36,695 nt of DNA from an uncultured Clostridium sp. (lineage in GTDB: Bacteria > Bacillota > Clostridia > TANB77 > CAG-508). A model generated the notes under the pieces. It saw only the letters and a list, made by a program, of their open reading frames with translations, had not been told where the DNA came from and did no database searches. Position 1 is the first letter of the stretch, and the number at the start of each line of letters is the position of its first letter. This document shows, piece by piece, positions 1 through 36,695 of the stretch. A program made the position numbers and the translations under genes. Where the stretch lies: contig CAMEWM010000011.1 of the NCBI GenBank assembly GCA_945946655.1, positions 1 through 36,695 of the forward strand, written 5' to 3'.

Positions 1-81
1 ATAAAAAAGGTTTTACTAAAATTTCTTCTATGTATTTTTGAGTGTGCTTTAGATATAATATATCAAAGTATACAATACTTT

Positions 82-198
82 TCTGGTGATTATTACTGAG
101 AGGAAATACCTGTTCCCATTCCGAACACAGAAGTCAAGCTCTCAAGTGCCGACAATACTCGCGAGTTACCTTGCCTGGAAGATAGGTTGTCGCCAGTT
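82..198 (+). rRNA. rrf: 5S ribosomal RNA
   Basis: The sequence reads as a typical bacterial 5S rRNA of about 117 nt, with the conserved core TTCCCATTCCGAACACAGAAG at about 112-132. The terminal stem pairs CTGGTGA (83-89) with TCGCCAG (190-196). A 7-bp hairpin (AAAGTAT, loop ACA, ATACTTT) at 65-81 abuts the 5' end and may belong to the precursor. A T-run follows at 197-204. No 16S or 23S sequence is visible, so I cannot tell whether this is the end of a cut-off rrn operon or a separate 5S gene. A TATAAT at 54-59 could be a -10 box but lacks a clear -35. Confidence 0.93.
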
Positions 199-209
199 TT
201 TTTTATGTT

Positions 210-292
210 AAAAATACAAATTAAAGATTAAGATACTTAACAAAAAATATAAGTTGAAAATATACATTTTAATCTTTAATTTGTATTTTTTT
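210..292 (+). terminator. Perfect 21-bp inverted repeat after 5S, probable terminator
   Basis: Positions 210-230 and 270-290 are exact reverse complements (21 bp), separated by a 39-nt AT-rich loop and followed by a T-run to 292. This fits a rho-independent terminator for the 5S transcript. The stem is AT-rich and the loop unusually long for one. Confidence 0.6.
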
Positions 293-309
293 CTATTATA
301 TGGTAAAAT
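281..309 (+). promoter_or_regulatory. Candidate sigma-A promoter for the gene at 343
   Basis: TTGTAT (281-286) and TAAAAT (304-309) are separated by 17 bp. The -35 box lies inside the right arm of the inverted repeat at 210-290, so the repeat and the promoter share sequence. Confidence 0.45.
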
Positions 310-342
310 ATTTTATATAGTAATTATAAAGGAGTATAATAT

Positions 343-1272
343 ATGGATTCTGAAAATAAATGGTCAATAAATGGTTTTTTTACAATGATGGCAAATATTT
401 ATATAGGTCAAATGAAAAGGGAATCATTTGGTAGAGATGATTCTGCTACAAAAATTTATCAGTTTGCGATTAAGAATATACAACAAAGACAAGAAATAGA
501 AGGTGGAAGTATTGAATATTATACAAGACTATATGAGATTGCCGATAACTTTTACAGATTATCAACTGATCCGAAAGTCAGAGGAGAAGTTTTGAAAAAA
601 AATATGAAACTTCCAGAATTTATTAGCGAATATAGAGAAAGAATTCTTGGAGATGATAAACGTCAATATGATATGTCTGAGTTATTTGACAGTTCATATA
701 TAATGTCAACAGATATAAAAGATGATGGTGAGACTGGAAAAAGGCTAAAATATGTGTCAGTTTCAGGAGTTCCTTATCAATATAAAGATAGTCAAGGTAA
801 CGAATTTGTTATTGAAGAAATAGGTCGTTTGTATATGCAGCAATGGAATAAGGCACAAAGTTATATAACTAAATATAGAATAACAAGAAGAGAAGGGAAT
901 ACTGTATATACTGTTAATGAAGTTTATTCTAATATCAGTATTTTTGACATGAGTGATGAAAAATATAGAGAAGCAGTTACAACAGAGTTATTAAGTGAAA
1001 GAAATATTGATTTATCAAATGCAAAAGGCTATATAGGAGAGATTGTAAAAACACCAAATAAATTTAAGAAGGAATATCCAGGACATGAAGAAACAATAGG
1101 AGCTTCTATGTATTTTTATAAAATTAATGATGAATATTCATTAATGTATGATGGAACTGATTTATCTGCAGTTATGTTGCATGAAGATTATATTGATAGA
1201 ACTAAGAAAGATAGAAATGAAGGACAGATAAAAAGAGAAGTAGATGGAAATCATAATAATGAAGATAGATAA
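343..1272 (+). CDS. Conserved-looking protein of unknown function (309 aa)
   Basis: I do not recognise this protein. It looks soluble: no signal peptide, no membrane segment and no cysteine-rich motif. The first 110 residues are probably helical and contain many Tyr, Arg and Asp. The middle (about 130-215) is richer in beta-type residues, and the C-terminus (about 285-309) is charged and probably disordered. The ATG at 343 has a good SD (AAAGGAG, 328-334) and codon use matches the neighbours, so it is a real gene. It lies 12 bp upstream of the flavin-reductase-like gene, so the two are probably co-transcribed. No function can be assigned from sequence alone. Confidence 0.8.
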   Translation: MDSENKWSINGFFTMMANIYIGQMKRESFGRDDSATKIYQFAIKNIQQRQEIEGGSIEYYTRLYEIADNFYRLSTDPKVRGEVLKKNMKLPEFISEYRERILGDDKRQYDMSELFDSSYIMSTDIKDDGETGKRLKYVSVSGVPYQYKDSQGNEFVIEEIGRLYMQQWNKAQSYITKYRITRREGNTVYTVNEVYSNISIFDMSDEKYREAVTTELLSERNIDLSNAKGYIGEIVKTPNKFKKEYPGHEETIGASMYFYKINDEYSLMYDGTDLSAVMLHEDYIDRTKKDRNEGQIKREVDGNHNNEDR

Positions 1273-1284
1273 AGAGGAAAATAT

Positions 1285-1851
1285 ATGAGTAAAGTAATTT
1301 GGAAACCAGGAACTTTTATATATCCAATACCTGCAGTAATGGTAACTTGTGGAACAATTGAGAAGTCTAATATTATAACAGTTGCATGGACTGGAATTTT
1401 AAATACAAATCCTGCTATGTGCTATATATCTGTGAGACCAGAAAGATATTCGCATGATATAATAAAAGAAAAAGGAGAGTTTGTAATAAATTTAACAACA
1501 AAACAATTAGCTTATGCAACAGATTGGTGTGGAGTAAAGAGTGGAAAGAATGTTGATAAATTTAAAGAAATGAAATTGACAAAGGAAAAAGCTAATTTTG
1601 TAAAAGCTCCACTTATAAAAGAAAGTCCTGTATCTGTTGAATGTAAGGTAAAAGAAATAGTTCCATTGGGAAGCCATGATATGTTCGTAGCTGAGGTATT
1701 GTCAATTGATGTGGATGAAAAATATATAGACGAAAAAGGTGCGTTTGATATTAGTAAATGTGATCTAATTGCATATGCAAATGGAGGATATTATTCATTG
1801 AATAAAAAAATGGGAAAATTTGGATATTCTGTTCAAAAAAAGAAAAAATAA
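1285..1851 (+). CDS. Flavin reductase-like (flavoredoxin family) FMN-binding protein
   Basis: This 188-residue protein has the pattern of the flavin reductase-like/flavoredoxin split-barrel family: an N-terminal PGTFIYPIPAVMVTCG strand pair, the VAWTGILNTNPAMCYISVRP segment (about 33-52) that normally lines the FMN site, and YSHDIIKEKGEFVINL. Members bind FMN and either reduce flavin with NAD(P)H or pass electrons in anaerobes. The physiological partner cannot be told from sequence. The length is normal for the family. It sits 12 bp after the unknown gene at 343 and ends at a strong hairpin at 1861-1893. The lysine-rich end (KKKK) is ordinary for this genome. Confidence 0.88.
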   Translation: MSKVIWKPGTFIYPIPAVMVTCGTIEKSNIITVAWTGILNTNPAMCYISVRPERYSHDIIKEKGEFVINLTTKQLAYATDWCGVKSGKNVDKFKEMKLTKEKANFVKAPLIKESPVSVECKVKEIVPLGSHDMFVAEVLSIDVDEKYIDEKGAFDISKCDLIAYANGGYYSLNKKMGKFGYSVQKKKK

Positions 1852-1860
1852 TTATACCAC

Positions 1861-1893
1861 AAAAGGGGCCTTGCAAAACGCAAGGTCCCTTTT
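1861..1893. terminator. Bidirectional rho-independent terminator
   Basis: A 14-bp stem (1861-1874 with 1880-1893, one G-T wobble) encloses a 5-nt loop. A-tracts and T-tracts flank it on both sides, so it can end the flavin-reductase operon on the plus strand and the small gene at 1915-2103 on the minus strand. Confidence 0.85.
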
Positions 1894-1914
1894 GTGATAC
1901 AATGATGAAGATTA

Positions 1915-2103
1915 TCAAATAGAGAAAAAAATTTCCTTGAACTTATCAACATTCATCATACCATTATCAGGATTGCCAAAATCGATATCGGGATAAACAG
2001 AGCTCGCTTGGATAATTAACTGTTTACATGTTTCCCGACCACAGTTTTTGACATTGCCCGAAGGGGTGAAAACTTGATCCAATAGTTTCTGTAGTTTCTC
2101 CAT
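1915..2103 (-). CDS. Isolated small protein, 62 aa, unknown function
   Basis: A complete transcription unit is visible: promoter at 2134-2162, strong SD (GGAGGT, at 2110-2115 on the minus strand), ATG start and a terminator at 1861-1893. The 62-residue product is soluble, with two cysteines close together (NCGRETC) and a Pro/Gly/Asp-rich centre (VYPDIDFGNPDNG) ahead of an aromatic-rich end. I recognise no family. Codon use differs from the surroundings: CGG, GCG, TCG, CCC and GGC appear although the neighbours use mostly A/T-ending codons, and GC is visibly higher. This suggests recent transfer or special selection. The full set of signals argues for a real gene. Confidence 0.65.
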   Translation of the reverse strand: MEKLQKLLDQVFTPSGNVKNCGRETCKQLIIQASSVYPDIDFGNPDNGMMNVDKFKEIFFSI

Positions 2104-2133
2104 ACTATTACCTCCAAAGGCTAGATTTGTTTT

Positions 2134-2162
2134 ATTTTAACACTATAGCTATAAGGAGTCAA
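2134..2162 (-). promoter_or_regulatory. Sigma-A promoter of the small gene at 1915-2103
   Basis: On the minus strand TTGACT (2157-2162) and TAAAAT (2134-2139) are separated by exactly 17 bp. The start codon lies about 30 bp downstream. Confidence 0.65.
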
Positions 2163-2211
2163 TTTCATACTAAAATAATAATAAAAATTATAGAAAAATA
2201 ACGTCAAATGA

Positions 2212-2240
2212 TTGACATACGGGCAAATACATGATAAAAT
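2212..2240 (+). promoter_or_regulatory. Sigma-A promoter of rpmG-secE-nusG
   Basis: TTGACA (2212-2217) and TAAAAT (2235-2240) have a 17-bp spacer. Transcription should start near 2247, inside the inverted repeat at 2243-2271. Confidence 0.75.
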
Positions 2241-2242
2241 AA

Positions 2243-2271
2243 TTAAGCGTATGTAGAGAACATACGCTTAA
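2243..2271 (+). promoter_or_regulatory. 12-bp hairpin at the predicted transcript start before rpmG
   Basis: TTAAGCGTATGT (2243-2254) pairs perfectly with ACATACGCTTAA (2260-2271) around a 5-nt loop. No T-run follows, so it is not a terminator. Its position right after the -10 box suggests either an operator or an mRNA 5'-end stabilising hairpin. The role is inferred. Confidence 0.6.
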
Positions 2272-2313
2272 ATGAATTATAATAAAGCTAAATAATGGCT
2301 GGAGGTGTATAAA

Positions 2314-2478
2314 ATGGCTGCAAAAGGAGCAAGAGAACCAATAACATTGGAATGTACAGAATGTAAAAGAAGAACATACATGACAGAAAAAAATAAGAAA
2401 AATAATACAGATAGATTGGAAATAACAAAATATTGTAAATTCTGTCATAAACGTACTACACATAAGGAAACAAAATAA
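2314..2478 (+). CDS. rpmG: 50S ribosomal protein L33
   Basis: This 54-residue protein carries both cysteine pairs of the zinc-binding form of L33: CTEC at residues 14-17 and CKFC at 41-44. It is a small protein of the large ribosomal subunit near the tRNA exit region. The ATG at 2314 follows an excellent SD (GGAGG, 2301-2305). The gene is the first of rpmG-secE-nusG, which is the usual Firmicute order, and lies 22 bp before secE. Keeping the cysteines suggests the zinc-dependent paralogue; a zinc-free copy may exist elsewhere in the genome. Confidence 0.95.
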
Positions 2479-2500
2479 TAATCCTTAAGGGGGAAAGACT

Positions 2501-2923
2501 ATGGCTAAAGAAGCAAAAAATAAAGAAAAAAAGATGAAGGACAATACTAATAAAAAAGACAGCAAAAAAGAAAAAAGACATTTCTTCAAAGATGTTAAAG
2601 CTGAACTTAAAAAAGTAATTTGGCCTACTCCAAAGCAACTATTAAATAATACATTAGCAGTAATTGTTTCTGTTATAATAGTTGGAGTAATAGTATTCCT
2701 ATTAGATCTTTGCTTTGAGAAAATTAATACTTTTGGAATCGAGAAACTAAAAACAGTTGTACAATCTTCACAAAATGAAGAAGCTGATAATGTAATAGCA
2801 AATGATACAACTGAGGATAATGTAGTAGAAAATTCAGATACTGACAATGTTCAAGAAAATATCGAAGATTCTGCAGAAGATTCAAGTGAAGATAATGTAG
2901 AAAGTACGGATATTGCTGAATAA
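2501..2923 (+). CDS. secE: Preprotein translocase subunit SecE with long acidic C-terminal tail
   Basis: SecE stabilises SecY in the Sec translocon. The conserved core is clear: the amphipathic helix FFKDVKAELKKVIWPTPKQL (28-47) followed by one membrane segment at about 51-72. A Lys-rich cytoplasmic N-terminus (1-27) precedes it. The oddity is the C-terminus. Single-span SecE proteins usually end soon after the membrane helix, giving about 60-75 residues, but this one continues to 140. Residues 91-140 hold 19 Asp/Glu and no Lys or Arg. With normal topology this tail would be outside the membrane. It lies between rpmG and nusG, as expected. Confidence 0.95.
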   Translation: MAKEAKNKEKKMKDNTNKKDSKKEKRHFFKDVKAELKKVIWPTPKQLLNNTLAVIVSVIIVGVIVFLLDLCFEKINTFGIEKLKTVVQSSQNEEADNVIANDTTEDNVVENSDTDNVQENIEDSAEDSSEDNVESTDIAE

Positions 2924-2944
2924 TTTTATGAAGGAGGCTAAAAT

Positions 2945-3481
2945 ATGTCTCAAGAAAAAGTAGACTTAGAACCAAAGTGGTATGTAATACATACATATTC
3001 TGGATATGAAAATAAGGTAAAAGCAGATCTAGAGAAAAAAGTAAAAAATCAAGAAATGGAAGAATTCTTTTTTGATATAGTAGTACCAATGGAAGAGCAA
3101 ATTGAAATTAAAGATGGTAAAAGAAAAACAAATTTAAAAAAAGTTTTCCCTGGATATGTTTTAATAAAAATGATTGTTACAGAACAAACTTGGTATATAG
3201 TAAGAAATACTAGAGGAGTTACAGGTTTTGTTGGTTCTGGAACAGATCCAATTCCATTAACTGAAGAGGAAATTAGGAAAATGGGATTTGAGATATCTGA
3301 AATAAATGTAGACTATGATGTAAATGATTCTATCCAAATAATAGATGGACCATTTAAGGATTATGTTGGAGTCGTACAAGAAATAAACAAAGAGAAGCAT
3401 AAAGTTAAAGTACTAGTTTCAATGTTTGGAAGAGAAACTCCAGTAGATTTAGAATTATCTCAAGTACAAAAAGTTAAATAA
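2945..3481 (+). CDS. nusG: Transcription termination/antitermination protein NusG
   Basis: NusG binds RNA polymerase, modulates pausing and can link transcription to translation. The 178-residue protein has the N-terminal NGN domain, starting with KWYVIHTYSGYENKV (about 11-25) and including FPGYVLIKM, then a C-terminal KOW domain (about 125-178) with IQIIDGPFKDYVGVV. Length is normal. The ATG at 2945 has the SD GAAGGAGG. It follows secE by 21 bp. The 90-bp gap to rplK contains an AT-only hairpin but no clear promoter, so read-through to rplK is possible. Confidence 0.97.
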   Translation: MSQEKVDLEPKWYVIHTYSGYENKVKADLEKKVKNQEMEEFFFDIVVPMEEQIEIKDGKRKTNLKKVFPGYVLIKMIVTEQTWYIVRNTRGVTGFVGSGTDPIPLTEEEIRKMGFEISEINVDYDVNDSIQIIDGPFKDYVGVVQEINKEKHKVKVLVSMFGRETPVDLELSQVQKVK

Positions 3482-3496
3482 TATAAGTTTAAAACA

Positions 3497-3519
3497 GAAT
3501 TTAAATTTATTTTAAATTC
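3497..3519 (+). terminator. AT-only hairpin between nusG and rplK, possible weak attenuator
   Basis: GAATTTAAA (3497-3505) pairs perfectly with TTTAAATTC (3511-3519) around a 5-nt loop, followed by a T/A-rich stretch. With only one G-C pair the stem is weak, so at most it is a partial terminator or an L11-operon leader element. Confidence 0.3.
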
Positions 3520-3571
3520 ATTTTAATAAATTATTTTGTTAATATACATTACTTAGAAGGAGGTGCAAAAA

Positions 3572-4000
3572 ATGGCAGAGAAAGAAATCGCAACTTTAAT
3601 AAAGTTACAAATACCTGCAGGTAAAGCTACACCAGCTCCACCAGTAGGACCAGCTTTAGGTGGAAGTGGTGTTAATATCATGCAATTTGTTAAAGAGTTT
3701 AATGATAGAACAGCAAAACAAGCTGGATTAATAATCCCTGTTGTTATAACAGTTTATAAAGATAAATCTTTTACTTTTATAACAAAGGAACCACCAATGG
3801 CAGTATTAATTAAAAAAGCTGCTAAAATAGAAAAGGCTTCAGGAAAGCCAAACAGAGAAAAAGTTGCAACAATAACAAAAGCACAAGTAGAAGAGATAGC
3901 TAAACAAAAAATGCCAGACTTAAATGCAGCATCATTAGAGGCAGCAATGAGTATGGTAAAAGGAACAGCTCGTTCTATGGGTGTAAATGTTGCAGACTAA
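3572..4000 (+). CDS. rplK: 50S ribosomal protein L11
   Basis: L11 forms the GTPase-associated centre of the large subunit with 23S rRNA and L10-L12. The N-terminal [20 protein letters not shown] segment with its conserved prolines and the C-terminal RNA-binding domain ending in [10 protein letters not shown] are both present. I choose the ATG at 3572 (142 aa), seven bases after a perfect AGAAGGAGGT SD (3556-3565). An upstream in-frame GTG at 3563 lies within the SD itself. It is the first gene of the rplK-rplA pair and may be autoregulated by L1, as in other bacteria, but I see no clear L1 site. Confidence 0.97.
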
Positions 4001-4067
4001 TATTTAGAAACAATAAAGAATTGGGAGAATATTAAAATATTCGAAAATACCAAAAGGAGGAAATAAA

Positions 4068-4751
4068 ATGGCACAAGGAAAAAGATACGCAGAAAGTGCA
4101 AAATTAGTAGATAAAACAAAACTTTATTCTGCAAAAGAAGCACTAGAACTAATTGAAAAAATGCCAAAAGCAAAGTTTGATGAGACAGTTGAATTACACG
4201 TTAAATTAGGTGTTGACTCAAAACATGCTGATCAACAAGTTAGAGGTACAACAGTACTTCCAAACGGAACAGGTAAAACACAAAAAGTTTTAGTATTTGC
4301 TAAAGGACCAAAAGCTGACGAAGCATTAAAAGCAGGAGCAGATTTTGTAGGAGCAGAAGAATTAATACCAAAAATTGAAAAAGAAAACTGGTTTGATTAT
4401 GATGTTATCGTTGCAACTCCAGATATGATGGGAGTTGTTGGTAGATTAGGAAAAGTATTAGGACCTAAAGGATTAATGCCAAACCCTAAATCAGGAACAG
4501 TAACAATGGATGTTACAAAAGCAATCAAAGAAATTAAATCAGGAAAAGTTGAATATAGATTAGACAAAAATAATATAATTCACTTAGGATTTGGTAAAGT
4601 TTCTTTTGGAGCAGACAAATTAGCAGAAAACTATGAAACAGTTATAAATGCAATAATTAAAGCTAAACCAGCTGCAGCAAAAGGACAATATATAAAGAGT
4701 GTAGCAATATCTACAACAATGGGTCCAAGTATGTATATTGACCAAAAATAA
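4068..4751 (+). CDS. rplA: 50S ribosomal protein L1
   Basis: L1 builds the mobile L1 stalk at the ribosomal E site and is a translational repressor of its own operon in many bacteria. The 227-residue length is typical. The signature [20 protein letters not shown] (about 126-145) is intact, as is the [15 protein letters not shown] end. The SD AAAGGAGG precedes the ATG at 4068. It follows rplK by 67 bp and precedes the L10 leader, so rplJ-rplL expression can be separately attenuated. Confidence 0.97.
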
Positions 4752-4761
4752 TTTATGAAAT

Positions 4762-4863
4762 ATAGCCAAAGACAGTAGGCAACAATAAGTCCTACCGAGG
4801 CATAAGAACGGAGAGTAATCCAATTCTTATAGCCTCGATGAGCTATACGGATTGGATTTTTCT
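4762..4863 (+). promoter_or_regulatory. L10 (rplJ) leader with attenuator
   Basis: The region has the layout of the Firmicute L10 leader, an mRNA structure bound by the L10-L12 complex. A first hairpin (AGTAGG with CCTAC, about 4774-4795) is followed by a stem pairing CGAGGCATAAGAA (4796-4808) with TTCTTATAGCCTCG (4824-4837). The second strand of that stem is also needed for a terminator hairpin: AATCCAA (4817-4823) with TTGGATT (4852-4858), plus inner TATAGC with GCTATA, ending in a T-run at 4857-4861. The structures are mutually exclusive, as expected of attenuation. Assigning L10-L12 as ligand rests on known families. Confidence 0.85.
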
Positions 4864-4884
4864 TATTAGGAGGTGAATTTAAAA

Positions 4885-5385
4885 ATGGCAAATGAGAAAA
4901 CAATCGCAAAAAAACAAGCACAAGTAGAGGAATTAGCTAAAGAATTAAAAGAAGCTAAAGTAGTTTTATTAACAGACTACAGAGGCATAACAGTTACAGA
5001 TGTAACAAAGTTAAGATCTGACTTAAGAAATGTAAATGCTGAATACAAAGTTATCAAAAATAACATAGTAAAAAGAGCATTAGATGCAAATGGAGAAACA
5101 GAACTAGATTCTGCATTAGAAGGACCAGTTGCATTAGTAATAGGTAAAGAAGATTATTTAGAACCATCTAAAGTAATATACAACTTTACTAAAGATCATG
5201 ACTTCTACAAAATAAAAGGTGGAGTTATAGAAGGTAAAGTTATGACTGCAGAAGAAATAATAACACTTGCAAAATTACCATCAAGACAAGAATTACTTGC
5301 AAAACTTGCTGGAGCATTGCTTGGAAATATTACTAAACTTGCAGTTGCACTTGATCAAGTTAAAGGTCAAAAAGAAAATGCATAA
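4885..5385 (+). CDS. rplJ: 50S ribosomal protein L10
   Basis: L10 anchors L7/L12 dimers on the ribosomal stalk. Conserved features are LLTDYRGITV (about 29-38), LRNVNAEYKVIKNNIVKRAL and the C-terminal helix that binds L12 dimers. The start at 4885 (166 aa) lies eight bases after AGGAGGTGA (4868-4876). An in-frame upstream GTG at 4873 overlaps this SD and is not credible. It follows the L10 leader directly and precedes rplL by 54 bp. Confidence 0.97.
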   Translation: MANEKTIAKKQAQVEELAKELKEAKVVLLTDYRGITVTDVTKLRSDLRNVNAEYKVIKNNIVKRALDANGETELDSALEGPVALVIGKEDYLEPSKVIYNFTKDHDFYKIKGGVIEGKVMTAEEIITLAKLPSRQELLAKLAGALLGNITKLAVALDQVKGQKENA

Positions 5386-5439
5386 TAAAAAAATCACATT
5401 GCCGTGAAAAAATAAAATTAAATAAGGAGGAAAATTAAA

Positions 5440-5805
5440 ATGGCAAAAATAGATGAATTATTAGAAAGCATAGATGCTTTATCAGTAGCAGAACTTGCTG
5501 AATTAGTTAAAGGAATAGAAGAAAAATATGGAGTATCAGCAGCAGCTGTAGCTGCACCAGTAGCTGGAGCAGGAGCTGCAGCAGCTGAAGAGAAATCTTC
5601 ATTTAATGTAGTATTAAAAGAAGCTGGAGCAAATAAAATCCAAGTAATCAAAGTTGTTAGAGATGCAACAGGATTAGGATTAAAAGAAGCTAAAGATTTA
5701 GTTGACGGAGCTCCAAAAACAGTTAAAGAAGGAGTTTCTAAAGATGATGCTGAAGCATTAAAAGCTAAATTCGTAGAAGCTGGAGCTGTTGTTGAATTAC
5801 AATAA
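5440..5805 (+). CDS. rplL: 50S ribosomal protein L7/L12
   Basis: L7/L12 is the multi-copy stalk protein that recruits translational GTPases. The N-terminal dimerisation domain (1-33), the Ala/Gly/Pro-rich hinge (about 36-53) and the C-terminal domain with [20 protein letters not shown] (about 67-86) are all present in 121 residues. The SD AAGGAGG precedes the ATG at 5440. A terminator follows at 5818-5857 and plsX converges from the other side, so the usual rpoB neighbour is absent. Confidence 0.97.
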
Positions 5806-5817
5806 TTTAAAATAAAG

Positions 5818-5857
5818 AATAAAGCTTTAAGTTTAACTTAGAGCTTTATTTTTTTAT
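5818..5857. terminator. Terminator between rplL and plsX
   Basis: AATAAAGCT (5818-5826) pairs with AGCTTTATT (5842-5850), with further TTAAG/CTTAG pairing inside, and a long T-run follows. A-tracts on the other side allow it to serve plsX on the minus strand as well. Confidence 0.8.
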
Positions 5858-5867
5858 AATGTAAATA

Positions 5868-6902
5868 TTAATTATTTAACTTTTTATCCATTTTTTCAAA
5901 TTCTGAAGTTAATTTCTCAACAGTTTTATTGTTAACGAATTGTTCAGCTTGTTTTATAGTAAATTCAAATAATTTTTCATCACTACTTCCATGAGCCTTT
6001 ACAACAGGTTTTTTTACCCCTAAGAATAATGCACCACCATATTCTTTGTAATCCATCATTTTTTTAAATCGATTTATAGATGGAAGTGCTGGAACAGAAC
6101 CTATAATAGAGAAAACATTTTTGGTTATGCTTTCTGTTAAAGATTTTTTTATGAATTTTCCCATTCCTTCAACTGTTTTTAAGAATATATTACCTGTAAA
6201 TCCATCTGCAATAATTGCATCGACTTTACCAGAGAAAGCATCTCTTCCCTCAATATTTCCAATAAAATTGATCCCAAGCTCAGGTGACTTTTCTTTTAAT
6301 AGATTATAACTTTCACGAACTAGTTCATTTCCTTTTGTTTCTTCTGTACCTATATTTAACAATCCAATAGCAGGTTTTTCAATTCCTAAAGAATCATGTA
6401 TATAGATACTAGACATTTGTGCAAATTGCAAAAGATTAATTGGTTTACAATTTGTGTTTGAACCACAATCCATAAGAACTAATCTCTTATGGTAAGAAGG
6501 GAGTATTCCTGCTAATGCTGGCCTATCAACACCTTTGATTCTTCCAACAAGTAATGTTGCGCCAGTAAGCAATGCCCCGGAATTACCAGCAGATATAAAT
6601 ACATCTCCTTTACCTTCTTTTAAAAGATTAAATCCTACTACCATAGAAGAGTCCTTCTTATGTTTGATAGCAACAGTAGGAGTATCTTCCATCTCAATTG
6701 TTTCTGTAGCATTATATATTTTTAATCTTGGAGAAATCTCCTCAGCTGTTTTATTATAAAATTCTTTTAATTTAGAATTAATTACTTCTTCTTTTCCAAT
6801 AAGCCATACTTCTGCTTGAATCTGATTAATTGCGTCAACGGCTCCTTTAATATTAGCATCTGGAGCATTATCTCCACCCATAGCATCTAAAAGTATTATC
6901 AT
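5868..6902 (-). CDS. plsX: Phosphate acyltransferase PlsX
   Basis: PlsX converts acyl-ACP to acyl-phosphate, the acyl donor used by PlsY to start phospholipid synthesis. It is a peripheral membrane enzyme. The 344-residue protein starts with the signature ILLDAMGGDNAPDANIKGAV and retains AGNSGALLTGA, LMDCGSNTNCKP and DAIIADGFTGNIFLK. The SD AAGGAGAA precedes the ATG at 6902. In many Firmicutes plsX is in an operon with fapR or fabD/fabH/acpP. Here it is alone with its own promoter at 6939-6967, and I see no FapR-type operator. Confidence 0.96.
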   Translation of the reverse strand: MIILLDAMGGDNAPDANIKGAVDAINQIQAEVWLIGKEEVINSKLKEFYNKTAEEISPRLKIYNATETIEMEDTPTVAIKHKKDSSMVVGFNLLKEGKGDVFISAGNSGALLTGATLLVGRIKGVDRPALAGILPSYHKRLVLMDCGSNTNCKPINLLQFAQMSSIYIHDSLGIEKPAIGLLNIGTEETKGNELVRESYNLLKEKSPELGINFIGNIEGRDAFSGKVDAIIADGFTGNIFLKTVEGMGKFIKKSLTESITKNVFSIIGSVPALPSINRFKKMMDYKEYGGALFLGVKKPVVKAHGSSDEKLFEFTIKQAEQFVNNKTVEKLTSEFEKMDKKLNN

Positions 6903-6938
6903 AATTGTTCTCCTTTTCAGTGTAAATTAATCAAATTT

Positions 6939-6967
6939 ATTTTATAACTTATGTATGCCAAAGTCAA
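6939..6967 (-). promoter_or_regulatory. Sigma-A promoter of plsX
   Basis: On the minus strand TTGACT (6962-6967) and TAAAAT (6939-6944) are 17 bp apart, with a leader of about 30 nt before the SD and start codon. Confidence 0.65.
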
Positions 6968-7003
6968 TTAAAAATAATAAGAATTCACAAATTGTTCGCA
7001 TAA

Positions 7004-7046
7004 ATAGTGCTCTTCTAATAATCTGAAAATATAGTGCTTTTAATAA
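7004..7046. repeat. Imperfect direct repeat between plsX and dapF
   Basis: ATAGTGCTCTTCTAATAA (7004-7021) is repeated with a 2-bp deletion as ATAGTGCTTTTAATAA (7031-7046), so the copies start 27 bp apart in the divergent promoter region. It could be a regulator site; no known operator matches. Confidence 0.4.
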
Positions 7047-7056
7047 AACGATTAAC

Positions 7057-7086
7057 TTTACAAACAATGTATTCTCATGCTAAAAT
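7057..7086 (+). promoter_or_regulatory. Candidate promoter of dapF
   Basis: TTTACA (7057-7062) and TAAAAT (7081-7086) have an 18-bp spacer. The predicted start near 7093 falls at the edge of the SD (AGGGTGA), which implies a very short leader. Confidence 0.5.
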
Positions 7087-7103
7087 AATCAGGGTGATAA
7101 GAA

Positions 7104-7946
7104 ATGAAATTTACAAAGATGCATGGACTTGGAAACGATTATGTATATGTAGATGCTACAAAAGAAAAAATACCTGATAATATATCTGAAATAGCTAAAT
7201 TTATTAGTAATAGGCATTTTGGAATAGGATCTGATGGACTTATTTTGATATGTAAAAGTGATATATGTGACTTTAAAATGAAGATGTATAACATGGATGG
7301 TAGCGAGGCTCAGATGTGTGGAAATGGAATTCGATGTGTAGGAAAGTATGTTTATGATAAAGGTTTAACTCATAAGAATAAAATTACTGTGGAAACCTTA
7401 GCAGGAGATAAAACTTTACGTCTGAATATTGCAAAGGGAAAAGTTAATACAGTGGAAGTCGACATGGGAGAGCCGATTCTAGAGCCTAATAAGATACCAG
7501 TAGATATAAAATCAGATGAACATATAATAAAAGATTTATTGATAAAAGCGATAGATAAAACTTTTACCTTTACTTGTGTCTCAATGGGAAATCCACACGC
7601 TGTGACTCTAGTAAATGATGTAGAAAAATTTAATGTAGCAAAATATGGAAGTATTTTAGAGAATGATATACATTTTCCAGAAAGAGCAAACATTGAATTT
7701 ATAGAAATAATTGATGATAGAACTATAAAAATGCGAGTATGGGAAAGAGGTGCCGGTGAAACATTTGCTTGTGGAACAGGTGCTTGTGCTGTTGCTGTTG
7801 CCAGCGTTATAAATAAATTAGTGGAAAGAGAAGTAACTGTTAAGCTATTAGGAGGGGATTTAGAAATTAAATGGAATAAAGAAAACAATCATGTATATAT
7901 GACAGGTCCCGCAACTACTGTATTTGAAGGTGAAATAGAATTATAA
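7104..7946 (+). CDS. dapF: Diaminopimelate epimerase
   Basis: DapF interconverts LL- and meso-diaminopimelate for lysine and peptidoglycan synthesis, without a cofactor, using two cysteines. Both are present: C72 in MCGNGIRC and C223 in [10 protein letters not shown]. The N-terminus [17 protein letters not shown] is the family signature, and 280 residues is the normal length. It is a single-gene unit between its own promoter and a terminator at 7974-8016, with no other lysine-pathway gene nearby. Confidence 0.97.
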
Positions 7947-7973
7947 CTTTATAGAAATTATTTAAAAAATAAG

Positions 7974-8016
7974 AAACGTGAAATACTGATATATATCAAT
8001 AATTTCACGTTTTTTT
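7974..8016 (+). terminator. Terminator of dapF
   Basis: AAACGTGAAAT (7974-7984) pairs with ATTTCACGTTT (8002-8012). An inner self-complementary TGATATATATCA forms the tip, and a seven-T run follows. The last T overlaps the encoded CCA end of the converging tRNA-Cys gene. Confidence 0.88.
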
Positions 8017-8089
8017 GGAGGCGCCACTCAGAATCGGACTGAGGATAAAAGTTTTGCAGACTTCTGCCTTACCACTTGGCTATGGCGCC
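8016..8089 (-). tRNA. tRNA-Cys (GCA)
   Basis: On the minus strand a full cloverleaf is visible: acceptor GGCGCCA with TGGCGCC, D arm AGCCAAGTGGTAAGGC, anticodon loop CTGCAAA with anticodon GCA, and a T arm containing GTCCGATTC. The discriminator is U and the CCA end is encoded (8016-8018). The sequence closely resembles Firmicute tRNA-Cys. Confidence 0.96.
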
Positions 8090-8179
8090 ATATAAATATA
8101 ATATAATATAATATATTCTGTAATTATAAAAATATAACTAAGAATAAAAAATTGTAACTAAAGTTACAATAAAATAAAT

Positions 8180-8255
8180 TGGAGCGGGAAGCGGGGCTCA
8201 AACCCGTGACCTCTGCCTTGGCAAGGCAGCGCTCTATCAACTGAGCTACTCCCGC
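8180..8255 (-). tRNA. tRNA-Gly (GCC)
   Basis: On the minus strand the acceptor GCGGGAG, D arm GCTCAGTTGATAGAGC, anticodon stem CTGCC/GGCAG enclosing TTGCCAA (anticodon GCC) and T arm GGGTTTGAGCCCC are all present, with CCA encoded at 8180-8182. It lies 90 bp upstream of tRNA-Cys on the same strand, so the two are probably co-transcribed. Confidence 0.97.
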
Positions 8256-8310
8256 ATTAATGTAAGCAATTATTATAATACCAAAATATAGCGTAGTTGT
8301 CAAGTGATAT

Positions 8311-8339
8311 TTGACAATTTCCATAAATTAGGGTATAAT
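8311..8339 (+). promoter_or_regulatory. Consensus sigma-A promoter of the RNase J operon
   Basis: TTGACA (8311-8316) and TATAAT (8334-8339) match the sigma-A consensus exactly, with a 17-bp spacer. The predicted start near 8346 leaves a leader of about 260 nt before the start codon at 8607. Confidence 0.85.
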
Positions 8340-8345
8340 AATAAA

Positions 8346-8606
8346 TAGTTGTTACCTGTAGAAGGTAAAGAAGAGATTTGATGTTATTATATATTATTAC
8401 TATATGGTTAGTGCGGAAATTTTAGTATAGTAAATTTATAGGATGTTATAAAATAATATATCTAAGAGATAATAGATATATGTATTTTTTGTATTCCAAT
8501 AAATAATATATTAATTATGAGATTATAAAATGTTCGGATCAATAAATATTATGAGAGTAACAACAAAGAAAATATGCTATATAGCATAAAAGAAGGAGAA
8601 GAAATA
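8346..8606 (+). promoter_or_regulatory. Long 5' leader of the RNase J mRNA
   Basis: This 261-nt stretch has no convincing gene. A short hairpin TTACCT/AGGTAA lies near 8350-8370. An 8-bp stem ATATATCT (8456-8463) with AGATATAT (8474-8481), followed by a T-rich run to 8490, resembles an attenuator. The palindrome ATGCTATATAGCAT (8574-8587) lies just before the SD. A 14-codon ATG frame near 8379 has only a weak SD. No known riboswitch class is recognised. Confidence 0.45.
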
Positions 8607-10532
8607 ATGACAGAAGAAAATTTAAACAAAAATGATAGGATGGAAACTGAAAATAGCAATTCAACAAAGAACACTAAGAGAAGAGGCTATCATAGAAATT
8701 ACAATAAAAAAGATAATTTGACTCAGGAAAAGCAAAATACTAATAATCAAGAAAATAATATAGTAAAAGCTAGTAAAACGAAAAAAAATGAGGGTGGATT
8801 AGTAAAAGTAGAACATAAGTCGATTGCTAAAAGAGGTGAAAAAGCAATACTAAAAAAAGAAGAAATTAAATTTAAAAAACCAAGCATTAAAATTATACCT
8901 TTAGGTGGTATAGAAGAAATTGGAAAGAATATTACAGTATTTGAATATGAAAATGATATTATTGTTGTAGATTGTGGACTAGAGTTTCCAACAGATGATA
9001 TGTTAGGTATAGACTTGGTTATACCAGATGTATCATACTTAGTAAAAAATAAAGAAAAAGTAAGAGGAATGGTAATAACTCATGGCCACGAAGATCATAT
9101 TGGCTCAATTCCATATGTATTACAGCAAATAAATATACCAATCTATGCAACAAAATTAACCTGTGGATTAATAAAAGGAAAACTAGAAGAACATCATTTA
9201 TTGAGATCTACAAAATTAGTTGAAGTAGAACAAGGACAAACTATAAAATTAGGTAAATTTAGTGTGGAATTTATAAGCAGTTGTCATAGTATACCAGATT
9301 CAGTAATGCTTGCGATAACAACGCCTGCAGGAACAATACTACACACTGGAGATTTTAAAATAGACTATACACCAATAGATGGAAAGCAAATGGACTTAGG
9401 AAGAATCGCTGAACTTGGAAACAGAGGAATTCTAGCACTTATGTCAGATAGTACAAATGCAGAAAGAAAAGGATTTACAATGTCTGAAAGCTCTGTCGGA
9501 GAAGTATTCGATAAGTTATTTATGAATTGCAAAAAGAGGATTGTAGTAGCAACATTTGCATCTAATGTTCATAGAGTACAACAAATTGTAGATTCTGCAG
9601 TAAAATATGGAAGAAAAATTGCTGTATGTGGTAGAAGTATGATAAACATGATAGAAACAGCAATGGAAATAGGATATATAAATGCACCAAAAGATTTATT
9701 TATAGATATAGATTTGATTAAAAACTATAATGATGAACAACTAGTAATTATTACAACTGGAAGTCAAGGGGAAACAATGTCAGCCTTAACAAGAATGGCT
9801 GCAGGAGAACACAAAAAAGTAACTATAACACCAAATGATTTAGTTATAATATCTGCAAATGCAATTCCAGGGAACGAAAAATTAGTATCAAAAGTAATAG
9901 ATGACTTAATGAAAATTGGTGCAGAAGTTGTATATAGTGCATTAGCAGATGTGCATGTATCAGGACACGCTTGCCAAGAAGAACAGAAATTAATACTAGC
10001 ATTAGCTAAGCCAAAGTATTTTATACCAGTTCATGGTGAATACAGACAATTAATGGCGCATGCAGAAACTGCAAAAAAATTAGGAATTCCAGCACAAAAT
10101 ATATTTATAACACATAATGGTAGAATATTAGAATTAAGTGAAGACGAGGCAAAATTTACAACATCGGTTCCATCAGGAAAAGTTTTAGTTGATGGATTAG
10201 GTGTTGGAGATGTAGGTAACATAGTGTTAAGAGATAGGCAACATTTATCTCAAGATGGACTAATAGTAATAGTTCTAACTATGGATTCGTCAACTGGAGA
10301 AATTGTATCCGGTCCAGATGTTATATCACGTGGATTCGTATATGTTAGAGAATCAGAAAATCTAATGGAAGATGTAAAAAATGTTATAAAAGAAGAAGTG
10401 GCAGAATGTGAAAAAAGACATATAACAGATTGGTCAACAATAAAATCAACATTGAAAGATAACTTAAGGGATTATATATTCCAAAAAACAAAAAGAGACC
10501 CAATGATATTACCTATTATAATGGAGGTGTAG
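8607..10532 (+). CDS. rnj: Ribonuclease J with extended basic N-terminus
   Basis: RNase J is the metallo-beta-lactamase/beta-CASP nuclease with 5'-3' exonuclease and endonuclease activity that drives mRNA decay and rRNA maturation in Firmicutes. The zinc motif HGHEDH is at 159-164. Also present are SCHSIPDSVMLAI, HTGDFKID, LMSDSTNAE, the beta-CASP region and PVHGEYRQLMAHA. The start at 8607 (641 aa) follows GAAGGAG at the right distance. An in-frame ATG at 8574 has no SD. Homologues are about 555 residues; the excess is a Lys/Asn-rich, probably disordered extension of about 92 residues. It is 7 bp upstream of gltX. Confidence 0.95.
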   Translation: MTEENLNKNDRMETENSNSTKNTKRRGYHRNYNKKDNLTQEKQNTNNQENNIVKASKTKKNEGGLVKVEHKSIAKRGEKAILKKEEIKFKKPSIKIIPLGGIEEIGKNITVFEYENDIIVVDCGLEFPTDDMLGIDLVIPDVSYLVKNKEKVRGMVITHGHEDHIGSIPYVLQQINIPIYATKLTCGLIKGKLEEHHLLRSTKLVEVEQGQTIKLGKFSVEFISSCHSIPDSVMLAITTPAGTILHTGDFKIDYTPIDGKQMDLGRIAELGNRGILALMSDSTNAERKGFTMSESSVGEVFDKLFMNCKKRIVVATFASNVHRVQQIVDSAVKYGRKIAVCGRSMINMIETAMEIGYINAPKDLFIDIDLIKNYNDEQLVIITTGSQGETMSALTRMAAGEHKKVTITPNDLVIISANAIPGNEKLVSKVIDDLMKIGAEVVYSALADVHVSGHACQEEQKLILALAKPKYFIPVHGEYRQLMAHAETAKKLGIPAQNIFITHNGRILELSEDEAKFTTSVPSGKVLVDGLGVGDVGNIVLRDRQHLSQDGLIVIVLTMDSSTGEIVSGPDVISRGFVYVRESENLMEDVKNVIKEEVAECEKRHITDWSTIKSTLKDNLRDYIFQKTKRDPMILPIIMEV

Positions 10533-10539
10533 TATTTTT

Positions 10540-12192
10540 ATGAATTATAAAGAACTAGCAGACTTAATATTTCCAGATGCGAGACCAGTGGAATATTATG
10601 AAGAAAAATACCCAGAGAGAAATTTAAAAGAAGGAGCCGAAGTTACAAGATTTGCTCCTAGTCCAACAGGATTTGTACACATTGGTGGATTGTTTGGTGG
10701 ATTAGTGGACATGAAAATTGCAAAACAAACAAATGGAGTTTTCATATTAAGAATTGAAGACACTGATCAAAAACGAGAAATTGAAAATGGTGCTGGACAA
10801 ATTGTTGATGCATTAAATGAATTTAAAATTATACCTGATGAAGGAGCAACAGGAGAAAATACTGAAAAAGGTAATTATGGACCATATAAACAAAGTTTAA
10901 GAAAAGATATTTACCAAGCTTTTGCTAAAAAACTCTTATCAGAAGGAAAAGCATATCCTTGTTTTGCAACTCCAGAGGAACTTGATGAAATGAGAGCAAA
11001 GCAAGAAGCTGCAGGAGTACGTACTGGATATTATGGCGTATGGGCTAAGTATAGAAATTTGTCTGTAGAAGAAGCGGCAGAGAAAATAAAAAATGGTGAG
11101 AAATATATTATAAGATTTAAATCAATGGGAAATGAAGAAAGGAAGACTAAATTTCATGATGTAATAAAAGGAAGTTTGGTATTCCCAGAGAATGACCAAG
11201 ATGCAGTTATCATAAAAGCTGATGGACTTCCTACATATCATTTTGCACATGTTGTAGATGATCATCTTATGAGAGTTACTTTAGTTGTGCGTGGGGATGA
11301 ATGGTTATCTTCGCTTCCTCTTCATTTAGAATTATTTAAAGCATTAGAACTTAAACTACCTAAATATGCACATACAGCAGCAATGCAAAAAGAAGAAGAA
11401 GGAAAGAAGAGAAAGATTAGTAAAAGGAAGGATCCTGAAGCGGCAGTTTCATATTATGCTGAATTAGGAATTCCAAATGAAGCAGTAAAAGAATATTTAT
11501 TAAACATAGCAAATTCAAACTTCGAAATATGGAGAAAACAAAATCCAGACAAGACAATAGACGATTTTGATTTTCAAGTTAATAAAATGAGCGTAAGTGG
11601 TGCTTTATTTGACATGGTAAAACTTAAAGATATCGGTAAGAATGTAATATCAAAATATACAGCTGAACAAGTATATAATGAATCTATTATATGGGCTAAG
11701 AAACACGACAATGACTTAGAACAACTTTTAAATAATAAAGAGTATTCTATTAAAGTGTTAAATATTGAACGTGGAAAAGCTAAACCTCGTAGAGATATTG
11801 CAGAATGGTCAGATGTTAAAGAATGTATTGAATATATGTATGACGAAAGATTCTTTGAAAATAAAGATGAATATGATTTTGACAAAATCAATGATAAAGA
11901 TGAAATAAAGAAGATATTAAAATTATATATGTCAAAATATTACAATGAGGTAGATGATCAAACAACATGGTTTGGAAAAATTAAAGACTTAGCTGAGGAA
12001 TTAGGATATGCAAGAGAAGTCAAAGAATATAAAAAGGAACCAGAAAAGTGGCCAGGACATGTGGGAGATATTAGTACAGTTATAAGAGTGGCTATAACAA
12101 AAAGAAGAAACACTCCAGACTTATATGAAATTATGCAAGTATTAGGAAAAGATTCGGTAGAAAAAAGAATAAATCTTATATTAAATAAATAA
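10540..12192 (+). CDS. gltX: Glutamyl-tRNA synthetase
   Basis: This class I synthetase charges tRNA-Glu. The HIGH motif appears as HIGG (47-50) within RFAPSPTGFVHIGGLFGG, and the KMSKS motif as KISKR (292-296). At 550 residues it is longer than the common form of about 480-500, matching a longer clostridial-type subgroup. Whether it also misacylates tRNA-Gln for the amidotransferase route cannot be read from sequence. The SD GGAGGTG lies at the end of rnj and the 7-bp gap implies co-transcription. A terminator-like hairpin follows at 12207-12240. Confidence 0.96.
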   Translation: MNYKELADLIFPDARPVEYYEEKYPERNLKEGAEVTRFAPSPTGFVHIGGLFGGLVDMKIAKQTNGVFILRIEDTDQKREIENGAGQIVDALNEFKIIPDEGATGENTEKGNYGPYKQSLRKDIYQAFAKKLLSEGKAYPCFATPEELDEMRAKQEAAGVRTGYYGVWAKYRNLSVEEAAEKIKNGEKYIIRFKSMGNEERKTKFHDVIKGSLVFPENDQDAVIIKADGLPTYHFAHVVDDHLMRVTLVVRGDEWLSSLPLHLELFKALELKLPKYAHTAAMQKEEEGKKRKISKRKDPEAAVSYYAELGIPNEAVKEYLLNIANSNFEIWRKQNPDKTIDDFDFQVNKMSVSGALFDMVKLKDIGKNVISKYTAEQVYNESIIWAKKHDNDLEQLLNNKEYSIKVLNIERGKAKPRRDIAEWSDVKECIEYMYDERFFENKDEYDFDKINDKDEIKKILKLYMSKYYNEVDDQTTWFGKIKDLAEELGYAREVKEYKKEPEKWPGHVGDISTVIRVAITKRRNTPDLYEIMQVLGKDSVEKRINLILNK

Positions 12193-12206
12193 TAACAAAG
12201 ATATGG

Positions 12207-12240
12207 GCAATTAGTATCAAAAAATATACTAATTGCTTTT
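12207..12240 (+). terminator. Terminator after gltX
   Basis: GCAATTAGTAT (12207-12217) pairs perfectly with ATACTAATTGC (12226-12236), followed by TTTT. The short T-run may allow read-through into the DUF951 gene, which has no obvious promoter of its own. Confidence 0.65.
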
Positions 12241-12262
12241 GTAAATAAAAGGAGAAATGTTC

Positions 12263-12439
12263 ATGGAATATAAAATTGGAGATATTATACAAACAAGAAA
12301 AACACATCCATGTGGAGATAATAAGTGGGAGATTATTAGAGTTGGAGTGGATTTTAAACTAAAGTGTTTAGGATGTGGACATGTAATAACAGTGGAAAGA
12401 GAAAAGGCATTAAAAATGATAAAATTGAAAATTAACTAA
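12263..12439 (+). CDS. DUF951 (YyzM-like) small protein
   Basis: The 58-residue protein matches the DUF951 pattern: YKIGDIIQTRKTHPCGDNKW, then IIRVGVDFKLKCLGCGHVI. The conserved Cys in HPCG and the CLGC pair could bind a metal. The function of the family is unknown. I choose the ATG at 12263, nine bases after AGGAG (12249-12253); the in-frame ATG at 12257 is too close to the SD. It is followed by a very strong terminator at 12455-12496. Confidence 0.9.
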   Translation: MEYKIGDIIQTRKTHPCGDNKWEIIRVGVDFKLKCLGCGHVITVEREKALKMIKLKIN

Positions 12440-12454
12440 ATAATAAATGATAAG

Positions 12455-12496
12455 CCCCCGCATTAGAAAGAACTAATGCGGGGGTGAGAGTTTTTT
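12455..12496. terminator. Strong GC-rich terminator
   Basis: CCCCCGCATTAG (12455-12466) pairs perfectly with CTAATGCGGGGG (12473-12484) around a 6-nt loop, followed by TGAGAG and a six-T run. It ends the DUF951 unit and may also serve the small minus-strand gene beginning next to it. Confidence 0.85.
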
Positions 12497-12707
12497 AGCT
12501 GTTAAACATACCTCCATAGGACTTTAGAAAGCCTGCAACCACCAAATCATACTGAAGAGATCCAGTGGGAGCATACTGCAAAGTAGTGCCGCTTGAAGTA
12601 AAGATGGCTCCAGGGAAATAATCCATAGCGGCTCTTAGAGCCGAATTAAGGACAAATTCGTCCCCGAATTCCCAGATCCACGTGCTTAACTTTCGGAACA
12701 AATCCAT
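12495..12707 (-). CDS. Isolated small protein, 70 aa, unknown function
   Basis: Promoter (12745-12773), SD AGAGGTGT, ATG start and adjacent terminator are all present. The 70-residue product is aromatic and hydrophobic but has no clear membrane helix. An N-terminal amphipathic stretch FRKLSTWIWEFGDEF is followed by a Gly/Ser/Thr-rich centre and an end with SYGGMF. I recognise no family. Codon use is strikingly unlike the neighbours (GGG, GAC, GTC, ACG, CTT, GCC, TCC common) and GC is clearly higher. It resembles the small gene at 1915-2103 in organisation but shows no convincing sequence similarity to it. Confidence 0.65.
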   Translation of the reverse strand: MDLFRKLSTWIWEFGDEFVLNSALRAAMDYFPGAIFTSSGTTLQYAPTGSLQYDLVVAGFLKSYGGMFNS

Positions 12708-12744
12708 ATGTTACACCTCTCTTTTTACTTTTATTGTAACTTTA

Positions 12745-12773
12745 ATTATACCATATATTGGAAAAAGATTCAA
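12745..12773 (-). promoter_or_regulatory. Sigma-A promoter of the small gene at 12495-12707
   Basis: On the minus strand TTGAAT (12768-12773) and TATAAT (12745-12750) have a 17-bp spacer. The -35 box overlaps the last codons of ysxC. Confidence 0.65.
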
Positions 12774-13357
12774 GCTTGGATGTAATCGGAAATAAAGTCC
12801 CAAACAGCATCATTGTAAATTTTCCTTTCAGCTGAGAAAGGTAAAAACGTTAAATCTTTTAATGGATTTAAAGCACTTTGTAAATTATATACAGCTTCAT
12901 CTACTTTAGTTATTGCAATTTTATCAGCTTTATTAGCAATGACTAAACAAGGGGAGTTAGTATGTATTATATAATCATACATTAATTTATCATTAGATGT
13001 AGGAGAATGTCTTATATCGATAAGAAACACAATCAAAGATATTTTTTGACATGTTGCTAGATATTCTTCTATAAAGTTTCCAACTTTAATTTGCTCTTGC
13101 TTAGACATTTTGCTATAACCATACCCTGGAAGGTCTACAAAGTAAAAAATATCATCAATATTATAAAAGTTTATTTGTCTTGTCTTGCCTGGTTCACTAC
13201 TAGTTCTAGCAAGTTTTTTTCGATTTAGCATTGTATTAATAAAGCTAGATTTTCCAACGTTAGATTTACCAACAAGGACTATTTGAGGCAAATTATTATT
13301 AGGATATTGAGAAGGTTTAACTGCTGAAATTTCGAATCTAGGATTTTTTATTATCAT
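12770..13357 (-). CDS. ysxC: Ribosome biogenesis GTPase YsxC/EngB
   Basis: This 195-residue TRAFAC GTPase assists 50S subunit assembly. The G motifs are intact: G1 GKSNVGKSS (30-38), G3 DLPGYGYSK, G4 NKAD and G5 FSA. The length is normal for the YihA/EngB family. The SD TTGGAGGAA precedes the ATG at 13357. It lies 36 bp after serS on the same strand and is probably transcribed with it under the T-box. In many Firmicutes ysxC follows lon instead. Confidence 0.96.
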   Translation of the reverse strand: MIIKNPRFEISAVKPSQYPNNNLPQIVLVGKSNVGKSSFINTMLNRKKLARTSSEPGKTRQINFYNIDDIFYFVDLPGYGYSKMSKQEQIKVGNFIEEYLATCQKISLIVFLIDIRHSPTSNDKLMYDYIIHTNSPCLVIANKADKIAITKVDEAVYNLQSALNPLKDLTFLPFSAERKIYNDAVWDFISDYIQA

Positions 13358-13393
13358 AATTATAGTTCCTCCAATTATTAGTATGATTTGGTA

Positions 13394-14680
13394 CTATTTT
13401 TTAGGTTTTATAATTTCTGTTCCACCCATATAAGGACGTAAAACTTCTGGAACAGTTATACTACCATCTTCATTATAGTTATTTTCAATAACAGCAATCA
13501 ATCCTCTAGGAGTTGCTACAACAGTATTGTTTAAAGTATGAGGATAATAATTTCCCTTTTCTCCTTTAACACGAATACCCAATCTTCTTGCTTGTGCATC
13601 TCCTAATGTAGAACAGCTACATACCTCGAAGTATTTCTTTTGTCTTGGGCTCCAAGCCTCAATATCACAAGATTTTACTTTTAGGTCTGCTAGATCCCCA
13701 CTACAACAATCAAGTTGTCTAACTGGAACATTCCAACTTCTAAATAAATCTACACTTAATTTCCACATTTTATTATACCAGTTCATTGAATCTTCAGGTT
13801 CACATAGAACAATCATTTCTTGTTTTTCAAATTGATGAACACGATATAATCCTCTTTCTTCTAGTCCATGAGATCCAATTTCCTTTCGGAAACATGGAGA
13901 ATATGATGTCATTGTAATTGGAAGTTCCTCTTTTTTTAATATTTGGTCCTTAAATCTTCCGATCATTGAATGTTCAGAAGTACCAATTAAATAAAGATCT
14001 TCACCCTCTATTTTGTACATCATCGCATCCATTTCTTCAAAACTCATAACGCCAGTAACAACGTCGCTACGTATCATAAATGGTGGAATAGCATATGTGA
14101 AACCATTACCTATCATATAATCTCTTGCATAAGCTAGCATTGCTTCATGAAGTCTGGCAATGTCTCCAATCAAATAATAGAAGCCAACTCCACTAGTACG
14201 ACCTGCTGATTCTTTATCCATACCGTTTAATTTATCTATTATGTCTGCATGATAAGGAATTTCATAATCTGGAACTTTAGGATCACCAAATCTTTGAACT
14301 TCAACATTCTCAGAGTCATCTTTTCCAATAGGAACAGATGAATCTATAATATTTGGTATTTTCATCATTCTTTCTTTAATTTGACTTGAATATTCTTCTT
14401 CTAACTGTTCATTTTCGACAAGCATATCATTAATTTGTTTAACTTTTAATTTAATCTGTTCTGCCTCATCCTTTTTTCCACTCTTCATAAGAGTACCAAT
14501 TTGGTCACTTAAGTTCTTGCGTTGAGAACGAAGCTCATCGCCATGCATTTTAGCTGCTCTGTTTTTCTTATCCAGATCAATTACTTCATCAACTAATGGA
14601 AGCTTTTGGTCTTGAAATTTGTTTCTGATATTCTGTTTTACAATATCGGGATTCTCTCTTAAAAATTTAATGTCTATCAT
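13394..14680 (-). CDS. serS: Seryl-tRNA synthetase
   Basis: This class II synthetase charges tRNA-Ser (and tRNA-Sec if present). The 428-residue protein has the N-terminal coiled-coil arm (about 30-105), motif 2 within SYSPCFRKEIGSHGLEERGL, and motif 3 near NNTVVATPRGLIAVIENN. The SD AAGGAGGT precedes the ATG at 14680. Expression is evidently controlled by the T-box leader upstream, and ysxC follows after 36 bp. Confidence 0.97.
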   Translation of the reverse strand: MIDIKFLRENPDIVKQNIRNKFQDQKLPLVDEVIDLDKKNRAAKMHGDELRSQRKNLSDQIGTLMKSGKKDEAEQIKLKVKQINDMLVENEQLEEEYSSQIKERMMKIPNIIDSSVPIGKDDSENVEVQRFGDPKVPDYEIPYHADIIDKLNGMDKESAGRTSGVGFYYLIGDIARLHEAMLAYARDYMIGNGFTYAIPPFMIRSDVVTGVMSFEEMDAMMYKIEGEDLYLIGTSEHSMIGRFKDQILKKEELPITMTSYSPCFRKEIGSHGLEERGLYRVHQFEKQEMIVLCEPEDSMNWYNKMWKLSVDLFRSWNVPVRQLDCCSGDLADLKVKSCDIEAWSPRQKKYFEVCSCSTLGDAQARRLGIRVKGEKGNYYPHTLNNTVVATPRGLIAVIENNYNEDGSITVPEVLRPYMGGTEIIKPKK

Positions 14681-14701
14681 ATATAACCTCCTTATAAATA
14701 T

Positions 14702-14936
14702 AAAAAGCCACCCTTATGAAAGCATAAGGGCGACAATATTAATCACGGTACCACCTTAATTTTATTATAAAATAAATCTCATTAATGCTTATAACCTAGC
14801 ATCACACGGTTAGCTTTCACTAAAAGCTCCAAAAGTAGATTCACAAAATATTTTAAACTGTTTTCACCAACCACAGTTTCTCTAATAAAATTTAGATTGC
14901 TACTAGACTTTTATCAACACTTAATGATATAAACAT
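14702..14936 (-). promoter_or_regulatory. T-box riboswitch of serS
   Basis: The minus strand carries the T-box sequence AAGGTGGTACCGTG (14744-14757), a close match to the usual AGGGTGGNACCGCG, followed by a terminator: CCCTTATG with CATAAGGG (14711-14730) and a T-run (14702-14706). Upstream, AAAAGTCTAGTAG pairs with CTACTTTT to form the base of stem I. The likely specifier loop holds GTGAATCTAC, placing a UCU serine codon at 14837-14839. Uncharged tRNA-Ser should stabilise the antiterminator and raise serS expression. A TATAAT at 14943-14948 is the likely -10 box; the -35 is poor. Confidence 0.9.
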
Positions 14937-15016
14937 ATATACATTATATTACAAAATTGGAAAAAAGTAAATAATATTTTAAAAAATGTTAAAAATAAAG
15001 ATATGGGAGGATTTTG

Positions 15017-15886
15017 ATGGCTTTAACAGTAGAATTAATAAAATTTGTATTATTATCTTTAGGAATAGTAATTATCGCCAAATATTTACTGGTACCAGTA
15101 TTAAGAAAAATATCGCAACTATTAAATTTAGGAGCAAAAGCATCTGGAAATATTGCTGGTTTTGCAACTTCAGTACCCGAATTACTAACAGTAGCTTTTT
15201 CATCATCAGCAGGATTTATTGGAACAGGAATATATAACATATTAAGCTCAAATGTTATAAATTTAATACAATATATTTTCTCCATTTATTTAAACAAAAA
15301 TCAGAAATATTTGAACAATAGAGCGATAAAGCTAGATTTAATTTTGGTGCTGATTACTATTTTAATTCCAATATGCCTGATTGTATTTAAAATTACTCTA
15401 GATACTAATATAGTAATTATCTTTGTCTTGCTATTGGCTCTATTTTACTATATAAACTACAATGCACATAAGTTGTATCTGGGAAAAGAAGAGAAAGAAA
15501 TTTTGCAAGAAGAGATAGAAGAAGAGCAAAACGAATATAGATTCAAAAGAAAAAATAAAAAAATGATAATTTTATATTGGATATTTTTAATTTTTATAGC
15601 TGTTTCTTTATATGTAATAGGTGAACTATTAAGTACTAGTTTGACGAATTTAAGTAATTTATTTGGATTACCTGAATTCCTACTTGGAATTTTATTAGGT
15701 GTAATAACAAGTATTCCTGAATTAATAACTTTTATTGAAGCACAAAGAAAAGAGAAGCAAAAGAGTAATGATGAAGCAAATAAATTAGGAGTTATTGAAG
15801 CTACTAATAATCTATTAACGTCAAATATATTAAATATATTTGCAATACAATCAGTTGGAATAATAATTTATACAATATTTGGCTAA
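15017..15886 (+). CDS. Sodium/calcium exchanger-like membrane protein
   Basis: Two copies of the exchanger alpha-repeat motif are visible in this 289-residue protein: GFATSVPELLT (48-58) and GVITSIPELIT (228-238). Their acidic residues form the cation site in the CaCA superfamily. I count about 8-10 membrane segments, separated by a charged cytoplasmic loop at about 150-182. It probably exchanges Ca2+ or another cation for Na+ or H+. The ATG at 15017 follows GGGAGG by six bases; the TTG just before it is less likely. The first half is more divergent than usual, so ion specificity is uncertain. Confidence 0.8.
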   Translation: MALTVELIKFVLLSLGIVIIAKYLLVPVLRKISQLLNLGAKASGNIAGFATSVPELLTVAFSSSAGFIGTGIYNILSSNVINLIQYIFSIYLNKNQKYLNNRAIKLDLILVLITILIPICLIVFKITLDTNIVIIFVLLLALFYYINYNAHKLYLGKEEKEILQEEIEEEQNEYRFKRKNKKMIILYWIFLIFIAVSLYVIGELLSTSLTNLSNLFGLPEFLLGILLGVITSIPELITFIEAQRKEKQKSNDEANKLGVIEATNNLLTSNILNIFAIQSVGIIIYTIFG

Positions 15887-15952
15887 AAACGAATAATTTA
15901 GAAATTCCATAATATAATATTATAATATACAAAATTAGAAGGGAGCAAGAGA

Positions 15953-16183
15953 ATGAGGATTAATCCAGAGAATAAGGATAAAGATCTAATTATTAGTATA
16001 TTAAAAACAAAAATGGAATTAAATATAAATATAAAAAATTATGAATATGCAGAAAAAGATCAGGTAGATTACTTCTTATATCAAATAAAAGCTAACCAAG
16101 CAAAATTAGATTATTTAATAAAGAAAGCAAAAGAGAATAAAGTTGAATTAAAAAATATAGAAAAAATAAAATATGAAGCATAG
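15953..16183 (+). CDS. YaaL-like (DUF2508) small protein
   Basis: The 76-residue, highly charged helical protein carries the DUF2508-like stretch DQVDYFLYQIKANQAKLDYL (about 36-55) followed by IKKAKENKVEL. In Bacillus, yaaL lies directly upstream of bofA, and here the next gene is also BofA-like, which supports the call. No molecular function is established. The ATG at 15953 follows GAAGGGAGC. Confidence 0.75.
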   Translation: MRINPENKDKDLIISILKTKMELNINIKNYEYAEKDQVDYFLYQIKANQAKLDYLIKKAKENKVELKNIEKIKYEA

Positions 16184-16249
16184 TAAAAGTAATATTTGTC
16201 CATATTTACACATACAATGTGATAAAAAAGAAAAAAAGTGGGGGAAAAT

Positions 16250-16510
16250 ATGGATATAAAAATATTATTAATATATGTAGCCTGCATAATAGGGATAATG
16301 ATTATAGGGAAAATATTTATCATACCGATAAAGATAATTATCAAGTTAATAATAAATTCTATACTAGGAGCGATCTTGCTATATCTGATAAATCTAATAG
16401 GTGCTATATGGGGATTGCATATAGGAATCAACTTGATAACAGTAATTATTGTTGGAGTACTTGGAATACCTGGGGCAGTACTACTAACGATATTAACAAT
16501 TCTTTTATGA
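16250..16510 (+). CDS. bofA: Pro-sigma-K processing inhibitor BofA-like protein
   Basis: BofA is a small membrane protein that, in Bacillus, holds the SpoIVFB protease inactive in the mother cell until the forespore signal arrives. The 87-residue product is almost wholly hydrophobic (three predicted segments) and contains NSILGAILLYLINLIG and ending GIPGAVLLTIL, typical of the family. The start at 16250 follows GGGGGAA; an upstream in-frame GTG at 16238 has no SD. It is preceded by the YaaL-like gene and converges with glmS over a shared terminator. Its presence supports a spore former, although BofA is also found in clostridia whose sigma-K pathway differs. Confidence 0.87.
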   Translation: MDIKILLIYVACIIGIMIIGKIFIIPIKIIIKLIINSILGAILLYLINLIGAIWGLHIGINLITVIIVGVLGIPGAVLLTILTILL

Positions 16511-16519
16511 AATTTACAA

Positions 16520-16557
16520 AATCAACAAGATTGTATTTATATACAATCTTGTTGATT
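16520..16557. terminator. Bidirectional hairpin between bofA and glmS
   Basis: A perfect 16-bp stem (16520-16535 with 16542-16557) encloses a 6-nt loop between two converging genes. Flanking A/T tracts are short, so it may act partly by RNA end protection. Confidence 0.75.
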
Positions 16558-16561
16558 AAAT

Positions 16562-18406
16562 TTATTCTACTGTTACTGATTTTGCTAAATTTCTTGGTTT
16601 ATCAACATCTAAACCTTTATCTTTTGAAATATAATAAGATAAAAGTTGAAGAGGAATTACAGAAAGAATAGGAGAAATAAGCTCATTTGTCTCAGGAATA
16701 TTTATTACATAACTAAAGTTACTATTAGGTAAAATTTGATTTGAAATTATTAATGTCTTAGCTCCTCTTGTTATTACTTCTTGCATATTACTAATTGACT
16801 TTTCTACAAGTTCTTTATTTGTTATTATTCCTATAACAGTAACACCATTTTCAATCAATGCAATTGGACCATGTTTTAGTTCGCCTGCAGCGTATGCTTC
16901 TGAGTGAATATATGAAATTTCCTTTAATTTTAAAGAACCTTCCAAAGCTACGTTATAGTCAGTTCCTCTTCCTAAGAAGAACATATCTTTTTGAGTGTAT
17001 ACCTTATCAGCAAAATTTTTTATTTCATTAGAATTATCCAAAACAGCTTCAATTTTAGAAGGTAAATCTAAAATATCAGACTTTAACTCTTCTATTTTTT
17101 CTTGAGGATATGAACCTAGAAGCTCTGCAAAATACATTCCTAATATTGAAATAAGACATACTTGAGAAGTGTAAGCTTTTGTTGATGCAACTGCAATTTC
17201 TGGACCGGCATGAGTATAAATTGTATAATCAGCTTCTCTTGTTATAGTGCTTCCAATAACATTAGAAATTGCAAGAGTCTTTGCGCCTTTTGATTTTGAA
17301 AGCCTTAGAGCAGCTAAAGTATCAGCTGTTTCACCAGACTGGCTTACAAAGATACACAATGTTTTTTCGTCTATAATAGGATCTCTATATCTAAATTCTG
17401 AAGCAATATCAACTTCTGTTGGTATGCGACAAAGCTTTTCAATAATGCTTTTGCCTACTAATCCAGCATGCATAGCTGTTCCACAAGCAACTATAAATAT
17501 TTTGTTTACAGATTGAAGATATTCTTTTGAAATATCAATATCATCAAAACTGCAAGGTTCTCCAAGTTTAAATCTTGAGCCTATTGTTTCACGAATTGCT
17601 GTTGGTTGTTCAAATATTTCTTTTAACATATAATCTTCATAACCATCTTTTTCAGCAGCAGAAGCGTCCCATTCAATATTTTTAACTTCTTTATTATGAA
17701 TAGTCAAATTGGTATCATAGAAGTTAATTTTATCTTTATAAACTATAGCAAACTCATTATCATTTAAAAGATAAAAGTTTTTGGTATATCTTAATACTGC
17801 AGGAATGTCTGATGCAATAAAATTTTCCCCACATCCTTTTCCTATGACTAAAGGACTGTCCTTCCTAACCACTATTATATTATCTGGATATAAAGAAGAA
17901 ATAATCTCTAAAGCATAACTTCCTTTTAAATCAGATACCGCATTTTTTACAGCCCTTAAGAATTTTGATATATCATTTGATGATTTATCACTTGAAAAAT
18001 AATAATGTATTAAATTTGGAACAACCTCAGTGTCAGTTTGCGATGAAAAATTATATCCATTATCAGTTAAAAATTTTCTTAAATCTGCATAGTTTTCTAT
18101 TATTCCATTGTGAACAACTGCAAATGTATTGCTATTATCCATATGAGGATGAGCATTTTCTTTTGATGGCTTACCATGGGTTGCCCATCTCGTATGAGCA
18201 ATACCAATTGTACCAGATAAAGCATCTATTCCAGGAAGATTTTCTAAGTTAGCAACTCTTCCTTTTTCTTTCATAACTTCAATTTTATTACTTTCAATGG
18301 TAGCAATTCCTGCTGAATCGTAACCTCTGTATTCAAGACTTAAAAGTCCGTTAATTAAAATTTCTTTTGCTTTTTGTTTTCCTATATAACCTACTATTCC
18401 ACACAT
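16562..18406 (-). CDS. glmS: Glutamine-fructose-6-phosphate aminotransferase (GlmS)
   Basis: GlmS makes glucosamine-6-phosphate, the first committed step to UDP-GlcNAc and cell wall. The catalytic Cys2 begins the glutaminase domain (MCGIVGYIG), with RWATHGKPS and the NGIIENY region. Two SIS sugar-isomerase domains follow, with VACGTAMHAG, FVSQSGETADT, ASTKAYTSQ and HSEAYAAGELKHGP. The C-terminus DKPRNLAKSVTVE is canonical. The 614-residue length is normal and the SD AAGGAGG precedes the ATG at 18406. Expression is controlled by the glmS ribozyme at 18504-18637. Confidence 0.98.
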   Translation of the reverse strand: MCGIVGYIGKQKAKEILINGLLSLEYRGYDSAGIATIESNKIEVMKEKGRVANLENLPGIDALSGTIGIAHTRWATHGKPSKENAHPHMDNSNTFAVVHNGIIENYADLRKFLTDNGYNFSSQTDTEVVPNLIHYYFSSDKSSNDISKFLRAVKNAVSDLKGSYALEIISSLYPDNIIVVRKDSPLVIGKGCGENFIASDIPAVLRYTKNFYLLNDNEFAIVYKDKINFYDTNLTIHNKEVKNIEWDASAAEKDGYEDYMLKEIFEQPTAIRETIGSRFKLGEPCSFDDIDISKEYLQSVNKIFIVACGTAMHAGLVGKSIIEKLCRIPTEVDIASEFRYRDPIIDEKTLCIFVSQSGETADTLAALRLSKSKGAKTLAISNVIGSTITREADYTIYTHAGPEIAVASTKAYTSQVCLISILGMYFAELLGSYPQEKIEELKSDILDLPSKIEAVLDNSNEIKNFADKVYTQKDMFFLGRGTDYNVALEGSLKLKEISYIHSEAYAAGELKHGPIALIENGVTVIGIITNKELVEKSISNMQEVITRGAKTLIISNQILPNSNFSYVINIPETNELISPILSVIPLQLLSYYISKDKGLDVDKPRNLAKSVTVE

Positions 18407-18503
18407 AAAAAAACCTCCTTTAAATTATTTGTGCGTAACAAAATATACCGTATGTGTAATGCATATGGTTTAAAGAAAGTTATTCAAAATATTTAGATTA
18501 CAT

Positions 18504-18637
18504 GTATTTAACTTCTGTTATCTAATATCACTATTAGTTTTTAATTAAATACTTATGACAGTAATCATGCCAAGAAGCATCCGCCGAATCTTTCGATAAA
18601 CTTCTTCCTCGTCAACAACAAATGTTGTCCTGGCGCC
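18504..18637 (-). ncRNA. glmS ribozyme (glucosamine-6-phosphate-dependent self-cleaving riboswitch)
   Basis: On the minus strand the core blocks appear in order: GCGCCAGGAC, GTTGACGAGG, GTTTATCGA and TTCGGCGGATGC. A 3' domain follows in which GTATTTAA pairs with TTAAATAC and an inner CTAATA/TATTAG stem is capped by a GUGA tetraloop. Cleavage should fall between 18637 and 18636, just 5' of GCGCC. When glucosamine-6-phosphate binds, the RNA cuts itself and the downstream glmS mRNA is degraded. The RNA ends about 97 nt before the glmS start; that spacer holds a weak hairpin near 18448-18470 of unknown role. Confidence 0.93.
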
Positions 18638-18695
18638 TAAAGTAAAACTCCTTTCTTAAGAATACAAATAATTTGAAAAACTTTAATTAATGTAT

Positions 18696-18724
18696 AATAT
18701 ACATCTAAATAACAAAAGTTGCAA
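18696..18724 (-). promoter_or_regulatory. Candidate promoter of the glmS ribozyme transcript
   Basis: On the minus strand TTGCAA (18719-18724) and TATATT (18696-18701) have a 17-bp spacer, placing the start about 50 nt before the ribozyme cleavage site. A nearby palindrome ATGTATAATATACAT spans 18690-18704. Confidence 0.5.
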
Positions 18725-18787
18725 GTATAAATAAAATATTGAACTAAAAATGAAAATGATAACTGTAAGTTTTTAGACTAAGAATCC

Positions 18788-18816
18788 TTGTATGAAGAGA
18801 TTTTTTTTGTTATAAT
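18788..18816 (+). promoter_or_regulatory. Candidate promoter of uvrC
   Basis: TTGTAT (18788-18793) and TATAAT (18811-18816) are 17 bp apart. The predicted start near 18823 is almost at the SD (GAGG, 18825-18828), so the leader would be very short. Confidence 0.55.
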
Positions 18817-18836
18817 TGACGATAGAGGAAAGAGAT

Positions 18837-20708
18837 ATGTTTGATATAGAAGAGGAACTAAAAAAATTGCCCAAAAAGCCTGGTGTATATATTATGCATG
18901 ATAAAAATGATAAAATTATATATGTTGGCAAAGCAGTAATTTTAAGAAATAGAGTTAGGCAATATTTTAGAAAAAATAAAAAAACAAAAAGAATTCAAAA
19001 TATGGTCGCCAATGTTGATCATTTTGAATATATAGTTTGTGATAATGAGGCAGAAGCTTTAATATTAGAATGCAATCTGATAAAAAAGAATATGCCGAAA
19101 TTTAATGTGCTATTAAAAGATGATAAAACATACCCTTATATAAAAATAAATATTAAGGCGGACTATCCAGATTTATATATAACAAGAAGAGTTATAAATG
19201 ATGGGGCGAAATATTTTGGACCTTATGCTAATGCAGGTAGTGCCAAAGAAATGATTGAGTTTATTAAATCTAGATATAAAATAAGACAATGCAGAAGCTT
19301 TAAATATAAAGATAGACCATGTCTAAATTATCATATAAAAAAATGTATGGCACCCTGTATGGGATATGTAACCAAAGAAGAATATAGAAAACAAATCAAT
19401 GAAATAATATCAATTTTAGAGGGAAAAACAGAAGAAATTAAGAAAGAGCTTGAAATAGAGATGCAGGAAGCTTCAAAGAAAATGGAATATGAAAAAGCGC
19501 AAGAACTAAGAGATAAAATATATGCGATAGACAGAATATCTCAAAAACAGAAAGTTTCTAACATTTCAGAAAATGATATTGATGTAATTGGACTAGCGAG
19601 AAAAGATGATGAAGTATGTATTGAAATGTTTTATGTAAGAAATAGTAAAATGATAGGAAGAGACCATTACGTTTTTAAAGGATTAGAAGACGAAGAAGAT
19701 TGCGAAATAATATCAAGCTTTATTAAACAATACTACATGGGAAAACAAATCCTGCCAAATAAAATAATGATAAAACAAGAGATAGAAGATAAAAATGCAA
19801 TTGAGATGTGGTTAACAGAGCAGGCAAATAGAAAGGTTGAAATAAAAACCCCTCAAAAGGGAGAAAAGCTTAAATTTGTAGAGATGGCAGAAAATAATGC
19901 ATTAATAACATTAAAAAACAAGGAAAAAGAAAAATATAGCATTTTAGCTGAGTTAAAACAAGTACTAGGATTAGGTAGATTACCAAGAAAAATAGAATGC
20001 TATGATATATCCAATTTATCTGGGACAAATATGGTTGCTGGTATGTGTGTAATGCAAGATGGCGTCATAAAAAAGAATTTATCAAGAAGATTTAAGATAA
20101 AAGATGTAATAGGACAAGATGATCCTAAGTGTATGGAAGAGGTTGTAACAAGAAGACTAAGACATTCTATAGATATTTTAAATGAAGATAAATCAAACGG
20201 ATTTGGAGACCTTCCAGATGTGATATTTGCGGATGGAGGAATAACGCAAATAAAAGCAACTGAACAGGCAATAAAAAACATAAACAAAGAAATAGAAGAA
20301 AAAGCTAAAGAAAAAGGCCGAGAACTAACAGAAAAAGATAAAGTGAATATCGCAGTGTTTGGTATGGTCAAAAACGATAAACATCAGACAAGAGCGTTAA
20401 TGAATGACAAGAGAGAAGAACTTGAGATATCAGAAACATTATTAAACACGATAACAATGTTTCAAGATGCAGTACATGATACTGCAATTGGATACCATAA
20501 AAAATTGAGAGATGAAGAGATAACTAAGTCTGAACTTGATGACATAAAAGGAATAGGAACTGTAAAGAAAGTAGCACTCTTAAAAAAATACGGAAGTGTA
20601 GAAAAAATACGTAATGCTTCAGTGGAAGAAATAGCTACAATAAAAGGGATAAATTTAGAACTTGCAAAAGAGATAAAAAAACAGCTAAATAATAAAGAAT
20701 GGAAATAA
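18837..20708 (+). CDS. uvrC: Excinuclease ABC subunit C
   Basis: UvrC makes both incisions during nucleotide excision repair after UvrAB marks a lesion. The GIY-YIG nuclease domain starts with PGVYIMHD and YVGKA (GVY 16-18, YVG 29-31). A UVR motif lies near EKAQELRDKIYAI, the RNase H-like C-terminal nuclease contains CYDISNLSGTNMVAGMCV and FADGGITQIKA, and the end holds helix-hairpin-helix motifs (DIKGIGTVKKVALLKKYGS). I choose the ATG at 18837 (623 aa) behind AGAGGA; a TTG 21 bp upstream has no SD. uvrA and uvrB are not in the window. Confidence 0.97.
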   Translation: MFDIEEELKKLPKKPGVYIMHDKNDKIIYVGKAVILRNRVRQYFRKNKKTKRIQNMVANVDHFEYIVCDNEAEALILECNLIKKNMPKFNVLLKDDKTYPYIKINIKADYPDLYITRRVINDGAKYFGPYANAGSAKEMIEFIKSRYKIRQCRSFKYKDRPCLNYHIKKCMAPCMGYVTKEEYRKQINEIISILEGKTEEIKKELEIEMQEASKKMEYEKAQELRDKIYAIDRISQKQKVSNISENDIDVIGLARKDDEVCIEMFYVRNSKMIGRDHYVFKGLEDEEDCEIISSFIKQYYMGKQILPNKIMIKQEIEDKNAIEMWLTEQANRKVEIKTPQKGEKLKFVEMAENNALITLKNKEKEKYSILAELKQVLGLGRLPRKIECYDISNLSGTNMVAGMCVMQDGVIKKNLSRRFKIKDVIGQDDPKCMEEVVTRRLRHSIDILNEDKSNGFGDLPDVIFADGGITQIKATEQAIKNINKEIEEKAKEKGRELTEKDKVNIAVFGMVKNDKHQTRALMNDKREELEISETLLNTITMFQDAVHDTAIGYHKKLRDEEITKSELDDIKGIGTVKKVALLKKYGSVEKIRNASVEEIATIKGINLELAKEIKKQLNNKEWK

Positions 20709-20724
20709 AAATCCATTCTTTTAT
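20694..20724. terminator. Bidirectional terminator at the uvrC end
   Basis: AAAGAATGGA (20694-20703) pairs perfectly with TCCATTCTTT (20712-20721). The stem begins inside the last uvrC codons, and tracts on both sides serve the converging gene at 20728-21312 as well. Confidence 0.75.
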
Positions 20725-20727
20725 GCT

Positions 20728-21312
20728 TTAATCATCAAAAACAAAAGTTATTTCTGCATCATATAATTGCAACTTATTAATTCTTTTTCCAATTAGCTCT
20801 GAACGCTTAATACTAATTGCTTCAACCATATCCCAAATAAAAACCCAGCCAGATATTATACAAAATTCAGAAACGAATTCTGGAATGTATCCTGGTAAAT
20901 TATTAAAAATAAATGACAAAAATATAAAAAAAGCGCCCAATAGGAATAGAATAATTGATTTACGAAGTTCTTGTCTAATTTCATAATCTATATCGTCGAC
21001 ATCACTACCATAATTATTCTTAAATACTCTCTTTATTCTTTCTTGTTGATTATCAGAAATTTCATCATGATAATGAATTTCTAGAACTATATCTGTATCT
21101 ATAGGAATTAAATAAGCGACTTCTTCTATATAGTCAAAAACCTCATCTGAAAGATCTAATTTTAAATAATCATGCTTCATATAAAGATCACTAAGCTTTG
21201 AAACTTTAATTGGAATAACAGCTTTTCCATCTTTCATATAATTCTTTTCAATAAAATCTTTCTCACTATATCTTATTTTATGATTTTTTCTATAATGCTT
21301 ATTCTTTTTCAT
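20728..21312 (-). CDS. Unknown two-helix membrane protein (194 aa)
   Basis: I do not recognise this protein. A very basic N-terminus (1-30) is followed by a soluble domain (about 31-115) with DTDIVLEIHYHDEISDNQQE, then two membrane helices at about 119-137 and 147-164, and a short cytoplasmic tail. The ATG at 21312 follows GAAAGGA, and a promoter is visible at 21344-21373, so it is its own unit, converging with uvrC. The middle domain (KLDLSDEVFDYIEEVAYLIP) suggests an ordered sensing or binding region ahead of a membrane anchor, but that is only inference. Confidence 0.75.
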   Translation of the reverse strand: MKKNKHYRKNHKIRYSEKDFIEKNYMKDGKAVIPIKVSKLSDLYMKHDYLKLDLSDEVFDYIEEVAYLIPIDTDIVLEIHYHDEISDNQQERIKRVFKNNYGSDVDDIDYEIRQELRKSIILFLLGAFFIFLSFIFNNLPGYIPEFVSEFCIISGWVFIWDMVEAISIKRSELIGKRINKLQLYDAEITFVFDD

Positions 21313-21343
21313 AAATAATCCTTTCGTAAAAAATTATATAAAA

Positions 21344-21373
21344 ATTATAGCATAATCATTCAAAAAAAATCAA
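21344..21373 (-). promoter_or_regulatory. Candidate promoter of the gene at 20728-21312
   Basis: On the minus strand TTGATT (21368-21373) and TATAAT (21344-21349) have an 18-bp spacer. Confidence 0.5.
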
Positions 21374-21472
21374 ATCATAAATATATATAGGAAATTATGA
21401 TATACGAAAATTATCATAAATATGAAAGTTAAGAATATAATTTTAACATAAAGAATATAGGAGGGAATGAGC

Positions 21473-21679
21473 ATGGAATATTCTAAAGATATAATATTAA
21501 GTATAAATTATCCAAGAAAGAAAAAAATAGGACAAGCCAATGAGAAGAAAAAGAAAATAATAAATTTATGGAAAAAACACAAAGTAATAGCGACAATATC
21601 TATAATATGTGGTATACTAATAGTATTAGATTGCATACTTGTATACAATTTCATTGAGTTATTACAAACAATAGTTTAA
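21473..21679 (+). CDS. Small single-span membrane protein, unknown (68 aa)
   Basis: The ATG at 21473 lies eight bases after AGGAGGGA (21458-21465); an ATG at 21467 is too close to this SD. Residues 1-35 are Lys-rich and residues about 38-58 form one membrane helix (ATISIICGILIVLDCILVYN). By the positive-inside rule the basic part should be cytoplasmic. It is 22 bp upstream of the methyltransferase gene and probably shares its transcript. I recognise no family. Confidence 0.65.
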   Translation: MEYSKDIILSINYPRKKKIGQANEKKKKIINLWKKHKVIATISIICGILIVLDCILVYNFIELLQTIV

Positions 21680-21701
21680 ATATATAATAGGAGATGTAGG
21701 A

Positions 21702-22592
21702 ATGAAACTAGCAAATAATTGGAAAGATTATGAAATATTAGATATGGCAAATGGAGAAAAGCTAGAAAGATGGAAAGATATTATCTTAGTAAGACCGGAC
21801 CCACAAATAATATGGAAAGAAAAACAATTTGTAGAGAAATGGAACAATGCTAACGCAAGATATGATAGAAGTAATACTGGTGGAGGACACTGGGAATATA
21901 AAAAACGTATTCCGGAGAGCTGGCAGATAAAATATAAAAATTTAACATTCAATATCAAGCCTATGGGCTTTAAGCATACTGGAATATTTCCAGAGCAAGC
22001 AGTTAACTGGGATTGGATGATGAACAAAATATCCAATACAATAGAAGAAGAAAAAAGAGATATCAAAGTATTAAATTTATTTGCTTATACAGGAGGTGCA
22101 ACTGTAGCTTGTCTGGCTTCAGGAGCATCAGTCTGCCATGTTGACAGCTCAAAAGGAATGGTGTCATGGGCAAAAGAAAATGTAATATCTTCAGGATTAC
22201 AAGACAGACCTGTAAGGTACATAGTAGATGATGTTATAAAATTTGTGAATAGAGAAATTCGTAGAGGAAACAAATATGATGCTATAATTATGGATCCACC
22301 ATCTTATGGTAGAGGTGCAAATGGTGAGGTATGGAAATTTGAAGAAAATATACCAGATTTGGTTAACTTATGTATGAAGGTGTTATCAGACAAACCAGTA
22401 TTCTTTTTAATAAACTCATACACGACAGGTATATCTAGTATGGTACTAGAAAATATATTGAAAATGAATATGAAAAATAGATTTGGAAGAAAATATTTAC
22501 AAGGGAAATTTGAAAATGGAGAAATAGGGTTACCTATGACTAATTCTGAACTAATACTACCTTGCGGAATTTATGCAAAATGGGAAAAATAA
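21702..22592 (+). CDS. RlmI/RlmK-like SAM-dependent methyltransferase
   Basis: The 296-residue protein is a class I methyltransferase of the COG1092-type group (23S rRNA methyltransferases RlmI/RlmK and relatives). Motif I is NLFAYTGG (125-132), followed by ASVCHVDSSKGMVSWAKEN, and motif IV is DPPSYGRG (198-205). The N-terminal PUA domain of RlmI is lacking, as in shorter Firmicute homologues. The likely substrate is rRNA, but the exact position is unknown. The next gene is also an RNA-modification enzyme, which fits an RNA-modification operon. Confidence 0.85.
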   Translation: MKLANNWKDYEILDMANGEKLERWKDIILVRPDPQIIWKEKQFVEKWNNANARYDRSNTGGGHWEYKKRIPESWQIKYKNLTFNIKPMGFKHTGIFPEQAVNWDWMMNKISNTIEEEKRDIKVLNLFAYTGGATVACLASGASVCHVDSSKGMVSWAKENVISSGLQDRPVRYIVDDVIKFVNREIRRGNKYDAIIMDPPSYGRGANGEVWKFEENIPDLVNLCMKVLSDKPVFFLINSYTTGISSMVLENILKMNMKNRFGRKYLQGKFENGEIGLPMTNSELILPCGIYAKWEK

Positions 22593-22612
22593 ATTAGAGA
22601 GAGAAAGTTATA

Positions 22613-23329
22613 ATGAAAGAAAATGCAATAGAGAATAAAATAGATTTAAATGTAATATACGAGGATAACCACATTATAGTAGTAGAAAAAACTGTGAATA
22701 TACCTTCGCAAGGGGATAAAACAGGAGATATTGATATGCTTACGATTGTAAAACAATATTTAAAGGAAAAATATAATAAACCTGGAAATGTATATTTAGG
22801 ACTTGTACATAGACTTGATAGACCTGTAGGAGGAGTCATGGTATTTGCTAAGACTTCGAAAGCAGCAGCTAGATTGAGTGAACAAGTAAGAGAAAAAATA
22901 TTTAAAAAGAAATATTTAGTAATTGCAAATGGAAAGTTTAATAAAAATAGTGGTATACTTGAAGATTACTTATTAAAAAACGAGAAGAACAACATGAGCA
23001 AATCAGTACCAGAAGGAACAGAAAATGCCAAATACTCTAAACTAGAATATGAAGTCCTAAAATATGATTCAGACCTAGATTTGTCAGTTTTAAGAATAAA
23101 TTTGTATACAGGAAGACATCATCAAATAAGAGTACAATTATCTAGCAGAGGACATAGTATATATGGAGACCAAAAATATGGAGGTAGAGGACATGGTAAG
23201 CAAATTTGCTTGTGGGCTTATGAACTTACAATACTGCATCCTATCACAAAAGAAGAGATGACTTTTAAAGCAATACCAAATAAGGAAAAAAGTTGGAAAA
23301 TATTAGAGGGAATAAAAGGATTAGATTAG
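22613..23329 (+). CDS. RluA-family pseudouridine synthase
   Basis: The catalytic motif HRLDRPVGG (66-74, Asp69) and the GRHHQIRVQLSSRGHSIYGD segment (about 172-191) mark an RluA-family enzyme that isomerises uridine in rRNA or tRNA. No S4 domain is present: the protein starts almost directly with the catalytic domain (VIYEDNHIIVVEK) at 238 residues. The SD GAGAGAAAG before 22613 is modest, and the gene follows the methyltransferase by 20 bp. Which RNA site it modifies cannot be told. Confidence 0.93.
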   Translation: MKENAIENKIDLNVIYEDNHIIVVEKTVNIPSQGDKTGDIDMLTIVKQYLKEKYNKPGNVYLGLVHRLDRPVGGVMVFAKTSKAAARLSEQVREKIFKKKYLVIANGKFNKNSGILEDYLLKNEKNNMSKSVPEGTENAKYSKLEYEVLKYDSDLDLSVLRINLYTGRHHQIRVQLSSRGHSIYGDQKYGGRGHGKQICLWAYELTILHPITKEEMTFKAIPNKEKSWKILEGIKGLD

Positions 23330-23356
23330 ACTAGATTAAAATAGTCTAATTTTTTG
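23325..23356 (+). terminator. Terminator of the 21473-23329 operon
   Basis: ATTAGACT (23325-23332) pairs with AGTCTAAT (23343-23350) and is followed by a T-run. The stem overlaps the stop codon of the pseudouridine synthase. Confidence 0.75.
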
Positions 23357-23525
23357 TTAGAACAAAAATATGTAAAGGTGTAAGTCAATACAGAACTATA
23401 TTGTTGAATTCTTGAAATAAAATTTATTTTATAAAAAAGCCAAAATCATATATGAAATTTAAACAAGTAGCAAAAATACAAAATGTATAATTAAAAATAA
23501 ATAACTTATAAAGAAAGGAAAAATA

Positions 23526-23555
23526 ATGTCGAATGATGCTGTAATATGTAGATAA
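23526..23555 (+). CDS. Possible nine-codon leader ORF before agrB
   Basis: ATG at 23526 with AAAGG seven bases upstream encodes MSNDAVICR and stops at 23555, 17 bp before the agrB start. It could be a translated leader, or the SD may be fortuitous. A perfect Spo0A-box match overlaps its start (23527-23533). Confidence 0.25.
   Translation: MSNDAVICR
23527..23533 (+). promoter_or_regulatory. Candidate Spo0A box upstream of agrB
   Basis: TGTCGAA matches the core 0A-box, 39 bp before the agrB start codon. A single 7-mer is weak evidence by itself. Confidence 0.3.
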
Positions 23556-23571
23556 TAAAAAGGAGAGCAAA

Positions 23572-24186
23572 ATGATAGATAAAATTTGCAAAAACCTAAC
23601 AAATAAAATCCGAAAGAAGATGCCAGAGATTAATGATGAAAGAGCAGAGATAATACAGTATGGCTTACAACTAATGATTGGAGAGATACCAAAGCTCATA
23701 TTATTAATCATAATAGCAATAATATTAAAAATTGGATGGTTGGTAATATTTGCATATTTAACTATGTTACCATATAAAATTGTGGCAGGTGGATTCCACT
23801 TAAAGACGCATATAGGATGTACAATAGGGACATTTATTGTTTACTTTGGAAATGTAATGATTAGTAAAAACTTAGTGTTACAACCAATATATTTTAAATA
23901 TGTTGTAGTTGGATTAGTATGGATTATATCAATAATAATGATTTCTTTGTATGCTCCCGCAGACACTGTGAATTTTCCAATATTAAGAAAAGAAGAGAGA
24001 AAATTAAAAAAAATTTTATCATATGTCTTTGCAAGTATAACTTTGATTGGAGCTATTTTTATAAAAGATAATACATTATCAAATATAATATTAATTAATG
24101 TATTAATAGAATCATTATCAATCTCAAAACTAGCTTATAAATTAACAAAGAATCAATATGGATATGAAATATATCAAAAAGGATAA
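23572..24186 (+). CDS. agrB: AgrB-like peptide-processing membrane endopeptidase
   Basis: AgrB cuts the C-terminal part from the AgrD precursor and joins the end to a side chain to form the thiolactone or lactone signal. The 204-residue protein has the hydrophobic multi-span pattern and the catalytic pair His76 and Cys83 in GGFHLKTHIGC. Their spacing of seven equals that of S. aureus AgrB His77/Cys84. The SD AAGGAG precedes the ATG at 23572. It is followed after 70 bp by agrD. I see no clear sigma-A promoter in the 240-bp region upstream, which holds a Spo0A-box match and a possible leader ORF. Confidence 0.95.
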   Translation: MIDKICKNLTNKIRKKMPEINDERAEIIQYGLQLMIGEIPKLILLIIIAIILKIGWLVIFAYLTMLPYKIVAGGFHLKTHIGCTIGTFIVYFGNVMISKNLVLQPIYFKYVVVGLVWIISIIMISLYAPADTVNFPILRKEERKLKKILSYVFASITLIGAIFIKDNTLSNIILINVLIESLSISKLAYKLTKNQYGYEIYQKG

Positions 24187-24200
24187 AATGAGATTAATAC

Positions 24201-24220
24201 AGCATTAAGCCGGCAATGCT
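24201..24220 (+). other. Small hairpin between agrB and agrD
   Basis: AGCATT (24201-24206) and AATGCT (24215-24220) flank the loop AAGCCGGC, followed by TTATTA. It could be an RNA-processing site or weak terminator that changes the agrB to agrD ratio. Confidence 0.3.
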
Positions 24221-24256
24221 TTATTATAAAATGAGTTGTAAGAGGAGGAGAATATT

Positions 24257-24376
24257 ATGTTAAAATTATTAGCTAAAGTTGCTGAAAAATATGCAAGAAA
24301 TACAAATACTGCTTGCATTTTCTGGGGAGTATTCCATCAACCAAAAATGCCAGCATCATTAATTAAAAAAGATTAA
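24257..24376 (+). CDS. agrD: AgrD-like cyclic autoinducer peptide precursor (39 aa)
   Basis: The product fits AgrD: an amphipathic basic N-terminal helix (MLKLLAKVAEKYARN), a signal region with one cysteine (Cys20 in TACIFWGVF), then the conserved C-terminal recognition segment HQPKMPASL and a charged end. AgrB would remove the tail and cyclise through Cys20. The Cys lies seven residues before the HQPK block, further than the five-residue ring of S. aureus peptides, so the mature ring may be larger than usual or the cut site shifted. The SD AGAGGAGGAG is very strong. agrB precedes and the histidine kinase converges from the other side. Confidence 0.9.
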   Translation: MLKLLAKVAEKYARNTNTACIFWGVFHQPKMPASLIKKD

Positions 24377-24401
24377 CAATATATATTCGTAAAAACAATA
24401 T

Positions 24402-24433
24402 AAAACAAGATAGTACTTAAGCTATCTTGTTTT
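24402..24433. terminator. Bidirectional terminator of agrBD and agrCA
   Basis: AAAACAAGATAG (24402-24413) pairs perfectly with CTATCTTGTTTT (24422-24433) around an 8-nt loop. It lies exactly between the two converging transcripts and touches the kinase stop codon. Confidence 0.88.
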
Positions 24434-25782
24434 TATTCATTATAAATTTCAATCTGTTGTTTAAAGAATTTATTTGTTTTAGATGTAAACCTCGAAATAT
24501 TCTTACTTTGAGAAATTATTTTATTTACTTCCCATAGCCCAAGTCCAGTATTCTTTGGCTTAGTAGAAAATCCTTTTTCATAAATCTTATCTAGATTTAT
24601 ATCCTTATTTTTATAAGTGTTTTCAATTATTAGTAATTGTCTATTTTGTCTTATATCATTTCTAATTGTTACGTTAATTATTTTTTCATCACATTCAGAT
24701 GCAGCTTCGATAGCGTTATCCATAAGAATTCCTAATATTCGAGTGAATTTATAAATTTCCATATATAGATTGTTAAAATCTATAAAAGACTCTAATGTTA
24801 TCTTTATGTTTAGTTCATCTGCCCTGTAATATTTGTTAGCAAGAACAGTATATACAGCAGGATTATTAATTGCATCGGGACTTAATGAGCTTAAATTATT
24901 TACTTGATTACAATCTGTTAATAATTGTTTATAATATTTTGTTAAACCATTCATATCATTTGTTTCAACATATCCACCAATGCCTGCTATAATATTAGAA
25001 AAATCATGCTTAAATGCTCTAATATTATCATGTAAAATTTGCAAAGTCTTATTGTATAATTTTTCCTGTTCTAAATCTTCAGTAGTTTTTTCTAATTTCA
25101 TTGTTTTTACCATGCTAAAAGTACTAATGAAAAAATATGATATTAGAGATAGAATATTAATAGAAATAACAAAAGTTGGTAATGCATGATAATAAAATAC
25201 AATTAAATACATTTGAATAAAGATTACAACAATTGCAATTAGTGTATTAGTTAGGAGTATTATTTTATTTTTCTTATTTAAATTATCTAGTATAGTAATA
25301 TTGAAGTTAAAATGTTTGATTAATTTGTATATTATAAACAATATTATATAAATTGATAAAGTAATAATAAGTCTAAATAAAGGAATTTTAGCACAAACAT
25401 TATAATCAATATTAAATATGATTAAAAATAATCTTGCGCAGATTAACTCTAATATGGAGATAAAGACATTTGGAATAAATTCAGCAAATAGGCTTTTTAA
25501 AAAGCTAATTCTAAATACATACATAATTATAAATGGTGCACTAATTAAAGTTAAAATATTACTGTATGGTTTTGGAATAACAAAAATACAGAGCAATCCA
25601 ATAGGGATTGTTATAGATAAGTAAATAATTTTTTGCTTCTTGGTAGCAGAAATATTTAATAGAGTAAGAAAAAATTGCATTATAAGAGGCATCTCTATTA
25701 GTAATAAAAAAATAGATAATATTTTTATTAGAATTTCATTCTCTGTAGACAATACTGTCCATATATTATTTAACATTTCCAT
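24433..25782 (-). CDS. agrC: AgrC-like sensor histidine kinase (GHKL ATPase)
   Basis: The 449-residue protein has about six membrane segments in residues 10-225, which form the peptide sensor in AgrC. A coiled linker follows, then the phospho-acceptor His259 in FKHDFSN, and a GHKL ATPase domain with the N-box GILMDNAIEAA (351-361) and G-box GLGLW (413-417). It belongs to the HPK10-type family of peptide-sensing kinases. Its start overlaps the regulator gene by 17 bp, so the two are translationally coupled. The gene converges with agrBD, unlike the S. aureus arrangement where all four genes are in one operon. Confidence 0.93.
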   Translation of the reverse strand: MEMLNNIWTVLSTENEILIKILSIFLLLIEMPLIMQFFLTLLNISATKKQKIIYLSITIPIGLLCIFVIPKPYSNILTLISAPFIIMYVFRISFLKSLFAEFIPNVFISILELICARLFLIIFNIDYNVCAKIPLFRLIITLSIYIILFIIYKLIKHFNFNITILDNLNKKNKIILLTNTLIAIVVIFIQMYLIVFYYHALPTFVISINILSLISYFFISTFSMVKTMKLEKTTEDLEQEKLYNKTLQILHDNIRAFKHDFSNIIAGIGGYVETNDMNGLTKYYKQLLTDCNQVNNLSSLSPDAINNPAVYTVLANKYYRADELNIKITLESFIDFNNLYMEIYKFTRILGILMDNAIEAASECDEKIINVTIRNDIRQNRQLLIIENTYKNKDINLDKIYEKGFSTKPKNTGLGLWEVNKIISQSKNISRFTSKTNKFFKQQIEIYNE

Positions 25783-26485
25783 AATTATTTAAAACCTCCA
25801 TAAAATTACTTTTATATTTAGGCCCAATAAAGCACTTAGAAGTAGGTGGATATTTGAAAAAGATAGTGTTATTCGATAAATCAACATTGCTTATGTTATT
25901 AACGTTTACAATAAATGATTTATGACATCTTACAAAGTTATATGGTAATGATTCACTTAGCTTATTAAACGAACCATAAGATTCTATTGTCGATGAACTT
26001 AATGAATATATAGTTTTCATACCATCTTTTTGAATATAATTAATCAAATTTTGATTCACTAGTTTTTTCTTATTATTTAGTTTTATAAATTTTTGATTAT
26101 TAGCTGAGATATCATCAAAAAGTCTTAGTATAGTACTTTCTAGTTTTGACAAAGAAAAAGGCTTTTGAATGAAATCAAATGTTTTACATTCAAAAGCAGA
26201 TACAATATATTCAAAGTGACCTGTAAGGAAAATAATATAGATAGACTTGTTATTTTGCCTTATCTGTTTTGCAACGTCTATTCCATTTGCTTGTGAATTT
26301 AAATTAATATCTAAAAATAAAACATTAACTTCATTTTGACTAACAAAATCAATTAATCTACTTGCAGCATCAGTAGTAAACACAATAGCCGCGTCTAAAT
26401 TATTACGAAAAAATATTATTTCAAGAAATTCTTTGAGCTTGTCCAGTAATTGAGTGTTATCATCACATAATGCAAATTTAATCAT
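25766..26485 (-). CDS. agrA: AgrA-like LytTR response regulator
   Basis: The 239-residue protein has a receiver domain (about 1-120) with acidic pocket D8/D9, phospho-acceptor Asp59 in LFLDINL and Lys108 in QKPF. A LytTR DNA-binding domain (about 130-235) follows, containing YNFVRCHKSFIVNVNNI. Such regulators bind paired direct repeats. No convincing pair was found before agrB, so its own targets are open. The gene precedes the kinase on the same transcript, an order typical of clostridial agr loci. Confidence 0.94.
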   Translation of the reverse strand: MIKFALCDDNTQLLDKLKEFLEIIFFRNNLDAAIVFTTDAASRLIDFVSQNEVNVLFLDINLNSQANGIDVAKQIRQNNKSIYIIFLTGHFEYIVSAFECKTFDFIQKPFSLSKLESTILRLFDDISANNQKFIKLNNKKKLVNQNLINYIQKDGMKTIYSLSSSTIESYGSFNKLSESLPYNFVRCHKSFIVNVNNISNVDLSNNTIFFKYPPTSKCFIGPKYKSNFMEVLNNYGNVK

Positions 26486-26499
26486 ATTTTTATCTCCTT

Positions 26500-26528
26500 A
26501 TTATAATCATATAAGTAAGTAAAATCAA
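26500..26528 (-). promoter_or_regulatory. Candidate promoter of the agrA-agrC transcript
   Basis: On the minus strand TTGATT (26523-26528) and TATAAT (26500-26505) have a 17-bp spacer. The -10 box abuts the SD AAGGAG (26494-26499), so if used the mRNA would start inside or near the SD. An alternative promoter further upstream is possible. Confidence 0.4.
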
Positions 26529-26629
26529 GAAAGATTAAAAAAACAATAACCAAATTTTTCCAATTACAATATAATATATTCCAAATGAGAAATGTTGTCA
26601 ATATAAAATTTGAAAAAATAAATCTAAAA

Positions 26630-26636
26630 TGTCGAA
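26630..26636 (+). promoter_or_regulatory. Candidate Spo0A box between agrA and pdaA
   Basis: TGTCGAA, the core 0A-box, lies 109 bp before the deacetylase start and 145 bp from the agrA start. The rest of this 259-bp region is AT-rich; I see no clear sigma-G or sigma-A promoter for pdaA. Confidence 0.3.
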
Positions 26637-26744
26637 AGTTGCAAAATACTAATAAATAAAATTAAAATTGAGTATAAGAATAAATCATATATTCATTCAT
26701 ATAATTTAGAAATACAATTATTATAGGATAAGGAGAAAAGTATA

Positions 26745-27551
26745 ATGAAAAAAATTTTAATAACACTTTCTGTCTTATTGATTTTTGTTTTTGGAATTGC
26801 ATTAGTTATCAATAACAATGATGGCAATACAACAATTTTGACTAGCAGTGCAGATACACTTAGCAATACAAAAATTGGTTGGGGAATAAAGAGAAGTGAT
26901 AATCATGAACAACCAGATGTTGGATCTAAAAATAAGGAAATATTAGATAGGTACCAAGGAATATATTTAGGAAATAAAGATAAAAAAACTATATATTTGA
27001 CATTTGATTTAGGATATGAAGCAGGATATACACCGAAAATACTGGAAATATTAAAACAAAATGATGTAAAAGCGACTTTCTTTATTACTGCACATTATTT
27101 GAATACTCAACCAGATTTAGTTAAACAGATGATTGATGAGGGACATATTATTGGGAACCATACAGTAAATCATAAATCAATGCCAAGCTGCAGTTTTGAA
27201 ACAATAAAAAAAGAAGTTATGGATTTGCATGCAGCAGTAAATAATAAATTTGGGTATGAAATGAAATACATAAGACCTCCTAAAGGCGAATATAGTGAAA
27301 GAACAGTAGCATATACTAATACACTTGGATACACGACGGTTATGTGGTCTTTTGCGTATGATGACTGGGATGAATCAAAACAGGGAAGAGAAGAATATGG
27401 TAAAAAGAAAATTTTAGATAATATACACAATGGAGAAGTGATGCTTTTGCATGCAACCTCAAAAGACAATAGTAATATATTAGATGATGTAATAAAACAG
27501 ATTAAGAATATAGGATATGAGTTTAAAAATATAGATGTCTTTGAAAAATAA
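26745..27551 (+). CDS. pdaA: PdaA-like peptidoglycan/polysaccharide deacetylase
   Basis: The NodB-type catalytic domain covers about 80-265. Asp88 lies in LTFDLGYEAGYT, in the PdaA style where the usual second Asp is replaced. The metal His pair is H139/H143 in GNHTVNH. RPPKGEYSE, WSFAYDDW and LLHATSKDN also match the PdaA group. In Bacillus PdaA helps make muramic delta-lactam in spore cortex, needed for germination. A membrane anchor or signal segment covers residues 5-23, ahead of the GWGIKRSDNHEQP stretch seen in this group. The SD AAGGAG precedes the ATG at 26745. The neighbouring yqfC and yqfD support a sporulation role. Confidence 0.92.
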   Translation: MKKILITLSVLLIFVFGIALVINNNDGNTTILTSSADTLSNTKIGWGIKRSDNHEQPDVGSKNKEILDRYQGIYLGNKDKKTIYLTFDLGYEAGYTPKILEILKQNDVKATFFITAHYLNTQPDLVKQMIDEGHIIGNHTVNHKSMPSCSFETIKKEVMDLHAAVNNKFGYEMKYIRPPKGEYSERTVAYTNTLGYTTVMWSFAYDDWDESKQGREEYGKKKILDNIHNGEVMLLHATSKDNSNILDDVIKQIKNIGYEFKNIDVFEK

Positions 27552-27576
27552 AACGTAAAAAGGAGAATGAGTAACT

Positions 27577-27858
27577 TTGAAAAAGAAAAGAAAAGAAGAA
27601 AGTGCATTAAATCGAATATTGGAAGTACCAAAAGAAATAAGTACTAATGAACCTAAAATAACTATTGCGGGTTTTAAAAAAATGTTAATAGAAAATTATA
27701 AAGTTATTTTAGAATATCAAGATATTTATATAAGAGTAAAAACATATATTGGTATAGTAAATATTAATGGATTTAATTTAAAGTTGGGAGAGATGACAAG
27801 TGATGACATAGTAATAACAGGAGATATTGAAACAGTAGACTTTGAAAAATTAGAATAA
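27577..27858 (+). CDS. yqfC: Sporulation protein YqfC
   Basis: This 93-residue protein matches the YqfC pattern, including NRILEVPKEI (about 11-20) and ITIAGFKKMLIENYKVILEY. YqfC and YqfD form a conserved mother-cell pair needed for spore formation; the molecular role is unknown. The start is a TTG at 27577 with AAGGAG about 11 bases upstream. An ATG at 27567 lies closer but is out of frame and opens only a short ORF. It lies 17 bp before yqfD. Confidence 0.9.
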   Translation: MKKKRKEESALNRILEVPKEISTNEPKITIAGFKKMLIENYKVILEYQDIYIRVKTYIGIVNINGFNLKLGEMTSDDIVITGDIETVDFEKLE

Positions 27859-27875
27859 TAAAATAAGGAGGAAAA

Positions 27876-29060
27876 ATGTTTTTTAAAATTCTGATAAAAT
27901 ACATATTTGGCTATATAAATATAAAAGTAGAAGGATATTTTGTAGAAAAGTTTATAAATAAGTGTATAAATGAAAATATATTCTTTTGGAACGTAAAAAG
28001 AGAAAGATCAACTATGGCATATATGAATGTAGGAATAAAAGATTTTAAAAAACTATGTGAAATATCAAAAGAAACAAAATGCAAGGTAAACATTATAGAG
28101 AAAAAAGGTTTACCTTTCTTTTTACATAGATATAGAAAAAGAAAAGTGTTTTTCATATTAATAATTCTAATAAGTTTAATATTATTTATATTATCAAAAT
28201 TTATTTGGAATATTGAAATTAAAGGGTTAGACAATATAAGCAAAAGCGAAGTAATATCTATGCTAGAAAGAGAAGGAGTAAAGATAGGAGAATTGAAATC
28301 CAAAATAAATACTCAAAAAGTAATAAATGAAATAAGACTAGAAAGAGAAGATATTGCATGGGTTGGAATTACAATACAAGGAACTAATGCAATTATAGAG
28401 GTAGTAGAAGCGGATTCTAAACCAGAGATAATAAATGAAGAAGAATATTGCAATATAGTAGCAACAAAAGATGCTCAAATAGTAAAGATAAGTGCTCAAA
28501 ATGGTATTCCCGTAGTAACTACAGATGATGTTGTAACAAAAGGAGATATACTAATTGCAGGATGGATAGATGGTAAATACACTGGTACGAGATATGTACA
28601 TGCAGAAGGAGATGTGAAAGCTAAGGTATGGTATACGGAAAAAGAACAAGTAGCGTTAAACCAAGTTGTAGAAAAGGATACGGGGAATTCGGAAGAAAAA
28701 TACAAGATAAAAATAAATAATTTTACAATAAATTTGTTCAAAACCCTTTCAAAATTTAAAAAATATGATACAATAGAAACGTGCAACCAGATAAAAATAT
28801 TTTCTAATTTTTATTTACCCATAGAATTTATAAAAATTACAAATATAGAAAAAATAGAGGACAAAATTATTTACGGAATAGAGGATGCCAGACAAATAGG
28901 TATACAAAAAGCTTCAGGAAAAATAGAAAAACAATTAAATAATGAACAAGAAATATTACAGAAATATGTAAATACTTACGTAAATAGTGATTTTGTCGAG
29001 GTTGAAGTTACATATGAAGTATTAGAAAATATCGGGACAAAAGAAAAAATAGTATTTTGA
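27876..29060 (+). CDS. yqfD: Sporulation protein YqfD
   Basis: The 394-residue protein has the YqfD layout: an N-terminal domain (1-85), one membrane helix at about 91-110, then a large outer part beginning with WNIEIKGLDNISKSEVISML, which resembles a POTRA-like module, and VWYTEKEQVAL further on. It acts with YqfC in sporulation, probably at the mother-cell membrane; its biochemical role is unknown. The SD AAGGAGG precedes the ATG at 27876. The gene ends 13 bp before the next start. Confidence 0.93.
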   Translation: MFFKILIKYIFGYINIKVEGYFVEKFINKCINENIFFWNVKRERSTMAYMNVGIKDFKKLCEISKETKCKVNIIEKKGLPFFLHRYRKRKVFFILIILISLILFILSKFIWNIEIKGLDNISKSEVISMLEREGVKIGELKSKINTQKVINEIRLEREDIAWVGITIQGTNAIIEVVEADSKPEIINEEEYCNIVATKDAQIVKISAQNGIPVVTTDDVVTKGDILIAGWIDGKYTGTRYVHAEGDVKAKVWYTEKEQVALNQVVEKDTGNSEEKYKIKINNFTINLFKTLSKFKKYDTIETCNQIKIFSNFYLPIEFIKITNIEKIEDKIIYGIEDARQIGIQKASGKIEKQLNNEQEILQKYVNTYVNSDFVEVEVTYEVLENIGTKEKIVF

Positions 29061-29073
29061 AAGGATGAGAAAT

Positions 29074-30312
29074 ATGGAAGAAAAAAGTCTTAGAGTTTAT
29101 GCAGACAAAAAATTTTTTGCAAAATTAACAAATACTATCACAAAACTATTAATACCAACAAAAATAGGAATTAACGGAATGCTAATTTCTATCAAAAGAA
29201 ATAATGTACTTAAAGCTTATGATAATTATCTAGAGTGCGAAAATGAGAATCCAATAAAAAAAGATGAGATAGAGAAAAAATATGAAGATACATTTTCTTT
29301 ATATCTTGAGGCTATAGATAAGCATATGATGGATAATGTATATAAAAAAGTGAAAAATGATACAGCAACTGTATTTGAGAGAGAAGCACTATCTAAATAT
29401 TATATGGTAATACATTTAAAAGACAATGAATACTTAGAATATAAATATAGAAAACAAATATTTTTAATACAATTGGATTATGATACTGTAAAAGAATTAA
29501 ATAAGGAAAAACTTATAGACAGATATGAGCATTTTTATGCAAGTAGAATGGAAGCTTTATATAAGAAACTTTTAAAGAATTATTCTATAAAACTATCAGA
29601 TGATTTAGAACAAAGAGATAAAGATGAGATATATAATAAAATATTTGCAACAGTAGAAGAGTACATAACAGATATTCTTCCAATAAAGATGAAAGAAGAA
29701 CCAGATAATCAAATATATAAAGATATATTAAGTGATTATAAAAACTTTGAAAGATTTACAGTTGGAAAATTAGATCAAAATGATGTAATAGAAAAGAACA
29801 TGATCTTATTAGGAATTAGTAGAAAATTATTTACACATAGCTTACCATTAGTTATAGCAGAACAATGCTATGAAAAATTATTAGTAGATGCTAGAACATT
29901 AATAATGGATACTAAAATTAGTAGAAAACAAGAAAAGGCTTATGGATTACTTATAAATATAATAGATGATTATAACTTAAGATTGTTATCTACGAAAATT
30001 TATTGGGACAAACCTGCTGACAGAGAGGAATACAAAAAGTTTTATGCAGAATATAAAAAGATTAACGAATTAAAAGAAAAGAATTATATGGAATATTCAA
30101 AAAACAAGGAAATACTATTCTTGAAAAGAGAGTTAAAAATAGTTTACAACAATATTAATAGATACTGTAGAATCATAAAATTTTATAAAAGAAAGCTAGT
30201 AGATTTGGGAGCTATGAGAGAATTAAAAAATAGCTTTATATCAGAAGGAAATTATATAAAAAACAAATCAGAAGTTTGCGAAAAAGAAATAAAGGAAAAA
30301 GTAGTTATATAA
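29074..30312 (+). CDS. Unknown 412-residue helical protein between yqfD and ybeY
   Basis: I do not recognise this family. It has no signal peptide or membrane segment. It is very rich in Lys, Glu, Tyr and Asp and predicted almost all helical, with coiled-coil-like stretches such as KKYEDTFSLYLEAIDKHM and a long C-terminal helix (about 330-400). I see no Walker A or other nucleotide motif, so it is not PhoH, the usual occupant of this place. The start at 29074 lies nine bases after AAAGGA; an in-frame ATG at 29065 touches that SD. The 13-bp and 18-bp gaps to its neighbours show that it is part of the same operon. Confidence 0.85.
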   Translation: MEEKSLRVYADKKFFAKLTNTITKLLIPTKIGINGMLISIKRNNVLKAYDNYLECENENPIKKDEIEKKYEDTFSLYLEAIDKHMMDNVYKKVKNDTATVFEREALSKYYMVIHLKDNEYLEYKYRKQIFLIQLDYDTVKELNKEKLIDRYEHFYASRMEALYKKLLKNYSIKLSDDLEQRDKDEIYNKIFATVEEYITDILPIKMKEEPDNQIYKDILSDYKNFERFTVGKLDQNDVIEKNMILLGISRKLFTHSLPLVIAEQCYEKLLVDARTLIMDTKISRKQEKAYGLLINIIDDYNLRLLSTKIYWDKPADREEYKKFYAEYKKINELKEKNYMEYSKNKEILFLKRELKIVYNNINRYCRIIKFYKRKLVDLGAMRELKNSFISEGNYIKNKSEVCEKEIKEKVVI

Positions 30313-30330
30313 TGAAAAAGAGGTAATATT

Positions 30331-30822
30331 TTGAAAAATTGTGTACAAATTGAGTTCTGGGATATACAAGAAAATAAAGAATATAAAGAAATAATTGAAA
30401 GAGTAGTTACAACATGTTTCGAAGAAGAAAATTTAATTAATACAAATTTATATTTAAATGTGATATTAACTAACCCGGAAATGATTAGGCAAACAAATGA
30501 AAAATATAGAAATATTGATAAAGAGACAGATGTATTGTCTTTTCCAATGTTTCAAAAAGAAGAGATAGATAAAATTATAGAAAAAGGTAAAGAATATGAA
30601 GAACCTGTTGAAGACGTTTTAGGAGACGTAATGGTATCAATTCCAAAGGTTATAGAGCAAGCTAAAGAATATGGTCATAGTGTTGAAAGAGAATTAGCAT
30701 ATATGATTGTTCATGGATTTTACCATTTAATGGGATATGACCATATAAAAGAAGAAGATAAAGTTGTAATGAGACCTAAGGAGGAAAATATATTAAATAA
30801 ATTAAATATAACAAGGCAATAG
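30331..30822 (+). CDS. ybeY: Endoribonuclease YbeY
   Basis: YbeY is a zinc endoribonuclease for 16S rRNA 3'-end maturation and ribosome quality control. The metal motif HGFYHLMGYDH places zinc ligands at His128, His132 and His138, and DKETDVLSFPM (about 63-73) is the second signature. The start is TTG at 30331, about seven bases after AAAGAGGT. The 163-residue length is normal. It lies between the unknown gene and dgkA in the conserved ybeY-dgkA-recO-era neighbourhood. Confidence 0.95.
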   Translation: MKNCVQIEFWDIQENKEYKEIIERVVTTCFEEENLINTNLYLNVILTNPEMIRQTNEKYRNIDKETDVLSFPMFQKEEIDKIIEKGKEYEEPVEDVLGDVMVSIPKVIEQAKEYGHSVERELAYMIVHGFYHLMGYDHIKEEDKVVMRPKEENILNKLNITRQ

Positions 30823-30832
30823 GGGAAATTGA

Positions 30833-31585
30833 ATGAAAGAAAATAATCATAAACTCAAAAATGATAACTTTATAGAAGCATGTAATAATGCTGTAAATGG
30901 TATAATATATGCAGCGACAACACAAAGAAATATAAAAATACAACTGGTCTTGGCTGTTATTGTAATGGTATTATGTTTGTTCTATGGATTAAACACAACA
31001 GAATTTCTATGTTTAGTATTTGCAGTGTTTATGGTTATATTTGCAGAAATGATAAATACAGCTATAGAAACAGTAGTAGATTTATTTGTAGATGTATACC
31101 ATCCAAAAGCCAAAATAGCAAAAGATGTTGCGGCGGGAGCAGTTGTATTAGCTGCTTGTAATGCACTTATTGTAGGATACTTTATATTCTTTAAGGAAGA
31201 AAACTTAAAAGCTATTAGTGACAGTATTTTTAACAATATGGTTAAATCGCCATTACATCTAGCTTTTGTTGCAATCATATTAGTAATTATAGGTGTTATT
31301 GCCATCAAGGCAAGTTGCTCAAAAAAGAAAGAAAGAGGACAGCTAATAAAAGAAGGATTTGTTCCAAGTGGTCAGTCTGCTTTTGCATTTGCAGCGCTTA
31401 CTGCTATATGGCTTAATAGTAAAGACATAGTAACTTTTTCATTAGCTCTAATGTTATCCATACTTATAGCAGGAAATAGAATATATAATAATGCTAGGAC
31501 AAAAGCAGAAGTTGTTTTTGGTGCAAGCATGGGGGTATTAATAGTATTGTTGGTTTATGGATTAACAATATTTAAGATACAATAG
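30833..31585 (+). CDS. dgkA: Diacylglycerol/undecaprenol kinase fused to degenerate PAP2-like domain
   Basis: The N-terminal half (about 1-122) is a DgkA-type kinase with the core FAEMINTAIETVVDL (70-84; Glu72, Asn75, Glu79) and three membrane helices. DgkA in Gram-positives phosphorylates undecaprenol. The C-terminal half (about 138-250) resembles a PAP2 phosphatase membrane domain, but its active-site pattern is altered: PSGQ (178-181) replaces PSGH, and the second motif reads NRIYNNARTKAE (215-226), keeping Arg216 but with Arg where the catalytic His and Glu where the Asp are expected. The phosphatase part is probably inactive or repurposed. The SD AGGGGAA precedes the ATG at 30833. Confidence 0.88.
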   Translation: MKENNHKLKNDNFIEACNNAVNGIIYAATTQRNIKIQLVLAVIVMVLCLFYGLNTTEFLCLVFAVFMVIFAEMINTAIETVVDLFVDVYHPKAKIAKDVAAGAVVLAACNALIVGYFIFFKEENLKAISDSIFNNMVKSPLHLAFVAIILVIIGVIAIKASCSKKKERGQLIKEGFVPSGQSAFAFAALTAIWLNSKDIVTFSLALMLSILIAGNRIYNNARTKAEVVFGASMGVLIVLLVYGLTIFKIQ

Positions 31586-31607
31586 AAAAATAAAGGAGAG
31601 TAACTAA

Positions 31608-32696
31608 ATGAATAAAAAGGTAAAAATATTTATAATATTGTTAATAGTAATAATATTGCTATGTGTAGGAGTTATCTTGTACAAAGTATTTAGAGATAAA
31701 TTTAAGAAAACGGCTGAGGTAGATACCAATATAGTAAATGAAGAAGATAACGTAATAGAAGTTGAACTAAAAACAGTTCAAACGTTCAAAGGAAATGATA
31801 GACCTATAGCTGTAATGATAGATAATCATAAAGCGGCGTTGCCACAAGGTGGACTAAACAATGCATACATCGTATATGAAATAATAGTAGAGGGCGGAGA
31901 AAGTCGATTAATGGCAGTATTTAAAGGACAGGACTTAGACAAAATTGGACCAGTAAGAAGTTCTAGACACTATTTCTTAGATTATGCATTAGAAAATGAT
32001 GCAATATATGTTCATTATGGTTGGAGCCCACAGGCACAATCAGATATATCTAGTTTAGGAGTAAATAACATAAATGGAATTTTTGAAAGTGAAAGTTCTT
32101 TCTGGAGAGTAAAAGATAAAAGTGCTCCTCACAATGTTGCAACAAGCACTAAAAAGATTTTATCAATAGCTGAGCGCAAAGGATATAAAACAACATCATC
32201 AACTAAAAGTGTATTGAATTATGTAGCAAATGATGTTAACTTAAAAGAGGGGCAAAGCGCAGATACAATAACAATTCCGTATTCGGATTCAAATACTGTA
32301 AAATATACATATGATCCATTAACTCAAAGATATCAAAGATATTCAAAAGGTGTAGAAGAAACAGATTGGTCTACAAAAGAAAAAGTAACAACTAAAAATA
32401 TAATAATTACATTTGCTAGAAATGCTACATTAAATGATGGCGAAAACAAAGATAGACAAACACTATATAATGTAGGTACTCTAGATGGATATTACATAAC
32501 AAATGGCAAAGCAATTAAAATAAAATGTGAGAAAACTTCTAGAAGTGCACAAACTGTGTATAAGGACTTAGAAGGAAATGAAATTAATGTAAATGATGGC
32601 AACACATTTATACAAATTTGTCCAATAGATTCAAAAGTTATTATTGAAGGTAATGAGGAAGATCAAGATCTTGTAACTGACGATAATAATATATAA
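31608..32696 (+). CDS. YerB-like DUF3048 membrane-anchored protein
   Basis: The 362-residue protein has one N-terminal membrane segment (about 5-27), without a lipobox cysteine, then the two-part DUF3048 region. The N-terminal half contains RPIAVMIDNHKAALPQGGL, EIIVEGGESRLMAVF and GPVRSSRHYFLDYALE; the C-terminal half covers about 235-350. The family is extracytoplasmic with no established enzymatic role. The SD AAAGGAGAG precedes the ATG at 31608. It is the last gene of the pdaA-to-here cluster and ends at a strong terminator. Confidence 0.9.
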   Translation: MNKKVKIFIILLIVIILLCVGVILYKVFRDKFKKTAEVDTNIVNEEDNVIEVELKTVQTFKGNDRPIAVMIDNHKAALPQGGLNNAYIVYEIIVEGGESRLMAVFKGQDLDKIGPVRSSRHYFLDYALENDAIYVHYGWSPQAQSDISSLGVNNINGIFESESSFWRVKDKSAPHNVATSTKKILSIAERKGYKTTSSTKSVLNYVANDVNLKEGQSADTITIPYSDSNTVKYTYDPLTQRYQRYSKGVEETDWSTKEKVTTKNIIITFARNATLNDGENKDRQTLYNVGTLDGYYITNGKAIKIKCEKTSRSAQTVYKDLEGNEINVNDGNTFIQICPIDSKVIIEGNEEDQDLVTDDNNI

Positions 32697-32703
32697 AAAA
32701 TTA

Positions 32704-32757
32704 TCTAATTTTATAAATAAGAACTAAAAGTTCGTTTTTATAAAATTAGATTTTTTT
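32704..32757. terminator. Bidirectional terminator between DUF3048 gene and recO
   Basis: A 14-bp perfect stem (32704-32717 with 32737-32750) holds a second inner hairpin GAAC/GTTC (32721-32733) and is followed by a seven-T run. Confidence 0.85.
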
Positions 32758-32774
32758 AATATTCTATATATTGT

Positions 32775-33503
32775 CTAAAACAATTTTTCTAATTTGTAAT
32801 CCTTGTCTAAGTGCTTATTTAAATATAGACCACTAATTAGTTTTAATTCTTTTTTAGATTCTTGTGAAATTGTAAATGAAAACAACTTCTTTGGCGGCGC
32901 ATTACATATGTATTTTAGTGCATTAAATGTATCCTGCGTAATTTTTATAGCAGATTTATCTACTCGACCGCAATCATTACATAAGAAGCCACTATAAGCA
33001 ATACTAAAATATCCAATATTATTTTGAGTACTACATGCACAACATTTGCCAAGCTTTGGAGAAAAACCAAGTAATACCATTAAACGTAATTCGAATACAG
33101 AGAGGATAAAATCCATATCAGTATTTGTTTCAGAAATTATATATAATGTATTTAAAAGAAGTTGCAAGATTTTATAAGTAAACTGGTTTTCATCTGTTAC
33201 ATCATAGACTAATCGTGCAATAAAAGATGCATATGTCAACTTATCTAAATCTGTACGAATATTATAAAAAACTTCTATTGCTTCACATGAATTGATATTA
33301 TAAGAATTTGCTCCACTATATATGACTAAATCACTAAAACTTAAAAACTGAGTGCCAGCTAAAAGAGGACTCTTTGGCTTTCTTGCTCCTTTAGCTGCAC
33401 AACCAATTTTTCCGATATCAGGGGTTAAAATTGATACCATTTTATCAAAGTCTCCCATATTACTTTCTAAAAGTACTATTCCCTTCGTTTTTATTATTCC
33501 CAT
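32775..33503 (-). CDS. recO: DNA repair protein RecO
   Basis: RecO loads RecA onto SSB-coated DNA together with RecR. The N-terminal OB domain starts MGIIKTKGIVLLESNMGDFDK, and the helical domain contains a zinc site with C154 and C157 in KCCAC and C175 and C178 in LCNDC. The 242-residue length is normal. The SD AGAAGGA precedes the ATG at 33503. The first codons overlap the end of yqzL by 44 bp, so translation may be coupled. The order era-yqzL-recO is conserved in Firmicutes. Confidence 0.96.
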   Translation of the reverse strand: MGIIKTKGIVLLESNMGDFDKMVSILTPDIGKIGCAAKGARKPKSPLLAGTQFLSFSDLVIYSGANSYNINSCEAIEVFYNIRTDLDKLTYASFIARLVYDVTDENQFTYKILQLLLNTLYIISETNTDMDFILSVFELRLMVLLGFSPKLGKCCACSTQNNIGYFSIAYSGFLCNDCGRVDKSAIKITQDTFNALKYICNAPPKKLFSFTISQESKKELKLISGLYLNKHLDKDYKLEKLF

Positions 33504-33648
33504 ATAAATCCTTCTTATTGTTAATTTGACTACTATCAGATGTAGTATTTAATAAACTTTTTTCTATATTTTCTACTTCTACTAATTCTAAAAAAGTATT
33601 AATATTACCAGTATTTTTAAAAGTATTCCATGCTAATTTTTTTATCAT
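33460..33648 (-). CDS. yqzL: YqzL-like small protein
   Basis: The N-terminal part, AWNTFKNTGNINTFLELVEVE (residues 6-26), matches the YqzL pattern W-x2-F-x2-TGNI-x-T-[YF]-L, and the gene sits between era and recO exactly as in Bacillus. Family members are about 47 residues; this one is 62, with an Asn/Lys-rich tail that runs 44 bp into recO. An SD AGGAG is about 11 bases upstream of the ATG at 33648. The function is unknown. Confidence 0.8.
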   Translation of the reverse strand: MIKKLAWNTFKNTGNINTFLELVEVENIEKSLLNTTSDSSQINNKKDLYGNNKNEGNSTFRK

Positions 33649-33728
33649 ATGAAACTCATCTCCTAATGTATTAAAGAATATACTAGTTTATTTTATCTTT
33701 TGCTAAATCCAGTAATTTATACTAACAA

Positions 33729-34664
33729 TTATTGTAATTTAAATTTTTTAAGCAATGCGGCATCATCCTGCCAATCTTCTTTGACTTTTACCCATAATTG
33801 TAGATTTACTTTTATATCTAATATTTTTTCTAAGTCTTCTCTTGCATAAGTACCAATTCTTTTTAACATTTGGCCATTTTTACCAATTATAATTCCTTTA
33901 TGAGAATTGCGTAAACAATAAATAGTAGCAGATATATCATATATGTTTTCTTTATCTTTAGTTTTTCTAGATTTCATTTTATCAACTTCTACATATATCC
34001 CATGAGGAACTTCATCATTGAGTAATTTTAAAGCTTTCTCTCTAATTGTTTCTTCTGCAAGTTGCCTTAATGTTTGGTCAGTATACTCTTCAGTATCATA
34101 ATATGCAGGACCAGGTTTCAAGTGATTCTCGATTTCCTGTAATAAGACATCTAAATTTTTATTTTTTACTACAGAAACAGGTACCACCGAAACAAACTCA
34201 TATTTGCTAGAGTATAGTGAAATTAACTCTGCGATATGTGCTTTATCTACTAAATCCACTTTGTTTATAACAAGTATACATTTCTTTTTAGATTCAATAA
34301 TTTTGTTTAAAATAAGTTGATCACCTTTACCAATTTCTGTTGAAGTAGCATCTACAACAAAAAGTATAATATCAACATCTAAAGATGCTCCAAATGCAGT
34401 TTCGACCATAATGTCACCAAGTTTTGATTTTGGCTTGTGAATTCCGGGTGTGTCAACAAAAATGATTTGCGAATTCGGACGATTCACAATTGCTCTAATT
34501 GCTGTCCTTGTTGTCTGAGTTTTGTTAGCAACAGCAGCAACTTTTTCTCCAACTAATGCATTTATAATACTCGATTTGCCAACATTAGTTCTTCCAAGCA
34601 TAGAAACAAAGCCTGATTTAAAATTTGATTTGTCTATTGTTAAGTTATTATTTAGATTTTCCAT
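33729..34664 (-). CDS. era: GTPase Era
   Basis: Era binds the 3' end of 16S rRNA and is needed for 30S assembly. The GTPase domain has G1 GRTNVGKSS (24-32), G3 DTPGIH, G4 NKVD and a KH domain with GIIIGKNGQMLKRIG near the C-terminus. I choose the ATG at 34664 (311 aa) behind GGAG (34671-34674). The in-frame TTG at 34676 overlaps that SD. It is transcribed before yqzL and recO. Confidence 0.97.
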   Translation of the reverse strand: MENLNNNLTIDKSNFKSGFVSMLGRTNVGKSSIINALVGEKVAAVANKTQTTRTAIRAIVNRPNSQIIFVDTPGIHKPKSKLGDIMVETAFGASLDVDIILFVVDATSTEIGKGDQLILNKIIESKKKCILVINKVDLVDKAHIAELISLYSSKYEFVSVVPVSVVKNKNLDVLLQEIENHLKPGPAYYDTEEYTDQTLRQLAEETIREKALKLLNDEVPHGIYVEVDKMKSRKTKDKENIYDISATIYCLRNSHKGIIIGKNGQMLKRIGTYAREDLEKILDIKVNLQLWVKVKEDWQDDAALLKKFKLQ

Positions 34665-34760
34665 ATAATTCTCCAATTAATATTTTATACATATTATAAC
34701 GATTAATAAAAATATTTTTTGTAGAAAATAGTAAATTAAATCATTTTTTATATGTACATA

Positions 34761-34767
34761 TTCGACA
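34761..34767 (-). promoter_or_regulatory. Candidate Spo0A box between era and pth
   Basis: TTCGACA is the reverse complement of the core 0A-box and lies in the divergent region. It may be a chance match. Confidence 0.2.
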
Positions 34768-34788
34768 TTGAAAATTATATAATATTTT

Positions 34789-34817
34789 TTGCAAAGTGTC
34801 AAAATTTATGATATACT
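34789..34817 (+). promoter_or_regulatory. Candidate promoter of pth
   Basis: TTGCAA (34789-34794) and TATACT (34812-34817) have a 17-bp spacer, giving a leader of about 28 nt before the start codon. Confidence 0.6.
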
Positions 34818-34851
34818 ATCACGGACAATCATTGGAAATAAGGAGAATTTT

Positions 34852-35409
34852 ATGTATCTAATAGTAGGATTAGGAAATCCAGAACCAGAATATTCAAAAA
34901 CAAGACATAACATGGGATTTGATGTTATAAATAAATTATCTGAAAAATATAATATTGATATAAAAAAAGAAAAATTCGACGGAATATATGGAAATGGAAC
35001 AATAGAAAATCAAAAAGTTATTTTATTGAAACCACAAACTTATATGAATTTAAGTGGAGAGTCTATAATACAATATGCAAATTTCTATAAAGTGGATCCA
35101 GAAGAAATATTAATAATATATGATGACATCGATATAGAAACAGGTACAATCAAAATAAGAAAAAAAGGTGGAGCAGGAACTCACAATGGAATGAAGTCTG
35201 TAGTAAATGAACTTAATACTGTTGATTTTCCACGTATAAGAGTTGGAACAGGTAGTAAAGAAAAAGTGAATAATTTAATAGATTATGTGATATCAAAAGT
35301 AAGTGAAGAGGAATACGAAAGACTAGAAGAAGGAATTGAAAAAGCTGTAGAGGCAGTGATAGAAATTCTTAAAATAGGAATAGATAATGCAATGAATAAA
35401 CTAAATTAA
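34852..35409 (+). CDS. pth: Peptidyl-tRNA hydrolase
   Basis: Pth recycles peptidyl-tRNA that falls off ribosomes. The signature YLIVGLGNPEPEYSKTRHNMG includes Asn9 and the catalytic His19, and LKPQTYMNLSGE and IYDDIDI follow, the latter with the active-site Asp. The start at 34852 (185 aa) lies seven bases after AAGGAG (34840-34845). An upstream TTG-initiated extension to 34789 would cover the promoter and is rejected. It lies 19 bp before the RNase G gene. Confidence 0.97.
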   Translation: MYLIVGLGNPEPEYSKTRHNMGFDVINKLSEKYNIDIKKEKFDGIYGNGTIENQKVILLKPQTYMNLSGESIIQYANFYKVDPEEILIIYDDIDIETGTIKIRKKGGAGTHNGMKSVVNELNTVDFPRIRVGTGSKEKVNNLIDYVISKVSEEEYERLEEGIEKAVEAVIEILKIGIDNAMNKLN

Positions 35410-35428
35410 TCTGTGACAGGAGAGAAGT

Positions 35429-36634
35429 ATGAAAGAAATTATAATCAACAAGAATGAAGATAGTAGTAGTTTAATTGCTCTATTTGAGAATGGGAAATTA
35501 GTTGAAAAATATGATGAAATGCAAGATACAAAAGCTTTTGAAGGCAACATATATTGTGGCATTGTAAAAGATATATTACCAGGAATGCAATCAGCTTTTA
35601 TAGATATTGGAGAAAATAGAAATGCATTTATACATATAAAGGATGTAATTCCAAAAGTCAGTAATACTACTGGAAATAAAGATGAAAATCTAGAAAAATA
35701 CAAAATCAAAGATTATTTAAAGACTAATACACCAGTACTAGTACAAATAAAGAAAGATGAAGAAAATAAAAAAGGTGCAAGAGTATCTAAACATATTAGT
35801 CTTACAGGAAGATTATGCGTATTAATGATAGGAGTAAAGTTTATTACAGTATCCCAGAAAATAGAAAATAATGAGGAAAGAGAAAGACTAAAAGAACTAG
35901 CAACAGAAATATTATCTGATAAGTATGATAATGAAGAATATGGATTGATATTGAGAACTGGCGCTATGTACAAAGACAAGGAAGAGATAAGGCAAGATGT
36001 AGAAAAACTTATCAAGCTATGGAAAGAAATAAAAAAAACATATAATAATGTTTCAAAAGAGAATAAGCCATGTTTAATATTAAAAAATTATGATGTTACT
36101 TCTAAATTCTTGACAAGTGTATTAGAGACAGATATAGATAGAATAATAGTGAATAGTGAAGAAACATATGAAACAATAAAAGAATATTTAAAAAGTATAA
36201 ATAAAGAAAATGTTGATTTGATATTAAATACAACAGAAGATTTAATGGAAATTCATGATTTAAAAGATCAAATAGAAAAGATGGCTGAAAGAAAGATTTG
36301 GCTAAAATGTGGAGGATTTATAACGATAGATAAAACTGAAGCATTAACGGCCATAGATGTAAATTCAGGAAAATTTACAGGAAAGAAAAACTCAAATAAA
36401 GAGAACACAATAGTTAAAGTAAACAAAGAAGCAACTATAGAATTAGCACGACAATTGAGATTAAGAAACATAAGTGGCATAATAGTAGTAGATTATATAG
36501 ATATGGAATCAGAAGAAGACAGGCAAGAAATAATCAATTTATTAACTAAAGAATTAAAGAAAGACAGAAGTAAAACACAAATAATGGGATTTACTAAGCT
36601 AGATTTATTAGAATTAACAAGAAAGAAAATATAA
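35429..36634 (+). CDS. rng: Ribonuclease E/G family protein, shortened C-terminus
   Basis: The S1 domain (about 37-130, interrupted by a charged insert) begins with GNIYCGIVKDILPGMQSAFI. The DNase I-like catalytic domain carries the metal-binding acids Asp310 in TAIDVNSG and Asp355 in IIVVDYID. Family members process rRNA and decay mRNA. The protein stops at 401 residues right after LTRKKI. Relatives usually go on about 40-50 residues through a CPxC zinc-link needed for oligomer formation. No such motif is found in any frame downstream within the window. The SD ACAGGAGAG precedes the ATG at 35429. Confidence 0.92.
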   Translation: MKEIIINKNEDSSSLIALFENGKLVEKYDEMQDTKAFEGNIYCGIVKDILPGMQSAFIDIGENRNAFIHIKDVIPKVSNTTGNKDENLEKYKIKDYLKTNTPVLVQIKKDEENKKGARVSKHISLTGRLCVLMIGVKFITVSQKIENNEERERLKELATEILSDKYDNEEYGLILRTGAMYKDKEEIRQDVEKLIKLWKEIKKTYNNVSKENKPCLILKNYDVTSKFLTSVLETDIDRIIVNSEETYETIKEYLKSINKENVDLILNTTEDLMEIHDLKDQIEKMAERKIWLKCGGFITIDKTEALTAIDVNSGKFTGKKNSNKENTIVKVNKEATIELARQLRLRNISGIIVVDYIDMESEEDRQEIINLLTKELKKDRSKTQIMGFTKLDLLELTRKKI

Positions 36635-36690
36635 AAGATTATATAGGTTTACAATAGATATGTCACAGTAAATATAAAAAGGAAATACCG

Positions 36691-36695
36691 ATGTG
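36691..36695 (+). CDS. Possible start of a gene cut by the window end
   Basis: AAAAAGGAAA (36676-36685) lies six bases before an ATG at 36691, followed by TG and the window end. In Firmicutes rplU often follows rng, but nothing here identifies the gene. The preceding 56 bp show no clear hairpin. Confidence 0.2.

Follow-up and report, generated by a model that had tools for sequence, protein, structure and literature searches.

The window, which is the whole analysed stretch of 36,695 nucleotides from an uncultured Clostridium sp., contains an agr locus in which agrB, agrC, and agrA are all linked to agrD. The start of agrD is located 70 bp 3' of agrB, with agrC and agrA convergent to agrBD, and the gene order rluA-agrB-agrD-agrC-agrA-pdaA is kept across the GTDB family to which the window belongs. 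A search of its own genome indicated one AgrD and one AgrB. The features of the locus, with the basis for each in parentheses, are as follows.

23572–24186, forward strand: agrB, predicted membrane cysteine protease that would cut and cyclise AgrD, with His76 and Cys83 (PF04647, 132 bits).
24195–24226, forward strand: hairpin with a CCGG core in the agrB–agrD intergenic region (fold, arm-swap covariation, and position specificity).
24257–24376, forward strand: agrD, signal peptide precursor of 39 amino acids (TIGR04223, 31.5 bits, cut-off 19).
24257–24313, forward strand: AgrD leader, MLKLLAKVAEKYARNTNTA (conservation across 107 relatives).
24314–24334, forward strand: predicted seven-residue ring CIFWGVF, Cys20 to Phe26 (hypervariable hydrophobic columns and covariation with the AgrC sensor).
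24335–24352, forward strand: cleavage block HQPKMP (HQPxMP in 107 of 107 relatives).
24353–24373, forward strand: remainder of the C-terminal tail expected to be discarded, ASLIKKD (family conservation).
24404–24431, no strand assigned: inverted repeat AACAAGATAG/CTATCTTGTT leading into T-rich DNA, probably a terminator that separates agrBD from the convergent agrAC unit (read off the sequence directly).
24433–25782, reverse strand: agrC, receptor histidine kinase with a variable N-terminal sensor half (GHKL domain, PF14501).
25766–26485, reverse strand: agrA, response regulator with a LytTR DNA-binding domain (PF00072 and PF04397).

The catalytic dyad of AgrB, His76 and Cys83, was invariant in all 152 family AgrBs, and a search of the PDB by sequence found no solved AgrB relative. 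AgrC gave a profile score of 111.6 bits, which is under the cut-off of a Staphylococcus-specific model, and matched 6e52, the kinase module of S. aureus AgrC. A crude search 5' of agrB for paired LytTR (AgrA-like) boxes indicated no enriched spacing.

The open reading frame of 39 codons at 24257–24376 is translated as MLKLLAKVAEKYARNTNTACIFWGVFHQPKMPASLIKKD and consists of the parts MLKLLAKVAEKYARNTNTA-CIFWGVF-HQPKMPASLIKKD. It has the leader, the Cys/Ser nucleophile, and the Pro-containing C-terminal block of the AgrD family, with a TIGR04223 score above the cut-off. Cys20 is encoded by the codon at 24314–24316 and HQPKMP begins at codon 27, so that the spacing is seven, in agreement with the preliminary description as to the reading frame, its coordinates, its translation, and the distance from the ring Cys to the block. 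This spacing is neither that of the five-residue autoinducing peptides (AIPs), in which the nucleophile lies five residues before the block, nor that of the six-residue type of C. acetobutylicum.

The spacing was conserved across the family. When 195 genomes of this family were searched at the protein level, an AgrD relative was found in 126, and the spacing counts rest on 107 AgrDs that were read, all found by homology. The nucleophile was at −7 in 105 of them (Cys in 97 and Ser in 8) and was Cys at −6 in the other two; hence, the spacing is not attributable to chance. HQPxMP was present in 107/107, with K at x in 104, so that HQP(K/T)MP is nearly invariant, and the leader was also strongly conserved; a further relative has Ser at −7 ahead of HQPKCP. 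By contrast with the rest of the alignment, in which the entropy was at most about 2.2 bits, each of the six columns between the nucleophile and the block had an entropy of 2.5–2.9 bits, and all 107 seven-residue stretches differed from one another. Thus, the alignment of homologues that the preliminary description had proposed placed the variability from the residue after Cys up to the residue before the invariant His-Gln-Pro. That description had spoken of a distinct signal chemistry for this lineage; the spacing is real, and the trait is family-wide rather than peculiar to this genome.

A DNA pattern scan provided additional loci, which were used for ring diversity and not as independent evidence of the spacing, because the pattern fixes Cys at −7. 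The diversity set of 165 genes comprised the AgrDs that were read, the loci from the pattern scan, and a few order-level loci. In total, 163 distinct rings were found among 165 distinct agrD genes, and polar or charged residues accounted for 11 of 988 ring residues. The matches from the pattern scan were almost all from uncultured Clostridia, with gut sources (goat, sheep, chicken) given for many, and no AgrD relative was found when phages were looked at. The agr rings known so far are closed by either Cys or Ser. Ser was found in place of the ring Cys in nine relatives (L010, L032, L033, L035, L047, L060, L068, L073, and L082), and these members of scattered family lineages are predicted to produce lactone rather than thiolactone signals. 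The two family members with a spacing of six, L036 and L037, have the rings CFLWLL and CIFTVL; the shortenings were apparently separate events, and the AgrB of L036 is very close to that of L055, which has a ring of seven. A ring-five AgrD/AgrB of a distant type on contig C39 of G126, a genome assigned to the family (L112 and L379; CFCIM with HQDKLP), groups with distant AgrBs and was set aside as possible contamination or transfer.

Outside the order, a phylum-level sample of 398 genomes contained AgrD in 156, from which 110 loci among the better-scoring matches were read. In all 110, Cys, Ser, or, in one case, Thr was located exactly five residues before [YH][QED]P (93/93 by automatic count, with the remainder read by eye). 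A class-level sample, in which some weaker matches were included, gave 45 readable AgrDs, with a spacing of five in 42, six in two (L407 and L420), and seven in none, one (L419) being unclear. L417, a member of another family, carries the same HQPKMP block as the window with Cys at −5, and therefore, the block is not the part that moved. This contradicts the case of an offset block with a canonical five-residue ring, which the preliminary description had named as an outcome that would speak against an unusual ring. Sister families of the same order had a spacing of six (f5, 12/12; f4, 3/3), and the AgrBs of the three families (the window's, f4, and f5) formed one clade with a support of 100/99, apart from all ring-five AgrBs. 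Inside this clade, the spacing may have stepped from six to seven, or alternatively from seven to six more than once. One f4 genome also carries an unrelated AgrD of the ring-five type.

The hypervariable stretch was then related to the receptor. The entropy profile indicated that the N-terminal sensor half of AgrC is far more variable than its kinase half. In close pairs, in which the kinase domains were 96–98% identical and the AgrD flanks were identical or nearly so, one to five of the six ring residues differed and the AgrC sensors were only 56–71% identical, with dN/dS values of 0.5–0.7 for the ring and 0.05–0.12 for the flanks. Covariation was computed within clusters of close relatives, and the ring was correlated with AgrC sensor similarity after the effects of kinase identity, AgrB identity, and cluster were removed (partial r of 0.49–0.54, with 0.52 given kinase and AgrB identity; permutation p of 0.0005), whereas kinase similarity had no notable positive link with the ring given the sensor (r of 0.04, −0.19, and −0.08). 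The correlation may result in part from shared recent divergence, which is better tracked by fast regions than by the slow controls. Individually, positions −1, −3, −4, and −6 covaried with the sensor, the last only just, and positions −2 (p of 0.32) and −5 (p of 0.09) did not significantly do so; the leader positions just ahead of the ring also exhibited no significant covariation with the sensor. The last two ring residues jointly covaried with it given the first four (r of 0.34, p of 0.003).

This joint covariation bears on where AgrB would cut. Covariation marks residues that are important to the receptor and does not place the peptide bond that is cut; still, the last two ring residues would sit in the discarded tail if the cut were after Gly24, and their covariation counts against such a cut. 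The preliminary description had left two options, a seven-residue hydrophobic ring and an earlier cut, for example after Trp23 or Gly24. The former is favoured by the hypervariable stretch and by the receptor covariation of its last two residues, and the latter is disfavoured. More broadly, a cut after Trp23, Gly24, or Val25, which would leave a ring of four to six residues with those before His27 discarded, is unlikely. Rings of five residues greatly outnumber all others, and Gly is common at −3 (54/107), so that a cut after Gly is conceivable in the window sequence; however, half of the relatives do not have this Gly, positions −2 and −1 vary as much as the first four, with the tail from His27 onward being nearly invariant, and the same block in other families, even HQPKMP itself, has Cys at −5. 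It is also conceivable that the peptide mainly serves another role, for example as an antimicrobial or membrane-active cyclic peptide, instead of quorum sensing, considering that the rings are strongly hydrophobic and diverse and that no target genes are known. The linkage of agrC and agrA in the family and the covariation of the AgrC sensor half with the ring make this very unlikely.

The position of the cut in characterized relatives supports the seven-residue ring. In C. thermocellum, the AIP was confirmed by mass to result from a cut just before the block, with Tyr next after the ring (PMC5322536), and in C. perfringens, the ring CLWFT results from a cut directly ahead of the conserved block (PMC12312760), this 5-mer ring being termed the likely natural signal (PMC7492741). 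The same rule of a cut before [YH][QE]P gives CIFWGVF in the window. A cut one residue later, after His27, would produce the eight-residue ring CIFWGVFH and would likewise retain every variable residue, with His adjoining the variable stretch. This is extremely unlikely, as His27 is invariant in 107/107 relatives and His falls in the discarded tail of C. perfringens-type peptides as reported (PMC12312760).

Thus, CIFWGVF as a seven-residue, 22-atom hydrophobic thiolactone is very probably the agr quorum-sensing signal of this organism and is the best-supported reading of the sequence. In the mechanism that we propose, AgrB (His76/Cys83) would recognise the HQPKMP tail together with the conserved leader and cut AgrD between Phe26 and His27, and the acyl group would be passed to the thiol of Cys20, closing the 22-atom thiolactone, or a lactone where a species has Ser instead. 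The leader would be stripped off by a protease, with this cut probably falling at the invariant NTA or immediately ahead of it. The 97% complete genome of the organism gave no match to PF02517, which represents CPBP/Rce1-like proteases of the MroQ type, and the leader is therefore probably removed by an enzyme of another type. An exocyclic tail, if there is one, would hardly differ between species, since the sequences begin to vary only beyond Cys20. It has been reported that tail-less five-residue AIPs rearrange to a head-to-tail ring (PMC11297923), and by analogy, a tail-less seven-residue product could do likewise. The sensor half of AgrC, which evolves fast, would then bind the hydrophobic ring, and AgrC would signal via AgrA in an autoinducing circuit, with one fixed locus per species carrying its own ring and a matching receptor.

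The size of the agr ring is regarded as nearly fixed. The five-residue AIPs, such as AIP-I of S. aureus, CLWFT of C. perfringens, and the lactone of C. thermocellum, share with the window family the agr gene set, the His/Cys dyad of AgrB, the Cys/Ser nucleophile, the conserved block directly after the ring, and a hypervariable signal to which the AgrC sensor is matched. The family differs from them in having seven instead of five residues from the nucleophile to the predicted cut, an almost wholly hydrophobic ring, and a conserved NTA ahead of the nucleophile. The six-residue AIPs (CVLVTL of C. acetobutylicum and its relatives) have an enlarged ring and separate agrBD and agrCA operons in common with the window, but their ring has six residues and a LanM-like gene (CA_C0082 homologues) lies downstream (PMC10301443), whereas pdaA lies beyond agrA in the window. 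FsrD/GBAP of E. faecalis is also an enlarged AgrD-type macrocycle, although it is a nine-residue lactone with two exocyclic residues. The macrocycle sizes given in a primer of 2025 are five, six, and nine residues, and in S. aureus, an altered ring size abolishes activation (PMC12312760). We found no report of a seven-residue agr ring in the literature searched, which took in only a minority of subscription papers.

It is likely that this entire family of gut Clostridia has switched to seven-residue agr macrocycles that are hydrophobic almost throughout (thiolactones and some lactones) and of a size absent from the literature reviewed, through an enlargement within the order (five outside, six in the sister families, and seven here) and with essentially one private ring and a co-evolving receptor per species. 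Because the ring size changed within one order and the AgrBs are directly comparable, exchanges of homologous enzymes and substrates make it possible to test which features of AgrB determine the size of the ring and how AgrC adapts to it. Furthermore, a single conserved locus supplies over 160 natural signals that differ from one another, most of them accompanied by the receptor gene, as material for studying the code by which ring and receptor recognise each other, and this material comes from largely uncultured bacteria of the animal gut.

The agrB–agrD intergenic region carries a hairpin (24195–24226) of which the arms are variable but covarying and the palindromic CCGG core is invariant. 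Pairing was assessed by combining the arm of one species with the opposite arm of another; own arms paired over a mean of 8.65 bp compared with 4.80 (sd 0.24) for swapped arms. The single-sequence fold of the window copy was not unusually stable (z of 0.49), and the evidence for the hairpin therefore rests on covariation. The CCGG core was present in 106 of 157 family agrB–agrD intergenic regions, about a third being without it, and no Rfam family reached its threshold in the sequence around this element. The 752 kb of family loci contained 56 such hairpins, all of them immediately 5' of agrD.
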